A stretch of DNA of 40,290 nt from Alphaproteobacteria bacterium (lineage in GTDB: Bacteria > Pseudomonadota > Alphaproteobacteria > UBA9219), in assembly GCA_028708035.1 (NCBI GenBank), contig JAQVZU010000006.1, positions 1-40,290 of the forward strand, given 5' to 3'. Positions 1-40,290 of the stretch are shown here, one piece after another. A model generated the notes under the pieces. The model did no database searches, was not told the origin of the DNA, and worked only from the letters and a program-made list of their open reading frames with translations. The stretch's first letter is position 1; each line of letters opens with the position of its first letter. The position numbers were made by a program, and so were the translations under genes.

Positions 1-42
1 CCTCTCGGTCCTGGGCTCAAGGATGTAAAGCGCTCCACCCGA

Positions 43-279
43 TCAACGGACTTCGCCTGTGCAGGTGGGGGATTGATTGGCGCTGATATAGCAGTAGCTT
101 ACGCCGCCGGTCGATGTGTCCAAGCGAAAAACCCCCGCGTTGGCCGAAGGATTGCTGTGGTGCATCAGCACATAAGGGCCTCCGCCGCTCATGGCCTGCG
201 CTGTGTTCTGGCGGCATACGGCTAGAACGCTTCCTGCGATCATTGCCGCGCCGATAAGGATTGCTTGCGTGTTTGTCAT
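43..279 (-). CDS. small exported protein of unknown function
   Basis: A 78-residue protein. Residues 1-29 have the form of a signal peptide: a short polar start, a hydrophobic stretch around residues 7-20, and a possible cleavage site after AQA. The remainder carries a 'VFRLDTSTGGVSYCYI' stretch and two cysteines (in SYCY and PTCTG) that could form a disulfide. I recall similar short exported proteins with an FRLDT-TG-VS-C pattern in other Proteobacteria, with no known role. Its ATG overlaps the TGA of the ThyX-like gene upstream (ATGA), and an AGGAGG sits about 7 bases before the start, so translation is probably coupled. No function can be assigned. Confidence 0.7.
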   Translation of the reverse strand: MTNTQAILIGAAMIAGSVLAVCRQNTAQAMSGGGPYVLMHHSNPSANAGVFRLDTSTGGVSYCYISANQSPTCTGEVR

Positions 280-1688
280 GCTGCGCCTCCTTTGCTGCCT
301 TCTTTTTCCTTGATCGTCTGCTCACCGCGCTTTGCGCTCCAGCTATCCTCGTCGTGGTCGCCATAGAGCGCCATGCCGGGAATGTCGCGCTCGAGAATCG
401 CCAGCATCTTCTGCGCGATCGGGCGCAAAGACGGGTGGACAGTCTTGGCTGAGCGAAGCTCACCTATATAAACGGTCTCGGAAACGGAGTACGAGGCGTG
501 AACCAGCGCTTGCGTGCCCATCGGAAAGTAATACTGGCTCAGCGCCGGTGTAGCGCCGGGAACTTCTTTTTGCAGATCGGCTATGGCTTTGAATTGGGCA
601 GCGATGTCTTCCTTCAACGCGGCAGCGGCGTCGGAGGGCATATTCTCTTCAAACTGCGAGAGGTACCAAGGATTGAAGCCGAAGCGGCCGTCGATAAGCG
701 GAATCTGGCAAACGCCGTTGCGGTGGCGCTGAAGGTCCCGGAAAGAACCGAAGTCGAGAAGAAAGACGTAGTTGTATTTTCCGTACGATTCCAAGCGCCA
801 CGGCAGCGCAGCATAGCGCGGACGGGATGACAGGACTTCCATCTCGTTTTTTCGCAATGCCGCGAGATCGATGCTTTGCGGGCGGGCGACGATAGCCCCT
901 GCCCCGAGTTTTTCCTTTTCAGCCGAAGTCAGCGCGAAGCGCGCGGCAATATCTTCGACAGACACAAATGCGTTGCGAGGGGCGATTTTCGAACAGTACG
1001 CGTCAATGGGGTTTCCAGGAAGTTCGATGTCCGCCGCCTTGAAACTATGCGGGTATTTGGCGATAAGGCCGTCGAATATCCTATGCGCGGCATCGCGTAT
1101 TTCCGGCAGGGGGTGATGCTTCAGACGGCGAACATGGTCGCGCGCGGCGCGCAGAGACGTTGTCCAGCTTAGAAGCGTTGTCGTACCGATGGGAAGAAGC
1201 GAACGAGCGACATCAAAAGCCCGGGCGTACAGAGCGTTTTGCCAGATTTTCTCGGTCTTGTATTGAGCGGAATCGAAAGGATAGCGCTTCTTGAGCCCTT
1301 CGATCAGCAAAGGAAGCGCCCTGTTATAAATCTCTATCCATTTTGACTGAATGGCCTTAGAGGCTTCCGTCGCATACGGATCGACAACAGCCTGCTTCGA
1401 GAAATCCAGATAGCGGGTCGACGCTTCCTGCCCGTTATAGAGCGGGTTGTCTTGAATCGCTTTGGCGACGAGCATTGAAACTTGCTCGACAAATATTGTC
1501 GTAGCGCCGCAGTCGCCTATCGATGCGTGGCCATAGCCCACGTAATACTGATCCATGAATTTGCCGCTTCCCGACAATTTCAACTTTTCAAGATGCGTCA
1601 ATACACTTGCGGGGCTTCGCGAATAAAGCGCCTGCAACATGGCAAGATCTTCGGGATGCTGATCGTCAACGACAAATATATCGGGCAC
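276..1688 (-). CDS. double-length ThyX-like (FAD-dependent thymidylate synthase family) protein
   Basis: A 470-residue protein, about twice the usual ThyX length, which appears to be two ThyX-like halves. The first half (about 1-240) has GHASIGD near residue 53 and EASTRY at 88-93, matching the second part of the ThyX signature, followed by a RSLLPIGTT stretch and HPLPEIRDAA. The second half has RDLQRHR (RHR at 321-323), matching the first part of the signature, and its own ELRSAKTVHPSLRPIA stretch. ThyX makes dTMP from dUMP using methylene-THF, FAD and NADPH. Whether this split version is a thymidylate synthase is unknown. I chose the GTG at 1688 because AAGGAG lies six bases before it; the ATG 57 bases further upstream has no comparable site. 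The gene overlaps the small exported protein downstream by four bases. Confidence 0.8.
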   Translation of the reverse strand: MPDIFVVDDQHPEDLAMLQALYSRSPASVLTHLEKLKLSGSGKFMDQYYVGYGHASIGDCGATTIFVEQVSMLVAKAIQDNPLYNGQEASTRYLDFSKQAVVDPYATEASKAIQSKWIEIYNRALPLLIEGLKKRYPFDSAQYKTEKIWQNALYARAFDVARSLLPIGTTTLLSWTTSLRAARDHVRRLKHHPLPEIRDAAHRIFDGLIAKYPHSFKAADIELPGNPIDAYCSKIAPRNAFVSVEDIAARFALTSAEKEKLGAGAIVARPQSIDLAALRKNEMEVLSSRPRYAALPWRLESYGKYNYVFLLDFGSFRDLQRHRNGVCQIPLIDGRFGFNPWYLSQFEENMPSDAAAALKEDIAAQFKAIADLQKEVPGATPALSQYYFPMGTQALVHASYSVSETVYIGELRSAKTVHPSLRPIAQKMLAILERDIPGMALYGDHDEDSWSAKRGEQTIKEKEGSKGGAA

Positions 1689-1801
1689 GGAGGACTCCTT
1701 GACTGACAATGCTTTGATTATCCTAGAAAGCCAGTGATTCTCCAACGGGTCTTTGCGCTTAAACCAAGAGAACCCTTTGGTTAAAAAACCGGATTATTTC
1801 G

Positions 1802-1831
1802 TTGATCCTAACAACTATGCCGTACTAGATT
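1802..1831 (+). promoter_or_regulatory. possible sigma-70 promoter for the small membrane protein gene
   Basis: TTGATC at 1802-1807 and TAGATT at 1826-1831 are separated by 18 bases. They lie about 40 bases before the chosen start at 1872. Pattern match only. Confidence 0.3.
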
Positions 1832-1871
1832 GTTACAGTATTATGAATTCAACATTTGGCGAAGGTATATT

Positions 1872-2270
1872 ATGAGCAACGACGATTCTGTTTTCGGTAG
1901 CATTTTTATGGCAGCGGAACTATCCGCTTTAGGGATGATAGGCAAGGCTGGTCTGGATGCAACCCATGGTAATTGGATTACGGTTGGAACCGATCTCTTT
2001 GCCGCCGGAATGTTAGCGTTTGGCGGCGTAGAAATCGGTATGTATTCCAAATGCGATTCATCTCCGGGAAGGAGTCTTGTGCATTCTTTTCTGGAAGCGG
2101 CTTGCGCAGTTTGCGGAGCGGGTTTAGCTGCTACGAGTTTTTTTGAAGCGAATAATGCGGGACAGGAATTCGGAACAAGCGTTTTTTTGGTTGGCGGCGG
2201 ATCTGCCGCATATAATGCCATTGCAGGCTTGCGCCGTTTAAAGAACCTTCCCAAGGCGGCGAACGGTTAG
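1872..2270 (+). CDS. small Gly/Ala-rich membrane protein, unknown
   Basis: A 132-residue protein with no family I recognise. It has three or four moderately hydrophobic Gly/Ala-rich segments (roughly residues 8-24, 35-56, 73-92 and 103-118), so it probably sits in the inner membrane. The C-terminus is basic (LRRLKNLPKAANG). I chose the ATG at 1872 because GAAGG lies about seven bases upstream; the longer form from 1830 has no such site and would add 14 atypical residues. The gene stands alone between a divergent ThyX-like gene and the downstream HEPN-like gene. Function unknown. Confidence 0.6.
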   Translation: MSNDDSVFGSIFMAAELSALGMIGKAGLDATHGNWITVGTDLFAAGMLAFGGVEIGMYSKCDSSPGRSLVHSFLEAACAVCGAGLAATSFFEANNAGQEFGTSVFLVGGGSAAYNAIAGLRRLKNLPKAANG

Positions 2271-2595
2271 AGCGTCCGTGTGCGTCGCTTACACTTGACG
2301 GCGAGAGGGAAATTATTATCGCTCTCCACAAATCTCAAACGGCGCCGATGCCACAGTTTTGCCATTTGGGGGAAATTTATGAGTGCGCAAAGAGCAACGA
2401 GAGGCCAGTATAAATACCGACCGCGAACGGATGCTGCGAATTTGAATTAACCATATTCTCGCATTGACTGAAGCGGTCCCGAATCGTAACGCTTTTGAGG
2501 CTGAAGCGTTCCCTCGCTTCACAAAATAAGGAGTCGGACGTGGCCTGCGCAGACATTTCCCGAAACCTATCCAACCTCTAAACACGGAAAATCGA
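2271..2595. other. intergenic stretch, 325 bases
   Basis: No gene with convincing coding character on either strand. The two minus-strand ORFs here have no ribosome-binding site or recognisable content. The only element worth noting is a 13-codon mini-ORF at 2540-2581, listed separately. Confidence 0.5.
2540..2581 (+). CDS. possible 13-codon leader ORF before the HEPN-like gene
   Basis: A GTG codon at 2540 follows AAGGAG at a good distance (six bases). The frame reads VACADISRNLSNL and stops with TAA at 2579-2581, 14 bases before the ATG of the next gene. That next gene has only a weak ribosome-binding site of its own (CGGAAA), so a translated leader could feed ribosomes to it. The ORF is short enough to be chance. 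Confidence 0.25.
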   Translation: MACADISRNLSNL

Positions 2596-3519
2596 ATGAA
2601 GCAACTTAACTCCTACCGTTTCTATGAACTGGGCGCCAAACTTCACAGCCTTTTGGTAACCGAAGGCGGAGCCCGGATCTCGGAAATGTTTTCTCCGTTG
2701 AGCGAAGCCCAAACCTTGCTCGATGGATTTATCAAAGGCGACGTGATCTCGCTCTCGACGTCAAAGTCAGACGCGGTCAAGCTGCTCAACAAGATCGGAG
2801 CGATCTTCAACCGCTACTTTATCGATCCGGCGAGCAAGCAGCTCAAGGCGCAAGATACGGAAGACCGTATCGATATGCATGAGATGTCGATACTGCGCGG
2901 ACTGGTCGAGAAGTTCGAGCATGCGCTTGCGGCGGAATTGAACTGCGCCCCAACGTACGTTTCGGACAAGTGCGGCATTTATTCCACATACGACCTCGCC
3001 GAAAACGCGCACGAGATCTTTGCGGAAAATCTGAGGACGGTCATCCCCGCCGACGCGCAAAACGAAATTTGCTTTGCGGGCCGCGCTCTTGCCTTTGGGT
3101 TTGGAACTGCATCTGTGGTGCATACGCTGCGGGCTATCGAAATGACGCTTCGCGTTTATTACGAGGTATTCGCAGGATCGGTGCCCGCGAAGGCCGAGAG
3201 GAATTACTCGTTTTACATCAAGAAGCTCATGGCGCTCGCGGAAGAGGAAGACCGCAATCCTCGCCCCGACAAGCGCGTGATTCAGATGCTTGCGCAGATT
3301 AAGGAGCACTATCGCAATCCGTTGATTATCGCCGACTCTTCGGCAACGGTTGACGAAGCTTTACAGCTGTTTGGCATGGCAAGCGCTCTTGTGTCGATGA
3401 TGGCCGAAGCCGTTTTTCTTGCGCGCCAAAAGGCCATTAAATCCGCCACAGCAGCGCTCGATCCAAGCGAGAGCGAATCGGAAGACACCGCTCCGGCGTC
3501 GAAGAACGCCGCGGCGTAA
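2596..3519 (+). CDS. HEPN-like all-helical protein, unknown role
   Basis: A 307-residue, probably cytoplasmic, helical protein. The region from about 150 to 285 contains a stretch 'AFGFGTASVVHTLRAIEMTL' and then HYRNPLIIADS with a following deA-LF-type helix. This order resembles stand-alone HEPN-type proteins, where the loop usually reads RNPLxHP. Here the position expected to carry the catalytic histidine of the R-x4-H motif is not histidine (R240-N-P-L-I-I), so RNase activity is doubtful. The C-terminal 25 residues are low-complexity Ser/Glu/Ala. A clear intrinsic terminator follows, so the gene ends its transcript. The HEPN assignment is from pattern resemblance only. Confidence 0.6.
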   Translation: MKQLNSYRFYELGAKLHSLLVTEGGARISEMFSPLSEAQTLLDGFIKGDVISLSTSKSDAVKLLNKIGAIFNRYFIDPASKQLKAQDTEDRIDMHEMSILRGLVEKFEHALAAELNCAPTYVSDKCGIYSTYDLAENAHEIFAENLRTVIPADAQNEICFAGRALAFGFGTASVVHTLRAIEMTLRVYYEVFAGSVPAKAERNYSFYIKKLMALAEEEDRNPRPDKRVIQMLAQIKEHYRNPLIIADSSATVDEALQLFGMASALVSMMAEAVFLARQKAIKSATAALDPSESESEDTAPASKNAAA

Positions 3520-3538
3520 GTATCTTTTCGATTTTCTG

Positions 3539-3570
3539 AAAAGCCCGCGTCAAAAGCGCGGGCTTTTTTT
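3539..3570 (+). terminator. intrinsic terminator after the HEPN-like gene
   Basis: A GC-rich hairpin (AAAGCCCGCG paired with CGCGGGCTTT, loop of about seven bases) is followed directly by a run of T residues. It starts about 20 bases after the stop codon. Confidence 0.85.
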
Positions 3571-3767
3571 AAGAATCGGACGAAATATTCGTTTTATTAA
3601 CCCTAATTAAGAGTCGCGATCCTTTCCACAAAACCCTGGAATCTCCCAAATTTGCTGCTAATATGATCTCGAAGTTTCTTTTTGGAAGCTTTAATCGATC
3701 CTCATAAATAATAATGCCTGGTGGATCGTTCGAATGCTTAATCGCATCCGGCAAGAGCGAAAAGTTA

Positions 3768-3776
3768 TGGTATAAT
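3768..3776 (+). promoter_or_regulatory. extended -10 promoter for trcR
   Basis: TGGTATAAT at 3768-3776 is a perfect extended -10 element (TGn plus TATAAT). No good -35 hexamer lies 17 bases upstream, as expected for extended -10 promoters. Transcription would start near 3783 and give a leader of about 27 bases before the trcR ATG. Confidence 0.6.
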
Positions 3777-3809
3777 TTATGCGCGGGGAAGCCGCGATAG
3801 GAGACGACA

Positions 3810-4532
3810 ATGGCACAACCTCTAATGCCCAAAGCAACCGCTGTATGGCTTGTGGAAAATACAACTCTGACCTTCGATCAGATTGCGGGGTTCTGCGGCC
3901 TGCACCGGCTCGAAGTCCAAGCGATTGCCGATGGCGAAGTCGCGATCAGCATCGTGGGCTTGGACCCGGTTTATAATGGCCAATTAACGTTGGAAGAAAT
4001 CAAGCGCTGCGAAGCGGACCCTCGCGCCCACCTTAAGATGACCAAAAGCGACTTGCCTCTTCCTCAAATGCGCACGAAAGGCGCGCGGTACACGCCTGTC
4101 TCGAAGCGCGGCGAAAAACCGGACGCCATCGCATATCTCATCAAGAATTATCCGGAGCTTCTCGATGCGCAAATTGCGCGCCTGTTGGGAACGACCAAGG
4201 AAACTATTGGAAAAGTCCGCGACCGTTCACACTGGAACACAGCAAACATCAAGCCGCAAAATCCGGTTTTGCTCGGCCTGTGCAAACAAGCGGATCTCGA
4301 AGCCGCAGTCAAACGCGCCCAAAGGCGTGTCGAGCGCGAACAAGGCCCGCAAGAGACTGCACCAGAAACCTCACTGCAGGAATCTTCGATTGATACGATG
4401 GCTCCGATTGATCAGCCCGCTGAGCCGGAAGCCGACCAGAATCCTACAGAAGGTTTTGCCAGCACGCCAAGCAGCCAGCAAGATGAGCAACCCGAAATCG
4501 ACCATGACGCGATGATTAAGAGCTTGGGCTAA
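3810..4532 (+). CDS. trcR: cell cycle transcriptional regulator TrcR (DUF1013)
   Basis: A 240-residue protein matching the DUF1013 family, which is conserved in Alphaproteobacteria and named TrcR. The first 180 residues are well conserved in type: MAQPLMPKATAVWLVENT at the N-terminus, a helical AIADGEVA segment, and the LLDAQIARLLGTTKETI helix-turn-helix-like region near 115-130, followed by a WNTANIKP stretch. The last 60 residues are a low-complexity Gln/Glu/Pro/Ser tail, which is variable in the family. AGGAG lies seven bases before the ATG. Family knowledge links it to cell-cycle gene transcription in Caulobacter-like bacteria; DNA binding here is inferred. Its stop overlaps the convergent anmK stop by a few bases. 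Confidence 0.9.
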   Translation: MAQPLMPKATAVWLVENTTLTFDQIAGFCGLHRLEVQAIADGEVAISIVGLDPVYNGQLTLEEIKRCEADPRAHLKMTKSDLPLPQMRTKGARYTPVSKRGEKPDAIAYLIKNYPELLDAQIARLLGTTKETIGKVRDRSHWNTANIKPQNPVLLGLCKQADLEAAVKRAQRRVEREQGPQETAPETSLQESSIDTMAPIDQPAEPEADQNPTEGFASTPSSQQDEQPEIDHDAMIKSLG

Positions 4533-5665
4533 AGAGGGTTTCTCTCTCCGTCGCCAGCAAAGGTTTGGCCGTCAATCTTCGAGTTGTTAAGTTTTCCCCC
4601 GGGCATTGCTTTTGGCACTCCCGTTGTTTTGGGAAGGCTTAAAGGCAGCCCACAAAGAGAACGTACGGCCAGCCATGCAAAGGCTTCGGCTTCCAGACCG
4701 TCACCGCTCCAGCCTAATTCATCTACCGAAAGCGTTTTGAGGCCCGAAACGAACTCAATCCATTTCATCAGGGTGAGATTGTGGCGGCCACCGCCTGCGA
4801 CGTAGACGGCTTTCGATTTTACGGGCAGAAAGGACAGGCTGCGCTGAACGGCCATGGCGGTCATCATCGTGAGCGTGGCCGCACCATCGGCGGCATTAAG
4901 ATGCTCGGGCGATTGTTTTGCGAAGTCATCGCGGTCAAGAGATTTCGGCGGCGTCCGGCGGAAGAAGTCGAGGCTAAGCGCTTTTTCAACGTGCGCGGCA
5001 TCGACGTGGCCTAAGGCCGCAAGTTCGCCATTATAATCAAAAGGCCTGCCCGTATGCCGCAAGATCCAATCGTCGATCAGCGCATTTCCGGGGCCGATAT
5101 CGAAAGCGAGGATATCGTCATTTCCTTCGCCCCCCACCCAAGTGACATTTGAGACTCCCCCGATGTTGAGGATCAGGATGGGTTTGGGAAGATTGACTAC
5201 CAGAGCCCTGTGATAAAGCGGCACGAGAGGCGCGCCATTGCCTCCCGCAAGCACATCAGCGGTACGGAAATCGTTCACCACGTCGATCCCGACGAGCTTT
5301 GCGAGAAGCAAGCCGTCGCCGATCTGGATTGTCCGGCGCTGCTCGGGATGGTGGTAAATGGTTTGGCCGTGAAAACCGACGATATCCGCCTTCTCACCCG
5401 TTTTTCGCAAAAGTTCGAGAAGGATCTCGGCATGTTTTTCGGTCAACTCGCGCTCGAAGTCGCGGACAAATTCGTCGTCCGTTCCATGCGAATTTCCAAG
5501 GCATTTGCGTAGCTTGGCGCGGAAGTCATCAGCGTATGGCTTTCCGAAGAATCCCAAGGGGCGGACATAGTTCTCACCGTCGGTTTCGATCAGCGCGGCG
5601 TCTATTCCGTCTATCGAGGTGCCGCTCATTAGTCCCGCGGCTTTATAAAGTTTTTTTGGCTTCAT
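4529..5665 (-). CDS. anmK: anhydro-N-acetylmuramic acid kinase
   Basis: A 378-residue cytoplasmic sugar kinase of the ASKHA fold. AnmK phosphorylates and opens 1,6-anhydro-MurNAc, returning peptidoglycan turnover products to the MurNAc-6-P pool. The nucleotide-binding MSGTSIDGID is at residues 13-22. Further family landmarks are VVNDFRTADVLAGGNGAPLV (usually GGQGAPL), NIGGVSNVTW, FDIGPGNALID and VAGGGRHN. Length is normal for AnmK. The gene is divergent from tyrS, a common alphaproteobacterial arrangement, and converges on trcR with a four-base overlap of the stop codons, so read-through from either side would make antisense RNA. I see no strong ribosome-binding site before the ATG. Confidence 0.96.
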   Translation of the reverse strand: MKPKKLYKAAGLMSGTSIDGIDAALIETDGENYVRPLGFFGKPYADDFRAKLRKCLGNSHGTDDEFVRDFERELTEKHAEILLELLRKTGEKADIVGFHGQTIYHHPEQRRTIQIGDGLLLAKLVGIDVVNDFRTADVLAGGNGAPLVPLYHRALVVNLPKPILILNIGGVSNVTWVGGEGNDDILAFDIGPGNALIDDWILRHTGRPFDYNGELAALGHVDAAHVEKALSLDFFRRTPPKSLDRDDFAKQSPEHLNAADGAATLTMMTAMAVQRSLSFLPVKSKAVYVAGGGRHNLTLMKWIEFVSGLKTLSVDELGWSGDGLEAEAFAWLAVRSLCGLPLSLPKTTGVPKAMPGGKLNNSKIDGQTFAGDGERNPL

Positions 5666-5691
5666 GTAACAGAAAAGGTTGGCTACTATCT

Positions 5692-5721
5692 TTGACCCAG
5701 GCAGACACTAGCCGATAAAAT
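5692..5721 (+). promoter_or_regulatory. probable sigma-70 promoter for tyrS
   Basis: TTGACC (5692-5697) and TAAAAT (5716-5721) are 18 bases apart in the anmK-tyrS divergent gap. Transcription would start only about eight bases before the tyrS ATG at 5737, so the leader would be very short. Confidence 0.5.
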
Positions 5722-5736
5722 ATAGGGTTTAAAGGG

Positions 5737-6981
5737 ATGTCGAATTTCAAGTCAGACTTTCTACGCGTTATGCGTGAGCGCGGGCACGTTAACCAATGCA
5801 CAGATTTCGAAGCTTTGGACCGCAAGGCATCCAGCGAAGTTATTTCGGGATATATTGGGTTCGACGCGACGGCGGACAGTCTGCACGTGGGTAATCTGGC
5901 CGGTATCATGATGCTGCGCAGGTTGCAGCAGACGGGGCACAGGCCCATTGTATTGATGGGCGGCGGGACGACCAAGATAGGCGATCCTTCGGGAAAAGAC
6001 GAATTGCGGAGGGTTTTATCGGATGAGACCATTGCGTCCAATATCGCGGGAATCAAGAAAGCTTTCGCGCATTTCCTGACGTTTGGCGAGGGAAAGACGG
6101 ATGCCGTGATGGTCAACAACGCCGACTGGCTGGACAATCTTGGATACATTCCGTTTTTGCGCGAGGTGGGAAGGCATTTTACGATCAACCGGATGCTGAC
6201 GTTCGACTCCGTCAAGCTGAGACTTGAACGCGAACAACCGCTGACATTCCTTGAGTTCAATTACATGATTATGCAGGGCTATGACTTTGTGGAGATGTAC
6301 AAGCGTCTTGGCGTGACGCTGCAAATGGGCGGATCGGATCAATGGGGCAACATTGTCAACGGCGTCGAGTTGGGACGCAGGATGAAGGATATCGAGCTAT
6401 TCGGGCTGACTACTCCTTTAATCACCAAGGCATCGGGCGAAAAAATGGGCAAGTCGGTTTCCGGAGCCGTGTGGATCAACAAAGATAGGCTGAGTCCCTA
6501 CGACTACTGGCAGTTCTGGCGCAATACCGAGGATGCCGATGTCGTGCGCTTCCTGAAGCTTTTCACAGACCTGCCCTTGAGCGAGATCGATAAACTGGGA
6601 AAGCTGCGCGATGCAGAGATCAACGAAGCCAAGAAGATTTTAGCCTTCGAGGCCACGAAGCTTGCGCATGGCGAAGAAGAGGCTTTGGCAGCTACGAAGA
6701 CGGCGAGCGAAGCCTTCGAGGGAAGTGGGAAGGCTGCGGACTTGCCGACATACACGTTCTCGCGCGACGCAAAGCCGTTGATTGTCGATGTCGTGGTGTC
6801 TCTTGGGCTTGCGTCGTCGAAAGGCGAGGCGAAGCGGCTGATAGAGCAAGGCGGCATCAGGCTCAACGATGCGCCGGTGACGTCCTTAGCCGCAACGATC
6901 GAAACGAGCCAATTGGACGCGACCGGGATTGCACGCATCAGCGTGGGCAAGAAAAAACGTGCCCTTGCAAAGGCGGTGTGA
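5737..6981 (+). CDS. tyrS: tyrosyl-tRNA synthetase
   Basis: A 414-residue class I aminoacyl-tRNA synthetase that charges tRNA-Tyr. The Rossmann-fold catalytic domain has the HIGH-type motif as HVGN (50-53), then [25 protein letters not shown] substrate pocket follows, and the KMSKS loop is KMGKS (236-240). The C-terminal part, from about 345, is an S4 RNA-binding domain ([19 protein letters not shown]). Length is normal. AAAGGG sits directly before the ATG. It is the first gene of a run with the ABC exporter, whose probable start lies four bases after the tyrS stop. Confidence 0.97.
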
Positions 6982-6985
6982 CGAC

Positions 6986-8776
6986 GTGAGACATCCGGAC
7001 CCAACGCCTGCGCATCTTGCGGCTCTTCAGGGACAAGGCAAATCTTCCTGGGCTTTGCTTAGAAGGCTTGTCGGCGCCTATCTAAAGCCGCATCGAAACC
7101 ATTTTTTCGCAGCCATGGCCTTTATGGCCATTGCGGCATCGATGCGCGGCGTGTTTACCCATACCTTACAGTACGTTGTCGATGGGATGATCCAGCGGCG
7201 CGGGCTAATTTACATGGGCTGGGTCTGCGCATTCATTATTGGTAGCTTCTGGTTGCGAAGCGCGACCGTTTATTTTCATACCATTCTTATGAACCGGATA
7301 GGCCAGCGAATCGTGGCCACCGTCCAGCAGGAGATATGCGAGCATCTGATGCGATCCGACCTCGCCTTTTTCCATGCCAACGCATCGGGGATGCTTGTGT
7401 CGCGCGTTATTAACGACGTTGCGATCATGCGGCAAGCGGTAAACGAATGTCTGCTCAACTCATTCAGGGGCGGTCTTGAGTTAGCCACGCTGATCGGCGT
7501 GATGTTTTATCAGGACTGGAGGCTGTCCTGCATTGTGTTCGCCGTGTTTCCGCTATCGGCGTTTTATGTGGCGCGGATCGGAAAAAGAATCCGGAAACTG
7601 GCTTTCAATACGCAAAATGCGACTGGCGATCTTTCGGCGCTGCTTAATCAAACTTTTCAGGGAGTTCGACACGTCAAAGCGTACGGGAACGAGGAACTTG
7701 AGGTCAATCGTGTCCGGACACTAACCGAAACAATTTATAAACTTTCACTCAAGAGCATCAGGGTCTCGGCGCTAACGGGGCCTGTGATGGAAGTCCTCAG
7801 CAGCGTAGCCATTGCGGCGCTTGTAATGTACGGCTATTTGCAAGTCGAGCACGGGACCAACACGCCGGGCGATCTCGTCGCGTTTATCGCATCGTTCGTT
7901 CTGGCATATGATCCTATGAAGCGGATGGGGCGCGTGAGCGCGCAATTTCAAGCCGGGCTTGCGGCGGCGGACCGCGTTTTTATGCTGCTTGACGTGAAGC
8001 CGGAGATCGTTGATTCCCCTTCGGCAAGCGCACTTAAAATCACGGATTACTCAGTGGGGCTTGAGGATGTGGCGTTCTCCTATCCGGACGGCACGCTCGC
8101 GCTTGAAGGGCTCAGCCTCAATGTTCCGCATGGGAAAACCGTGGCCATAGTTGGTTCCAGCGGCGCCGGGAAATCCACGATCATCAACCTGATTCCGCGA
8201 TTTTACGATGTGCAATCGGGGCGCATTACCGTCGGCGGCATCGATGTGCGAGATGTAAGCATGGGCAGTTTGCGCTCAAAAATTGCGCTGGTCAGCCAGG
8301 AAACGGCGCTTTTCGACGACACGATACGGGCTAATATCGGGTACGGAAAGCTCGACGCTTCCGCCGAGGAGATCGAACGGGCCGCCGAAGCCGCTTCGGC
8401 GGATGGTTTTATCCGGTGCCTGCCGCAGGGCTACGATACACGGGTCGGCGAATTCGGGATCAAGCTTTCGGGAGGACAGCGCCAGCGCATCGCGATCGCA
8501 CGCGCTATGTTGCGTAACGCACCGATATTGCTCTTGGACGAAGCCACATCAGCGCTCGATAACGAGTCCGAAAGAGCGGTGCAAGCGGCGCTCAAGAGAT
8601 TGCAAGAAGGCCGCACCACCATCGTGGTCGCGCACCGGCTTTCGACAATCGTCGATGCCGATGTCATTGTCGTGCTTGAAAAAGGCAAAGCTGTCGAACT
8701 CGGCGCTCATGCCGAGCTTATTTCCAGAGGCGGCGCGTACGCGAAACTGTATGGAATGCAAGGAAACTGCGCATGA
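6986..8776 (+). CDS. MsbA-type ABC exporter (fused membrane and ATPase domains)
   Basis: A 596-residue half-transporter. The N-terminal 340 residues form the membrane domain with about six hydrophobic segments. The C-terminal ATPase has Walker A GSSGAGKST (390-398), signature LSGGQ (494-498), Walker B with D518-E519, a D-loop SALD and the switch histidine in VAHRLSTI. The overall type matches MsbA-like lipid or multidrug exporters that act as homodimers in the inner membrane; the substrate is not evident, so I give no gene symbol. I chose GTG at 6986, four bases after the tyrS stop, preceded by AAGGCGG. An ATG at 6929 inside tyrS is the alternative. The 3' end overlaps the MBL-fold gene (ATGA). 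Confidence 0.9.
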   Translation: MRHPDPTPAHLAALQGQGKSSWALLRRLVGAYLKPHRNHFFAAMAFMAIAASMRGVFTHTLQYVVDGMIQRRGLIYMGWVCAFIIGSFWLRSATVYFHTILMNRIGQRIVATVQQEICEHLMRSDLAFFHANASGMLVSRVINDVAIMRQAVNECLLNSFRGGLELATLIGVMFYQDWRLSCIVFAVFPLSAFYVARIGKRIRKLAFNTQNATGDLSALLNQTFQGVRHVKAYGNEELEVNRVRTLTETIYKLSLKSIRVSALTGPVMEVLSSVAIAALVMYGYLQVEHGTNTPGDLVAFIASFVLAYDPMKRMGRVSAQFQAGLAAADRVFMLLDVKPEIVDSPSASALKITDYSVGLEDVAFSYPDGTLALEGLSLNVPHGKTVAIVGSSGAGKSTIINLIPRFYDVQSGRITVGGIDVRDVSMGSLRSKIALVSQETALFDDTIRANIGYGKLDASAEEIERAAEAASADGFIRCLPQGYDTRVGEFGIKLSGGQRQRIAIARAMLRNAPILLLDEATSALDNESERAVQAALKRLQEGRTTIVVAHRLSTIVDADVIVVLEKGKAVELGAHAELISRGGAYAKLYGMQGNCA

Positions 8777-9603
8777 AAATAGTTTCTGTCATAGAGAACC
8801 TTCAGGATGAAGAACAGCGCCTTTGCCATGAGCATGGTTTATGCCTTTATATCGAGGCAGATTCCGCCAAATTCCTTTTCGACACAGGAGCCAGCGAAGC
8901 GTTTATAAAAAACGCGCAGGACCTTGGCATTGACGTGAAGAACGTAGAATTTGCCATCCTATCGCACGGGCATCACGACCATAGCGGCGGACTTTTAACG
9001 CTATTCAGGGAAAATGAGGAAGCTCCTGTCTACATGAAGCAGGAAGCCTTAGGGGAATTTTTCGCGAAGGAGCCTTCCGGGTATCGGGCAAACGGAACGG
9101 ACCCGCGCGTTTTGGCGGAATTCGGGAACCGGATTCGATTTATAAAAGGCGCCTGTGAAGTTGCAGAAAATGTGTTTTTAATTGCAAACATTCCTCACAA
9201 CTATCCTACGCCCGAAGGAAATAGGCTTTTGTACACGAAAAAGGATGGGGAGATCCTTCCCGACGATTTCGCTCACGAGCTGTTGCTTATTGTCAGGGAG
9301 AAAGACGGCATCGTTGTGTTTTCCGGATGCTCACATAATGGCATTGAAAATATGCTCGACGTTGCAAAGAGCCAGTTCAAAGGCGAGAAGATCAAGGCGG
9401 TCATCGGCGGCTTTCATTTGATCCGGATGCCGAAATCCGCATGCGACAACGCTATCAAAGCACTGGCACAGCGCTTTGATAGAGAGAAGATCGAACATAT
9501 TTATACATGTCATTGCACAGGCATCGATGCTTTCAATGCTTTGAAGGAGCAACTTGGAAAATCGATCTCTTACTTCCAGACGGGGAAAATGGTAGAGCTT
9601 TGA
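8773..9603 (+). CDS. MBL-fold metallo-hydrolase, dihydropterin-synthase-like group
   Basis: A 276-residue metallo-beta-lactamase-fold enzyme. The metal-binding HxHxDH motif is SHGHHDHSGG starting at residue 64. Later histidines occur in GCSHNGIENM, in GGFHL and in the C-terminal CHCTG. This layout matches the group annotated as 7,8-dihydropterin-6-yl-methyl-ribofuranosylaminobenzene phosphate synthase-like (COG1237). Bacterial members have unknown substrates, so the pterin name should not be taken as function. The ATG overlaps the TGA of the ABC exporter gene by four bases, implying translational coupling and co-expression with tyrS and the exporter. Confidence 0.88.
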   Translation: MKIVSVIENLQDEEQRLCHEHGLCLYIEADSAKFLFDTGASEAFIKNAQDLGIDVKNVEFAILSHGHHDHSGGLLTLFRENEEAPVYMKQEALGEFFAKEPSGYRANGTDPRVLAEFGNRIRFIKGACEVAENVFLIANIPHNYPTPEGNRLLYTKKDGEILPDDFAHELLLIVREKDGIVVFSGCSHNGIENMLDVAKSQFKGEKIKAVIGGFHLIRMPKSACDNAIKALAQRFDREKIEHIYTCHCTGIDAFNALKEQLGKSISYFQTGKMVEL

Positions 9604-9645
9604 AAAGCTGAATTGCAGCTTCCCTTCCTGAGCCCTTCGCCTAAA

Positions 9646-10437
9646 TCAATATTGATACTCGCATGTGCTTTTCTTCGTGCCCGTGTAGGTAACGACCAAG
9701 CCCTTGACTGCGCGGGTTGGCAGAGGACAGTTCACCTTTTTAAGTGTGACTTGGATGCGGTCGTTCAGCATAATAAGCGATCCGGCGTTTCCTGGGACTG
9801 TCGGACCAACCTTACATAAGGCGCGAGCGCGCAGATGGTACTCGTTGATTGTGCCCGCATATTGAACATTTGAAATATGTGACAAGCCATAGCCGAAACT
9901 GTATGTGCCTTTGTCCGTATTCATTAGCCCGCGTGGCGCGAGATAACAGTTCTTCGAAATTTCATTGGTCGAGAGTCCCAGCTTCTTCCTGATTTTTTTT
10001 GCATCCTCGTCGCTGAGCGTCGATTTGTCGCTGAAAGAAATGCTCAGAACATAGGGAAGGATTTTGTTCTGCGGATCGGGAAGATCCTTAAAGCTCATTA
10101 TTTTTGTACGGTTAAGTCTCTTTGATTTTGTATAAAGACCTCGCAGGAGAGGATTTGTAACCCATGGACCAACGCTTGGAGGGAGGTCGTCATTTGTGGC
10201 TCCTTTTTTTATGCCAGCGCCGCGTGATCTTTCGGTATTTTTTTCAGGTTCTCTGCTATTAATTGTCGTGCCTTTTTTTTCAGAAGGAGCCGGTTCACTT
10301 GGTTTTTGCGGAGCCATCAGCCCCATGTTGGCGGAAGTATTGGCTCCTGGAACTAAAACATTTCCGGCCAATCCAGCCCCAGAAAGTAGCAATGCTGTTG
10401 TTAAAAGACCAAAAACGGCATAATACTTCCGGCGCAT
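9646..10437 (-). CDS. exported protein of unknown function
   Basis: A 263-residue protein starting with a basic MRRK and a hydrophobic stretch (about residues 6-26) that reads as a signal peptide or membrane anchor. Residues 35-85 are low-complexity Pro/Ser/Glu/Lys, a likely flexible linker. A more ordered C-terminal half (about 95-263) holds three cysteines (in KNCYLAPRG, RALCKVG and KVNCPLP) plus CEYQY at the end, four in all, which would suit two disulfides in the periplasm. I chose the ATG at 10437, preceded by GGGGG five bases away, over a TTG 12 bases upstream. It converges on the MBL-fold gene. I do not recognise the family. Confidence 0.7.
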   Translation of the reverse strand: MRRKYYAVFGLLTTALLLSGAGLAGNVLVPGANTSANMGLMAPQKPSEPAPSEKKGTTINSREPEKNTERSRGAGIKKGATNDDLPPSVGPWVTNPLLRGLYTKSKRLNRTKIMSFKDLPDPQNKILPYVLSISFSDKSTLSDEDAKKIRKKLGLSTNEISKNCYLAPRGLMNTDKGTYSFGYGLSHISNVQYAGTINEYHLRARALCKVGPTVPGNAGSLIMLNDRIQVTLKKVNCPLPTRAVKGLVVTYTGTKKSTCEYQY

Positions 10438-10563
10438 AGCTGCCCCCAAGCGGTTTTCACTACCAAAAATTAAGAATATGCAGATACATTTGGCAGTGAC
10501 AGTAGAATAAGTAAGTAATAGTCAATAAATCGTCAATTGCTAAAAACTTTCGTTGGCGCATCC

Positions 10564-11070
10564 ATGAGTGTGAAGAGGCTCATCTACTTAAGTGTTTTGG
10601 CGCTCGTCCTTTTTTTGGTGTTTGACGGGTATGTCTATTCGCGTCCGCCTTTCAGAATGTCGAATTTCACTGTCGTGCGCCAAAATGGCACATCAGTGCT
10701 TTTTAAGGCAGAGGTCGCCCTCAGTCCCAGTGAACAGGCTTATGGACTTATGTTCGCAAAGAAGCTTGAGACCGACACAGGGATGATTTTCCCGTTTCCA
10801 GAACCCAAACCAGCTTCTTTTTGGATGAAAAACACCTTTATTCCCCTCGACTTGCTTTTCATAAAGACCGATGGAACAATTGCCAAAATCGTTGCTAGCG
10901 CTCGGCCAAAAGATGAAACGCCGATGTCCTCTCCCGGGCTGGTCACTGCAGTGATCGAAATTAACGGCGGATTGTCCAAGAAAATGGGAATTCGCGAGGG
11001 TGACAAGGTGTTTTCTCCTGTGATAAAAACCGGAAATCAAGCGGAAGTTCCCGCGATCAGAGAAGAGTAG
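10564..11070 (+). CDS. DUF192 family exported protein
   Basis: A 168-residue protein with a hydrophobic N-terminal segment (about 5-22), giving a signal peptide or anchor, followed by a DUF192 domain. The domain landmarks are SPSEQAYGLMFAKKL, TGMIFPFPEP, SFWMKNTFIPLDLLFI and the IEINGG stretch before the GIREGDKV end. DUF192 is a widespread small beta-rich domain with no established reaction. The ATG at 10564 is used because the longer ORF begins at a TTG without a ribosome-binding site; GTG at 10570 is also possible. It lies 62 bases before glpX on the same strand. Confidence 0.88.
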   Translation: MSVKRLIYLSVLALVLFLVFDGYVYSRPPFRMSNFTVVRQNGTSVLFKAEVALSPSEQAYGLMFAKKLETDTGMIFPFPEPKPASFWMKNTFIPLDLLFIKTDGTIAKIVASARPKDETPMSSPGLVTAVIEINGGLSKKMGIREGDKVFSPVIKTGNQAEVPAIREE

Positions 11071-11099
11071 TAAAACCCCTTTCCACGTGTTAAGAGTCG

Positions 11100-11123
11100 C
11101 CTCGATCTTGTTTAAATTCGAGG
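11100..11123 (+). promoter_or_regulatory. hairpin covering the glpX ribosome-binding site
   Basis: CCTCGA at 11100-11105 can pair with TCGAGG at 11118-11123 across a 12-base loop. The right arm includes most of the GAGGGGA Shine-Dalgarno sequence ahead of the glpX ATG at 11133. It could modulate glpX translation, or be a weak terminator for the DUF192 gene, since T residues follow. Confidence 0.35.
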
Positions 11124-11132
11124 GGAATTTTT

Positions 11133-12116
11133 ATGTCTGTCGATCCAGCCTATAACGACCGCAACCTCGCCATGGAATTGGTCCGCGTGAGCGAAGCCGC
11201 CGCACTTTCAGCATCTCTTTTAGTCGGGCGCGGAGATGAAAAAGCCGCCGATCAGGCCGCCGTCAACGCCATGCGCCGGACGCTTAATATTCTCGACATC
11301 AACGGGACAGTTGTTATCGGCGAAGGCGAGCGGGACGAAGCCCCGATGCTGTACATCGGAGAAAAGGTCGGGTCGGGAAAGGGCCCCAAAGTCGATATCG
11401 CGCTTGATCCTCTGGAAGGCACGTCGATCACAGCGCGAGGCGGAGCGAATGCATTAGCCGTCGTTGCTCTAGCAGAAGCTGGCGGATTCCTTCACGCGCC
11501 GGACGTTTACATGGACAAAATAGCTGTAGGCGCAGGGCTTCCCGCCAATGTGGTCGATCTGGACGCATCTCCCGCCGAGAACATCAAAAACCTCGCAAAA
11601 GCAAAAGGGGCGGAAATATCGGATATACAGGTTTGCATTCTCGAACGCCCCCGCCATAACGAGTTGATCGCGAAGGTTCGCGAGACCGGCGCGCGTATCA
11701 TGCTGATCGGTGACGGCGACGTTTCGGGTATCATCGCAACGTCGCAAGCGGATACGGGCGTGGACCTGTATTTAGGCTCCGGAGGAGCACCCGAGGGCGT
11801 TTTGGCCGCCGCGGCGCTGCAGTGCATCGGCGGGTTCATGCAAGGTCGCCTGCTGTTTCGTAACGACGACGAACGAGGCCGGGCGGCGAAGGCTGGGATC
11901 AAAGACCTGAACCGCAAATATGAGATGCACGATTTGGCGCACGGGGACGTGATGTTCTCGGCCACCGGCGTGACCAATGGCACGATGCTTAAGGGCGTTC
12001 GCAGGTTCGCGGGCGGAGCCGAGACGCACACTGTCGTTATGCGGTCGAGAAGCGGAACGGTGCGTTATATCGAAGCGCATCATAACTTCCGCCGCAAACC
12101 ATTCGTCGAGGCATAA
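11133..12116 (+). CDS. glpX: class II fructose-1,6-bisphosphatase
   Basis: A 327-residue GlpX-type phosphatase that removes the 1-phosphate of fructose-1,6-bisphosphate in gluconeogenesis; some relatives also act on sedoheptulose-1,7-bisphosphate. Visible landmarks are GEGERDEAPMLYIGE, then the metal-binding DPLEGT in DIALDPLEGTSI, GANALAVVALAEAG, GDGDVSG and GSGGAPEGVLAAAAL. All are in the expected order for this Li-sensitive phosphatase family, and the length is normal. GAGGGGA precedes the ATG by about seven bases. I see no other glycolytic gene nearby. Confidence 0.96.
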   Translation: MSVDPAYNDRNLAMELVRVSEAAALSASLLVGRGDEKAADQAAVNAMRRTLNILDINGTVVIGEGERDEAPMLYIGEKVGSGKGPKVDIALDPLEGTSITARGGANALAVVALAEAGGFLHAPDVYMDKIAVGAGLPANVVDLDASPAENIKNLAKAKGAEISDIQVCILERPRHNELIAKVRETGARIMLIGDGDVSGIIATSQADTGVDLYLGSGGAPEGVLAAAALQCIGGFMQGRLLFRNDDERGRAAKAGIKDLNRKYEMHDLAHGDVMFSATGVTNGTMLKGVRRFAGGAETHTVVMRSRSGTVRYIEAHHNFRRKPFVEA

Positions 12117-12389
12117 CCGCCTATTATTCCAGGAAAGCGGGGATTTACCCTTGCGGGTTCACAGCATATGACAGGCTATCCAAGCTGTGGACCCTGTGGG
12201 CTTCCTATTTTTTGCCTTGTGCCGCTTATGTCTCTTTGTAGAGAACCTATGGTCTTAGCAACCGTTGTTATTGCGAATGCTGCCACCATAAAGCTTATAA
12301 GGTTCCGAAAAAACATGATTTACCCCCTTTTGGCTATGCATCATTCTAGCATGCGGCCATGGACAAAGGAGATTATGTTGTTTCGTATT
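12117..12389. other. intergenic stretch, 273 bases
   Basis: Lies between glpX and the convergent beta-helix gene. No gene, strong terminator or repeat was recognised in it. Confidence 0.4.
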
Positions 12390-13967
12390 TCAGGTCACAA
12401 GCTCCCAAAGCTTGCTTCCAACTGACTTTACAACGCGAACCGGAAGCCAGTCTTTTTCCGCGAGATTTTCTTTGGGGGTAAGAATTTCATTGTCGCCAAG
12501 TTGGAAATCAGCGGCGTTTACTCCCGCAGCCACGGTCGAGTTTGTGCCAAGAACACCTTTGGAAACAACGGCGTCGTTTTTGATAGTTACACGATCCCCG
12601 GCTTCTATGTCGGCAGCTGACACGTTATCCCCAACAGTCAGGTAATCGCCTGCTGTAACCCGCTTCAGCGTCGCGTTTGGGCCTACTGTCGCGCCGTAGA
12701 AGACAGTACTACCCTCAACGGTGCTGCCTTCACCAACAACGCCCTTAGTGCCCATAAATACATTCTGAATTGTACTGTTTCTACCGACAGTAATCTCTTC
12801 TCCGCCGCTGAAATCCTGAATAGTAGCGTCTTGTTCTATGCAAGCCTCTCTCCCAATGTAGAGAGTTCTAGCTTCTACGCCGCCTTTGATAATAGAGCTT
12901 TCGCCAATCTCGCCGTCTATCATCCGAACAGGCTCTCCCTTTTCCGATCCGATCTGAGTTTTGGGGAGGATTGTAAAACCGTTAAGCGTCACGTTATATA
13001 ATTCACTGCTTTTCCCTATTTCGCAGTCCGATATGTCAAAGGGGCCATGGATGGATGTTGCTTTTGGACTGCCTCCGACCTCATGGTACTCTCCCGTACT
13101 TTTGTATTCATATGTTACTACTTCGTTTTCGCCCGTTGCTTCATCTCCGATGAGACTTGATCTTGTAATTGTTCCGTTGCCCTCGACAGAAACGTTCTCT
13201 CCGATGTAAACGTCAGGTCCGATTTTAAGATCGCCGCCGCTTTTAATTTCAGCGCCTTTTTCCACCGTAACGTTGTCAGACCAAGTGACTCTGCCGATAA
13301 TGACGGCTTCTTTGGAGATAACACGTTTGTGTTCGGAATCGACGTAGTTTTCGTTGTCCTCATCATCTTGAGTGGTCTTTGAAGTGATATTCCATTTCCT
13401 ATCATCTTCATCCCACACATAACGTTGTTCGGTGACCGTGTTTTGCTTGTAAAGCTTGCCCGTTTCCTTGTCTAAGAAATAGTCAATATGATCATCATCA
13501 TCCGAGTCTTCCCAACCAACTTCCGTGCCATTTACTTTTGTATAATTGTGTTCTTTAAGGTGGCCGCGGGCAATAAATTGTCCGTCATCGTTTATGAAAT
13601 AGTACAGCTTATAATCTTTTCCATTATCACGAAAAACGATGTGCGGGTTTTCCGACGCCGCACTCGCGACCGGCAAGGGATCCTTCAAAGCATTTCCAAG
13701 GGCCTCGAGATCCTCTGCGGCGCCATTCCAATAAGTTACGATCCCGCCGAAACTGGCCTTCATTTCCTTGCCCTTGAATACTGTCGTATCTTCTGCAAAA
13801 TGGTCCTGGTGTAATACGGCCCCGGCACTGGCAGAGATTATGGAAAGCGCGCTGAAAAAAACGAACGCTTGTTTCATTCTTTTGGGAGTGCAGACCTGTT
13901 TAACAGTATTTTTGAAGCGCGCGCAAAGGTCGTTCGTACTCGAAAGGTAATTAGACAAGGTATCCAT
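12390..13967 (-). CDS. long beta-helix (hexapeptide-like) exported protein
   Basis: A 525-residue protein of unrecognised family. From about residue 200 to the end it is dominated by short repeating units with a V/I-G-x-x-S/A/T rhythm (for example GENVSVEGNGTITRSS, VGEGSTVEGSTVFYGATVG), which points to a left-handed beta-helix. The middle (about 90-195) carries very acidic stretches such as EDSDDDDHIDYF and QDDEDNENYVD, which look like cation-binding or spacer regions. A signal-like hydrophobic stretch is at 33-52, ending SAGA. The start at 13967 has GAGG five bases before it. An internal ATG at 13877 would place the signal peptide right at the N-terminus and may be the true start. A polymer-forming or surface role is inference. 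Confidence 0.7.
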   Translation of the reverse strand: MDTLSNYLSSTNDLCARFKNTVKQVCTPKRMKQAFVFFSALSIISASAGAVLHQDHFAEDTTVFKGKEMKASFGGIVTYWNGAAEDLEALGNALKDPLPVASAASENPHIVFRDNGKDYKLYYFINDDGQFIARGHLKEHNYTKVNGTEVGWEDSDDDDHIDYFLDKETGKLYKQNTVTEQRYVWDEDDRKWNITSKTTQDDEDNENYVDSEHKRVISKEAVIIGRVTWSDNVTVEKGAEIKSGGDLKIGPDVYIGENVSVEGNGTITRSSLIGDEATGENEVVTYEYKSTGEYHEVGGSPKATSIHGPFDISDCEIGKSSELYNVTLNGFTILPKTQIGSEKGEPVRMIDGEIGESSIIKGGVEARTLYIGREACIEQDATIQDFSGGEEITVGRNSTIQNVFMGTKGVVGEGSTVEGSTVFYGATVGPNATLKRVTAGDYLTVGDNVSAADIEAGDRVTIKNDAVVSKGVLGTNSTVAAGVNAADFQLGDNEILTPKENLAEKDWLPVRVVKSVGSKLWELVT

Positions 13968-14065
13968 AACAACCTCGAGAAACTGGAAAAAGAATAAACA
14001 ATCAGGATATTGCGTATTGTAACAACAGTTCCTATGCAACTAAATCGAAATCAGCGTAAGTGAAA

Positions 14066-14094
14066 ATAAAAAGCCGCCCAAAGGCGGCTTTTTG
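14066..14094 (-). terminator. intrinsic terminator after rpmE
   Basis: AAAGCCGCC pairs with GGCGGCTTT around a short CAAA loop, with A residues on one side and T residues on the other, so it can work in both directions. It is 16 bases past the rpmE stop on the minus strand. Confidence 0.85.
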
Positions 14095-14109
14095 TAACAT
14101 ATTGAAAGG

Positions 14110-14418
14110 CTAGGCCTTTTCCTTTTTCTTCTTCTTCGCGTCCGACGCGGTGGTTGTAAGCTTGATCTTTTCGGCAGGGGCCTCGGCCTTGGCTTCTTTC
14201 TTGCCCGTCAGACCCGCAAAGCGCTTGTTGAACTTGTCCAACTGGCCGCCGCGGTCTACCAAGCGATGCATGCCCGTCCATGCCGGGTGAACCTTGGGGT
14301 CCACGTCAAGATGCAGCTTGTCTCCCTTTTTGCCGTATGTGCTGCGTGTAACGAATTCCGTTCCGTCGGTCATAATGACGGTGATATCGTGATAATCGGG
14401 ATGGATGTTCTCTTTCAT
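14110..14418 (-). CDS. rpmE: 50S ribosomal protein L31
   Basis: A 102-residue protein. The first 70 residues are L31: [14 protein letters not shown], then the [13 protein letters not shown] core and a [12 protein letters not shown] stretch. The zinc-binding cysteines of C+ L31 proteins are absent, as in the C- form common in Alphaproteobacteria. After about residue 75 comes a Lys/Ala-rich tail ending in a run of lysines, which may contact rRNA. I chose the ATG at 14418, which has GAGG eight bases before it; the longer form begins with TTG upstream. It stands alone with a terminator directly behind it. Confidence 0.95.
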
Positions 14419-14573
14419 CTTCATTTTCCTCATCTGGCCCAATAAAAGGACCTTTGGGTCTTATACGCTGCCCTGAAACGCGAGGCTTTCTTCTAGGAAA
14501 AGCTTGCCCAAAATGCAAGCTTTACTGTTAAATTCGTGACGATGGGGCTTAAAAAGGGTTAAAAGGCTTATTT

Positions 14574-15110
14574 ATGGCGCGTTGGTATTGCGATCTTGCT
14601 CCGGGACACCCCGTTCATGGAGCTTATCATGATATGGAATATGGCTTTCCCGTCAGTGACGAGCGTGCGCTTTTCGAACGGCTATCACTTGAAATTATGC
14701 AAGCAGGCCTGTCATGGGAGATTGTGCTTAAGAAGCGCAAAGCGTTGAACAAAGCGTTTGACGGGTTCAGACCGGAAAAAGTCGCAGCATATGAGGAAGC
14801 CGAAATCGAAAGGCTTCTCGGAGACAAGACAATTATCCGCAACAGGCTTAAGATTCAAGCGGTTATCGCTAATGCGGGAACAGTGGTAGAGTTAAGAAAG
14901 TCTCATGGAGGCTTTGCGAAGTGGCTTTTGGCGCATCATCCGCAAGACAAAAGAGATTGGGTCAAGCTGTTCAAAAAAACTTTCCAATTCATGGGCGGAG
15001 AAATCACGGGGGAATTTCTCATGAGCATCGGCTACCTGCCCGGTGCTCATGAGCCTGATTGCCCAGCATATTCAAGAATAAATGATAAAAACTGGTTCCG
15101 AGAAAAATGA
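14574..15110 (+). CDS. tag: DNA-3-methyladenine glycosylase I
   Basis: A 178-residue base-excision repair enzyme that removes 3-methyladenine from alkylated DNA. The zinc-snap ligands of this family are all present: C6, H19 (in AYHDMEYG), H159 and C163 (in GAHEPDCPAY). Between them are the typical LEIMQAGLSWEIVLKKR region with the substrate-pocket Trp, and a helix-hairpin-helix region around KTIIRNRLKIQAVI. Length is close to the E. coli enzyme. The ribosome-binding site is weak (AAAGG about ten bases away). It is a single gene, converging on the clp operon. Confidence 0.95.
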   Translation: MARWYCDLAPGHPVHGAYHDMEYGFPVSDERALFERLSLEIMQAGLSWEIVLKKRKALNKAFDGFRPEKVAAYEEAEIERLLGDKTIIRNRLKIQAVIANAGTVVELRKSHGGFAKWLLAHHPQDKRDWVKLFKKTFQFMGGEITGEFLMSIGYLPGAHEPDCPAYSRINDKNWFREK

Positions 15111-15192
15111 CGTAGCCATTTATCTCCGAGCGTCCGCGAGGAATATGAACCAGAAACTATCCGATACTCGGATTGGGGGCGAATGCAGACAA

Positions 15193-15570
15193 CTACTTTT
15201 TCTTTTTCGTAAATGCGGCCGCGAGCCTGCGCATAGCGGACGCTTGGCGCTCGCTTGATTTTGGCGGAGGCACCGTTTCCCCCCGCCCCCTTCTGTCAGA
15301 GCGCGACGATGAAATGATGTCGTCAATCGCATGAGGGGATATGCTGTCCGCGCCGAAGGGCTCAAGTGTCTTTCCCTCGCCCCGATTACGCAAATAGGAG
15401 TCAATATGCCCCGATGCAATAGCCTTCAAGTGCGGCTTAGTCATTGCCAGCAAAAGCGCATGATCCCTGATTGTCCACGTAATCAAAAGCTTTAAAGCGT
15501 CGTGCTTGTTATTGCCCATAGCAATCAAAGCTTCCTTGATTTTCTCCTGGATCAGGCTGCTCTCGGGCAT
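15193..15570 (-). CDS. small unknown protein encoded behind clpX
   Basis: A 125-residue soluble protein. The N-terminal 60 residues look helical and ordered (KIKEALIAMGNNKHDALKLL, then TWTIRDHALLLAM), and the C-terminal half is Ser/Arg/Pro-rich and ends with KKKK. No family recognised. AGGA lies about eight bases before the ATG, and the start is 17 bases after the clpX stop on the same strand, so it is probably the third gene of a clpP-clpX transcript. A link to ClpXP (adaptor, inhibitor or substrate) is only suggested by position. Confidence 0.65.
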   Translation of the reverse strand: MPESSLIQEKIKEALIAMGNNKHDALKLLITWTIRDHALLLAMTKPHLKAIASGHIDSYLRNRGEGKTLEPFGADSISPHAIDDIISSSRSDRRGRGETVPPPKSSERQASAMRRLAAAFTKKKK

Positions 15571-15587
15571 CGAAGTTTTCCTTTCCC

Positions 15588-16868
15588 TTAGGCTTTTGCA
15601 GCAATCGCGGACATCGACCCGTCGCCGCGCTTCTCGCCATGAACGTAAATCGGCTTGGATTTTCCTTCGACGACATCTTGGGTGATAAGAACTTTCTCAA
15701 CGTCCGTTGATCCCGGAAGCTCGTACATGGAATCAAGAAGTACCGCCTCCATGATCGAGCGCAGCCCGCGCGCCCCGGTCTTGCGCGCAATCGCCTTCTG
15801 GGCGATGGCCTTAAGCGCGCCGCTATCGACGTCAAGTTTGATGTCTTCCATCTCAAACAAGCGCTGGAATTGCTTCACAAGCGCGTTTTTCGGCGTCGTG
15901 AGGATATCGATCAGCGCACTCTCGTCAAGATCGTTAAGCGTCGCGATCACCGGCAAGCGCCCGATAAACTCGGGGATCAGCCCGAACTTCAAAAGATCTT
16001 CCGGCTCCGTCTCGCGCAAAATATCGCCCGTTCTGCGGTCATCCGGCCCGCGCACATCTGCGCCAAACCCGATGGAACTGCCGCGGCCGCGTGCAGAAAT
16101 GATCTTCTCAAGCCCCGAGAACGCCCCGCCACAAATAAACAGAATGTTCGTCGTATCGACCTGCAAGAATTCCTGCTGGGGATGCTTGCGCCCACCCTGC
16201 GGAGGCACTGAGGCGACGGTTCCCTCCATAAGTTTCAGCAAAGCCTGCTGCACGCCCTCGCCCGAAACATCGCGGGTGATGGAGGGATTGTCCGACTTGC
16301 GGCTGATTTTGTCGATTTCGTCAATGTAAACGATGCCGCGCTGCGTACGCTCGACATTATAATCAGCGGCCTGAAGCAACTTCAGAATGATATTTTCGAC
16401 GTCCTCACCGACATAGCCCGCTTCCGTCAGCGTCGTCGCGTCGGCCATCGTGAACGGAACGTCGATGATGCGCGCCAGCGTTTGAGCCAAAAGCGTTTTG
16501 CCGCACCCCGTCGGTCCCACAAGCAAAATATTGGACTTCGCCAGTTCGACGTCCGAGCTACGCGCGCCATGGGCCAACCGTTTATAGTGATTATGCACAG
16601 CAACGGACAGCACACGCTTTGCGTGCTCCTGGCCAATCACGTAATCGTTGAGAATCGCCATGATGTCCTTCGGCGAAGGCACGCCCTCGCGCGACTTGGC
16701 GAGTGTAGTCTTGCTTTCTTCGCGAATGATGTCAGTGCAAAGATCAACGCACTCGTCGCAAATGAAAACGGTAGGCCCGGCAATCAGTTTGCGCACCTCG
16801 TGCTGGCTCTTTCCGCAGAAGGAACAGTAGAGCGTATTCTTGGAATCTGCGTTTGTAGGCTTTGTCAT
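15588..16868 (-). CDS. clpX: ATP-dependent Clp protease, ATP-binding subunit ClpX
   Basis: A 426-residue AAA+ unfoldase that delivers tagged proteins to ClpP. The N-terminal zinc-binding domain has C15, C18, C37 and C40. Then come Walker A GPTGCGKT (118-125), the pore loop GYVGED (151-156), Walker B with D183-E184, and the sensor-2 GARGLRS near the end. Length is normal for ClpX. I chose the ATG at 16868, preceded by AGAGAAG; the longer version starts at a GTG 24 bases upstream. In Alphaproteobacteria ClpXP degrades the cell-cycle regulator CtrA, which may be relevant because trcR lies in the same window. Confidence 0.97.
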
Positions 16869-16931
16869 AAACTTCTCTTTATCTGGCGTCACAAGCGGCT
16901 TGCATCATAGGAAATAATGGTTATCGCATTG

Positions 16932-17585
16932 TTAAGCAGCTTTTTTCTCGCTTCCCGTATTGTCGGGGCGATGAACCACAACCTCGTCGATCAATCCGAA
17001 GGCCTTAGCTTCATCCGGCGACATAAAGTTATCGCGGTCTACCGCAGCCGCGATTTTTTCGATAGGTTGCTTGCAATGGCGAACGTAAATCTCGTTAAGC
17101 CTTTGGCGAAGCTTGAGGATTTCGCGGGCCTGAATCTCGATATCCGCTGCCTGTCCCTGTGCCCCGCCCGAAGGCTGATGGATCATAATCCGGGCATTGG
17201 GAAGCGCAAACCGTCGTCCGGCAGCCCCCGCCGCCAAAAGCAGCGACCCCATCGAGCAAGCCTGCCCGATGCAAACGGTCGAAACAGGGCATTTGATATA
17301 TTGCATAGTATCATACATCGGGAGTCCCGAAGAAACGACGACTCCCGGCGAATTGACGTAAATAGAAATTTCTTTATTTGGATTCTCTGATTCGAGGAAC
17401 AAAAGCTGAGCGCAAACAAGGCTCGAGACGCTGTCATTGACTTCGCCGACCATGAAAATGATGCGCTCTTTCAACAACCTTGAATAAATGTCGAACGACC
17501 GCTCACCACGCGAAGTCTGTTCGATGACCATCGGAATGAGCATATTATTAAGCGTTTCAAAGGGATGGCGTTCGGGGGTCGACAT
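16932..17585 (-). CDS. clpP: ATP-dependent Clp protease, proteolytic subunit ClpP
   Basis: A 217-residue serine protease that forms the double-heptamer chamber used with ClpX. The catalytic triad is S111 ([14 protein letters not shown]), H136 ([11 protein letters not shown]) and D185 ([11 protein letters not shown]). One oddity: the loop beside the active site reads [10 protein letters not shown], where ClpP normally has NSPGG, so the second glycine (position 82) is valine. The start has GGAG nine bases before it. clpX follows 63 bases downstream on the same strand, the usual order. Confidence 0.97.
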
Positions 17586-17741
17586 AAAGCTAACTCCTAT
17601 TAGATAAACGAAAGCGTGGGAAAGTCTAGCGCATCAAACCCGCGATACGCAAGAGATGGTTAAAACGGACAGCAGAAAGCTAAACGTTTCACGTAAAAAC
17701 GAAATTGACGCTTATCAAGACTCCGCCTCTCGGCAAAAGCG

Positions 17742-18758
17742 CTAAATCAGCTTCCTCTCTGCCAACTCGTTCTTGATATAAGCATAGTAGATGGGAGCCG
17801 CAACAACCCCGGGAAGCCCAAAGGCGGCATCCATCACAAGCATCGCAGTCAAAACCTCCCACGCATGGGCGCTGATGCGAGTTCCTATGATCTTCGCATT
17901 AACGAAATATTCCAACTTGTGGATAAGGATTAGAAACACCAGCGCGCTCACCGCCGCCCCGGCGGACACGCCCAAAGCGATTAAAAAGATTATTGTATTG
18001 GAAATAATGTTTCCTATGATCGGCAACAAGCCGACGATAAAGGTCACAAGAACCATAGTCTTAATAAGGGGCAGCCTAAATCCGATGGCGGGCATGACAA
18101 TTGTCAGAAAGATAAACGTAAGAAAAGTATTTAGCGCCGAAATCCGAATCTGTGAAAAGATGATCCGCCGAAACGCAAGGCACAGACAGTTCGCGCGCGT
18201 CCGAAGGGCCTCGGTGAGCGGTCCCGGAGTAAACCCATCGCTGCTCTGCATGGCGGCCAATCCGCCGATCACCATCCCAAAGATCACATGCACAAGAAAC
18301 ATCCCGGCATCGCGCCCGAAAACGCTTAAATAACGAGCATTGCTGAGCAACCATTCATGAATTCCTGTCTGCCAATCCTCGAGATTGGAGGGCAAAGCGT
18401 CTTGAATCCATCCCGGCAATGACTTGCGCGCCGAGGCCACAACGTCGGCCATTTGCTTGATGAGGCCAACGATGCTCTCCTGCCCGTCGCTGATGAAAGA
18501 AACGAACCAAACGCCTCCCGCGATCAAAAGCGAGATCACAACAACGGTGATAGTGACGAACAGCACCATTTTTGCGATTTTATTGCTGGGCAACACGCCA
18601 TTGCGGCAAAGGCTTTTGGCCCCGAATACGATGATGTTGTAAACCAGAAGCCCCGAAACGAGCGCTGAAAGCAGCCCCAACGGCAAAACGGCGATAAGAG
18701 CGCCGATCATAAGGACCAAAGAGGCAGTCGGAATTTTCTCGGAATCGAACTTTTGCAT
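17742..18758 (-). CDS. AI-2E family transporter (PerM-like permease)
   Basis: A 338-residue inner-membrane protein with about seven or eight hydrophobic segments: two or three in the first 90 residues, a long soluble stretch around 90-145 (the ...SLPGWIQDAL... region), then the rest toward the C-terminus. This spacing, plus the C-terminal GLLPIIGN and LVMDAAFGLPGVVAAPIYY stretches, matches the AI-2E/PerM (formerly UPF0118) family. Members export small molecules or ions; the name AI-2E reflects one E. coli member and does not show that this one handles autoinducer-2. It lies downstream of ridA on the same strand with an 85-base gap that contains a hairpin. Confidence 0.9.
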   Translation of the reverse strand: MQKFDSEKIPTASLVLMIGALIAVLPLGLLSALVSGLLVYNIIVFGAKSLCRNGVLPSNKIAKMVLFVTITVVVISLLIAGGVWFVSFISDGQESIVGLIKQMADVVASARKSLPGWIQDALPSNLEDWQTGIHEWLLSNARYLSVFGRDAGMFLVHVIFGMVIGGLAAMQSSDGFTPGPLTEALRTRANCLCLAFRRIIFSQIRISALNTFLTFIFLTIVMPAIGFRLPLIKTMVLVTFIVGLLPIIGNIISNTIIFLIALGVSAGAAVSALVFLILIHKLEYFVNAKIIGTRISAHAWEVLTAMLVMDAAFGLPGVVAAPIYYAYIKNELAERKLI

Positions 18759-18801
18759 GAGAGTAATCCTGCCAGAAACTGGCTAACTAACTAAAGCCAC
18801 C

Positions 18802-18821
18802 GCCGTTTTCTGTCAAACGGC
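18802..18821 (-). terminator. possible hairpin between ridA and the permease gene
   Basis: GCCGTTT (18802-18808) pairs with AAACGGC (18815-18821) around a six-base loop. It follows ridA on the minus strand, but no strong T run follows, so termination would be weak. Confidence 0.35.
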
Positions 18822-18843
18822 GTCTTTGCGACAGCCTCCCGTC

Positions 18844-19320
18844 TTATGCGGCTGCGGCTGTATCCAGTTCGAATACAATCTCCACCTCAACGCACGCGTT
18901 AAGGGGAACCATCGCTACGCCCAACGCCGAGCGGGCATGCACCCCGGCCTCGCCAAGAACGTCCACCAGCAATTCCGAAGCCCCATTTACAACAAGGTGC
19001 TGGTTCGGAAAATCGGAATCGCTGTTCACAAAACCTGTAAGCTTCACAGCCTGCTTAATCCTGTCGAGTCCGTAATCTTTGGCGACAGCGCGTAAAATGT
19101 TCGCGGCGCATAAGGCCGCCATTTGCCTGGCTGTTTCCAAAGGCACCTCTGAAGGAACTTTACCGGGATGGCAAAGATTCTCCCCGTCCACAGGCAACGC
19201 GCCGGAGCTAAACAGCAGATTGCCTGCACGCTTCGACAAAACATATTTTGCCTTTGGCGTCGAAATCTTCGCGAGGTCATATCCAAGGCTTTTCAGCTTT
19301 TCTTCCCTCTCACCAGACAT
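18844..19320 (-). CDS. ridA: RidA family reactive-intermediate deaminase
   Basis: A 158-residue protein of the longer RidA (YjgF/UK114) type. RidA trimers hydrolyse reactive enamine/imine intermediates released by PLP enzymes such as IlvA. The key arginine is R130 (in HARSALGV), followed by the VPLNACVEVEIVFEL strand; the earlier FSSGALPVDGE and KLTGFVNS stretches are typical. I chose the ATG at 19320, with GGGAG a few bases upstream; the open frame continues further but runs inside ilvA. The start lies inside the last codons of ilvA (11-base overlap), so the two are almost certainly co-translated. Confidence 0.93.
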   Translation of the reverse strand: MSGEREEKLKSLGYDLAKISTPKAKYVLSKRAGNLLFSSGALPVDGENLCHPGKVPSEVPLETARQMAALCAANILRAVAKDYGLDRIKQAVKLTGFVNSDSDFPNQHLVVNGASELLVDVLGEAGVHARSALGVAMVPLNACVEVEIVFELDTAAAA

Positions 19321-20890
19321 GTCTCTCCCTTTCTTCCTCCAGAGTTTCCGTTTCCCGCAGGAACTGCGCATAAGCCGGATTCTCCGTTTCGTCTCTCCCA
19401 TTAAATTCTTCGCCCTCAAGAAGCGCCCGGAGCTGCGCGCGCTCGGCATGAGGAACCTGCAATCCCATCAGTACGCGCCCGTGCGATGCCCCGTGGCTGC
19501 GGTAGTGGAACAAGCTGATATTCCATGAAGGCTGAATCTTTTCGAGAAATGCGAGAAGCGCGCCCGGATGCTCCGGAAACTCGAAGCTGTAAACGACCTC
19601 TTTCAACGGGCACGGAGGCCTGCCTCCGACCATATGCCGGATATGCTCCTTTGCAACTTCATTATCTGTCAGGTCGGTAACAGGAAAACCGTTGTCTCTC
19701 AGCCTTGACAGAATAGGACCGCTGTCCTTGGCGTAGTTCTGCACACGAAGACCGACGAAAACATAAGCCATGTCGCCGCTTGAATACCGGTAATTGAACT
19801 CAGTGATCGCATGGCCGTTCAGCAACCGGCAGAATTCGCGATAGGCTCCCGGGCGCTCAGGCAATGTCACTGACATCAAAATTTCGCGCTTTTGCCCAAC
19901 CGAAATACGCTCCGCCATGTACCGAACACGGTCCGAATCCACGTTTGCCCCGGAAACGATGGCGACCAGAGCGCCCGATCCATCCGCGCCTTCGCCTTCA
20001 AGGTACTTCTTAAGCCCCGCGATGGCCAAAGCCCCTGATGGCTCGGGGACAGTACGCGTGTCCCCTGAAACATCCCACGCAGCCGCGCAGATTTCATCAA
20101 CGCTAACAAGGATTGTCCCATCCAGAACTTCGCGCAAAATTTTAAAAGGCTTTTCCCCGACCTGAGCAACCGCGACGCCATCGGCGAAAAGTTCGACCTT
20201 CGGCAGCTTGACGCGCGATCCGGCAACCAACGCCTGCGTCAGACAATCCGACCCCACGGGTTCAACGCCAAACACTTTAACGTGGGGCCGCACATGCTTG
20301 ATCCAGGCCGTCACCCCCGCAGCCAAACCGCCGCCTCCAACCGGTACAAATACCGCATCGATAGGATAAGACGCATCCTCCAATATTTCCTTTCCTATTG
20401 TCCCCTGCCCCGCGATTACCTCGTCGTCGTCATAGGGATGAATAAACGTCATGCTTTCTTTCGCCTGAAGTTCGAGCGCATGTTGAAGCGCCTCGGGAAA
20501 TGAGTCCCCGAAAAGCACGACTTCGGCCCCCTGCGCGCGCACAGCGTTCACTTTGATCTCGGGCGTTGTCCTCGGCATCACGATTGTTGCTCTGATCTGG
20601 AATCTTTTGGCCGCAAGAGCCACGCCTTGCGCGTGATTTCCTGCGGAAGCGGTAATGACCCCAGCCTTCTTCTGCGCCATGTTAAGAGACCCGATTTTAT
20701 TGGCCGCTCCGCGCACTTTGAACGAAAAAACGGGCTGTTGATCCTCGCGCTTAAGCAATACATCGCGCCCAAGAGAGGCGCTGAGCATCGCCGCCTTTTG
20801 CAAGGCCGTCCTTTGAACGATTCCATGAAACTCGACTGCCGCGACCTTTTTTGCATATTCTTCGACAAGCGAAGATGAAACATTAAACAT
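19310..20890 (-). CDS. ilvA: threonine ammonia-lyase (threonine dehydratase), biosynthetic type
   Basis: A 526-residue PLP enzyme that converts threonine to 2-oxobutanoate and ammonia, the first step toward isoleucine. The PLP lysine is K58 in FSFKVRGA. The phosphate-binding glycine loop VGGGGLAAG is near residue 190. The C-terminal 190 residues (from about 335) hold two ACT-like regulatory modules (SVTLPERPGAYREFC and SFEFPEHPGALLAFL), as in the feedback-inhibited biosynthetic enzyme rather than the short catabolic one. GAGG sits about six bases before the ATG. ridA overlaps the 3' end. Confidence 0.96.
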   Translation of the reverse strand: MFNVSSSLVEEYAKKVAAVEFHGIVQRTALQKAAMLSASLGRDVLLKREDQQPVFSFKVRGAANKIGSLNMAQKKAGVITASAGNHAQGVALAAKRFQIRATIVMPRTTPEIKVNAVRAQGAEVVLFGDSFPEALQHALELQAKESMTFIHPYDDDEVIAGQGTIGKEILEDASYPIDAVFVPVGGGGLAAGVTAWIKHVRPHVKVFGVEPVGSDCLTQALVAGSRVKLPKVELFADGVAVAQVGEKPFKILREVLDGTILVSVDEICAAAWDVSGDTRTVPEPSGALAIAGLKKYLEGEGADGSGALVAIVSGANVDSDRVRYMAERISVGQKREILMSVTLPERPGAYREFCRLLNGHAITEFNYRYSSGDMAYVFVGLRVQNYAKDSGPILSRLRDNGFPVTDLTDNEVAKEHIRHMVGGRPPCPLKEVVYSFEFPEHPGALLAFLEKIQPSWNISLFHYRSHGASHGRVLMGLQVPHAERAQLRALLEGEEFNGRDETENPAYAQFLRETETLEEERERHVW

Positions 20891-21021
20891 GACAATCCTC
20901 TATTTGCGTTGCCTAACTCAGGTTCTCTTGATGACTCATTGTTCCTTCATTGTGGCAACTCATTGTCTGAGTTTGGCTTTTAGATGTTTGAATTTTGAAA
21001 TGTTGGTGAGACGCGCGTATG

Positions 21022-21039
21022 TTCCTGCTTACGCAGGAA
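21022..21039. repeat. REP-like palindrome
   Basis: TTCCTGC and GCAGGAA flank a four-base loop. It resembles, in altered form, the ATTCCCGC-loop-GCGGGAAT elements near 34.9 and 36.8 kb. Confidence 0.5.
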
Positions 21040-21097
21040 TAATAATGATACGAATGGCCGCAGCGACGGAGGCCTCTATCGAAAGATCAGGCTGTAA

Positions 21098-21350
21098 GAA
21101 GGCATCGTACATGAAATCAGTATACTAACTCTTCGGGAAATACGTAAAGCACAAAATTCCTTTCGCGTAGCGCCCGAAGCAAGGTCCTATCGCGCGCGAT
21201 CTTTCCGAAACCATTGTCTCTTGCATCCGCAAGCAAATTGCTGCACCATGGCTTGACGTTAACCAGTTCGAAGAGCAAATTTTCCACCAGATTATCGCCG
21301 CTGCCGGAACGAAATGGAGCGAGCGCGTGTTCCGCCCGGCGGACACTTAG
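21098..21350 (+). pseudogene. degenerate gene fragment with a frameshift
   Basis: Two adjacent open stretches together look like real protein. The first (21098 to about 21180) reads ...HEISILTLREIRKAQNSFR.... The second, in another frame (about 21171-21350), reads ...GPIARDLSETIVSCIRKQ..., then PWLDVNQFEEQIFHQI and a TKWSERVFRPADT ending before TAG. Neither part has a usable start codon, and each is preceded by an in-frame stop. A one- or two-base indel between about 21168 and 21185 would join them. I do not recognise the family. It may be the remnant of a longer gene; the other-frame ORFs across it look like shadows. Confidence 0.4.
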
Positions 21351-21378
21351 GTCAGATCAAGAACATCTGGTTTCTTCG

Positions 21379-21400
21379 ATCTGCGATCTGCGATTTGCAA
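21379..21400 (+). repeat. short heptamer repeat
   Basis: Three imperfect copies of GATCTGC (the last GATTTGC) stand in tandem shortly before the otsA start. Probably simple-sequence expansion. Confidence 0.4.
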
Positions 21401-21436
21401 TTTTCATTTTCTCCTATCTCGAACACAGGAGGTAAC

Positions 21437-23290
21437 ATGTTCTCATTCCGGGTCGCCGCACCTCTAACCGCTGTGCTTTGCCTTATCGCATTGTCGCTCA
21501 TCGCCACCTCCGGAGTAGGTCAACAAGCGCAGCAGAACATGCTTTGGTCGCTCCTCGGCATCAATCTTGTAGCGGCGGTAACAACAGTCTTTCTTGCGCG
21601 CATGACGATTAACCGTTGGGCCGAAAGTCTGCGCGATTACATCATCACCGGCAAAAATGCAAAAAATCTGCCTAAAGAAGCCATCGGCGTCACGCGTGAA
21701 ATCCGACATCGCCTGCGCCAGCTCGAGCGCGAACGCCAGCGTCTTTGCCTGTCAGGCCCTATGTGGTCGTCCGAAGCCCTGTTCCGCTTTGTTCGCGAAC
21801 ATCTTCCCTCAGAACAGATTATTTCCATCTCTTACCGCCAACCCTATGCTCATAAGAAAGCGCCCGATGGCGGACTAACCTGGATGACTCCTGCAAGCGG
21901 CCTCGTGACCGCCATCGAACCCATTATGAAGGCCTGCGGCGGAACGTGGATCGCCGTGGCAATGAGCGAAGCCGACCGCCTTGCGGCGGACCAAAACGGC
22001 GCGCTCATGGTTCCTCCCGACAAGCCCACCTATCGCCTAAAGCGCCTATGGCTTTCGGAGGAGGAAACCGCAGGCTTCTACGCTGGCTTCGCGAACGAAG
22101 GATTATGGCCTCTTGCGACAATGGCCTACGTAAAGCCCCGCTTCCGTGCCTCCGACTGGAAAACCTACCAGGAGGTCAATCAGCGGTTCGCCGACGCCAT
22201 CGTGGCCGAGGCGAAATCTGACGCGCCCATTGTCTTTATTCAGGATTACCACTTCGCTCTTCTGCCAAAGCTGGTGCGCGAACGCCTGCCAAACGCGTTG
22301 ATTATCTTCTTCTGGCATATTCCGTGGCCTAACGCCGAAGCGTTCGGCATTCTCCCTTGGCGAGAGGAAATTTTACGAGGTCTTCTTCCCGCCGACATTA
22401 TCGGCTTTCATACGCAAGCGCCCTGCAACAACTTCCTCGATTGCGTGGACACGCACATCGAAGCGCTGATCGACCGCGAGCACAACAGCGTGCGCCACGG
22501 GAATGACTTCAGCATGGTAAGGCCCTATCCGATCTCCATCGCATGGCCAGACCTCGAAGCCCTTTCAGTTCCCGATATCCCCGCATGCCGAAAGGAAGTC
22601 ACGGAAAGCCTTGGCATCGCTCCGGATGCGAAAATCATTCTGGGCGTAGAGCGGCTTGATTACGTGAAGGGCATTCCGGAGCGCCTGCGCTCTTTCGGCA
22701 TTTTTCTCGAAAAAAATCCGCTTTGGCGCGGAAAAGTCTGCTTTGTCCAGATTGCCTCCCCGTCACGGTCGTCAATCCCTGCGTACGCTGACGCGGATAA
22801 GGAGGTTGAGGAAGTCGTCGCCGAAATCAACAAAAAATACCAAACCTCACGCTGGAAGCCTATCCATTTGCTAAAGCAAAACTATGCGGCGCGTGAATTA
22901 TACAGGTTCTACCGTTCCGGAGACGTCTTCATCGTGTCGTCGCTGTCCGATGGCATGAACCTCGTGGCCAAAGAGTTCATTTCGGCGCGCGACGATGACC
23001 GGGGATCGTTGATTCTGAGCGAGTTCACGGGCTCTTCGCGCGAACTTGTCGAGGCGATCATCGTCAATCCTCATGACGAGGAGAAAGTCGCCGACTGCTT
23101 CCTTCGCGCATTGACCATGAGCGATGAAGAACAGACCGCCCGCATGAAAAGCATGCGCGAGCGTGTAAAGATGAACAACGTCTTCGCGTGGGCGGCGCAA
23201 ATTTTGGGCGATGCAAAGCAGCTTCACGACCGTCGCCAGCTTAACGAGCTTCTCGAAAAAACCGGGCGCGATGAGAAGCGCGCCGCTTAA
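21437..23290 (+). CDS. otsA: membrane-anchored trehalose-6-phosphate synthase
   Basis: A 617-residue GT20 glycosyltransferase that joins UDP-glucose and glucose-6-phosphate to trehalose-6-phosphate. The catalytic part starts near residue 110 and contains GLWPL, QDYHFALLPKLV, FFWHIPWP, then ERLDYVKG (with R406 and K411, corresponding to E. coli R262 and K267) and DGMNLVAKE (505-513). It has an extra N-terminus with two hydrophobic segments (about 5-27 and 34-54) and a charged helix, so it is probably tethered to the inner membrane; E. coli OtsA is soluble and about 140 residues shorter. The ATG at 21437 follows AGGAGG. otsB starts four bases after the stop. Confidence 0.93.
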   Translation: MFSFRVAAPLTAVLCLIALSLIATSGVGQQAQQNMLWSLLGINLVAAVTTVFLARMTINRWAESLRDYIITGKNAKNLPKEAIGVTREIRHRLRQLERERQRLCLSGPMWSSEALFRFVREHLPSEQIISISYRQPYAHKKAPDGGLTWMTPASGLVTAIEPIMKACGGTWIAVAMSEADRLAADQNGALMVPPDKPTYRLKRLWLSEEETAGFYAGFANEGLWPLATMAYVKPRFRASDWKTYQEVNQRFADAIVAEAKSDAPIVFIQDYHFALLPKLVRERLPNALIIFFWHIPWPNAEAFGILPWREEILRGLLPADIIGFHTQAPCNNFLDCVDTHIEALIDREHNSVRHGNDFSMVRPYPISIAWPDLEALSVPDIPACRKEVTESLGIAPDAKIILGVERLDYVKGIPERLRSFGIFLEKNPLWRGKVCFVQIASPSRSSIPAYADADKEVEEVVAEINKKYQTSRWKPIHLLKQNYAARELYRFYRSGDVFIVSSLSDGMNLVAKEFISARDDDRGSLILSEFTGSSRELVEAIIVNPHDEEKVADCFLRALTMSDEEQTARMKSMRERVKMNNVFAWAAQILGDAKQLHDRRQLNELLEKTGRDEKRAA

Positions 23291-23294
23291 CACT

Positions 23295-24110
23295 ATGGGG
23301 GAGACCGGAACATTGGGCACTGTGTGCAGCAGAACGATTGAAGAGCTGGCCGAGCGCCACAAAGACTCGGCATTTCTTGTCGATTTCGACGGAACTATGG
23401 TGGATCTCGCCCCGCATCCGGAAAAAATCGACGTTCCCTTGGAACTCGTGGACGATCTCCAAACAATTGCCGCCTCTGACGATATCCCGTTCGCAATCGT
23501 TTCAGGAAGGCCTCTTTCAAAATTGGAAAAATTTCTGCCCGGAGTCCTTATACCGAGCATCGGCAGCGGCGGTGCGGAAATGCGCTCTCACAAAGACGCT
23601 CCCATCGAACAGCTTGCCCCTCCTCTGCCTCCGCATTTACGCAAGGAAGCGCATACGGTCGGCAAAAAGCACGGCTGCTTCTTTGAAGACAAGGAATACA
23701 GTTTGTCGTTTCATTTACCGTTCACACATATGGACGACGACCTCGCTGCCGAATTTGCCGCATCTTTGGGAGAAAACCGGCTGGATTTCATCATCCGCAA
23801 AGTCGGCAGAACCTACGAGATTCTGCAAAGCGGCTTCACAAAAGGTGCTGCCATCGAACGCCTGATGCGACTCCCCGCCTTTAAAGACCGCACGCCCATT
23901 TATATTGGCGACGATGTCCAGATGGACGAAAGTCTGAGAATCATCCCCAAAATGGGCGGAGTTCTGGTCCCTGTCCGCTTTATGCATCACCGCGTCAAAT
24001 CAAAACGTCTCGACGACGACGCCTTCAGCAGCGACGACGTGCGAAAACTCGTTTCTTTGCTCGCCGAGAGAGTCAGTAGGACGCACAAGCGGCATAGCGG
24101 GATTAGTTGA
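23295..24110 (+). CDS. otsB: trehalose-6-phosphate phosphatase
   Basis: A 271-residue HAD-superfamily phosphatase that converts trehalose-6-phosphate to trehalose. Motif I is DFDGT with the nucleophile near residue 30; motif II lies in AIVSGRPL; motif III/IV is YIGDDVQMDES near the C-terminus. A cap domain occupies the middle. The ATG at 23295 lies just after the otsA stop; its ribosome-binding site is weak, and the frame is open further upstream inside otsA (ATG at 23271), so the exact start is uncertain. Order and spacing show an otsA-otsB operon. Confidence 0.92.
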   Translation: MGETGTLGTVCSRTIEELAERHKDSAFLVDFDGTMVDLAPHPEKIDVPLELVDDLQTIAASDDIPFAIVSGRPLSKLEKFLPGVLIPSIGSGGAEMRSHKDAPIEQLAPPLPPHLRKEAHTVGKKHGCFFEDKEYSLSFHLPFTHMDDDLAAEFAASLGENRLDFIIRKVGRTYEILQSGFTKGAAIERLMRLPAFKDRTPIYIGDDVQMDESLRIIPKMGGVLVPVRFMHHRVKSKRLDDDAFSSDDVRKLVSLLAERVSRTHKRHSGIS

Positions 24111-24166
24111 CAGCCTCCATCAACTTTGCTGAGGTTTGCTTCTCTCTTTACATGAGCAGGTGAACC

Positions 24167-24436
24167 ATGGGAATCCGCTTCCATAAATCAATCAAATTGC
24201 TTTCCGGCCTCCGCCTGAATCTGAGCAAAAGCGGCCCCAGCCTTTCCGTCGGAGGCAAAGGGCTGACGTATAATATCGGCTCCAAAGGCTCACGAACGAC
24301 TGTGGGGCTTCCCGGTTCTGGCGTCTCGTACACAACGACACGCTCGAACGGAAACAAAAGCCAAGCCCCGATCCTCTGGATCGTTTTAGTGATTTGCTAC
24401 GCGATTTACGAATATCTGACAAAGCAAACCCAATGA
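24167..24436 (+). CDS. DUF4236 domain small membrane protein
   Basis: An 89-residue protein. Residues 1-55 match DUF4236: MGIRFHKSIKLLSGLRLNLS, then SKSGPSLSVGGKGLTYNIG and TTVGLPGSGVSY. A single hydrophobic segment (about 68-84) follows, giving a C-terminal membrane anchor. The function of DUF4236 is not known. AGGTGA sits close before the ATG. It lies 56 bases after otsB on the same strand, but a functional link is not evident. Confidence 0.9.
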   Translation: MGIRFHKSIKLLSGLRLNLSKSGPSLSVGGKGLTYNIGSKGSRTTVGLPGSGVSYTTTRSNGNKSQAPILWIVLVICYAIYEYLTKQTQ

Positions 24437-24480
24437 CCTCCCGCATATCCTGAGGATTAGTGCGTTCTTAGGCAAATGAT

Positions 24481-25200
24481 CTAGTCGGCGTCCGGACGCA
24501 AGCTATAGCCCTCTCCTCTTACCGTCACCAGGTAACGAGGATTTTTGGGGTCGATTTCGAATTTGCGGCGAAGACGCGTAACTTGCACGTCGATAGTGCG
24601 ATCGTTGATCTCCTGTCCAGCCGCGCTCTTTTCGACAAGCGTTTCCCGGCTCAGCACTTGTCCGGGAGCATCGGCCAAGGCTTTCATCAACGCCGCTTCG
24701 GCACCGCTTAAAACGATAACCTCATCGGTGGATTTAAGCTCGTCGCGTTCGGGATCATAAGACCATCCGCCCAAGCGAACTTGAGTTTTTTGTACCGCTG
24801 CCACTTTAGGCGCGCGGCGTAAAATGGCATTGATGCGCAGAAGGAGTTCACGCGGCTCGAAGGGCTTCATCAGATAATCGTCGGCTCCAGCCTCCAAGCC
24901 TTCGATACGGTCTTCGGTTTCTCCTTTGGCGGTCAGCAGCAATATCGGCAACGGGCGAGCGCAGCGCTCTGACTTGCGCAAAGATCTGGTAAAATCAAAC
25001 CCGCTTTCGCCTGGCATCATGACGTCGAGCACCATAAGATCATACACAAGGCTTCTGAGCTTCGCTCGCGCATCCTCGGCGTCCTTAGCCGTGGAAACCA
25101 CAAACCCCTGCTCGCTCAAATACCGCCCCAGAAGGCTGCGCAAGCGGGTGTCGTCATCGACAACGAGGATGTGGGGCGCAAGGGCGAGAGAGGTGTTCAC
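24481..25200 (-). CDS. OmpR-family response regulator
   Basis: A 239-residue two-component regulator. The receiver domain has the acidic pocket VVDDD, the phosphoacceptor D59 (LDVMMPGESG), the threonine in LLLTAKG and K112 (MKPFEP). A linker leads to a winged-helix DNA-binding domain (ETLVEKSAAG, then NDRTIDVQVTRLRRKF and a VRGEGYSL end). The start is a GTG that shares one base with the ispA stop (TAGTG), with GGAAG in the ispA end as ribosome-binding site. No histidine kinase lies beside it in this window, so its partner is unknown. The type resembles alphaproteobacterial PetR-like regulators, but that is not certain. Confidence 0.93.
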   Translation of the reverse strand: MNTSLALAPHILVVDDDTRLRSLLGRYLSEQGFVVSTAKDAEDARAKLRSLVYDLMVLDVMMPGESGFDFTRSLRKSERCARPLPILLLTAKGETEDRIEGLEAGADDYLMKPFEPRELLLRINAILRRAPKVAAVQKTQVRLGGWSYDPERDELKSTDEVIVLSGAEAALMKALADAPGQVLSRETLVEKSAAGQEINDRTIDVQVTRLRRKFEIDPKNPRYLVTVRGEGYSLRPDAD

Positions 25201-26099
25201 TAGCTCTTCCGGTCAACGACAAAGCGGGCGACTTCCTCAAGAGGCCTGGCTCTGCCATCGAAGACCGAAAGGTGGCGAATGGCTTGCTCGGACAACAATG
25301 TCGCTTGAGCGCGGGCGCGCTCGGCCCCCAAAATCGTGACAAACGTCGCCTTGCCCGCCTCGGCGTCGCGCCCCACCGGCTTACCTGTTTCCTCTTCGGT
25401 GCCCTCGGCGTCGAGAAGGTCGTCGATGATCTGAAAAGCAAGGCCAAGATCGTGCGCATAGGCGCGAAGCGCGTTGACATGCTGGACAGAAGCTTTTCCA
25501 AGGATAGCTCCGGCTTCCGTCGAAAAAGCGATGAGTTCGCCGGTTTTCATGCGCTGCAATCGCGTGATCGCGCCGATGTCCAGTTGCGTCGTCTCAGCAA
25601 TGAGATCAAGCATCTGGCCACCCACCATGCCTTGAACCCCCGAAGCGCGCGCCAGCGCCGAAACAAGACGACAGCGCACGGCAGGATCTTCATGCGTGCG
25701 TGGATCGGACAAAATCTCAAACGCGATAGTAAGCAATGCATCCCCGGCAAGCACTGCGGTGGCCTCGTCAAATTTCTTATGAACCGTAGGCGCGCCTCGG
25801 CGAAGGTCAGAATTGTCCATAGCCGGAAGATCGTCATGAATCAGCGAATAGCAATGAACGCACTCGATAGCCGCTGCCGCGCGCAAGGCGCATTCTCCCC
25901 CTACCCCGAAAATGCGGGATGAACACATGACGAGAAACGGGCGCAACCGCTTTCCGCCGTTCAGCGTTCCATAGCGCATAGCCTCAAAAAGGCGGTTTTC
26001 TGGAAATTCAGACTTCGGAAGTATGCATTTCAACGCTTCGGCAACGGCGCTGGCGGCTTCGGTCATCGCGGAAGCGAGGGTAGGACTGACGGAGGGCAT
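25200..26099 (-). CDS. ispA: short-chain polyprenyl diphosphate synthase (farnesyl type)
   Basis: A 299-residue trans-isoprenyl synthase that extends dimethylallyl diphosphate with isopentenyl diphosphate. Both aspartate-rich Mg-binding motifs are visible: DDLPAMD (89-95) and DDLLD (about 216), along with GGKRLRP and LIHDDLPAMDN. Size and the downstream position to xseB are those of IspA (farnesyl diphosphate synthase) in Alphaproteobacteria; product chain length is inferred. dxs, the frequent third member of that cluster, is not here; a response regulator gene overlaps the stop instead. Confidence 0.93.
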   Translation of the reverse strand: MPSVSPTLASAMTEAASAVAEALKCILPKSEFPENRLFEAMRYGTLNGGKRLRPFLVMCSSRIFGVGGECALRAAAAIECVHCYSLIHDDLPAMDNSDLRRGAPTVHKKFDEATAVLAGDALLTIAFEILSDPRTHEDPAVRCRLVSALARASGVQGMVGGQMLDLIAETTQLDIGAITRLQRMKTGELIAFSTEAGAILGKASVQHVNALRAYAHDLGLAFQIIDDLLDAEGTEEETGKPVGRDAEAGKATFVTILGAERARAQATLLSEQAIRHLSVFDGRARPLEEVARFVVDRKS

Positions 26100-26130
26100 G
26101 GATCTTTGCTAGGTTGGAGTTAGGATGAAA

Positions 26131-26382
26131 TTATGGTCCGAATGGCTTTGTCGAGATAGTTCCGTCGGGACCGACGGAGATCTGCTCAATCTTGGCTTGC
26201 GCCTCGCGCAACTTAGTTTCGCAATGTCTCTTCAGCAACGCGCCACGCTGATAAGCGTTGATGGCGTCATCAAGCTTGGCTTTGCCGTCTTCAAGCTGTT
26301 TGACGAGCTTTTCAAGTTCAGCCAGCGCTTCCTCAAAACTTAAGGCCGCAATGTCCGCGGGTATGGTGTTCGATTCCTTCAT
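26131..26382 (-). CDS. xseB: exodeoxyribonuclease VII small subunit
   Basis: An 83-residue helical protein. The core LSFEEALAELEKLVKQLEDG, then LDDAINAYQRGALLKRHCE is the XseB signature. The small subunit binds several copies to XseA to make exonuclease VII, which cuts single-stranded DNA from both ends. I chose the ATG at 26382; the longer open frame upstream would add 61 unrelated residues. It is divergent from parC across a 167-base gap and is followed by ispA 31 bases downstream. Confidence 0.94.
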   Translation of the reverse strand: MKESNTIPADIAALSFEEALAELEKLVKQLEDGKAKLDDAINAYQRGALLKRHCETKLREAQAKIEQISVGPDGTISTKPFGP

Positions 26383-26549
26383 GAGCGGGGACTCTAGAAG
26401 CTTGAAAGATTTAGTGCAAGGAGTTCTATTTGCTGCATAAAGCCCAAGTGACGAAATTCCAATTCGCATTTCTTGTTTCAATCTGTTCTTTACTACCCGC
26501 GAGGGGAAAACCCCTTTCTTTGACTCAAAATTGCTGATAACTGAATGCC

Positions 26550-28805
26550 ATGACAAAACAAACACTTAAAGAACAGCCGCCCGAACCTCCTCAGGACATT
26601 ACAGAAAAGCCTCTGCGCGAGGCTTTGTCCGAAAGGTATCTCTCTTACGCTCTATCCACCATCATGGACCGCGCCCTGCCGGACGTGCGCGACGGGATGA
26701 AGCCCGTTCACCGCCGCCTGCTTTACGCCATGCGCGGCCTTAAGCTCGATCCGACATCGCCCCCCAAAAAATCCGCGCGCGTCGTCGGCGATGTTATCGG
26801 CAAATTCCATCCCCATGGCGATACGGCAGTTTATGACGCTATGGTCCGTCTGGCTCAGGATTTCAGCCAACGCTACCCGCTGGTCGAAGGCCAGGGCAAC
26901 TTTGGCAATATCGACGGCGACAGCGCCGCCGCCATGCGATACACCGAAGCGCGGTTGACGGACGTCGCGCTCCTGCTTCTCGAAGGAATCGACGAAGACG
27001 CGGTTGACCTGCGTCCGACTTATGACGGCAGCGAGACAGAGCCTGTTGTCCTTCCGGCCGCCTTCCCTAACCTTCTGGCAAACGGAACCAACGGAATCGC
27101 CGTCGGCATGGCAACCAGCATTCCGCCGCATAACGTGGCTGAAATCTGCGATGCCTTGCGCTATCTCATCGGGACTCCGAACGCAGGAATCGAAAAGCTG
27201 GTCAGTTTTATGCCCGGCCCGGACTTTCCGACCGGCGGCGAACTTGTTGAAAATCGCGAAACAATCATCGAAGCCTATCGTACCGGAAAAGGCAGCTTCC
27301 GCATCCGCGCCAAGTGGCACAAGGAAGAACTGCGCCAGGGCACGTGGCAAATTGTCGTTACAGAAATCCCCTTTCAGGTCCAGAAATCGCGCCTGATCGA
27401 AAAAATGGCCGAGCTTCTTCAGGCCCGGAAGCTTCCGCTGCTCGACGACGTTAACGACGAATCCGCCGAGGACGTTCGCATTGTCCTGACACCGAAAAGC
27501 CGCAACGTCGATCCTGCCGTTTTGATGGAGTCGCTATTCAAGCTCTGCGACCTTGAAGCCCGCATTCCTCTGAACATGAACGTTCTGGACAAGGATTGCG
27601 TCCCAAGCGTCATGGATCTGCGCGACGTTCTAAAGTCGTACCTTAACCACCGGCAGGATGTCCTGATCCGCCGATCCACCTATAAGCTTCAACAGATCGA
27701 AGCACGGCTGGAAGTTCTGGCTGGCTATTTGATAGCCTATCTGAACCTCGACAAAGTCATCAAGATCATCCGCACCGAGGACGAGCCCAAGCCCGTTTTA
27801 ATGAAAACCTTCGGACTGACCGATAATCAAGCCGAAGCGATCCTGAACATGCGGCTTCGTTCGTTGCGCAAGCTTGAAGAGATGCAGATTAAAGGCGAAC
27901 AGAAAGACCTTGCCGAAAAACAGGCGGGCCTCAAGAAGCTTCTGAAGAACGAAGACGCTCGGTGGCAGTTTATCGACAGCGAACTAGCGGAACTCAAAAA
28001 ACGCTTTGGCAAAAACACCAAGCTTGGCGCGCGCCGCACGGTCATCGGCGAGGCCCCGGTTGAACGAGACGTTCCTGTCGATGCCGTTATCGAAAGGGAA
28101 AACATCACCGTTGTCCTGTCCGCAAAGGGATGGATTCGCGCCATGCGCGGCCATATCGCCGACGATTCCGCCCAACGCGCACAGATCAAATACAAGGAGG
28201 GCGACGAAGAAGGCTTTGTCCTCAACGCCGAGACGATCGACAAGGTTCTGCTCTTCGCCACTAATGGCCGTTTCTATACGCTTTCAGGCGATAAACTGCC
28301 TCCGGGCCGGGGCTTTGGCGAGCCTCTCCGTTTGATGATCGACCTTCCTAACGAGGACGACATTATCGGCTTGACGCTCTATGCTCCCGACAAGAAATTT
28401 GTCGTGGCGTCGAAGGACGGGCACGGCTTCATCGTCAAGGCCGAGGATACGCTGGCCCAGACCAAGAACGGCAAGCAGATCCTTAACGTGGCGGATCAGG
28501 CGAAGGCCGTGGCGTTTGCGCCTGTCGCGGGCGACACAATCGCCGTGATCGGCACCAATCGAAAGCTTTTGCTGTTCCCTGCGAGCGACTTGCCTGAAAT
28601 GTCGCGAGGCCGCGGAGTGATCTTGCAAAAATACCATGGCGGAGAATTGTCCGACATCAAGACTTTCGTCCTGAAGGAAGGCCTGACGTGGCAATCCGGC
28701 GAGCGCACGCGCACAGAGACCGATCTGCGCAGCTGGCGTGGCGAACGCGCTCAGGCCGGAAAAATCGCGCCAACCGGATTCAATCGAAGCAATAGATTCA
28801 AATAA
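26550..28805 (+). CDS. parC: DNA topoisomerase IV subunit A
   Basis: A 751-residue type IIA topoisomerase subunit that, with ParE, decatenates daughter chromosomes. The N-terminal winged helix contains [15 protein letters not shown] and the catalytic tyrosine is Y131 in [10 protein letters not shown]. The quinolone-resistance region [17 protein letters not shown] is intact. A C-terminal beta-pinwheel region (about 495-750) is somewhat short, which together with the sequence style favours ParC over GyrA. No parE is present in the window. It is divergent from xseB. Confidence 0.95.
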
Positions 28806-28941
28806 TCCAAAGGAGCCGCCTTCTTATTCCCGCCGACTTTGCGCGGAAGAACGTTTGTTGCTGAAAAAAATTTGATTTATCATCGACGCCGCCTTGTTTT
28901 TGCGCGATAAGAAGAGCGCTTGCTTCTGGAGGATTCTCGAT

Positions 28942-29628
28942 ATGAAACTGCCGCTCTGCTTTCTCAAGGCTTCGAGAATGCGAATAATAGCGGCAGGGAC
29001 GCTTCGCTCCGCCAGGTTCGCCGTTTTCCGGGCAAGAGGGATCTTCAGGAGATTTCGATTCCGGCGGATGATTCACACGCTGGGAGGAACCTTCGTCGGC
29101 CTTATTTTCCTGATTTTTGTCGTTCTGCCCACTGCCCGCTACTATGGCGCATGGATGGAACGCCACGCTTCGCAGGAAAAGCTTCAAGCCCTTCAGCACC
29201 AGCAACTCGTTAAGGAACTGGTCGAACCCGCCAAGCGGGTCGATGCTTTGCCGAATGAAAGAGTTCAGACTCAAAAAGCCCTGTATGCGCCATCGCCGCG
29301 CATTCCGGCCAAGCTTGCGGGAAAAATTACAGGATATGCGCTCGAGGGATGGCCTATGGTCGGGAAAACGACGGTCGTCCTTTCGGGAATCGAAAAACTG
29401 GATCTCTCTCAGCTCGATAGCATCAAGACTTTTATCAGGGAACAGGGAAACTATCTGGTTTGCAATCATACAGCTTCAGGAACTTTCCGCTGTCTGACAA
29501 AGCAGAATATTGACCTTGTGCAAGCTATAGTCCTCAACGGCGCAGCAAGCGTGACAGCCGATGCTCTTGACCTTTACAAAGATTCCGAAGCTCAGGCCAA
29601 GGCTGCGGGCCGCGGACTTTGGAAATAA
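28942..29628 (+). CDS. membrane-anchored protein with a nuclease-like (SNase) C-terminus
   Basis: A 228-residue protein with an Arg-rich N-terminus (1-43), one hydrophobic segment (about 46-64), and a periplasmic part with a helical region at 70-95. The C-terminal end (VTADALDLYKDSEAQAKAAG then RGLWK) matches the last helix of staphylococcal-nuclease-like domains, where members end AEA-A---GKGIW. The arginine and aspartate catalytic residues usually found earlier in SNase domains are not clear here, so activity is doubtful. GGAGG lies eight bases before the ATG; an internal ATG at 29068 would remove the Arg-rich part. The lipoprotein gene follows at once. Confidence 0.65.
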   Translation: MKLPLCFLKASRMRIIAAGTLRSARFAVFRARGIFRRFRFRRMIHTLGGTFVGLIFLIFVVLPTARYYGAWMERHASQEKLQALQHQQLVKELVEPAKRVDALPNERVQTQKALYAPSPRIPAKLAGKITGYALEGWPMVGKTTVVLSGIEKLDLSQLDSIKTFIREQGNYLVCNHTASGTFRCLTKQNIDLVQAIVLNGAASVTADALDLYKDSEAQAKAAGRGLWK

Positions 29629-29645
29629 ATTTTGTTCGGAGAGCC

Positions 29646-30263
29646 ATGAAAAAATTTTTCTTTTTGATCGCCCCGATCCTTCTGCTCCAAGCCTGTGCAA
29701 ACGGCCTATCGACGCTGAGCCAGGAAGAGAAAACACGAACGCTGCATGACATCAGGCTTGGAAATATCGAGCTCAATTGCCGCCTTACATGTACAGGCAC
29801 TTGGGAACTTGGCGGCCATGACGAAGCGAAAAAACTATATGCCGCGCGCGACTGGGAGCATTTAGGCCTTCATATTGCGAAGATGGGCTATCAAAGCGAC
29901 CTGACCTACTTCTACTTGGGCCGCAGCGCCGAGGAAATGGGCGCCCACCCCGCCGCTCTCAAATACTACCAAATCGCGGGCGCCCTTTCGACGGGATCGA
30001 AAGCCACTCTGAAATGCGAGACCTATAGCGACTGCGACGGCTTCGCTTTTCCACAAGACATTGATGCCCGCGCCGAGGCTCTTTCCATCAAATCGACAAA
30101 GAAACAGCAAGCCGCTCCGATGGAAAAACCGGAATCCCGTCCTGCATCGGCCAAACAGCTACCAGCCCCAAAGGAACCTGTATCTCCGGCTCCGCCAAGC
30201 AGCAAACCCTCCGCCCCCGCTAAAGCCCCATGGATCATCCCGCCCCCCGTCAAGGGCGACTAA
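29646..30263 (+). CDS. lipoprotein with helical repeat-like middle
   Basis: A 205-residue protein. The first 17 residues are a lipoprotein signal: a short basic start, FFFLIAPILLL and the lipobox LQAC, with lipidation expected at C17. The middle (about 60-115) has helices with a TPR or Sel1-like look (YFYLGRSAEEMGAHPAALKYY). The C-terminal 65 residues are Pro/Ala/Lys-rich and probably disordered, ending IIPPPVKGD, as in proteins that cross the envelope. GGAGAG stands close to the ATG, and the gene follows the nuclease-like gene by 17 bases. Family not recognised. Confidence 0.75.
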   Translation: MKKFFFLIAPILLLQACANGLSTLSQEEKTRTLHDIRLGNIELNCRLTCTGTWELGGHDEAKKLYAARDWEHLGLHIAKMGYQSDLTYFYLGRSAEEMGAHPAALKYYQIAGALSTGSKATLKCETYSDCDGFAFPQDIDARAEALSIKSTKKQQAAPMEKPESRPASAKQLPAPKEPVSPAPPSSKPSAPAKAPWIIPPPVKGD

Positions 30264-30410
30264 GATCGGCAGTTTTCTCTTATAGCAACCCCGCCAGCGT
30301 CTAAAATGCTTGATTAACCATACTCTTTTCTTGTCCGGCAGCGCGGCCTTCTTTAAGAAAGACGATTCTAAAAAGTCCCTTTTTTCACACGCTTTAATTA
30401 CGGTGCCTCA

Positions 30411-32561
30411 ATGAATAATTCTAAAAATTTCAATCTCCACAGCATCGCTAGCCTTTCCCCCGAAGACCTTAAAAACAAAATTTTTGATAATAATGAATTA
30501 CAGCTTTTAACGGTGAGTTCGTCCGCTTTGACCTCTCTTCGAAAGAAAGGCGCATCCATTACATCCGATGAAGGCAAACTAATAACCGAAGCTTGCAACT
30601 TATTGCATATCTATGCTGCGCTATGGTGCATATTACGCTTGCCTCCACCGGAATATTCGTCCACCTATCACGTGGATATGTCATACAAAGGCGGCGATGC
30701 CTTCAACCGCGCAAAGAAGGATTTTGATAATCTTCAGACTCTTCGCAGCGAAATCTGCAGTAATGCTAAGAGTCAAGCACTCAGCGCAGCCAAACAGGAA
30801 ACGATGCAACAGGTTGGCCAATACGCGCCAAAATCGGAGGCTGTTGTTTCTGATGAATATCCTCGAACGGAAGCGCAAATCATGGCCCACCTTTCCGGCC
30901 CAGGTCGTGCGCTGTTCGATCTTGTGAAAAAAATAGAAGAAATCAGATACCCCAACGGAAATCCAAAGTTCCCGACTTTCTTGAGAAATCTCAAGGATGC
31001 CGTATTTCCCGTATGCGATTTTATCGAGTCTTGCTTCGACGTTTCTGATCTCGCGCGGACTGATAAAGAGCGCCAAGCTTACAAAGACGCCGCAGAAAAG
31101 GCTCAAAGGCTCGCCGCGGAAGCAAAAGCCCTCGCCGAACAAAAAGAGCGTGACGAAAAATTAGCCGCGCGCGAGAAGATAGACTGGCGTGAACAGGCAA
31201 AAGGCCCCGCCGCAGAATTCGCCGAGCTCCTCATACACCCAAACGACTCCACCAATCGCATCAGATCGAACCAGATGTACAAGGAAGCAGCTGTGGCCAC
31301 GCAAATGGCCCTGCTGATATTTCTTCAACTCGGCGACCCTGCCAATCTCGTCAAGACACCTTCGCTGATAATGCAATGGAAAAGTGACGAAACTCTGAAT
31401 TACCTAGACAAAACATTAAAGTGTTTGACCGCTTCGACGAAAAATCTCGCGATGGTCCTGTCAGACCCCCGCGAAACGCAAAACATTATCAGAACGACCA
31501 CTAGCATCCTCGAAATTCATCTAAACTATCTTGAAGATTACAATCTATGCCCTCAAACTGTTGCCGATATGCGGCTCATCGTTAATGATGCTTTGGGTGC
31601 CTTCAAGGTCAAGCAAGCGGAACAAGCGAAGCTTAAAGAGAGGCCGTTTGAAGACAGGGCTTTTCTTCTGACTCCCGCAAACTTTTTAGGAACTTTGATA
31701 GATCCCCAAGATCTGCCGGATGCCTATGAAGATCCGAACGTCGAGCGTCTTGGCAAAACATTTCAAACCTTTTTGATCGCCAACGCGCTCTTCAATACCG
31801 ATCCGAAAGAACATCTTTTAGATGTAGAGCCGATCTTTCGCCACGGGCGGAATCTTTATGACCAGAAGCACGAAGACGCCTATGATGGAATGGTCGCTCT
31901 TCTTGACGAGTACGATGGCCGGGAAACGGCCATGCCGACGACAGAAAGGCAAAAAGTTCTTGATGACGCCATAGACGCTGTCGTCGAATGTCTCGAGGAA
32001 ACGGAAACCGCCAGTCCAGAAACAGCGAAACAAATTCGGGCTATCCTCGCGCCCTATGCGGAAAAACGGGCAAAGGCAATAGAGGTTGAACTTGCGGAGC
32101 TTCGCGAAGCGCCGATGGAAAAGATCGCACTCCTAAAACACAAGAAATTCATGGACGTGATTTTAAGCCCTGAGGATTCAAAAACCGCGCTTAGGGACCC
32201 CTTGGTCGAAAACCTCGGTAAATCCTATCACATTTTGATGATAGCTAAATTGATAAACAAAGGCCGTTTAACGACTGATGCCCTAGTGGACTATTTTGAC
32301 GAACATCCGAACGAGCTCTATTCACCTGCTGTTGAGCGTGAATGGGAAAGTATGGTTGCTCTCCTCCATGATTATTACGGCCAAAAAATTCCGGAAAAAA
32401 CGAAACTTGAGCACCTCGATATAATCAGAACCAATACCGCTTACCGTCTGGATCTTGCCGAAAAATCATGCCCTTCAACTGCGGAAAAGATATCGGCTGA
32501 CCTTCTCCGCCGAGGAAATAAGAAGCCAGGCGTGACCTCTGGCCATACTCTAGCTGCCTAG
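30411..32561 (+). CDS. 716-residue helical protein with three internal repeats
   Basis: A large, probably cytoplasmic all-helical protein with no recognised family. Three copies of an approximately 125-residue module are visible at about 267-396, 421-548 and 577-699. Shared marks are an opening [F/L]-x-x-x-LI-x-P-x-D, a DP-x-VE-x-LGK stretch (copies 2 and 3), a MVALL-x-[DE]-Y segment and a closing helix with [S/C]P-x-TA-x-x-I. Copies 2 and 3 are the closest pair. Highly charged helical linkers (215-262, 400-416, 549-575) precede each copy. The first 200 residues may hold a further diverged copy. It has a weak ribosome-binding site, no signal peptide and no membrane segment. Function unknown. 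Confidence 0.75.
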   Translation: MNNSKNFNLHSIASLSPEDLKNKIFDNNELQLLTVSSSALTSLRKKGASITSDEGKLITEACNLLHIYAALWCILRLPPPEYSSTYHVDMSYKGGDAFNRAKKDFDNLQTLRSEICSNAKSQALSAAKQETMQQVGQYAPKSEAVVSDEYPRTEAQIMAHLSGPGRALFDLVKKIEEIRYPNGNPKFPTFLRNLKDAVFPVCDFIESCFDVSDLARTDKERQAYKDAAEKAQRLAAEAKALAEQKERDEKLAAREKIDWREQAKGPAAEFAELLIHPNDSTNRIRSNQMYKEAAVATQMALLIFLQLGDPANLVKTPSLIMQWKSDETLNYLDKTLKCLTASTKNLAMVLSDPRETQNIIRTTTSILEIHLNYLEDYNLCPQTVADMRLIVNDALGAFKVKQAEQAKLKERPFEDRAFLLTPANFLGTLIDPQDLPDAYEDPNVERLGKTFQTFLIANALFNTDPKEHLLDVEPIFRHGRNLYDQKHEDAYDGMVALLDEYDGRETAMPTTERQKVLDDAIDAVVECLEETETASPETAKQIRAILAPYAEKRAKAIEVELAELREAPMEKIALLKHKKFMDVILSPEDSKTALRDPLVENLGKSYHILMIAKLINKGRLTTDALVDYFDEHPNELYSPAVEREWESMVALLHDYYGQKIPEKTKLEHLDIIRTNTAYRLDLAEKSCPSTAEKISADLLRRGNKKPGVTSGHTLAA

Positions 32562-32586
32562 GCGGATCTAACGGGTTAAGGAGGAA

Positions 32587-32663
32587 TGGGGCGGTCGACG
32601 AGACTCGAACTCGCGACAACTCGGACCACAACCGAGGGCTCTACCAGCTGAGCTACGACCGCC
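32587..32663 (-). tRNA. tRNA-His (anticodon GTG)
   Basis: Read on the minus strand, the cloverleaf folds with acceptor stem GCGGTCG/CGACCGC, a D-arm with AGCTCAGCTGG, an anticodon stem CTCGG/CCGAG and the loop TTGTGGT (anticodon GTG), and a T-arm containing GTTCGAG. The base before the acceptor stem is G (G-1), paired with C73, the identity feature of tRNA-His. CCA is encoded. Confidence 0.95.
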
Positions 32664-32889
32664 ACAAGAAAAACCGCCCTTCCTATAAAAGATAGGCGGA
32701 TGGTTTGCAACCCGTAAGGTTCGCAGCTTTCTCAATTTACCTGAGAATAAAACGACCCAACTGCCCAATCTGGGACAGCGTCGGATTATGCTGAAAATGC
32801 AAGACGTTGGCTAAATTGTCAAGCGATATGGAAAATGCCATATTTCCAACCTGCGCTGCCCGGATCGAACTCTTAACCAAGGAACGCTT

Positions 32890-34281
32890 ATGTCCAAAAC
32901 GACCCCTCTCTTTGATCTGATTAAAAAAAGCGGCGCGCAATACGTGGATCTTCGCTTTACCGATCCCAGAGGCAAGCTTCAACACTTAACGCACCATGTC
33001 GATACCATCGACGACAATGCCGTTGAAAACGGCTTGATATTCGACGGATCGTCAATCGCTGGCTGGAAAGCTATTAACGAGTCCGACATGGTTCTCAAGC
33101 TCGACGTCGATACGGCGGCGATGGACCCCTTCTATGCCGAACCGACCGTCACGGTGTATTGCGATATCTACGATCCAATCACGAACAAGCCTTATAGCCG
33201 CTGCCCCCGCTCGGTCGCGCGCCGCGCCGAGGAATACCTTATCGAATCCGGCCTAGGCACCAAGGCCTATTTTGGGCCAGAAGCCGAATTTTTTGTGTTC
33301 GATCATGTGACGTTTGAAAACAAGCCGACGCACACGTTCTTCAAGCTCGAGTCCATGGAAAGCCCGTCCAACAGCGGTAACGACTGTCTTGAAGGCAACA
33401 CGAAGGGCGGGTACTTTTCCGTCAATCCGGAGGACAACGCGCAGGACCTTCGCACCGAGATGCTTTCCGTCATCAAGCAAATGGGCGTTCCGGTTGAAAA
33501 GCATCATCACGAAGTCGCCACCGCTCAACACAAACTGGGCATTAAGTTCGCCTCGCTGCTCAAGTGTGCCGACAACATGCAGATCTTCAAGTACGTGGTT
33601 CGCAATGTGGCGGCTATGTACGGCAAAACGGCAACCTTTATGCCGAAGCCTATTTTTGGCGACAACGGCTCGGGCATGCATGTGCACCAATCGCTTTGGA
33701 AGGACGACTCGCCGCTGTTCTCGGGCAAGGAGTACGGAGGATTGTCCAAGCTCGGCTTGTATTACGTCGGAGGCATTATCAAGCATGCGCGGGCTTTGAA
33801 TGCGCTCACTAATCCCTCGACCAACAGTTATAAACGCCTGGTTCCGGGATATGAGGCCCCTGTTCTGCTAGCGTATTCATCGCGCAACCGCTCGGCATCC
33901 TGCCGCATTCCGTTCGCGACAAACCCCAAGGCCAAGCGCATCGAAGTCCGTTTCCCAGATCCGCTTGCAAATCCGTATCTCGCATTTGCGGCGATGATGA
34001 TGGCGGGACTTGATGGCATCGAAAACAAGATTGAGCCCGGCGCGCCATCCGACAAGGATCTGTATCACCTTCCAAAAGAAGAACTCGCCAAGGTCCCGAT
34101 GGTCTGCGGCTCGCTGAAGCAGGCAATCGAAGCGCTGGAAAAGGATCATGACTTCCTTCTCAAGGGCAACGTGTTCACGATGGATATGATTAACAGCTAT
34201 CTCGACCTGAAGCGCGAGGAGTGGGACCGCTTCCGTCTCGCGCCGCATCCGGTCGAGTTCGATCTGTACTATTCGGCGTAA
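32890..34281 (+). CDS. glnA: glutamine synthetase, type I
   Basis: A 463-residue enzyme that makes glutamine from glutamate, ammonia and ATP, working as a dodecamer. Landmarks are the FDGSSIAGW loop, GPEAEFFVFD with metal ligands, HHHEVATAQ, DNGSGMHVHQSLW, NRSASCRIPF and the adenylylation site Y392 in KDLYHLPKEE. The intact tyrosine suggests regulation by GlnE. Length is near the usual 468-470. glnB, the usual neighbour in Alphaproteobacteria, is absent upstream, where the tRNA-His gene and a 700-residue unknown protein stand instead. I see no clear sigma-54 promoter. Confidence 0.97.
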   Translation: MSKTTPLFDLIKKSGAQYVDLRFTDPRGKLQHLTHHVDTIDDNAVENGLIFDGSSIAGWKAINESDMVLKLDVDTAAMDPFYAEPTVTVYCDIYDPITNKPYSRCPRSVARRAEEYLIESGLGTKAYFGPEAEFFVFDHVTFENKPTHTFFKLESMESPSNSGNDCLEGNTKGGYFSVNPEDNAQDLRTEMLSVIKQMGVPVEKHHHEVATAQHKLGIKFASLLKCADNMQIFKYVVRNVAAMYGKTATFMPKPIFGDNGSGMHVHQSLWKDDSPLFSGKEYGGLSKLGLYYVGGIIKHARALNALTNPSTNSYKRLVPGYEAPVLLAYSSRNRSASCRIPFATNPKAKRIEVRFPDPLANPYLAFAAMMMAGLDGIENKIEPGAPSDKDLYHLPKEELAKVPMVCGSLKQAIEALEKDHDFLLKGNVFTMDMINSYLDLKREEWDRFRLAPHPVEFDLYYSA

Positions 34282-34388
34282 CCGGAAGTTTATTTTTTGT
34301 GCAGCCCCTAAGGCCAATCGGGAGTTTTGGCTTTGGTTTGTCAGGGCGTGCATGGTTTCGGGCATGCGTATGCGCTTTTTCTTTACCC

Positions 34389-34483
34389 TGCCTCGGTCGC
34401 AGTGCAGCGTACCTTTCGCCACCTTTTGCCCCACGACCTCGCCTTGAGAGGAGCCACGGGTCTCGTAGAGAGCGCCCAAGGCA
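34389..34483 (-). ncRNA. possible structured RNA
   Basis: TGCCTTGG and CCGAGGCA (34476-34483 and 34389-34396, read on the minus strand) can close a stem around about 80 bases, with an inner hairpin CCTC/GAGG (34448-34451 with 34437-34440). No family could be identified; I could not match it to tmRNA, SRP RNA or RNase P RNA. The shape loosely recalls 6S RNA. Confidence 0.2.
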
Positions 34484-34492
34484 TGGCATGGG

Positions 34493-34508
34493 GAGACATA
34501 GATGTCTC
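34493..34508. promoter_or_regulatory. 16-base inverted repeat
   Basis: GAGACAT and ATGTCTC flank a two-base centre. This is a possible protein-binding operator or a tight hairpin. No gene start lies close by. Confidence 0.3.
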
Positions 34509-34737
34509 TTAAGTTCTTCACCAGCGCCAAGTCATCGTGCGCACCCTTTCTCTCCCGTCCCTATGCGCGGCTCGACCGCCGAACTGCGCGAGTGGGATAT
34601 ATACGCTATGATGAATGGGATGTCAAGGGATATTTCATAATTTGTTGAGGGTTTTTTCTTTTATGCGGTGGTTGGACTAAGGGGCTGATAGGGAAGACTT
34701 TTTTGTGTTGCGGGGTCAAGAAAAAGAAGAAAATGGG

Positions 34738-34757
34738 ATCCCCGCCTACGCGGGGAT
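34738..34757. repeat. REP-like palindrome
   Basis: ATCCCCGC and GCGGGGAT with a four-base loop (CTAC), followed by GACGG, which matches the tail of the copies at 34.9 and 36.8 kb. Confidence 0.6.
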
Positions 34758-34890
34758 GACGGTTGGTATTGTTGAAAAATTGTTCTGTAAAGACATCGCT
34801 CCGCTGCATCGCAGGGATGACGGGGATTGTTGTGGGGGATGGTGTTACTAAAAATCGAGAGCGGTTAGACTCTTATGCTCGCTATCGCGA

Positions 34891-34922
34891 GCGATGGATT
34901 CCCGCGTTCGCGGGAATGACGA
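34891..34922. repeat. REP-like palindrome
   Basis: GCGATGG precedes ATTCCCGC, loop GTTC, GCGGGAAT and then GACGA. It is nearly identical to the copy at 36.8 kb. Confidence 0.7.
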
Positions 34923-34979
34923 GGGGAGTGTGTGGATTTAAAAAAGAGACGTTTGTTCCTTTAGAACAAAAAACAAGTG

Positions 34980-35432
34980 TTATCGCAACGTTTGATTTCG
35001 GATTGCGGCAACGGCTAATTTATCTACCCGCTCGTTTTCGGGGTGGCCATTGTGGCCGCGGACCCAAATAAATTGCACTTTGTGGCGTGATTTTGCTTCG
35101 ACGAGGCGCTGCCAGAGGTCGGCATTTTTAACGGGCTTGTTGTCCGCCGTTTTCCAGTTGCGTCTCTGCCAGCCGGGAAGCCATTCGGTAATTCCCTTTT
35201 GGACATATTGGCTATCTGTATAAAGCTTCACATTCGACGGTCGCGTGAGAGCTTCAAGGCCGTTGATCGCAGCGGTCAGTTCCATGCGGTTGTTGGTCGT
35301 CGGATTTTCTCCGCCCGACAGTTCTTTTTCAGTTTCGCCATAGCGCAGGATCGCGCCCCAACCGCCGGGCCCCGGATTTCCGCTGCACGCGCCATCGGTG
35401 AATATTTCGACTATGTTGGCTTCGTCGGTCAC
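34980..35432 (-). CDS. rnhA: ribonuclease HI
   Basis: A 150-residue enzyme that cuts RNA in RNA-DNA hybrids. The catalytic residues are D13 ([15 protein letters not shown]), E51 (NNRMEL), D73 (YTDSQYV) and D137 (ERVDKLA, usually ERADELA). The handle region [17 protein letters not shown] is present. Start is a GTG with AGGGA seven bases upstream. It stands divergent from a small ORF and GT9 gene. Confidence 0.96.
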
Positions 35433-35476
35433 AGATTTTCCCTTAAAAAGGCTTTCGTTGCCTTATACAAGGTCGC

Positions 35477-35674
35477 ATGATTACAATCAAAGATGTAATT
35501 GCAGGAACGCCGCCTATTTAGGAGAGGAGTGCTGCCTGCTGTTATCCGGAGTTGCTTCGCGACCGGGCAAAGCGCTATAAGAGGGCCGCCCATAAGGTGT
35601 TTCCGTTCGAAGAGTTGAAGAGCCTTAATGGGAATATCGGCAACTTCATTCTCGATCGAGTGCGGCAATCGTGA
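35477..35674 (+). pseudogene. small ORF interrupted by an in-frame amber codon
   Basis: From the ATG at 35477 (AAGG close upstream) the frame reads MITIKDVIAGTPPI, then TAG at 35519-35521, and continues in the same frame for 50 residues, including CYPELLRDRAKRYKRAAHKV and KSLNGNIGNFILDRVRQS. The second part looks like real protein and ends with a TGA overlapping the GTG of the next gene (GTGA), as in a coupled operon. It could be a gene broken by a nonsense mutation, a sequencing error, or a start inside the second part. Family unknown. Confidence 0.4.
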
Positions 35675-36615
35675 AAATTCTTTTTATCTCTGTCAATCGC
35701 GTGGGGGATGCTGTCCTTACGACTGGTATCCTTTCCTGGCTTGTGGATCGGTATCCGGAGGCTTCGTTTACGGTTGTTTGTGGGCCGTATGCTGCGGATC
35801 TGTTTCGCGCCGTGCCCCGGCTTGAGCGCCTGATTGTCATGAAAAAGAAGCGATGGAATGCGCACTGGCTCGATCTTTGGCGCGCATGCCGGTCGACGAA
35901 GTGGGATTTCATCGTGGACATGCGCAACAGCATTGTATCGAGGCTTTTATGCGCGAAAGAGAAGGCCATTCATTCGCGCGGCAAAGGGCGGCACAAGGTT
36001 ATTGAGAATGCCGCCGTTCTTGGACTTGAACAGCCGCCCGATCCGAACATATGGCTAACGGCTGAGGCCGAGCGCGAAGCGGATACGCTGCTTCCTTCCG
36101 GTGTACCCATTCTTGCCTTGGGTCCTGCGGCAAACTGGCCCTATAAACAATGGCCGGTGGATTATTTCGCAGAACTGACGAAAAAATTGACTGGAAACGA
36201 TGGCCCCCTCGCCAAGGCTTCTGTGCTGGTTTTGGCGGATGCGCATGAAAGGCCGCAAATCGAGCCGCTGCTGAAAAGTATCCCCGACGACCGGCGAATT
36301 GAAGTGATCGGGCGCGGATTGCAGACGGCGGCGGCTTGCCTGAAACGGGCAAGGCTCTATGTGGGGAATGACTCGGGATTGATGCACCTTTCGGCGGCGT
36401 TAGGGACGCCGACGCTTGGGCTTTTTGGGCCGGGGTTTCCGGATATTTACGGGCCTTGGGGGAAAAAGTGCGCTTTCGTGACGACGCCTGAAACGCGCGA
36501 CGAACTGATGGCGCTTTTGGTTAAGGAAAATCCGCCACCTACGCTTTTGGGATCGTTGACGGTCGAGAAGGTAGCGAAGGCGGCAGAAGACTTGCTTACA
36601 AGAGGATCGGATTAA
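35671..36615 (+). CDS. glycosyltransferase family 9 (heptosyltransferase-like)
   Basis: A 314-residue GT-B fold enzyme of the ADP-heptose:LPS heptosyltransferase type. The N-terminus MKILFISVNRVGDAVLTTGIL matches the family start, and the C-terminal nucleotide-sugar site contains YVGNDSGLMHLSAALGTPTLGLFGP. It probably adds a sugar to the LPS core at the cytoplasmic face of the inner membrane; the exact sugar is not evident. Start GTG at 35671 overlaps the stop of the preceding small ORF. The N-terminal part is shorter than WaaC/WaaF. Confidence 0.93.
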   Translation: MKILFISVNRVGDAVLTTGILSWLVDRYPEASFTVVCGPYAADLFRAVPRLERLIVMKKKRWNAHWLDLWRACRSTKWDFIVDMRNSIVSRLLCAKEKAIHSRGKGRHKVIENAAVLGLEQPPDPNIWLTAEAEREADTLLPSGVPILALGPAANWPYKQWPVDYFAELTKKLTGNDGPLAKASVLVLADAHERPQIEPLLKSIPDDRRIEVIGRGLQTAAACLKRARLYVGNDSGLMHLSAALGTPTLGLFGPGFPDIYGPWGKKCAFVTTPETRDELMALLVKENPPPTLLGSLTVEKVAKAAEDLLTRGSD

Positions 36616-36920
36616 CCTTAATTTCCACTTTTCTGTTTCGAATTCATATTTTTGTCGTAAAGATTACTTAAATCCTGTTCATGATCTTTGAAGGTTCCAA
36701 GGTGTTGTATCTGTAAACATTTATTATTGCTGAGCCTTTGTTGAGTCATATACCGCGCAGACGCGCGGCGATGGATTCCCGCTTTCGCGGGAATGACGGA
36801 GATTCAAGGGCTTAAATCTGATTAGGATCATGAACGGGCTCTTAAAGAAACTAATCGGATGCGCGCGTTTTCGGTTATATTTCTAATTTCGGTTGTCATT
36901 TTCAAAGAAGGGTTTTTGTC
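36616..36920. other. intergenic stretch, 305 bases
   Basis: AT-rich around 36640-36720 with no gene; contains the REP-like element at about 36770. Confidence 0.5.
36768..36799. repeat. REP-like palindrome
   Basis: GCGATGG, ATTCCCGC, loop TTTC, GCGGGAAT, GACGG. Copy of the element at 34.9 kb, with only loop and flank differences. Confidence 0.7.
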
Positions 36921-38276
36921 ATGAGCTCGAGTCCAGCCCGCAGGAATCGCCGCACACAAGCTAAAAATTTTGAAAAAGAGTTCCGGACCGCCGCTAGGCC
37001 GCTTTGCCAAGTAATGGTCGGGATTACGCTTGCCATGCTGATCGGGCAGAACTTGGCTGCGGCAGAAGACATGAACGAAGACACATCCAATGATAGTTCG
37101 GGAGACAGTTGGGTTGCACAACCGGTCGCGCCGATGGGTGTCGATCAAGACGTGCAGATGAAAGCTCTTTGGCAGGCCATGAGCCAGAAGGATACCGAAA
37201 AAAGGGCGATCAACATCGTTTGCATGCCCGGCGGAGCAAGCGGGCTTGAAGCTATGCGCTATGTAAGTCGGCTGGAAGGTTGGGTGAAGGTCAATCGCCC
37301 TAGCCTGTTTCAGAAAGGATTGGAGTCGGAGGTTACGACGGACCAAAACAAGACTTCGAGAGCAGTATTCCCCGGCAAGAAATACTATGGTATTGGGACG
37401 GGCGCGACGGCTTTGGCGTATCTCGCTGGCTCGAAAGAAGACGTGGGCGCGAAACTGGTTAAGCAAGTGGAGGCTGGCGAGCTAGGCACCAACAGCCTGA
37501 AACAGATGATGCTGGACGACAGCGGCACTGAAGAGTCGCTGAATTCAAACAATCGGCTTAACCGCAGCTTAAACGGCAATGGAGACCCGGACTTTTTCGT
37601 CGTTATGCAATCGAACAACGAGAAGGGGTATCAAATCGTCAATACATCCTCGGAATCTCCTGAGGCAATTATTAGGCCTGCTGTCGCCGCCGCAGCCGAC
37701 ATCGATACCCCGCTTCCGGTTGAGGAGGTCAGCAAGGGCGCCGGTCTCATTGTTATATTCGGCGGTGACGAGGAACAGATTTTAAAGTCTATCCACGACG
37801 CGGGGGAAGATCCGGGGAAATTCCTTATCTTCCCGGCAGACAAGACGATGACGTCAGCCGAGCAATTTTTGGATACCGCTGGCAAGTATTTGACATTCCG
37901 CATCAACTATCAAACCCTCAACGCCAAGAATGGAAAGCCTCTCCTTGCGGATGGCAGCTATGTCATAAAACCGCCGAAGAGGCTGAGAAATGGCGAGCGC
38001 GCGAAGCTTTATATCGATGTTGAAAACGGCAACGCGACGGCACATATCGAGAAGTATGTAAAAAAAGAGCCTTCGGTTAAACCCGCTTCTCAGAACAACT
38101 TGAAGAACAACAGCAGCGAGAATCTTTCGGCATTCGGCTCCGCTGGGGTGGAACATACAGCGGGGTGGGAGAAAAATCCTTATATTAAGTGGGCGCATAG
38201 CGAGTACAGACAGTTCGTCAATACTGTTACCAAAGGGTTGCCAAAGCTCCCCAATTTGCCGTTTATTCCGCGATAG
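36921..38276 (+). CDS. exported protein of unknown function
   Basis: A 451-residue protein. A long basic N-terminus (1-28) leads to a hydrophobic stretch (about 29-46, VMVGITLAMLIGQ) and a possible cleavage site NLAAAED near 48. Residues 50-70 are Asp/Ser-rich. The mature part is mixed alpha/beta with no family I recognise; stretches like INIVCMPGGASGLEAMRYV, AGLIVIFGGDEEQIL and GKFLIFPADKTM suggest a repeated Rossmann-like order. The C-terminal 75 residues are low complexity. AAGGG lies about nine bases before the ATG. It converges on mutL ten bases later. Confidence 0.75.
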   Translation: MSSSPARRNRRTQAKNFEKEFRTAARPLCQVMVGITLAMLIGQNLAAAEDMNEDTSNDSSGDSWVAQPVAPMGVDQDVQMKALWQAMSQKDTEKRAINIVCMPGGASGLEAMRYVSRLEGWVKVNRPSLFQKGLESEVTTDQNKTSRAVFPGKKYYGIGTGATALAYLAGSKEDVGAKLVKQVEAGELGTNSLKQMMLDDSGTEESLNSNNRLNRSLNGNGDPDFFVVMQSNNEKGYQIVNTSSESPEAIIRPAVAAAADIDTPLPVEEVSKGAGLIVIFGGDEEQILKSIHDAGEDPGKFLIFPADKTMTSAEQFLDTAGKYLTFRINYQTLNAKNGKPLLADGSYVIKPPKRLRNGERAKLYIDVENGNATAHIEKYVKKEPSVKPASQNNLKNNSSENLSAFGSAGVEHTAGWEKNPYIKWAHSEYRQFVNTVTKGLPKLPNLPFIPR

Positions 38277-38285
38277 GTTCTCCGG

Positions 38286-40052
38286 TCACTTCCGGTCGAA
38301 AAGCTTGTCGAGGTCGCTTTTTTTAAGCTCAACGTAAGTCGGGCGGCCATGGTTACATTGGCCGCTGTTCGGCGTGGCTTCCATCTCGCGGAGGAGCGCG
38401 TTCATTTCGTCAATCGTCAACTTGCGGCCCGCTCTGACCGATCCATGACAGGCCATGGTGGCGCAGATATGCTCGAGTTTTTCTTTCAGGGCGCGGCTAC
38501 CGTCGAATTCGGCGAACTCGTCGGCCATGTCGCGCAGCATCCCTCCAACATCGGCGCTTCCAAGCAACGCCGGGATTTCGCGAACGAGGATGGCGTTGCC
38601 GCCGAACATCTCGACAATAAGCCCTATTTCCGCAAGTTCGTTCGAACGCGAGAGGATGCGGTTCGCTGAGGCTTCATCCATTTCGACCACTTCGGGGACG
38701 AGCAGGATTTGGCGCTTGAGCTTATGTTCCGCAAGCGCCTTTTTAATGCCTTCAAGGACGATGCGTTCATGCGCGGCGTGCTGATCGACGATGGCGACGC
38801 CTTCGGAAGTTTGGGCGACGATGTATGCATTATGGACTTGCGCAACGGCAGCTCCGAGTCTGCCAATGGAAGGCATGGAAGCTTGCGCGGCTGGCTCTGC
38901 GTTTCGCGCATGCGGCGGAAGGCGGGCGAATGAAGGGAATGCTCCGGGCGAGGGTGAGGTGGAGGAAAGAACGCGCGGCGCAGTAGGCGGGGTTGGCTTG
39001 GCTGCGCCGGTGCGTTTGGGGCTCAACATTTCAAGCGCGAGTGGCGCGAGCGAATTGGTCGTTAACTGGGCTGCGTTGTCGAGCGACCTACGAATGGCGG
39101 AGACGACCGCGCCACGGACGCGCGACGTATCGCGGAAGCGGACTTCTGTTTTGGCCGGATGGACGTTGACGTCCACTTCTTTGGCCGGAATTTCGATAAA
39201 GATGACAGCCATCGAGTGGCGGCCCGACGGGATCAGATCGCCATAGGCTCCGCGCAATGCGGAAAGAAGGACTTTGTCCCGGACAGGACGCCCATTAACA
39301 AAGAGGTGCTGGTCGCGAGTGGTGGCGGCATTAAGGGTCGGGAGACCTGCGAAGCCTGTGACTTTTATTCCCTCGCGGTCGAGATCGACGGGGGAACAGT
39401 TCTCGACAAAAACGGGGCCCATGACCTCGCCAAGGCGTTGCCTTGCGTCGGCGCCTCGGGTAAAGCGAGCGGGCTTGCGGTCGTCCTCCTGAAAAGAAAA
39501 TTCGACCCCAGGGTGCGAAAGCGCAAGGCGCTCGACGACTTCGCGGGCGTAATCGGATTCCGTCCGCGGGGTGCGAAGAAACTTCAGTCTGGCGGGCGTG
39601 GCGAAGAAGAGGTCCCGGACTTCGACGCGGGTCCCCTGCCCCAGCGCCGCAGGCTTTGGCGATCCTGTTTTTCCTCCTTCGACATCGACTTGCCATGCAT
39701 CGGGCGAACCTTTGGTTTTGCTGATAAGCGACAGCCGCGCGACCGAGGCAATCGAAGGCAAAGCTTCGCCGCGAAAGCCGAAGCTGTGGATGTTCCAAAG
39801 ATCTTCGTCGGGAAGCTTCGAAGTCGCATGGCGTTCAAGAGCGAGCAACAGTTCGTCTTTCGTCATGCCGCAGCCGTCGTCGGTGACCGATATCAGGGAT
39901 TGGCCACCGTTACGAAGCGTTACGTCAATTCTCGTTGCCCCGGCGTCCAGCGCGTTTTCGACAAGCTCCTTTACGGCTGCGGCGGGACGTTCGACGACCT
40001 CTCCGGCAGCGATGCGGTTAACAAGGGATTCTGGCAAGCGGCGAATGGACAT
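38286..40052 (-). CDS. mutL: DNA mismatch repair protein MutL
   Basis: A 588-residue GHKL ATPase that links MutS to downstream repair steps. The N-terminus MSIRRLPESLVNRIAAGEVV carries motif I (ELVENALDAGA), then DDGCGM (motif II), the FGFRGEALPSIASV motif III and GTRVEVRDLFF. A proline-rich linker (about 330-395) precedes the C-terminal dimerisation domain. The DQHA-type endonuclease motif is present as IVDQHAAHER, which is the non-nicking-type context; the full DQHAxxxxExxE motif is not seen, so nicking activity is doubtful. I chose the ATG at 40052; the longer frame adds 12 atypical residues. Confidence 0.95.
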   Translation of the reverse strand: MSIRRLPESLVNRIAAGEVVERPAAAVKELVENALDAGATRIDVTLRNGGQSLISVTDDGCGMTKDELLLALERHATSKLPDEDLWNIHSFGFRGEALPSIASVARLSLISKTKGSPDAWQVDVEGGKTGSPKPAALGQGTRVEVRDLFFATPARLKFLRTPRTESDYAREVVERLALSHPGVEFSFQEDDRKPARFTRGADARQRLGEVMGPVFVENCSPVDLDREGIKVTGFAGLPTLNAATTRDQHLFVNGRPVRDKVLLSALRGAYGDLIPSGRHSMAVIFIEIPAKEVDVNVHPAKTEVRFRDTSRVRGAVVSAIRRSLDNAAQLTTNSLAPLALEMLSPKRTGAAKPTPPTAPRVLSSTSPSPGAFPSFARLPPHARNAEPAAQASMPSIGRLGAAVAQVHNAYIVAQTSEGVAIVDQHAAHERIVLEGIKKALAEHKLKRQILLVPEVVEMDEASANRILSRSNELAEIGLIVEMFGGNAILVREIPALLGSADVGGMLRDMADEFAEFDGSRALKEKLEHICATMACHGSVRAGRKLTIDEMNALLREMEATPNSGQCNHGRPTYVELKKSDLDKLFDRK

Positions 40053-40103
40053 TCGGACAGTGTAAAACAGGTTGGGTAAGCCGTCCACCCGAGCGAAGGG
40101 GGG

Positions 40104-40290
40104 TTATCTGAAGGCCGTTTCGAAGAACCCCCTCAACTTGCGGCTGTGAAGGCCTTGGGGATTGTCGCTCAGGTATTGGCATGTGGCGATGCCAATCCTT
40201 ATGTGCTGGGCCACGCGCTTGCGGTAGAAATCCTCGGAAGAGCCGGGAAGCTTCACCGCGCCTTTGAAGGGCATATCCGAAACGCACAAC
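40104..40290 (-). CDS. C-terminal end of an unidentified protein (cut by window edge)
   Basis: The last 61 or so codons of a minus-strand gene whose start lies beyond the window. The visible part includes FKGAVKLPGSSEDFYRKRVA and SDNPQGLHSRKLRGFFE, and reads as soluble, basic protein. It ends 51 bases before mutL on the same strand, so the two may share a transcript. I do not recognise the family. Confidence 0.55.
   Translation of the reverse strand, partial: LCVSDMPFKGAVKLPGSSEDFYRKRVAQHIRIGIATCQYLSDNPQGLHSRKLRGFFETAFR

What the first reader, a model, noticed from the sequence alone, without database searches (positions are those of the whole stretch)
31209..32507. Undescribed helical repeat, three copies in a 716-residue protein
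Three modules of about 125 residues share marks that line up (LI-x-P-x-D opening, DP-x-VE-x-LGK, MVALL-x-[DE]-Y, P-x-TA-x-x-I closing), each preceded by a charged helix. I know no family with this pattern. No catalytic motif is seen, so it may be a scaffold. It is the strongest candidate for something new in this window.
Basis: partly seen in the sequence, partly recalled or inferred. Interest (0 to 1): 0.55.

Follow-up and report, generated by a model that had tools for sequence, protein, structure and literature searches.

The report
Orphan helical protein with duplicated module
A bacterial gene seen so far in only one genome encodes a large helical protein whose second half is an old internal duplication; it is probably a binding scaffold, and it is a lineage-restricted oddity more than a new biological system.

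Summary
The 716-residue ORF (30411-32561, +) behaves as a gene and matches no family library or collection searched. The repeat is real, but as two certain copies and one doubtful one. Modules B (residues 409-560) and C (565-705) are about 31% identical, far above shuffles (score 138, shuffle maximum 53 of 1000). The proposed first copy, A (263-408), fails local, global and profile tests; its only support is a no-gap match to B at the B-to-C period of 155 residues (3 of 5000 shuffles). The module is about 155 residues, not 125. Silent sites between B and C are near saturation while protein-changing sites are conserved: the duplication is old and was kept by selection. An AlphaFold model of B (pLDDT 77.5) is a helical bundle without a convincing structural match. 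No relative was found in the 9 other genomes of the genus, 384 others of the class or 397 others of the phylum, nor in phages, plasmids or viral contigs. Best reading: an acquired or very fast-evolving ORFan, a scaffold of tandem helical bundles; function is inferred. The host alone among 10 genus genomes has VirB4-type secretion ATPases, so a secreted-effector reading stays open.

The parts
30411..32561 (+). ORFan gene, 716 aa, predicted 80.7 kDa, pI 5.45
   Evidence: no relative beyond a match in an unrelated ORF
30411..31196 (+). N-terminal region, residues 1-262; no clear similarity to B or C; charged helix about residues 218-250
31197..31634 (+). Region A, residues 263-408: possible degenerate third module
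   Evidence: against; for:
31635..32090 (+). Module B, residues 409-560
   Evidence: model
32016..32102 (+). Long last helix of B running towards C, residues 536-564
32103..32525 (+). Module C, residues 565-705
32587..32662 (-). tRNA-His (gtg), 3' end facing the orphan gene
   Evidence: neighbour of glutamine synthetase in 4 of 6 other genus loci

Best explanation
An ORFan gene for a protein of tandem helical bundles: two certain modules with a period of 155 residues, a possible degenerate third, and an N-terminal region without recognisable relation. Long, partly charged helices lead from one bundle towards the next, so the protein is probably a rod or curved solenoid that works by binding partners, as a scaffold or adaptor and not as an enzyme. 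Shown: the ORF, the B-C duplication, conserved protein sequence at near-saturated silent sites, no relative in what was searched, and a mid-confidence helical-bundle model of B. Inferred: solubility, rod shape, scaffold function, and arrival from an unsampled lineage or very fast divergence, because the duplication is old while the other sampled members of the genus lack a recognisable copy.
For: B-C similarity. Selection: over 144 aligned codons, positions 1, 2, 3 agree at 0.549, 0.562, 0.285 against 0.275, 0.292, 0.252 for shuffled pairing; 7 of 17 fourfold sites at identical residues agree. Helical model of B, pLDDT 77.5, pTM 0.75. None of the generic catalytic patterns tried is shared by B and C. 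Low third-position GC, 0.49 against 0.54-0.68 in 13 reference genes. No match in the other genus genomes. Variable content left of tRNA-His in relatives.
Against: No direct evidence of binding or shape; the whole-protein model is unreliable (pLDDT 39.2), so the relation of the modules to each other is not modelled. Five models of B ranged from pLDDT 77.5 to 49.0. A hydrophobic stretch at residues 57-75 (Kyte-Doolittle mean 1.57) is borderline for a membrane helix. No integrase among the 33 window ORFs scanned with Pfam, no second copy of the tRNA-His 20-mer in the window, so transfer is not shown.
Confidence: 0.5

Rival explanations
1. A secreted effector: an orphan helical protein exported through a VirB-type type IV secretion system of the host to bind targets in another cell.
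For: VirB4-type ATPases on three contigs of the host and in none of the 9 other genus genomes at E<=1e-5; VirB6, VirB9, VirB10 and VirB11-like genes beside them. The last 30 residues carry net charge +3. Effectors are often lineage-restricted and helical (recalled).
Against: Both traits are confined to one genome, so the association has no statistical weight. One of the three loci has a relaxase and a coupling protein and looks like a DNA-transfer system. No defined export signal was tested, and the gene is not near the secretion loci (different contigs).
Confidence: 0.15
2. Cargo of a mobile element or prophage remnant inserted beside tRNA-His (defence, structural or selfish function).
For: Position 26 bases from the 3' side of a tRNA gene, low GC3, variable gene content left of the tRNA in relatives, including a Bro-N gene in one.
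Against: No PHROGs or PADLOC match better than E 0.061; no match in phages, plasmids or viral contigs; no integrase among 33 scanned ORFs; no second tRNA 20-mer; no long direct repeats in 28700-32900.
Confidence: 0.15
3. An all-helical enzyme or metal-binding protein with an unrecognised active site.
For: Several acidic residues are shared by B and C; ferritin-like and isoprenoid-synthase chains appear among weak structural rows, Z 4 to 6.
Against: No ExxH; DDxxD occurs once, in B only. The tool's note says that Z under about 13 for helical bundles may mean only a common arrangement.
Confidence: 0.07
4. A spurious open frame that is not a gene.
For: No relatives; the best antisense frame scores close to the sense frame in codon usage.
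Against: B and C conserve codon positions 1 and 2 but hardly position 3, the signature of selection on the protein in this frame.
Confidence: 0.02

Closest known systems
Microbial ORFans as a class (PMC1559721 and PMC6372840; only listing and start of abstract seen)
   Same: Open frame without detectable relatives in the collections searched
   Different: Long (716 aa), with an old selected internal duplication
Spectrin-type tandem helical bundles (recalled)
   Same: Works like it, if the inference holds: helical bundles in tandem with long helices leading from one to the next
   Different: Period 155 instead of about 106 residues (recalled); no Pfam match
Dps and bacterioferritin four-helix bundles
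   Same: Best structural rows for module B: Z 6.1, rmsd 3.2, 99 residues aligned with Dps 2yjj_E
   Different: 10% identity, no ExxH, and a Z within the range of chance for helical bundles by the tool's own note

Membership tests
ORFan | No detectable homologue outside the genome | tested here: met
   Only the host matches; one further match lies in an unrelated ORF. Sampled genomes only; no metagenome collection was searched.
Spectrin repeat | Match to the curated sequence profile | tested here: not met
   Pfam scans up to E 10 list CCDC47 (2.2) and Ric8 (0.086) only
Spectrin repeat | Three-helix unit of about 106 residues (recalled) | tested here: not met
   Period 155, four long helices in the model of B
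TPR and similar short-unit solenoids | Unit of about 34 residues (recalled) and profile match | tested here: not met
   Period 155; no Pfam match to P0001 or its modules
Ferritin-like (Dps, bacterioferritin) | Four-helix bundle fold | tested here: inconclusive
   Z up to 6.1, Foldseek best E 0.76 with other folds
Ferritin-like (bacterioferritin) | ExxH metal-binding motif (recalled) | tested here: not met
   No E..H anywhere in the protein
Type IV secretion effector | Host encodes a type IV secretion system | tested here: met
   VirB4-type ATPase on three contigs, further VirB/Trb genes beside them
Type IV secretion effector | C-terminal export signal | tested here: inconclusive
   Net charge +3 in the last 30 residues; no signal model was run
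Type IV secretion effector | Translocation into another cell | not testable with these tools
   Needs an experiment

The most novel reading that the evidence does not exclude
The 155-residue module is the first seen member of an undescribed helical-bundle repeat family, carried by a scaffold or secreted effector that came from an unsampled lineage.
Probability: 0.15. Interest if true: 0.45.

Novelty: new member of a known kind. Interest (0 to 1): 0.25.

Why it matters
An old, selected internal duplication inside a long protein with no detectable relatives argues that this ORFan is neither young nor spurious, and makes it a small test case for where long ORFans come from. As it stands, one protein in one genome is of modest interest.

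Tried and rejected
Third copy by local, global, profile and profile-profile alignment: not above chance; kept as possible only because. One search lists A at E 4.8e-40, but A was itself a row of that alignment, so it is no evidence.

N-terminal region as a further module: global scores against A, B and C reached by 1326, 261 and 124 of 2000 shuffles; -0.1 bits with the B/C HMM. A resembles the N-terminal region locally (score 44, reached by 27 of 1000 shuffles), and offset -66 is the best no-gap match of A (reached by 3 of 300 shuffles for 266-395 and 12 of 300 for 263-408). This may be shared helix composition or an older duplication; it was not followed and competes with A as a copy of B.

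Whole-protein structure: pLDDT 39.2, not used for fold search. Module B: Foldseek best E 0.76 in PDB and 0.41 among viral models, VIA-align Z at most 6.1: no fold assigned, new fold not claimed. The match in G374 (54 residues, E 4.7e-4, 1 of 384 other genomes) lies in an ORF that looks by eye like an aldo/keto reductase and was rejected. tRNA-His as integration site: no second copy of a 20-base stretch of it in the window, only short two-copy repeats in 28700-32900. Promoter and terminator scans gave numbers near the shuffled mean. VipB of type VI secretion: 0 of 10 genus genomes. Three paper searches were seen as listings and starts of abstracts only; none was a search for this protein, so nothing is claimed about print.

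Full report
Observation. The ORF at 30411-32561 (+) encodes 716 residues. Codon usage is most host-like in its own frame, but it is lower than in 13 reference genes and the best antisense frame is close (0.612 against 0.632); third-position GC is 0.49 against 0.54-0.68 in the references. The last two modules are a real duplication: B (residues 409-560) and C (565-705) score 138 in local alignment where 1000 shuffles reached at most 53, and global z is 11.1 with 0 of 2000 shuffles reaching it.

Third copy. Region A (263-408) fails local alignment (174 and 185 of 1000 shuffles reach the A-B and A-C scores), global alignment (190 and 135 of 2000), a B/C HMM (1.7 bits, line 195 of the list from 4002 sequences), profile-profile comparison and a search of the host genome with a B/C profile, which returned B and C only. 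One test supports it: with the offset fixed at 154-156 by the B-C period, the no-gap A-to-B score is reached by 3 of 5000 shuffles and 3 of 120 rotations for residues 266-395 (57 of 5000 and 0 of 136 for 263-408); A-to-C is not above rotations (29 of 120, 89 of 136). In a free scan of 570 offsets the 266-395 core matches the N-terminal region first and B second. I call A possible.

Age and selection. Over 144 aligned codons of B and C, 45 residues are identical and 15 of those use the same codon. Codon positions 1, 2 and 3 agree at 0.549, 0.562 and 0.285, against 0.275, 0.292 and 0.252 with shuffled pairing; 7 of 17 fourfold sites at identical residues agree. Silent sites are near saturation and protein-changing sites are conserved: an old duplication kept by selection, against a spurious or newborn frame.

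Relatives. Pfam, NCBIfam, PHROGs, PADLOC and PDB sequence searches gave nothing better than E 0.061 for the protein or its modules. Only the host matched in sets that include it and overlap: 10 genus, 24 and 23 family, 33 order, 385 class and 398 phylum genomes. The whole protein against 385 class genomes gave one other match, 54 residues at E 4.7e-4, in an ORF that looks by eye like an aldo/keto reductase; I take it as chance. Phages and plasmids gave no match at E<=1, and viral contigs (two scans) and genome contigs (one scan) gave no relative; the contig scans start from short peptide patterns and mostly reach close relatives. As a yardstick, glutamine synthetase at E<=1e-80 was found in 7 of the same 10 genus genomes, so some absences could be gaps in assemblies, though hardly all.

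Structure. The whole protein folded alone is unreliable (pLDDT 39.2) and helical apart from isolated residues. Module B (403-565) with C as the only other row gives pLDDT 77.5 and pTM 0.75 for the best of five models, whose means run from 77.5 down to 49.0: four long helices (442-462, 485-501, 510-531, 536-564) and several short ones. Foldseek finds no match with E<=0.001 in PDB (best 0.76) or among viral models (best 0.41). VIA-align's top rows are Dps, Smac and bacterioferritin at Z 5 to 6, 18 of 998 chains with Z>=5 and none with Z>=8, which its own note calls common for helical bundles. There is no ExxH. No fold is assigned and a new fold is not claimed.

Surroundings. Of 33 window ORFs scanned, those with Pfam matches are ordinary chromosomal genes (ClpX, ClpP, a gyrase/topoisomerase IV A subunit, MutL, TrcR, a tyrosyl or tryptophanyl-tRNA synthetase and others). 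The ten best relatives of that A subunit, at 72-85% identity, are metagenome-assembled genomes labelled Alphaproteobacteria, Rhodospirillaceae or uncultured proteobacterium (L019-L028). None of the 13 best of these loci carries the orphan or its two left neighbours at E<=1e-4, though some are short on that side; against all 80 kept loci (of 283 relatives found) the best match of the orphan is E 1.4. On the right, tRNA-His followed by glutamine synthetase occurs in 4 of 6 other genus loci; of the other two, L012 ends 285 bases upstream and L016 has 4.3 kb upstream without a detected tRNA. On the left of the tRNA the content varies: four shared ORFs in L013 and L015, others in L014 and L017, among them an FAD oxidoreductase and a Bro-N gene. 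So the orphan sits at a variable boundary beside a tRNA, without element ends or an integrase being found.

Function. The best reading is a scaffold of tandem helical bundles joined by long helices, acquired from outside or diverged very fast. Solubility is likely but a stretch at 57-75 is borderline hydrophobic. The host is the only one of 10 genus genomes with VirB4-type ATPases, on three contigs; one of these loci has a relaxase and a coupling protein. This leaves a secreted-effector reading open but carries no weight by itself, since both traits are confined to a single genome here.

Verdict. The protein is a long ORFan with an old internal duplication. Interest is modest until homologues or a structure are found.

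Noticed in passing
L105, L106, L107 (host contigs C65, C57, C85): Three VirB4-bearing type IV secretion loci in the host, none in the 9 other genus genomes searched; L107 has a relaxase (MobA/VirD2-like plus DUF3363) and a coupling protein.
   Followed up: partly
29619-30263 (+): The gene to the left of the orphan, 214 aa, also had no match in the 22 other family genomes searched and only a weak TPR_2 hit, E 0.15.
   Followed up: partly
window residues 182-232 and 266-298 of the orphan (30954-31106, 31206-31304): Local resemblance between the N-terminal region and region A at an offset of 66 residues, stronger than that of A to B in a free no-gap scan.
   Followed up: no
36921-38276 (+): 451-aa ORF without a Pfam or NCBIfam match; not searched in relatives.
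   Followed up: no
276-1745 (-): 489-aa ORF in which the Thy1 family covers only residues 49-232; the rest is unexplained.
   Followed up: no
L105:15-5676 (-): A 1374-aa ORF without a Pfam match at E<=1e-4 and short ORFs beside it, two of which share a stretch near their start, close to a type IV secretion cluster.
   Followed up: no
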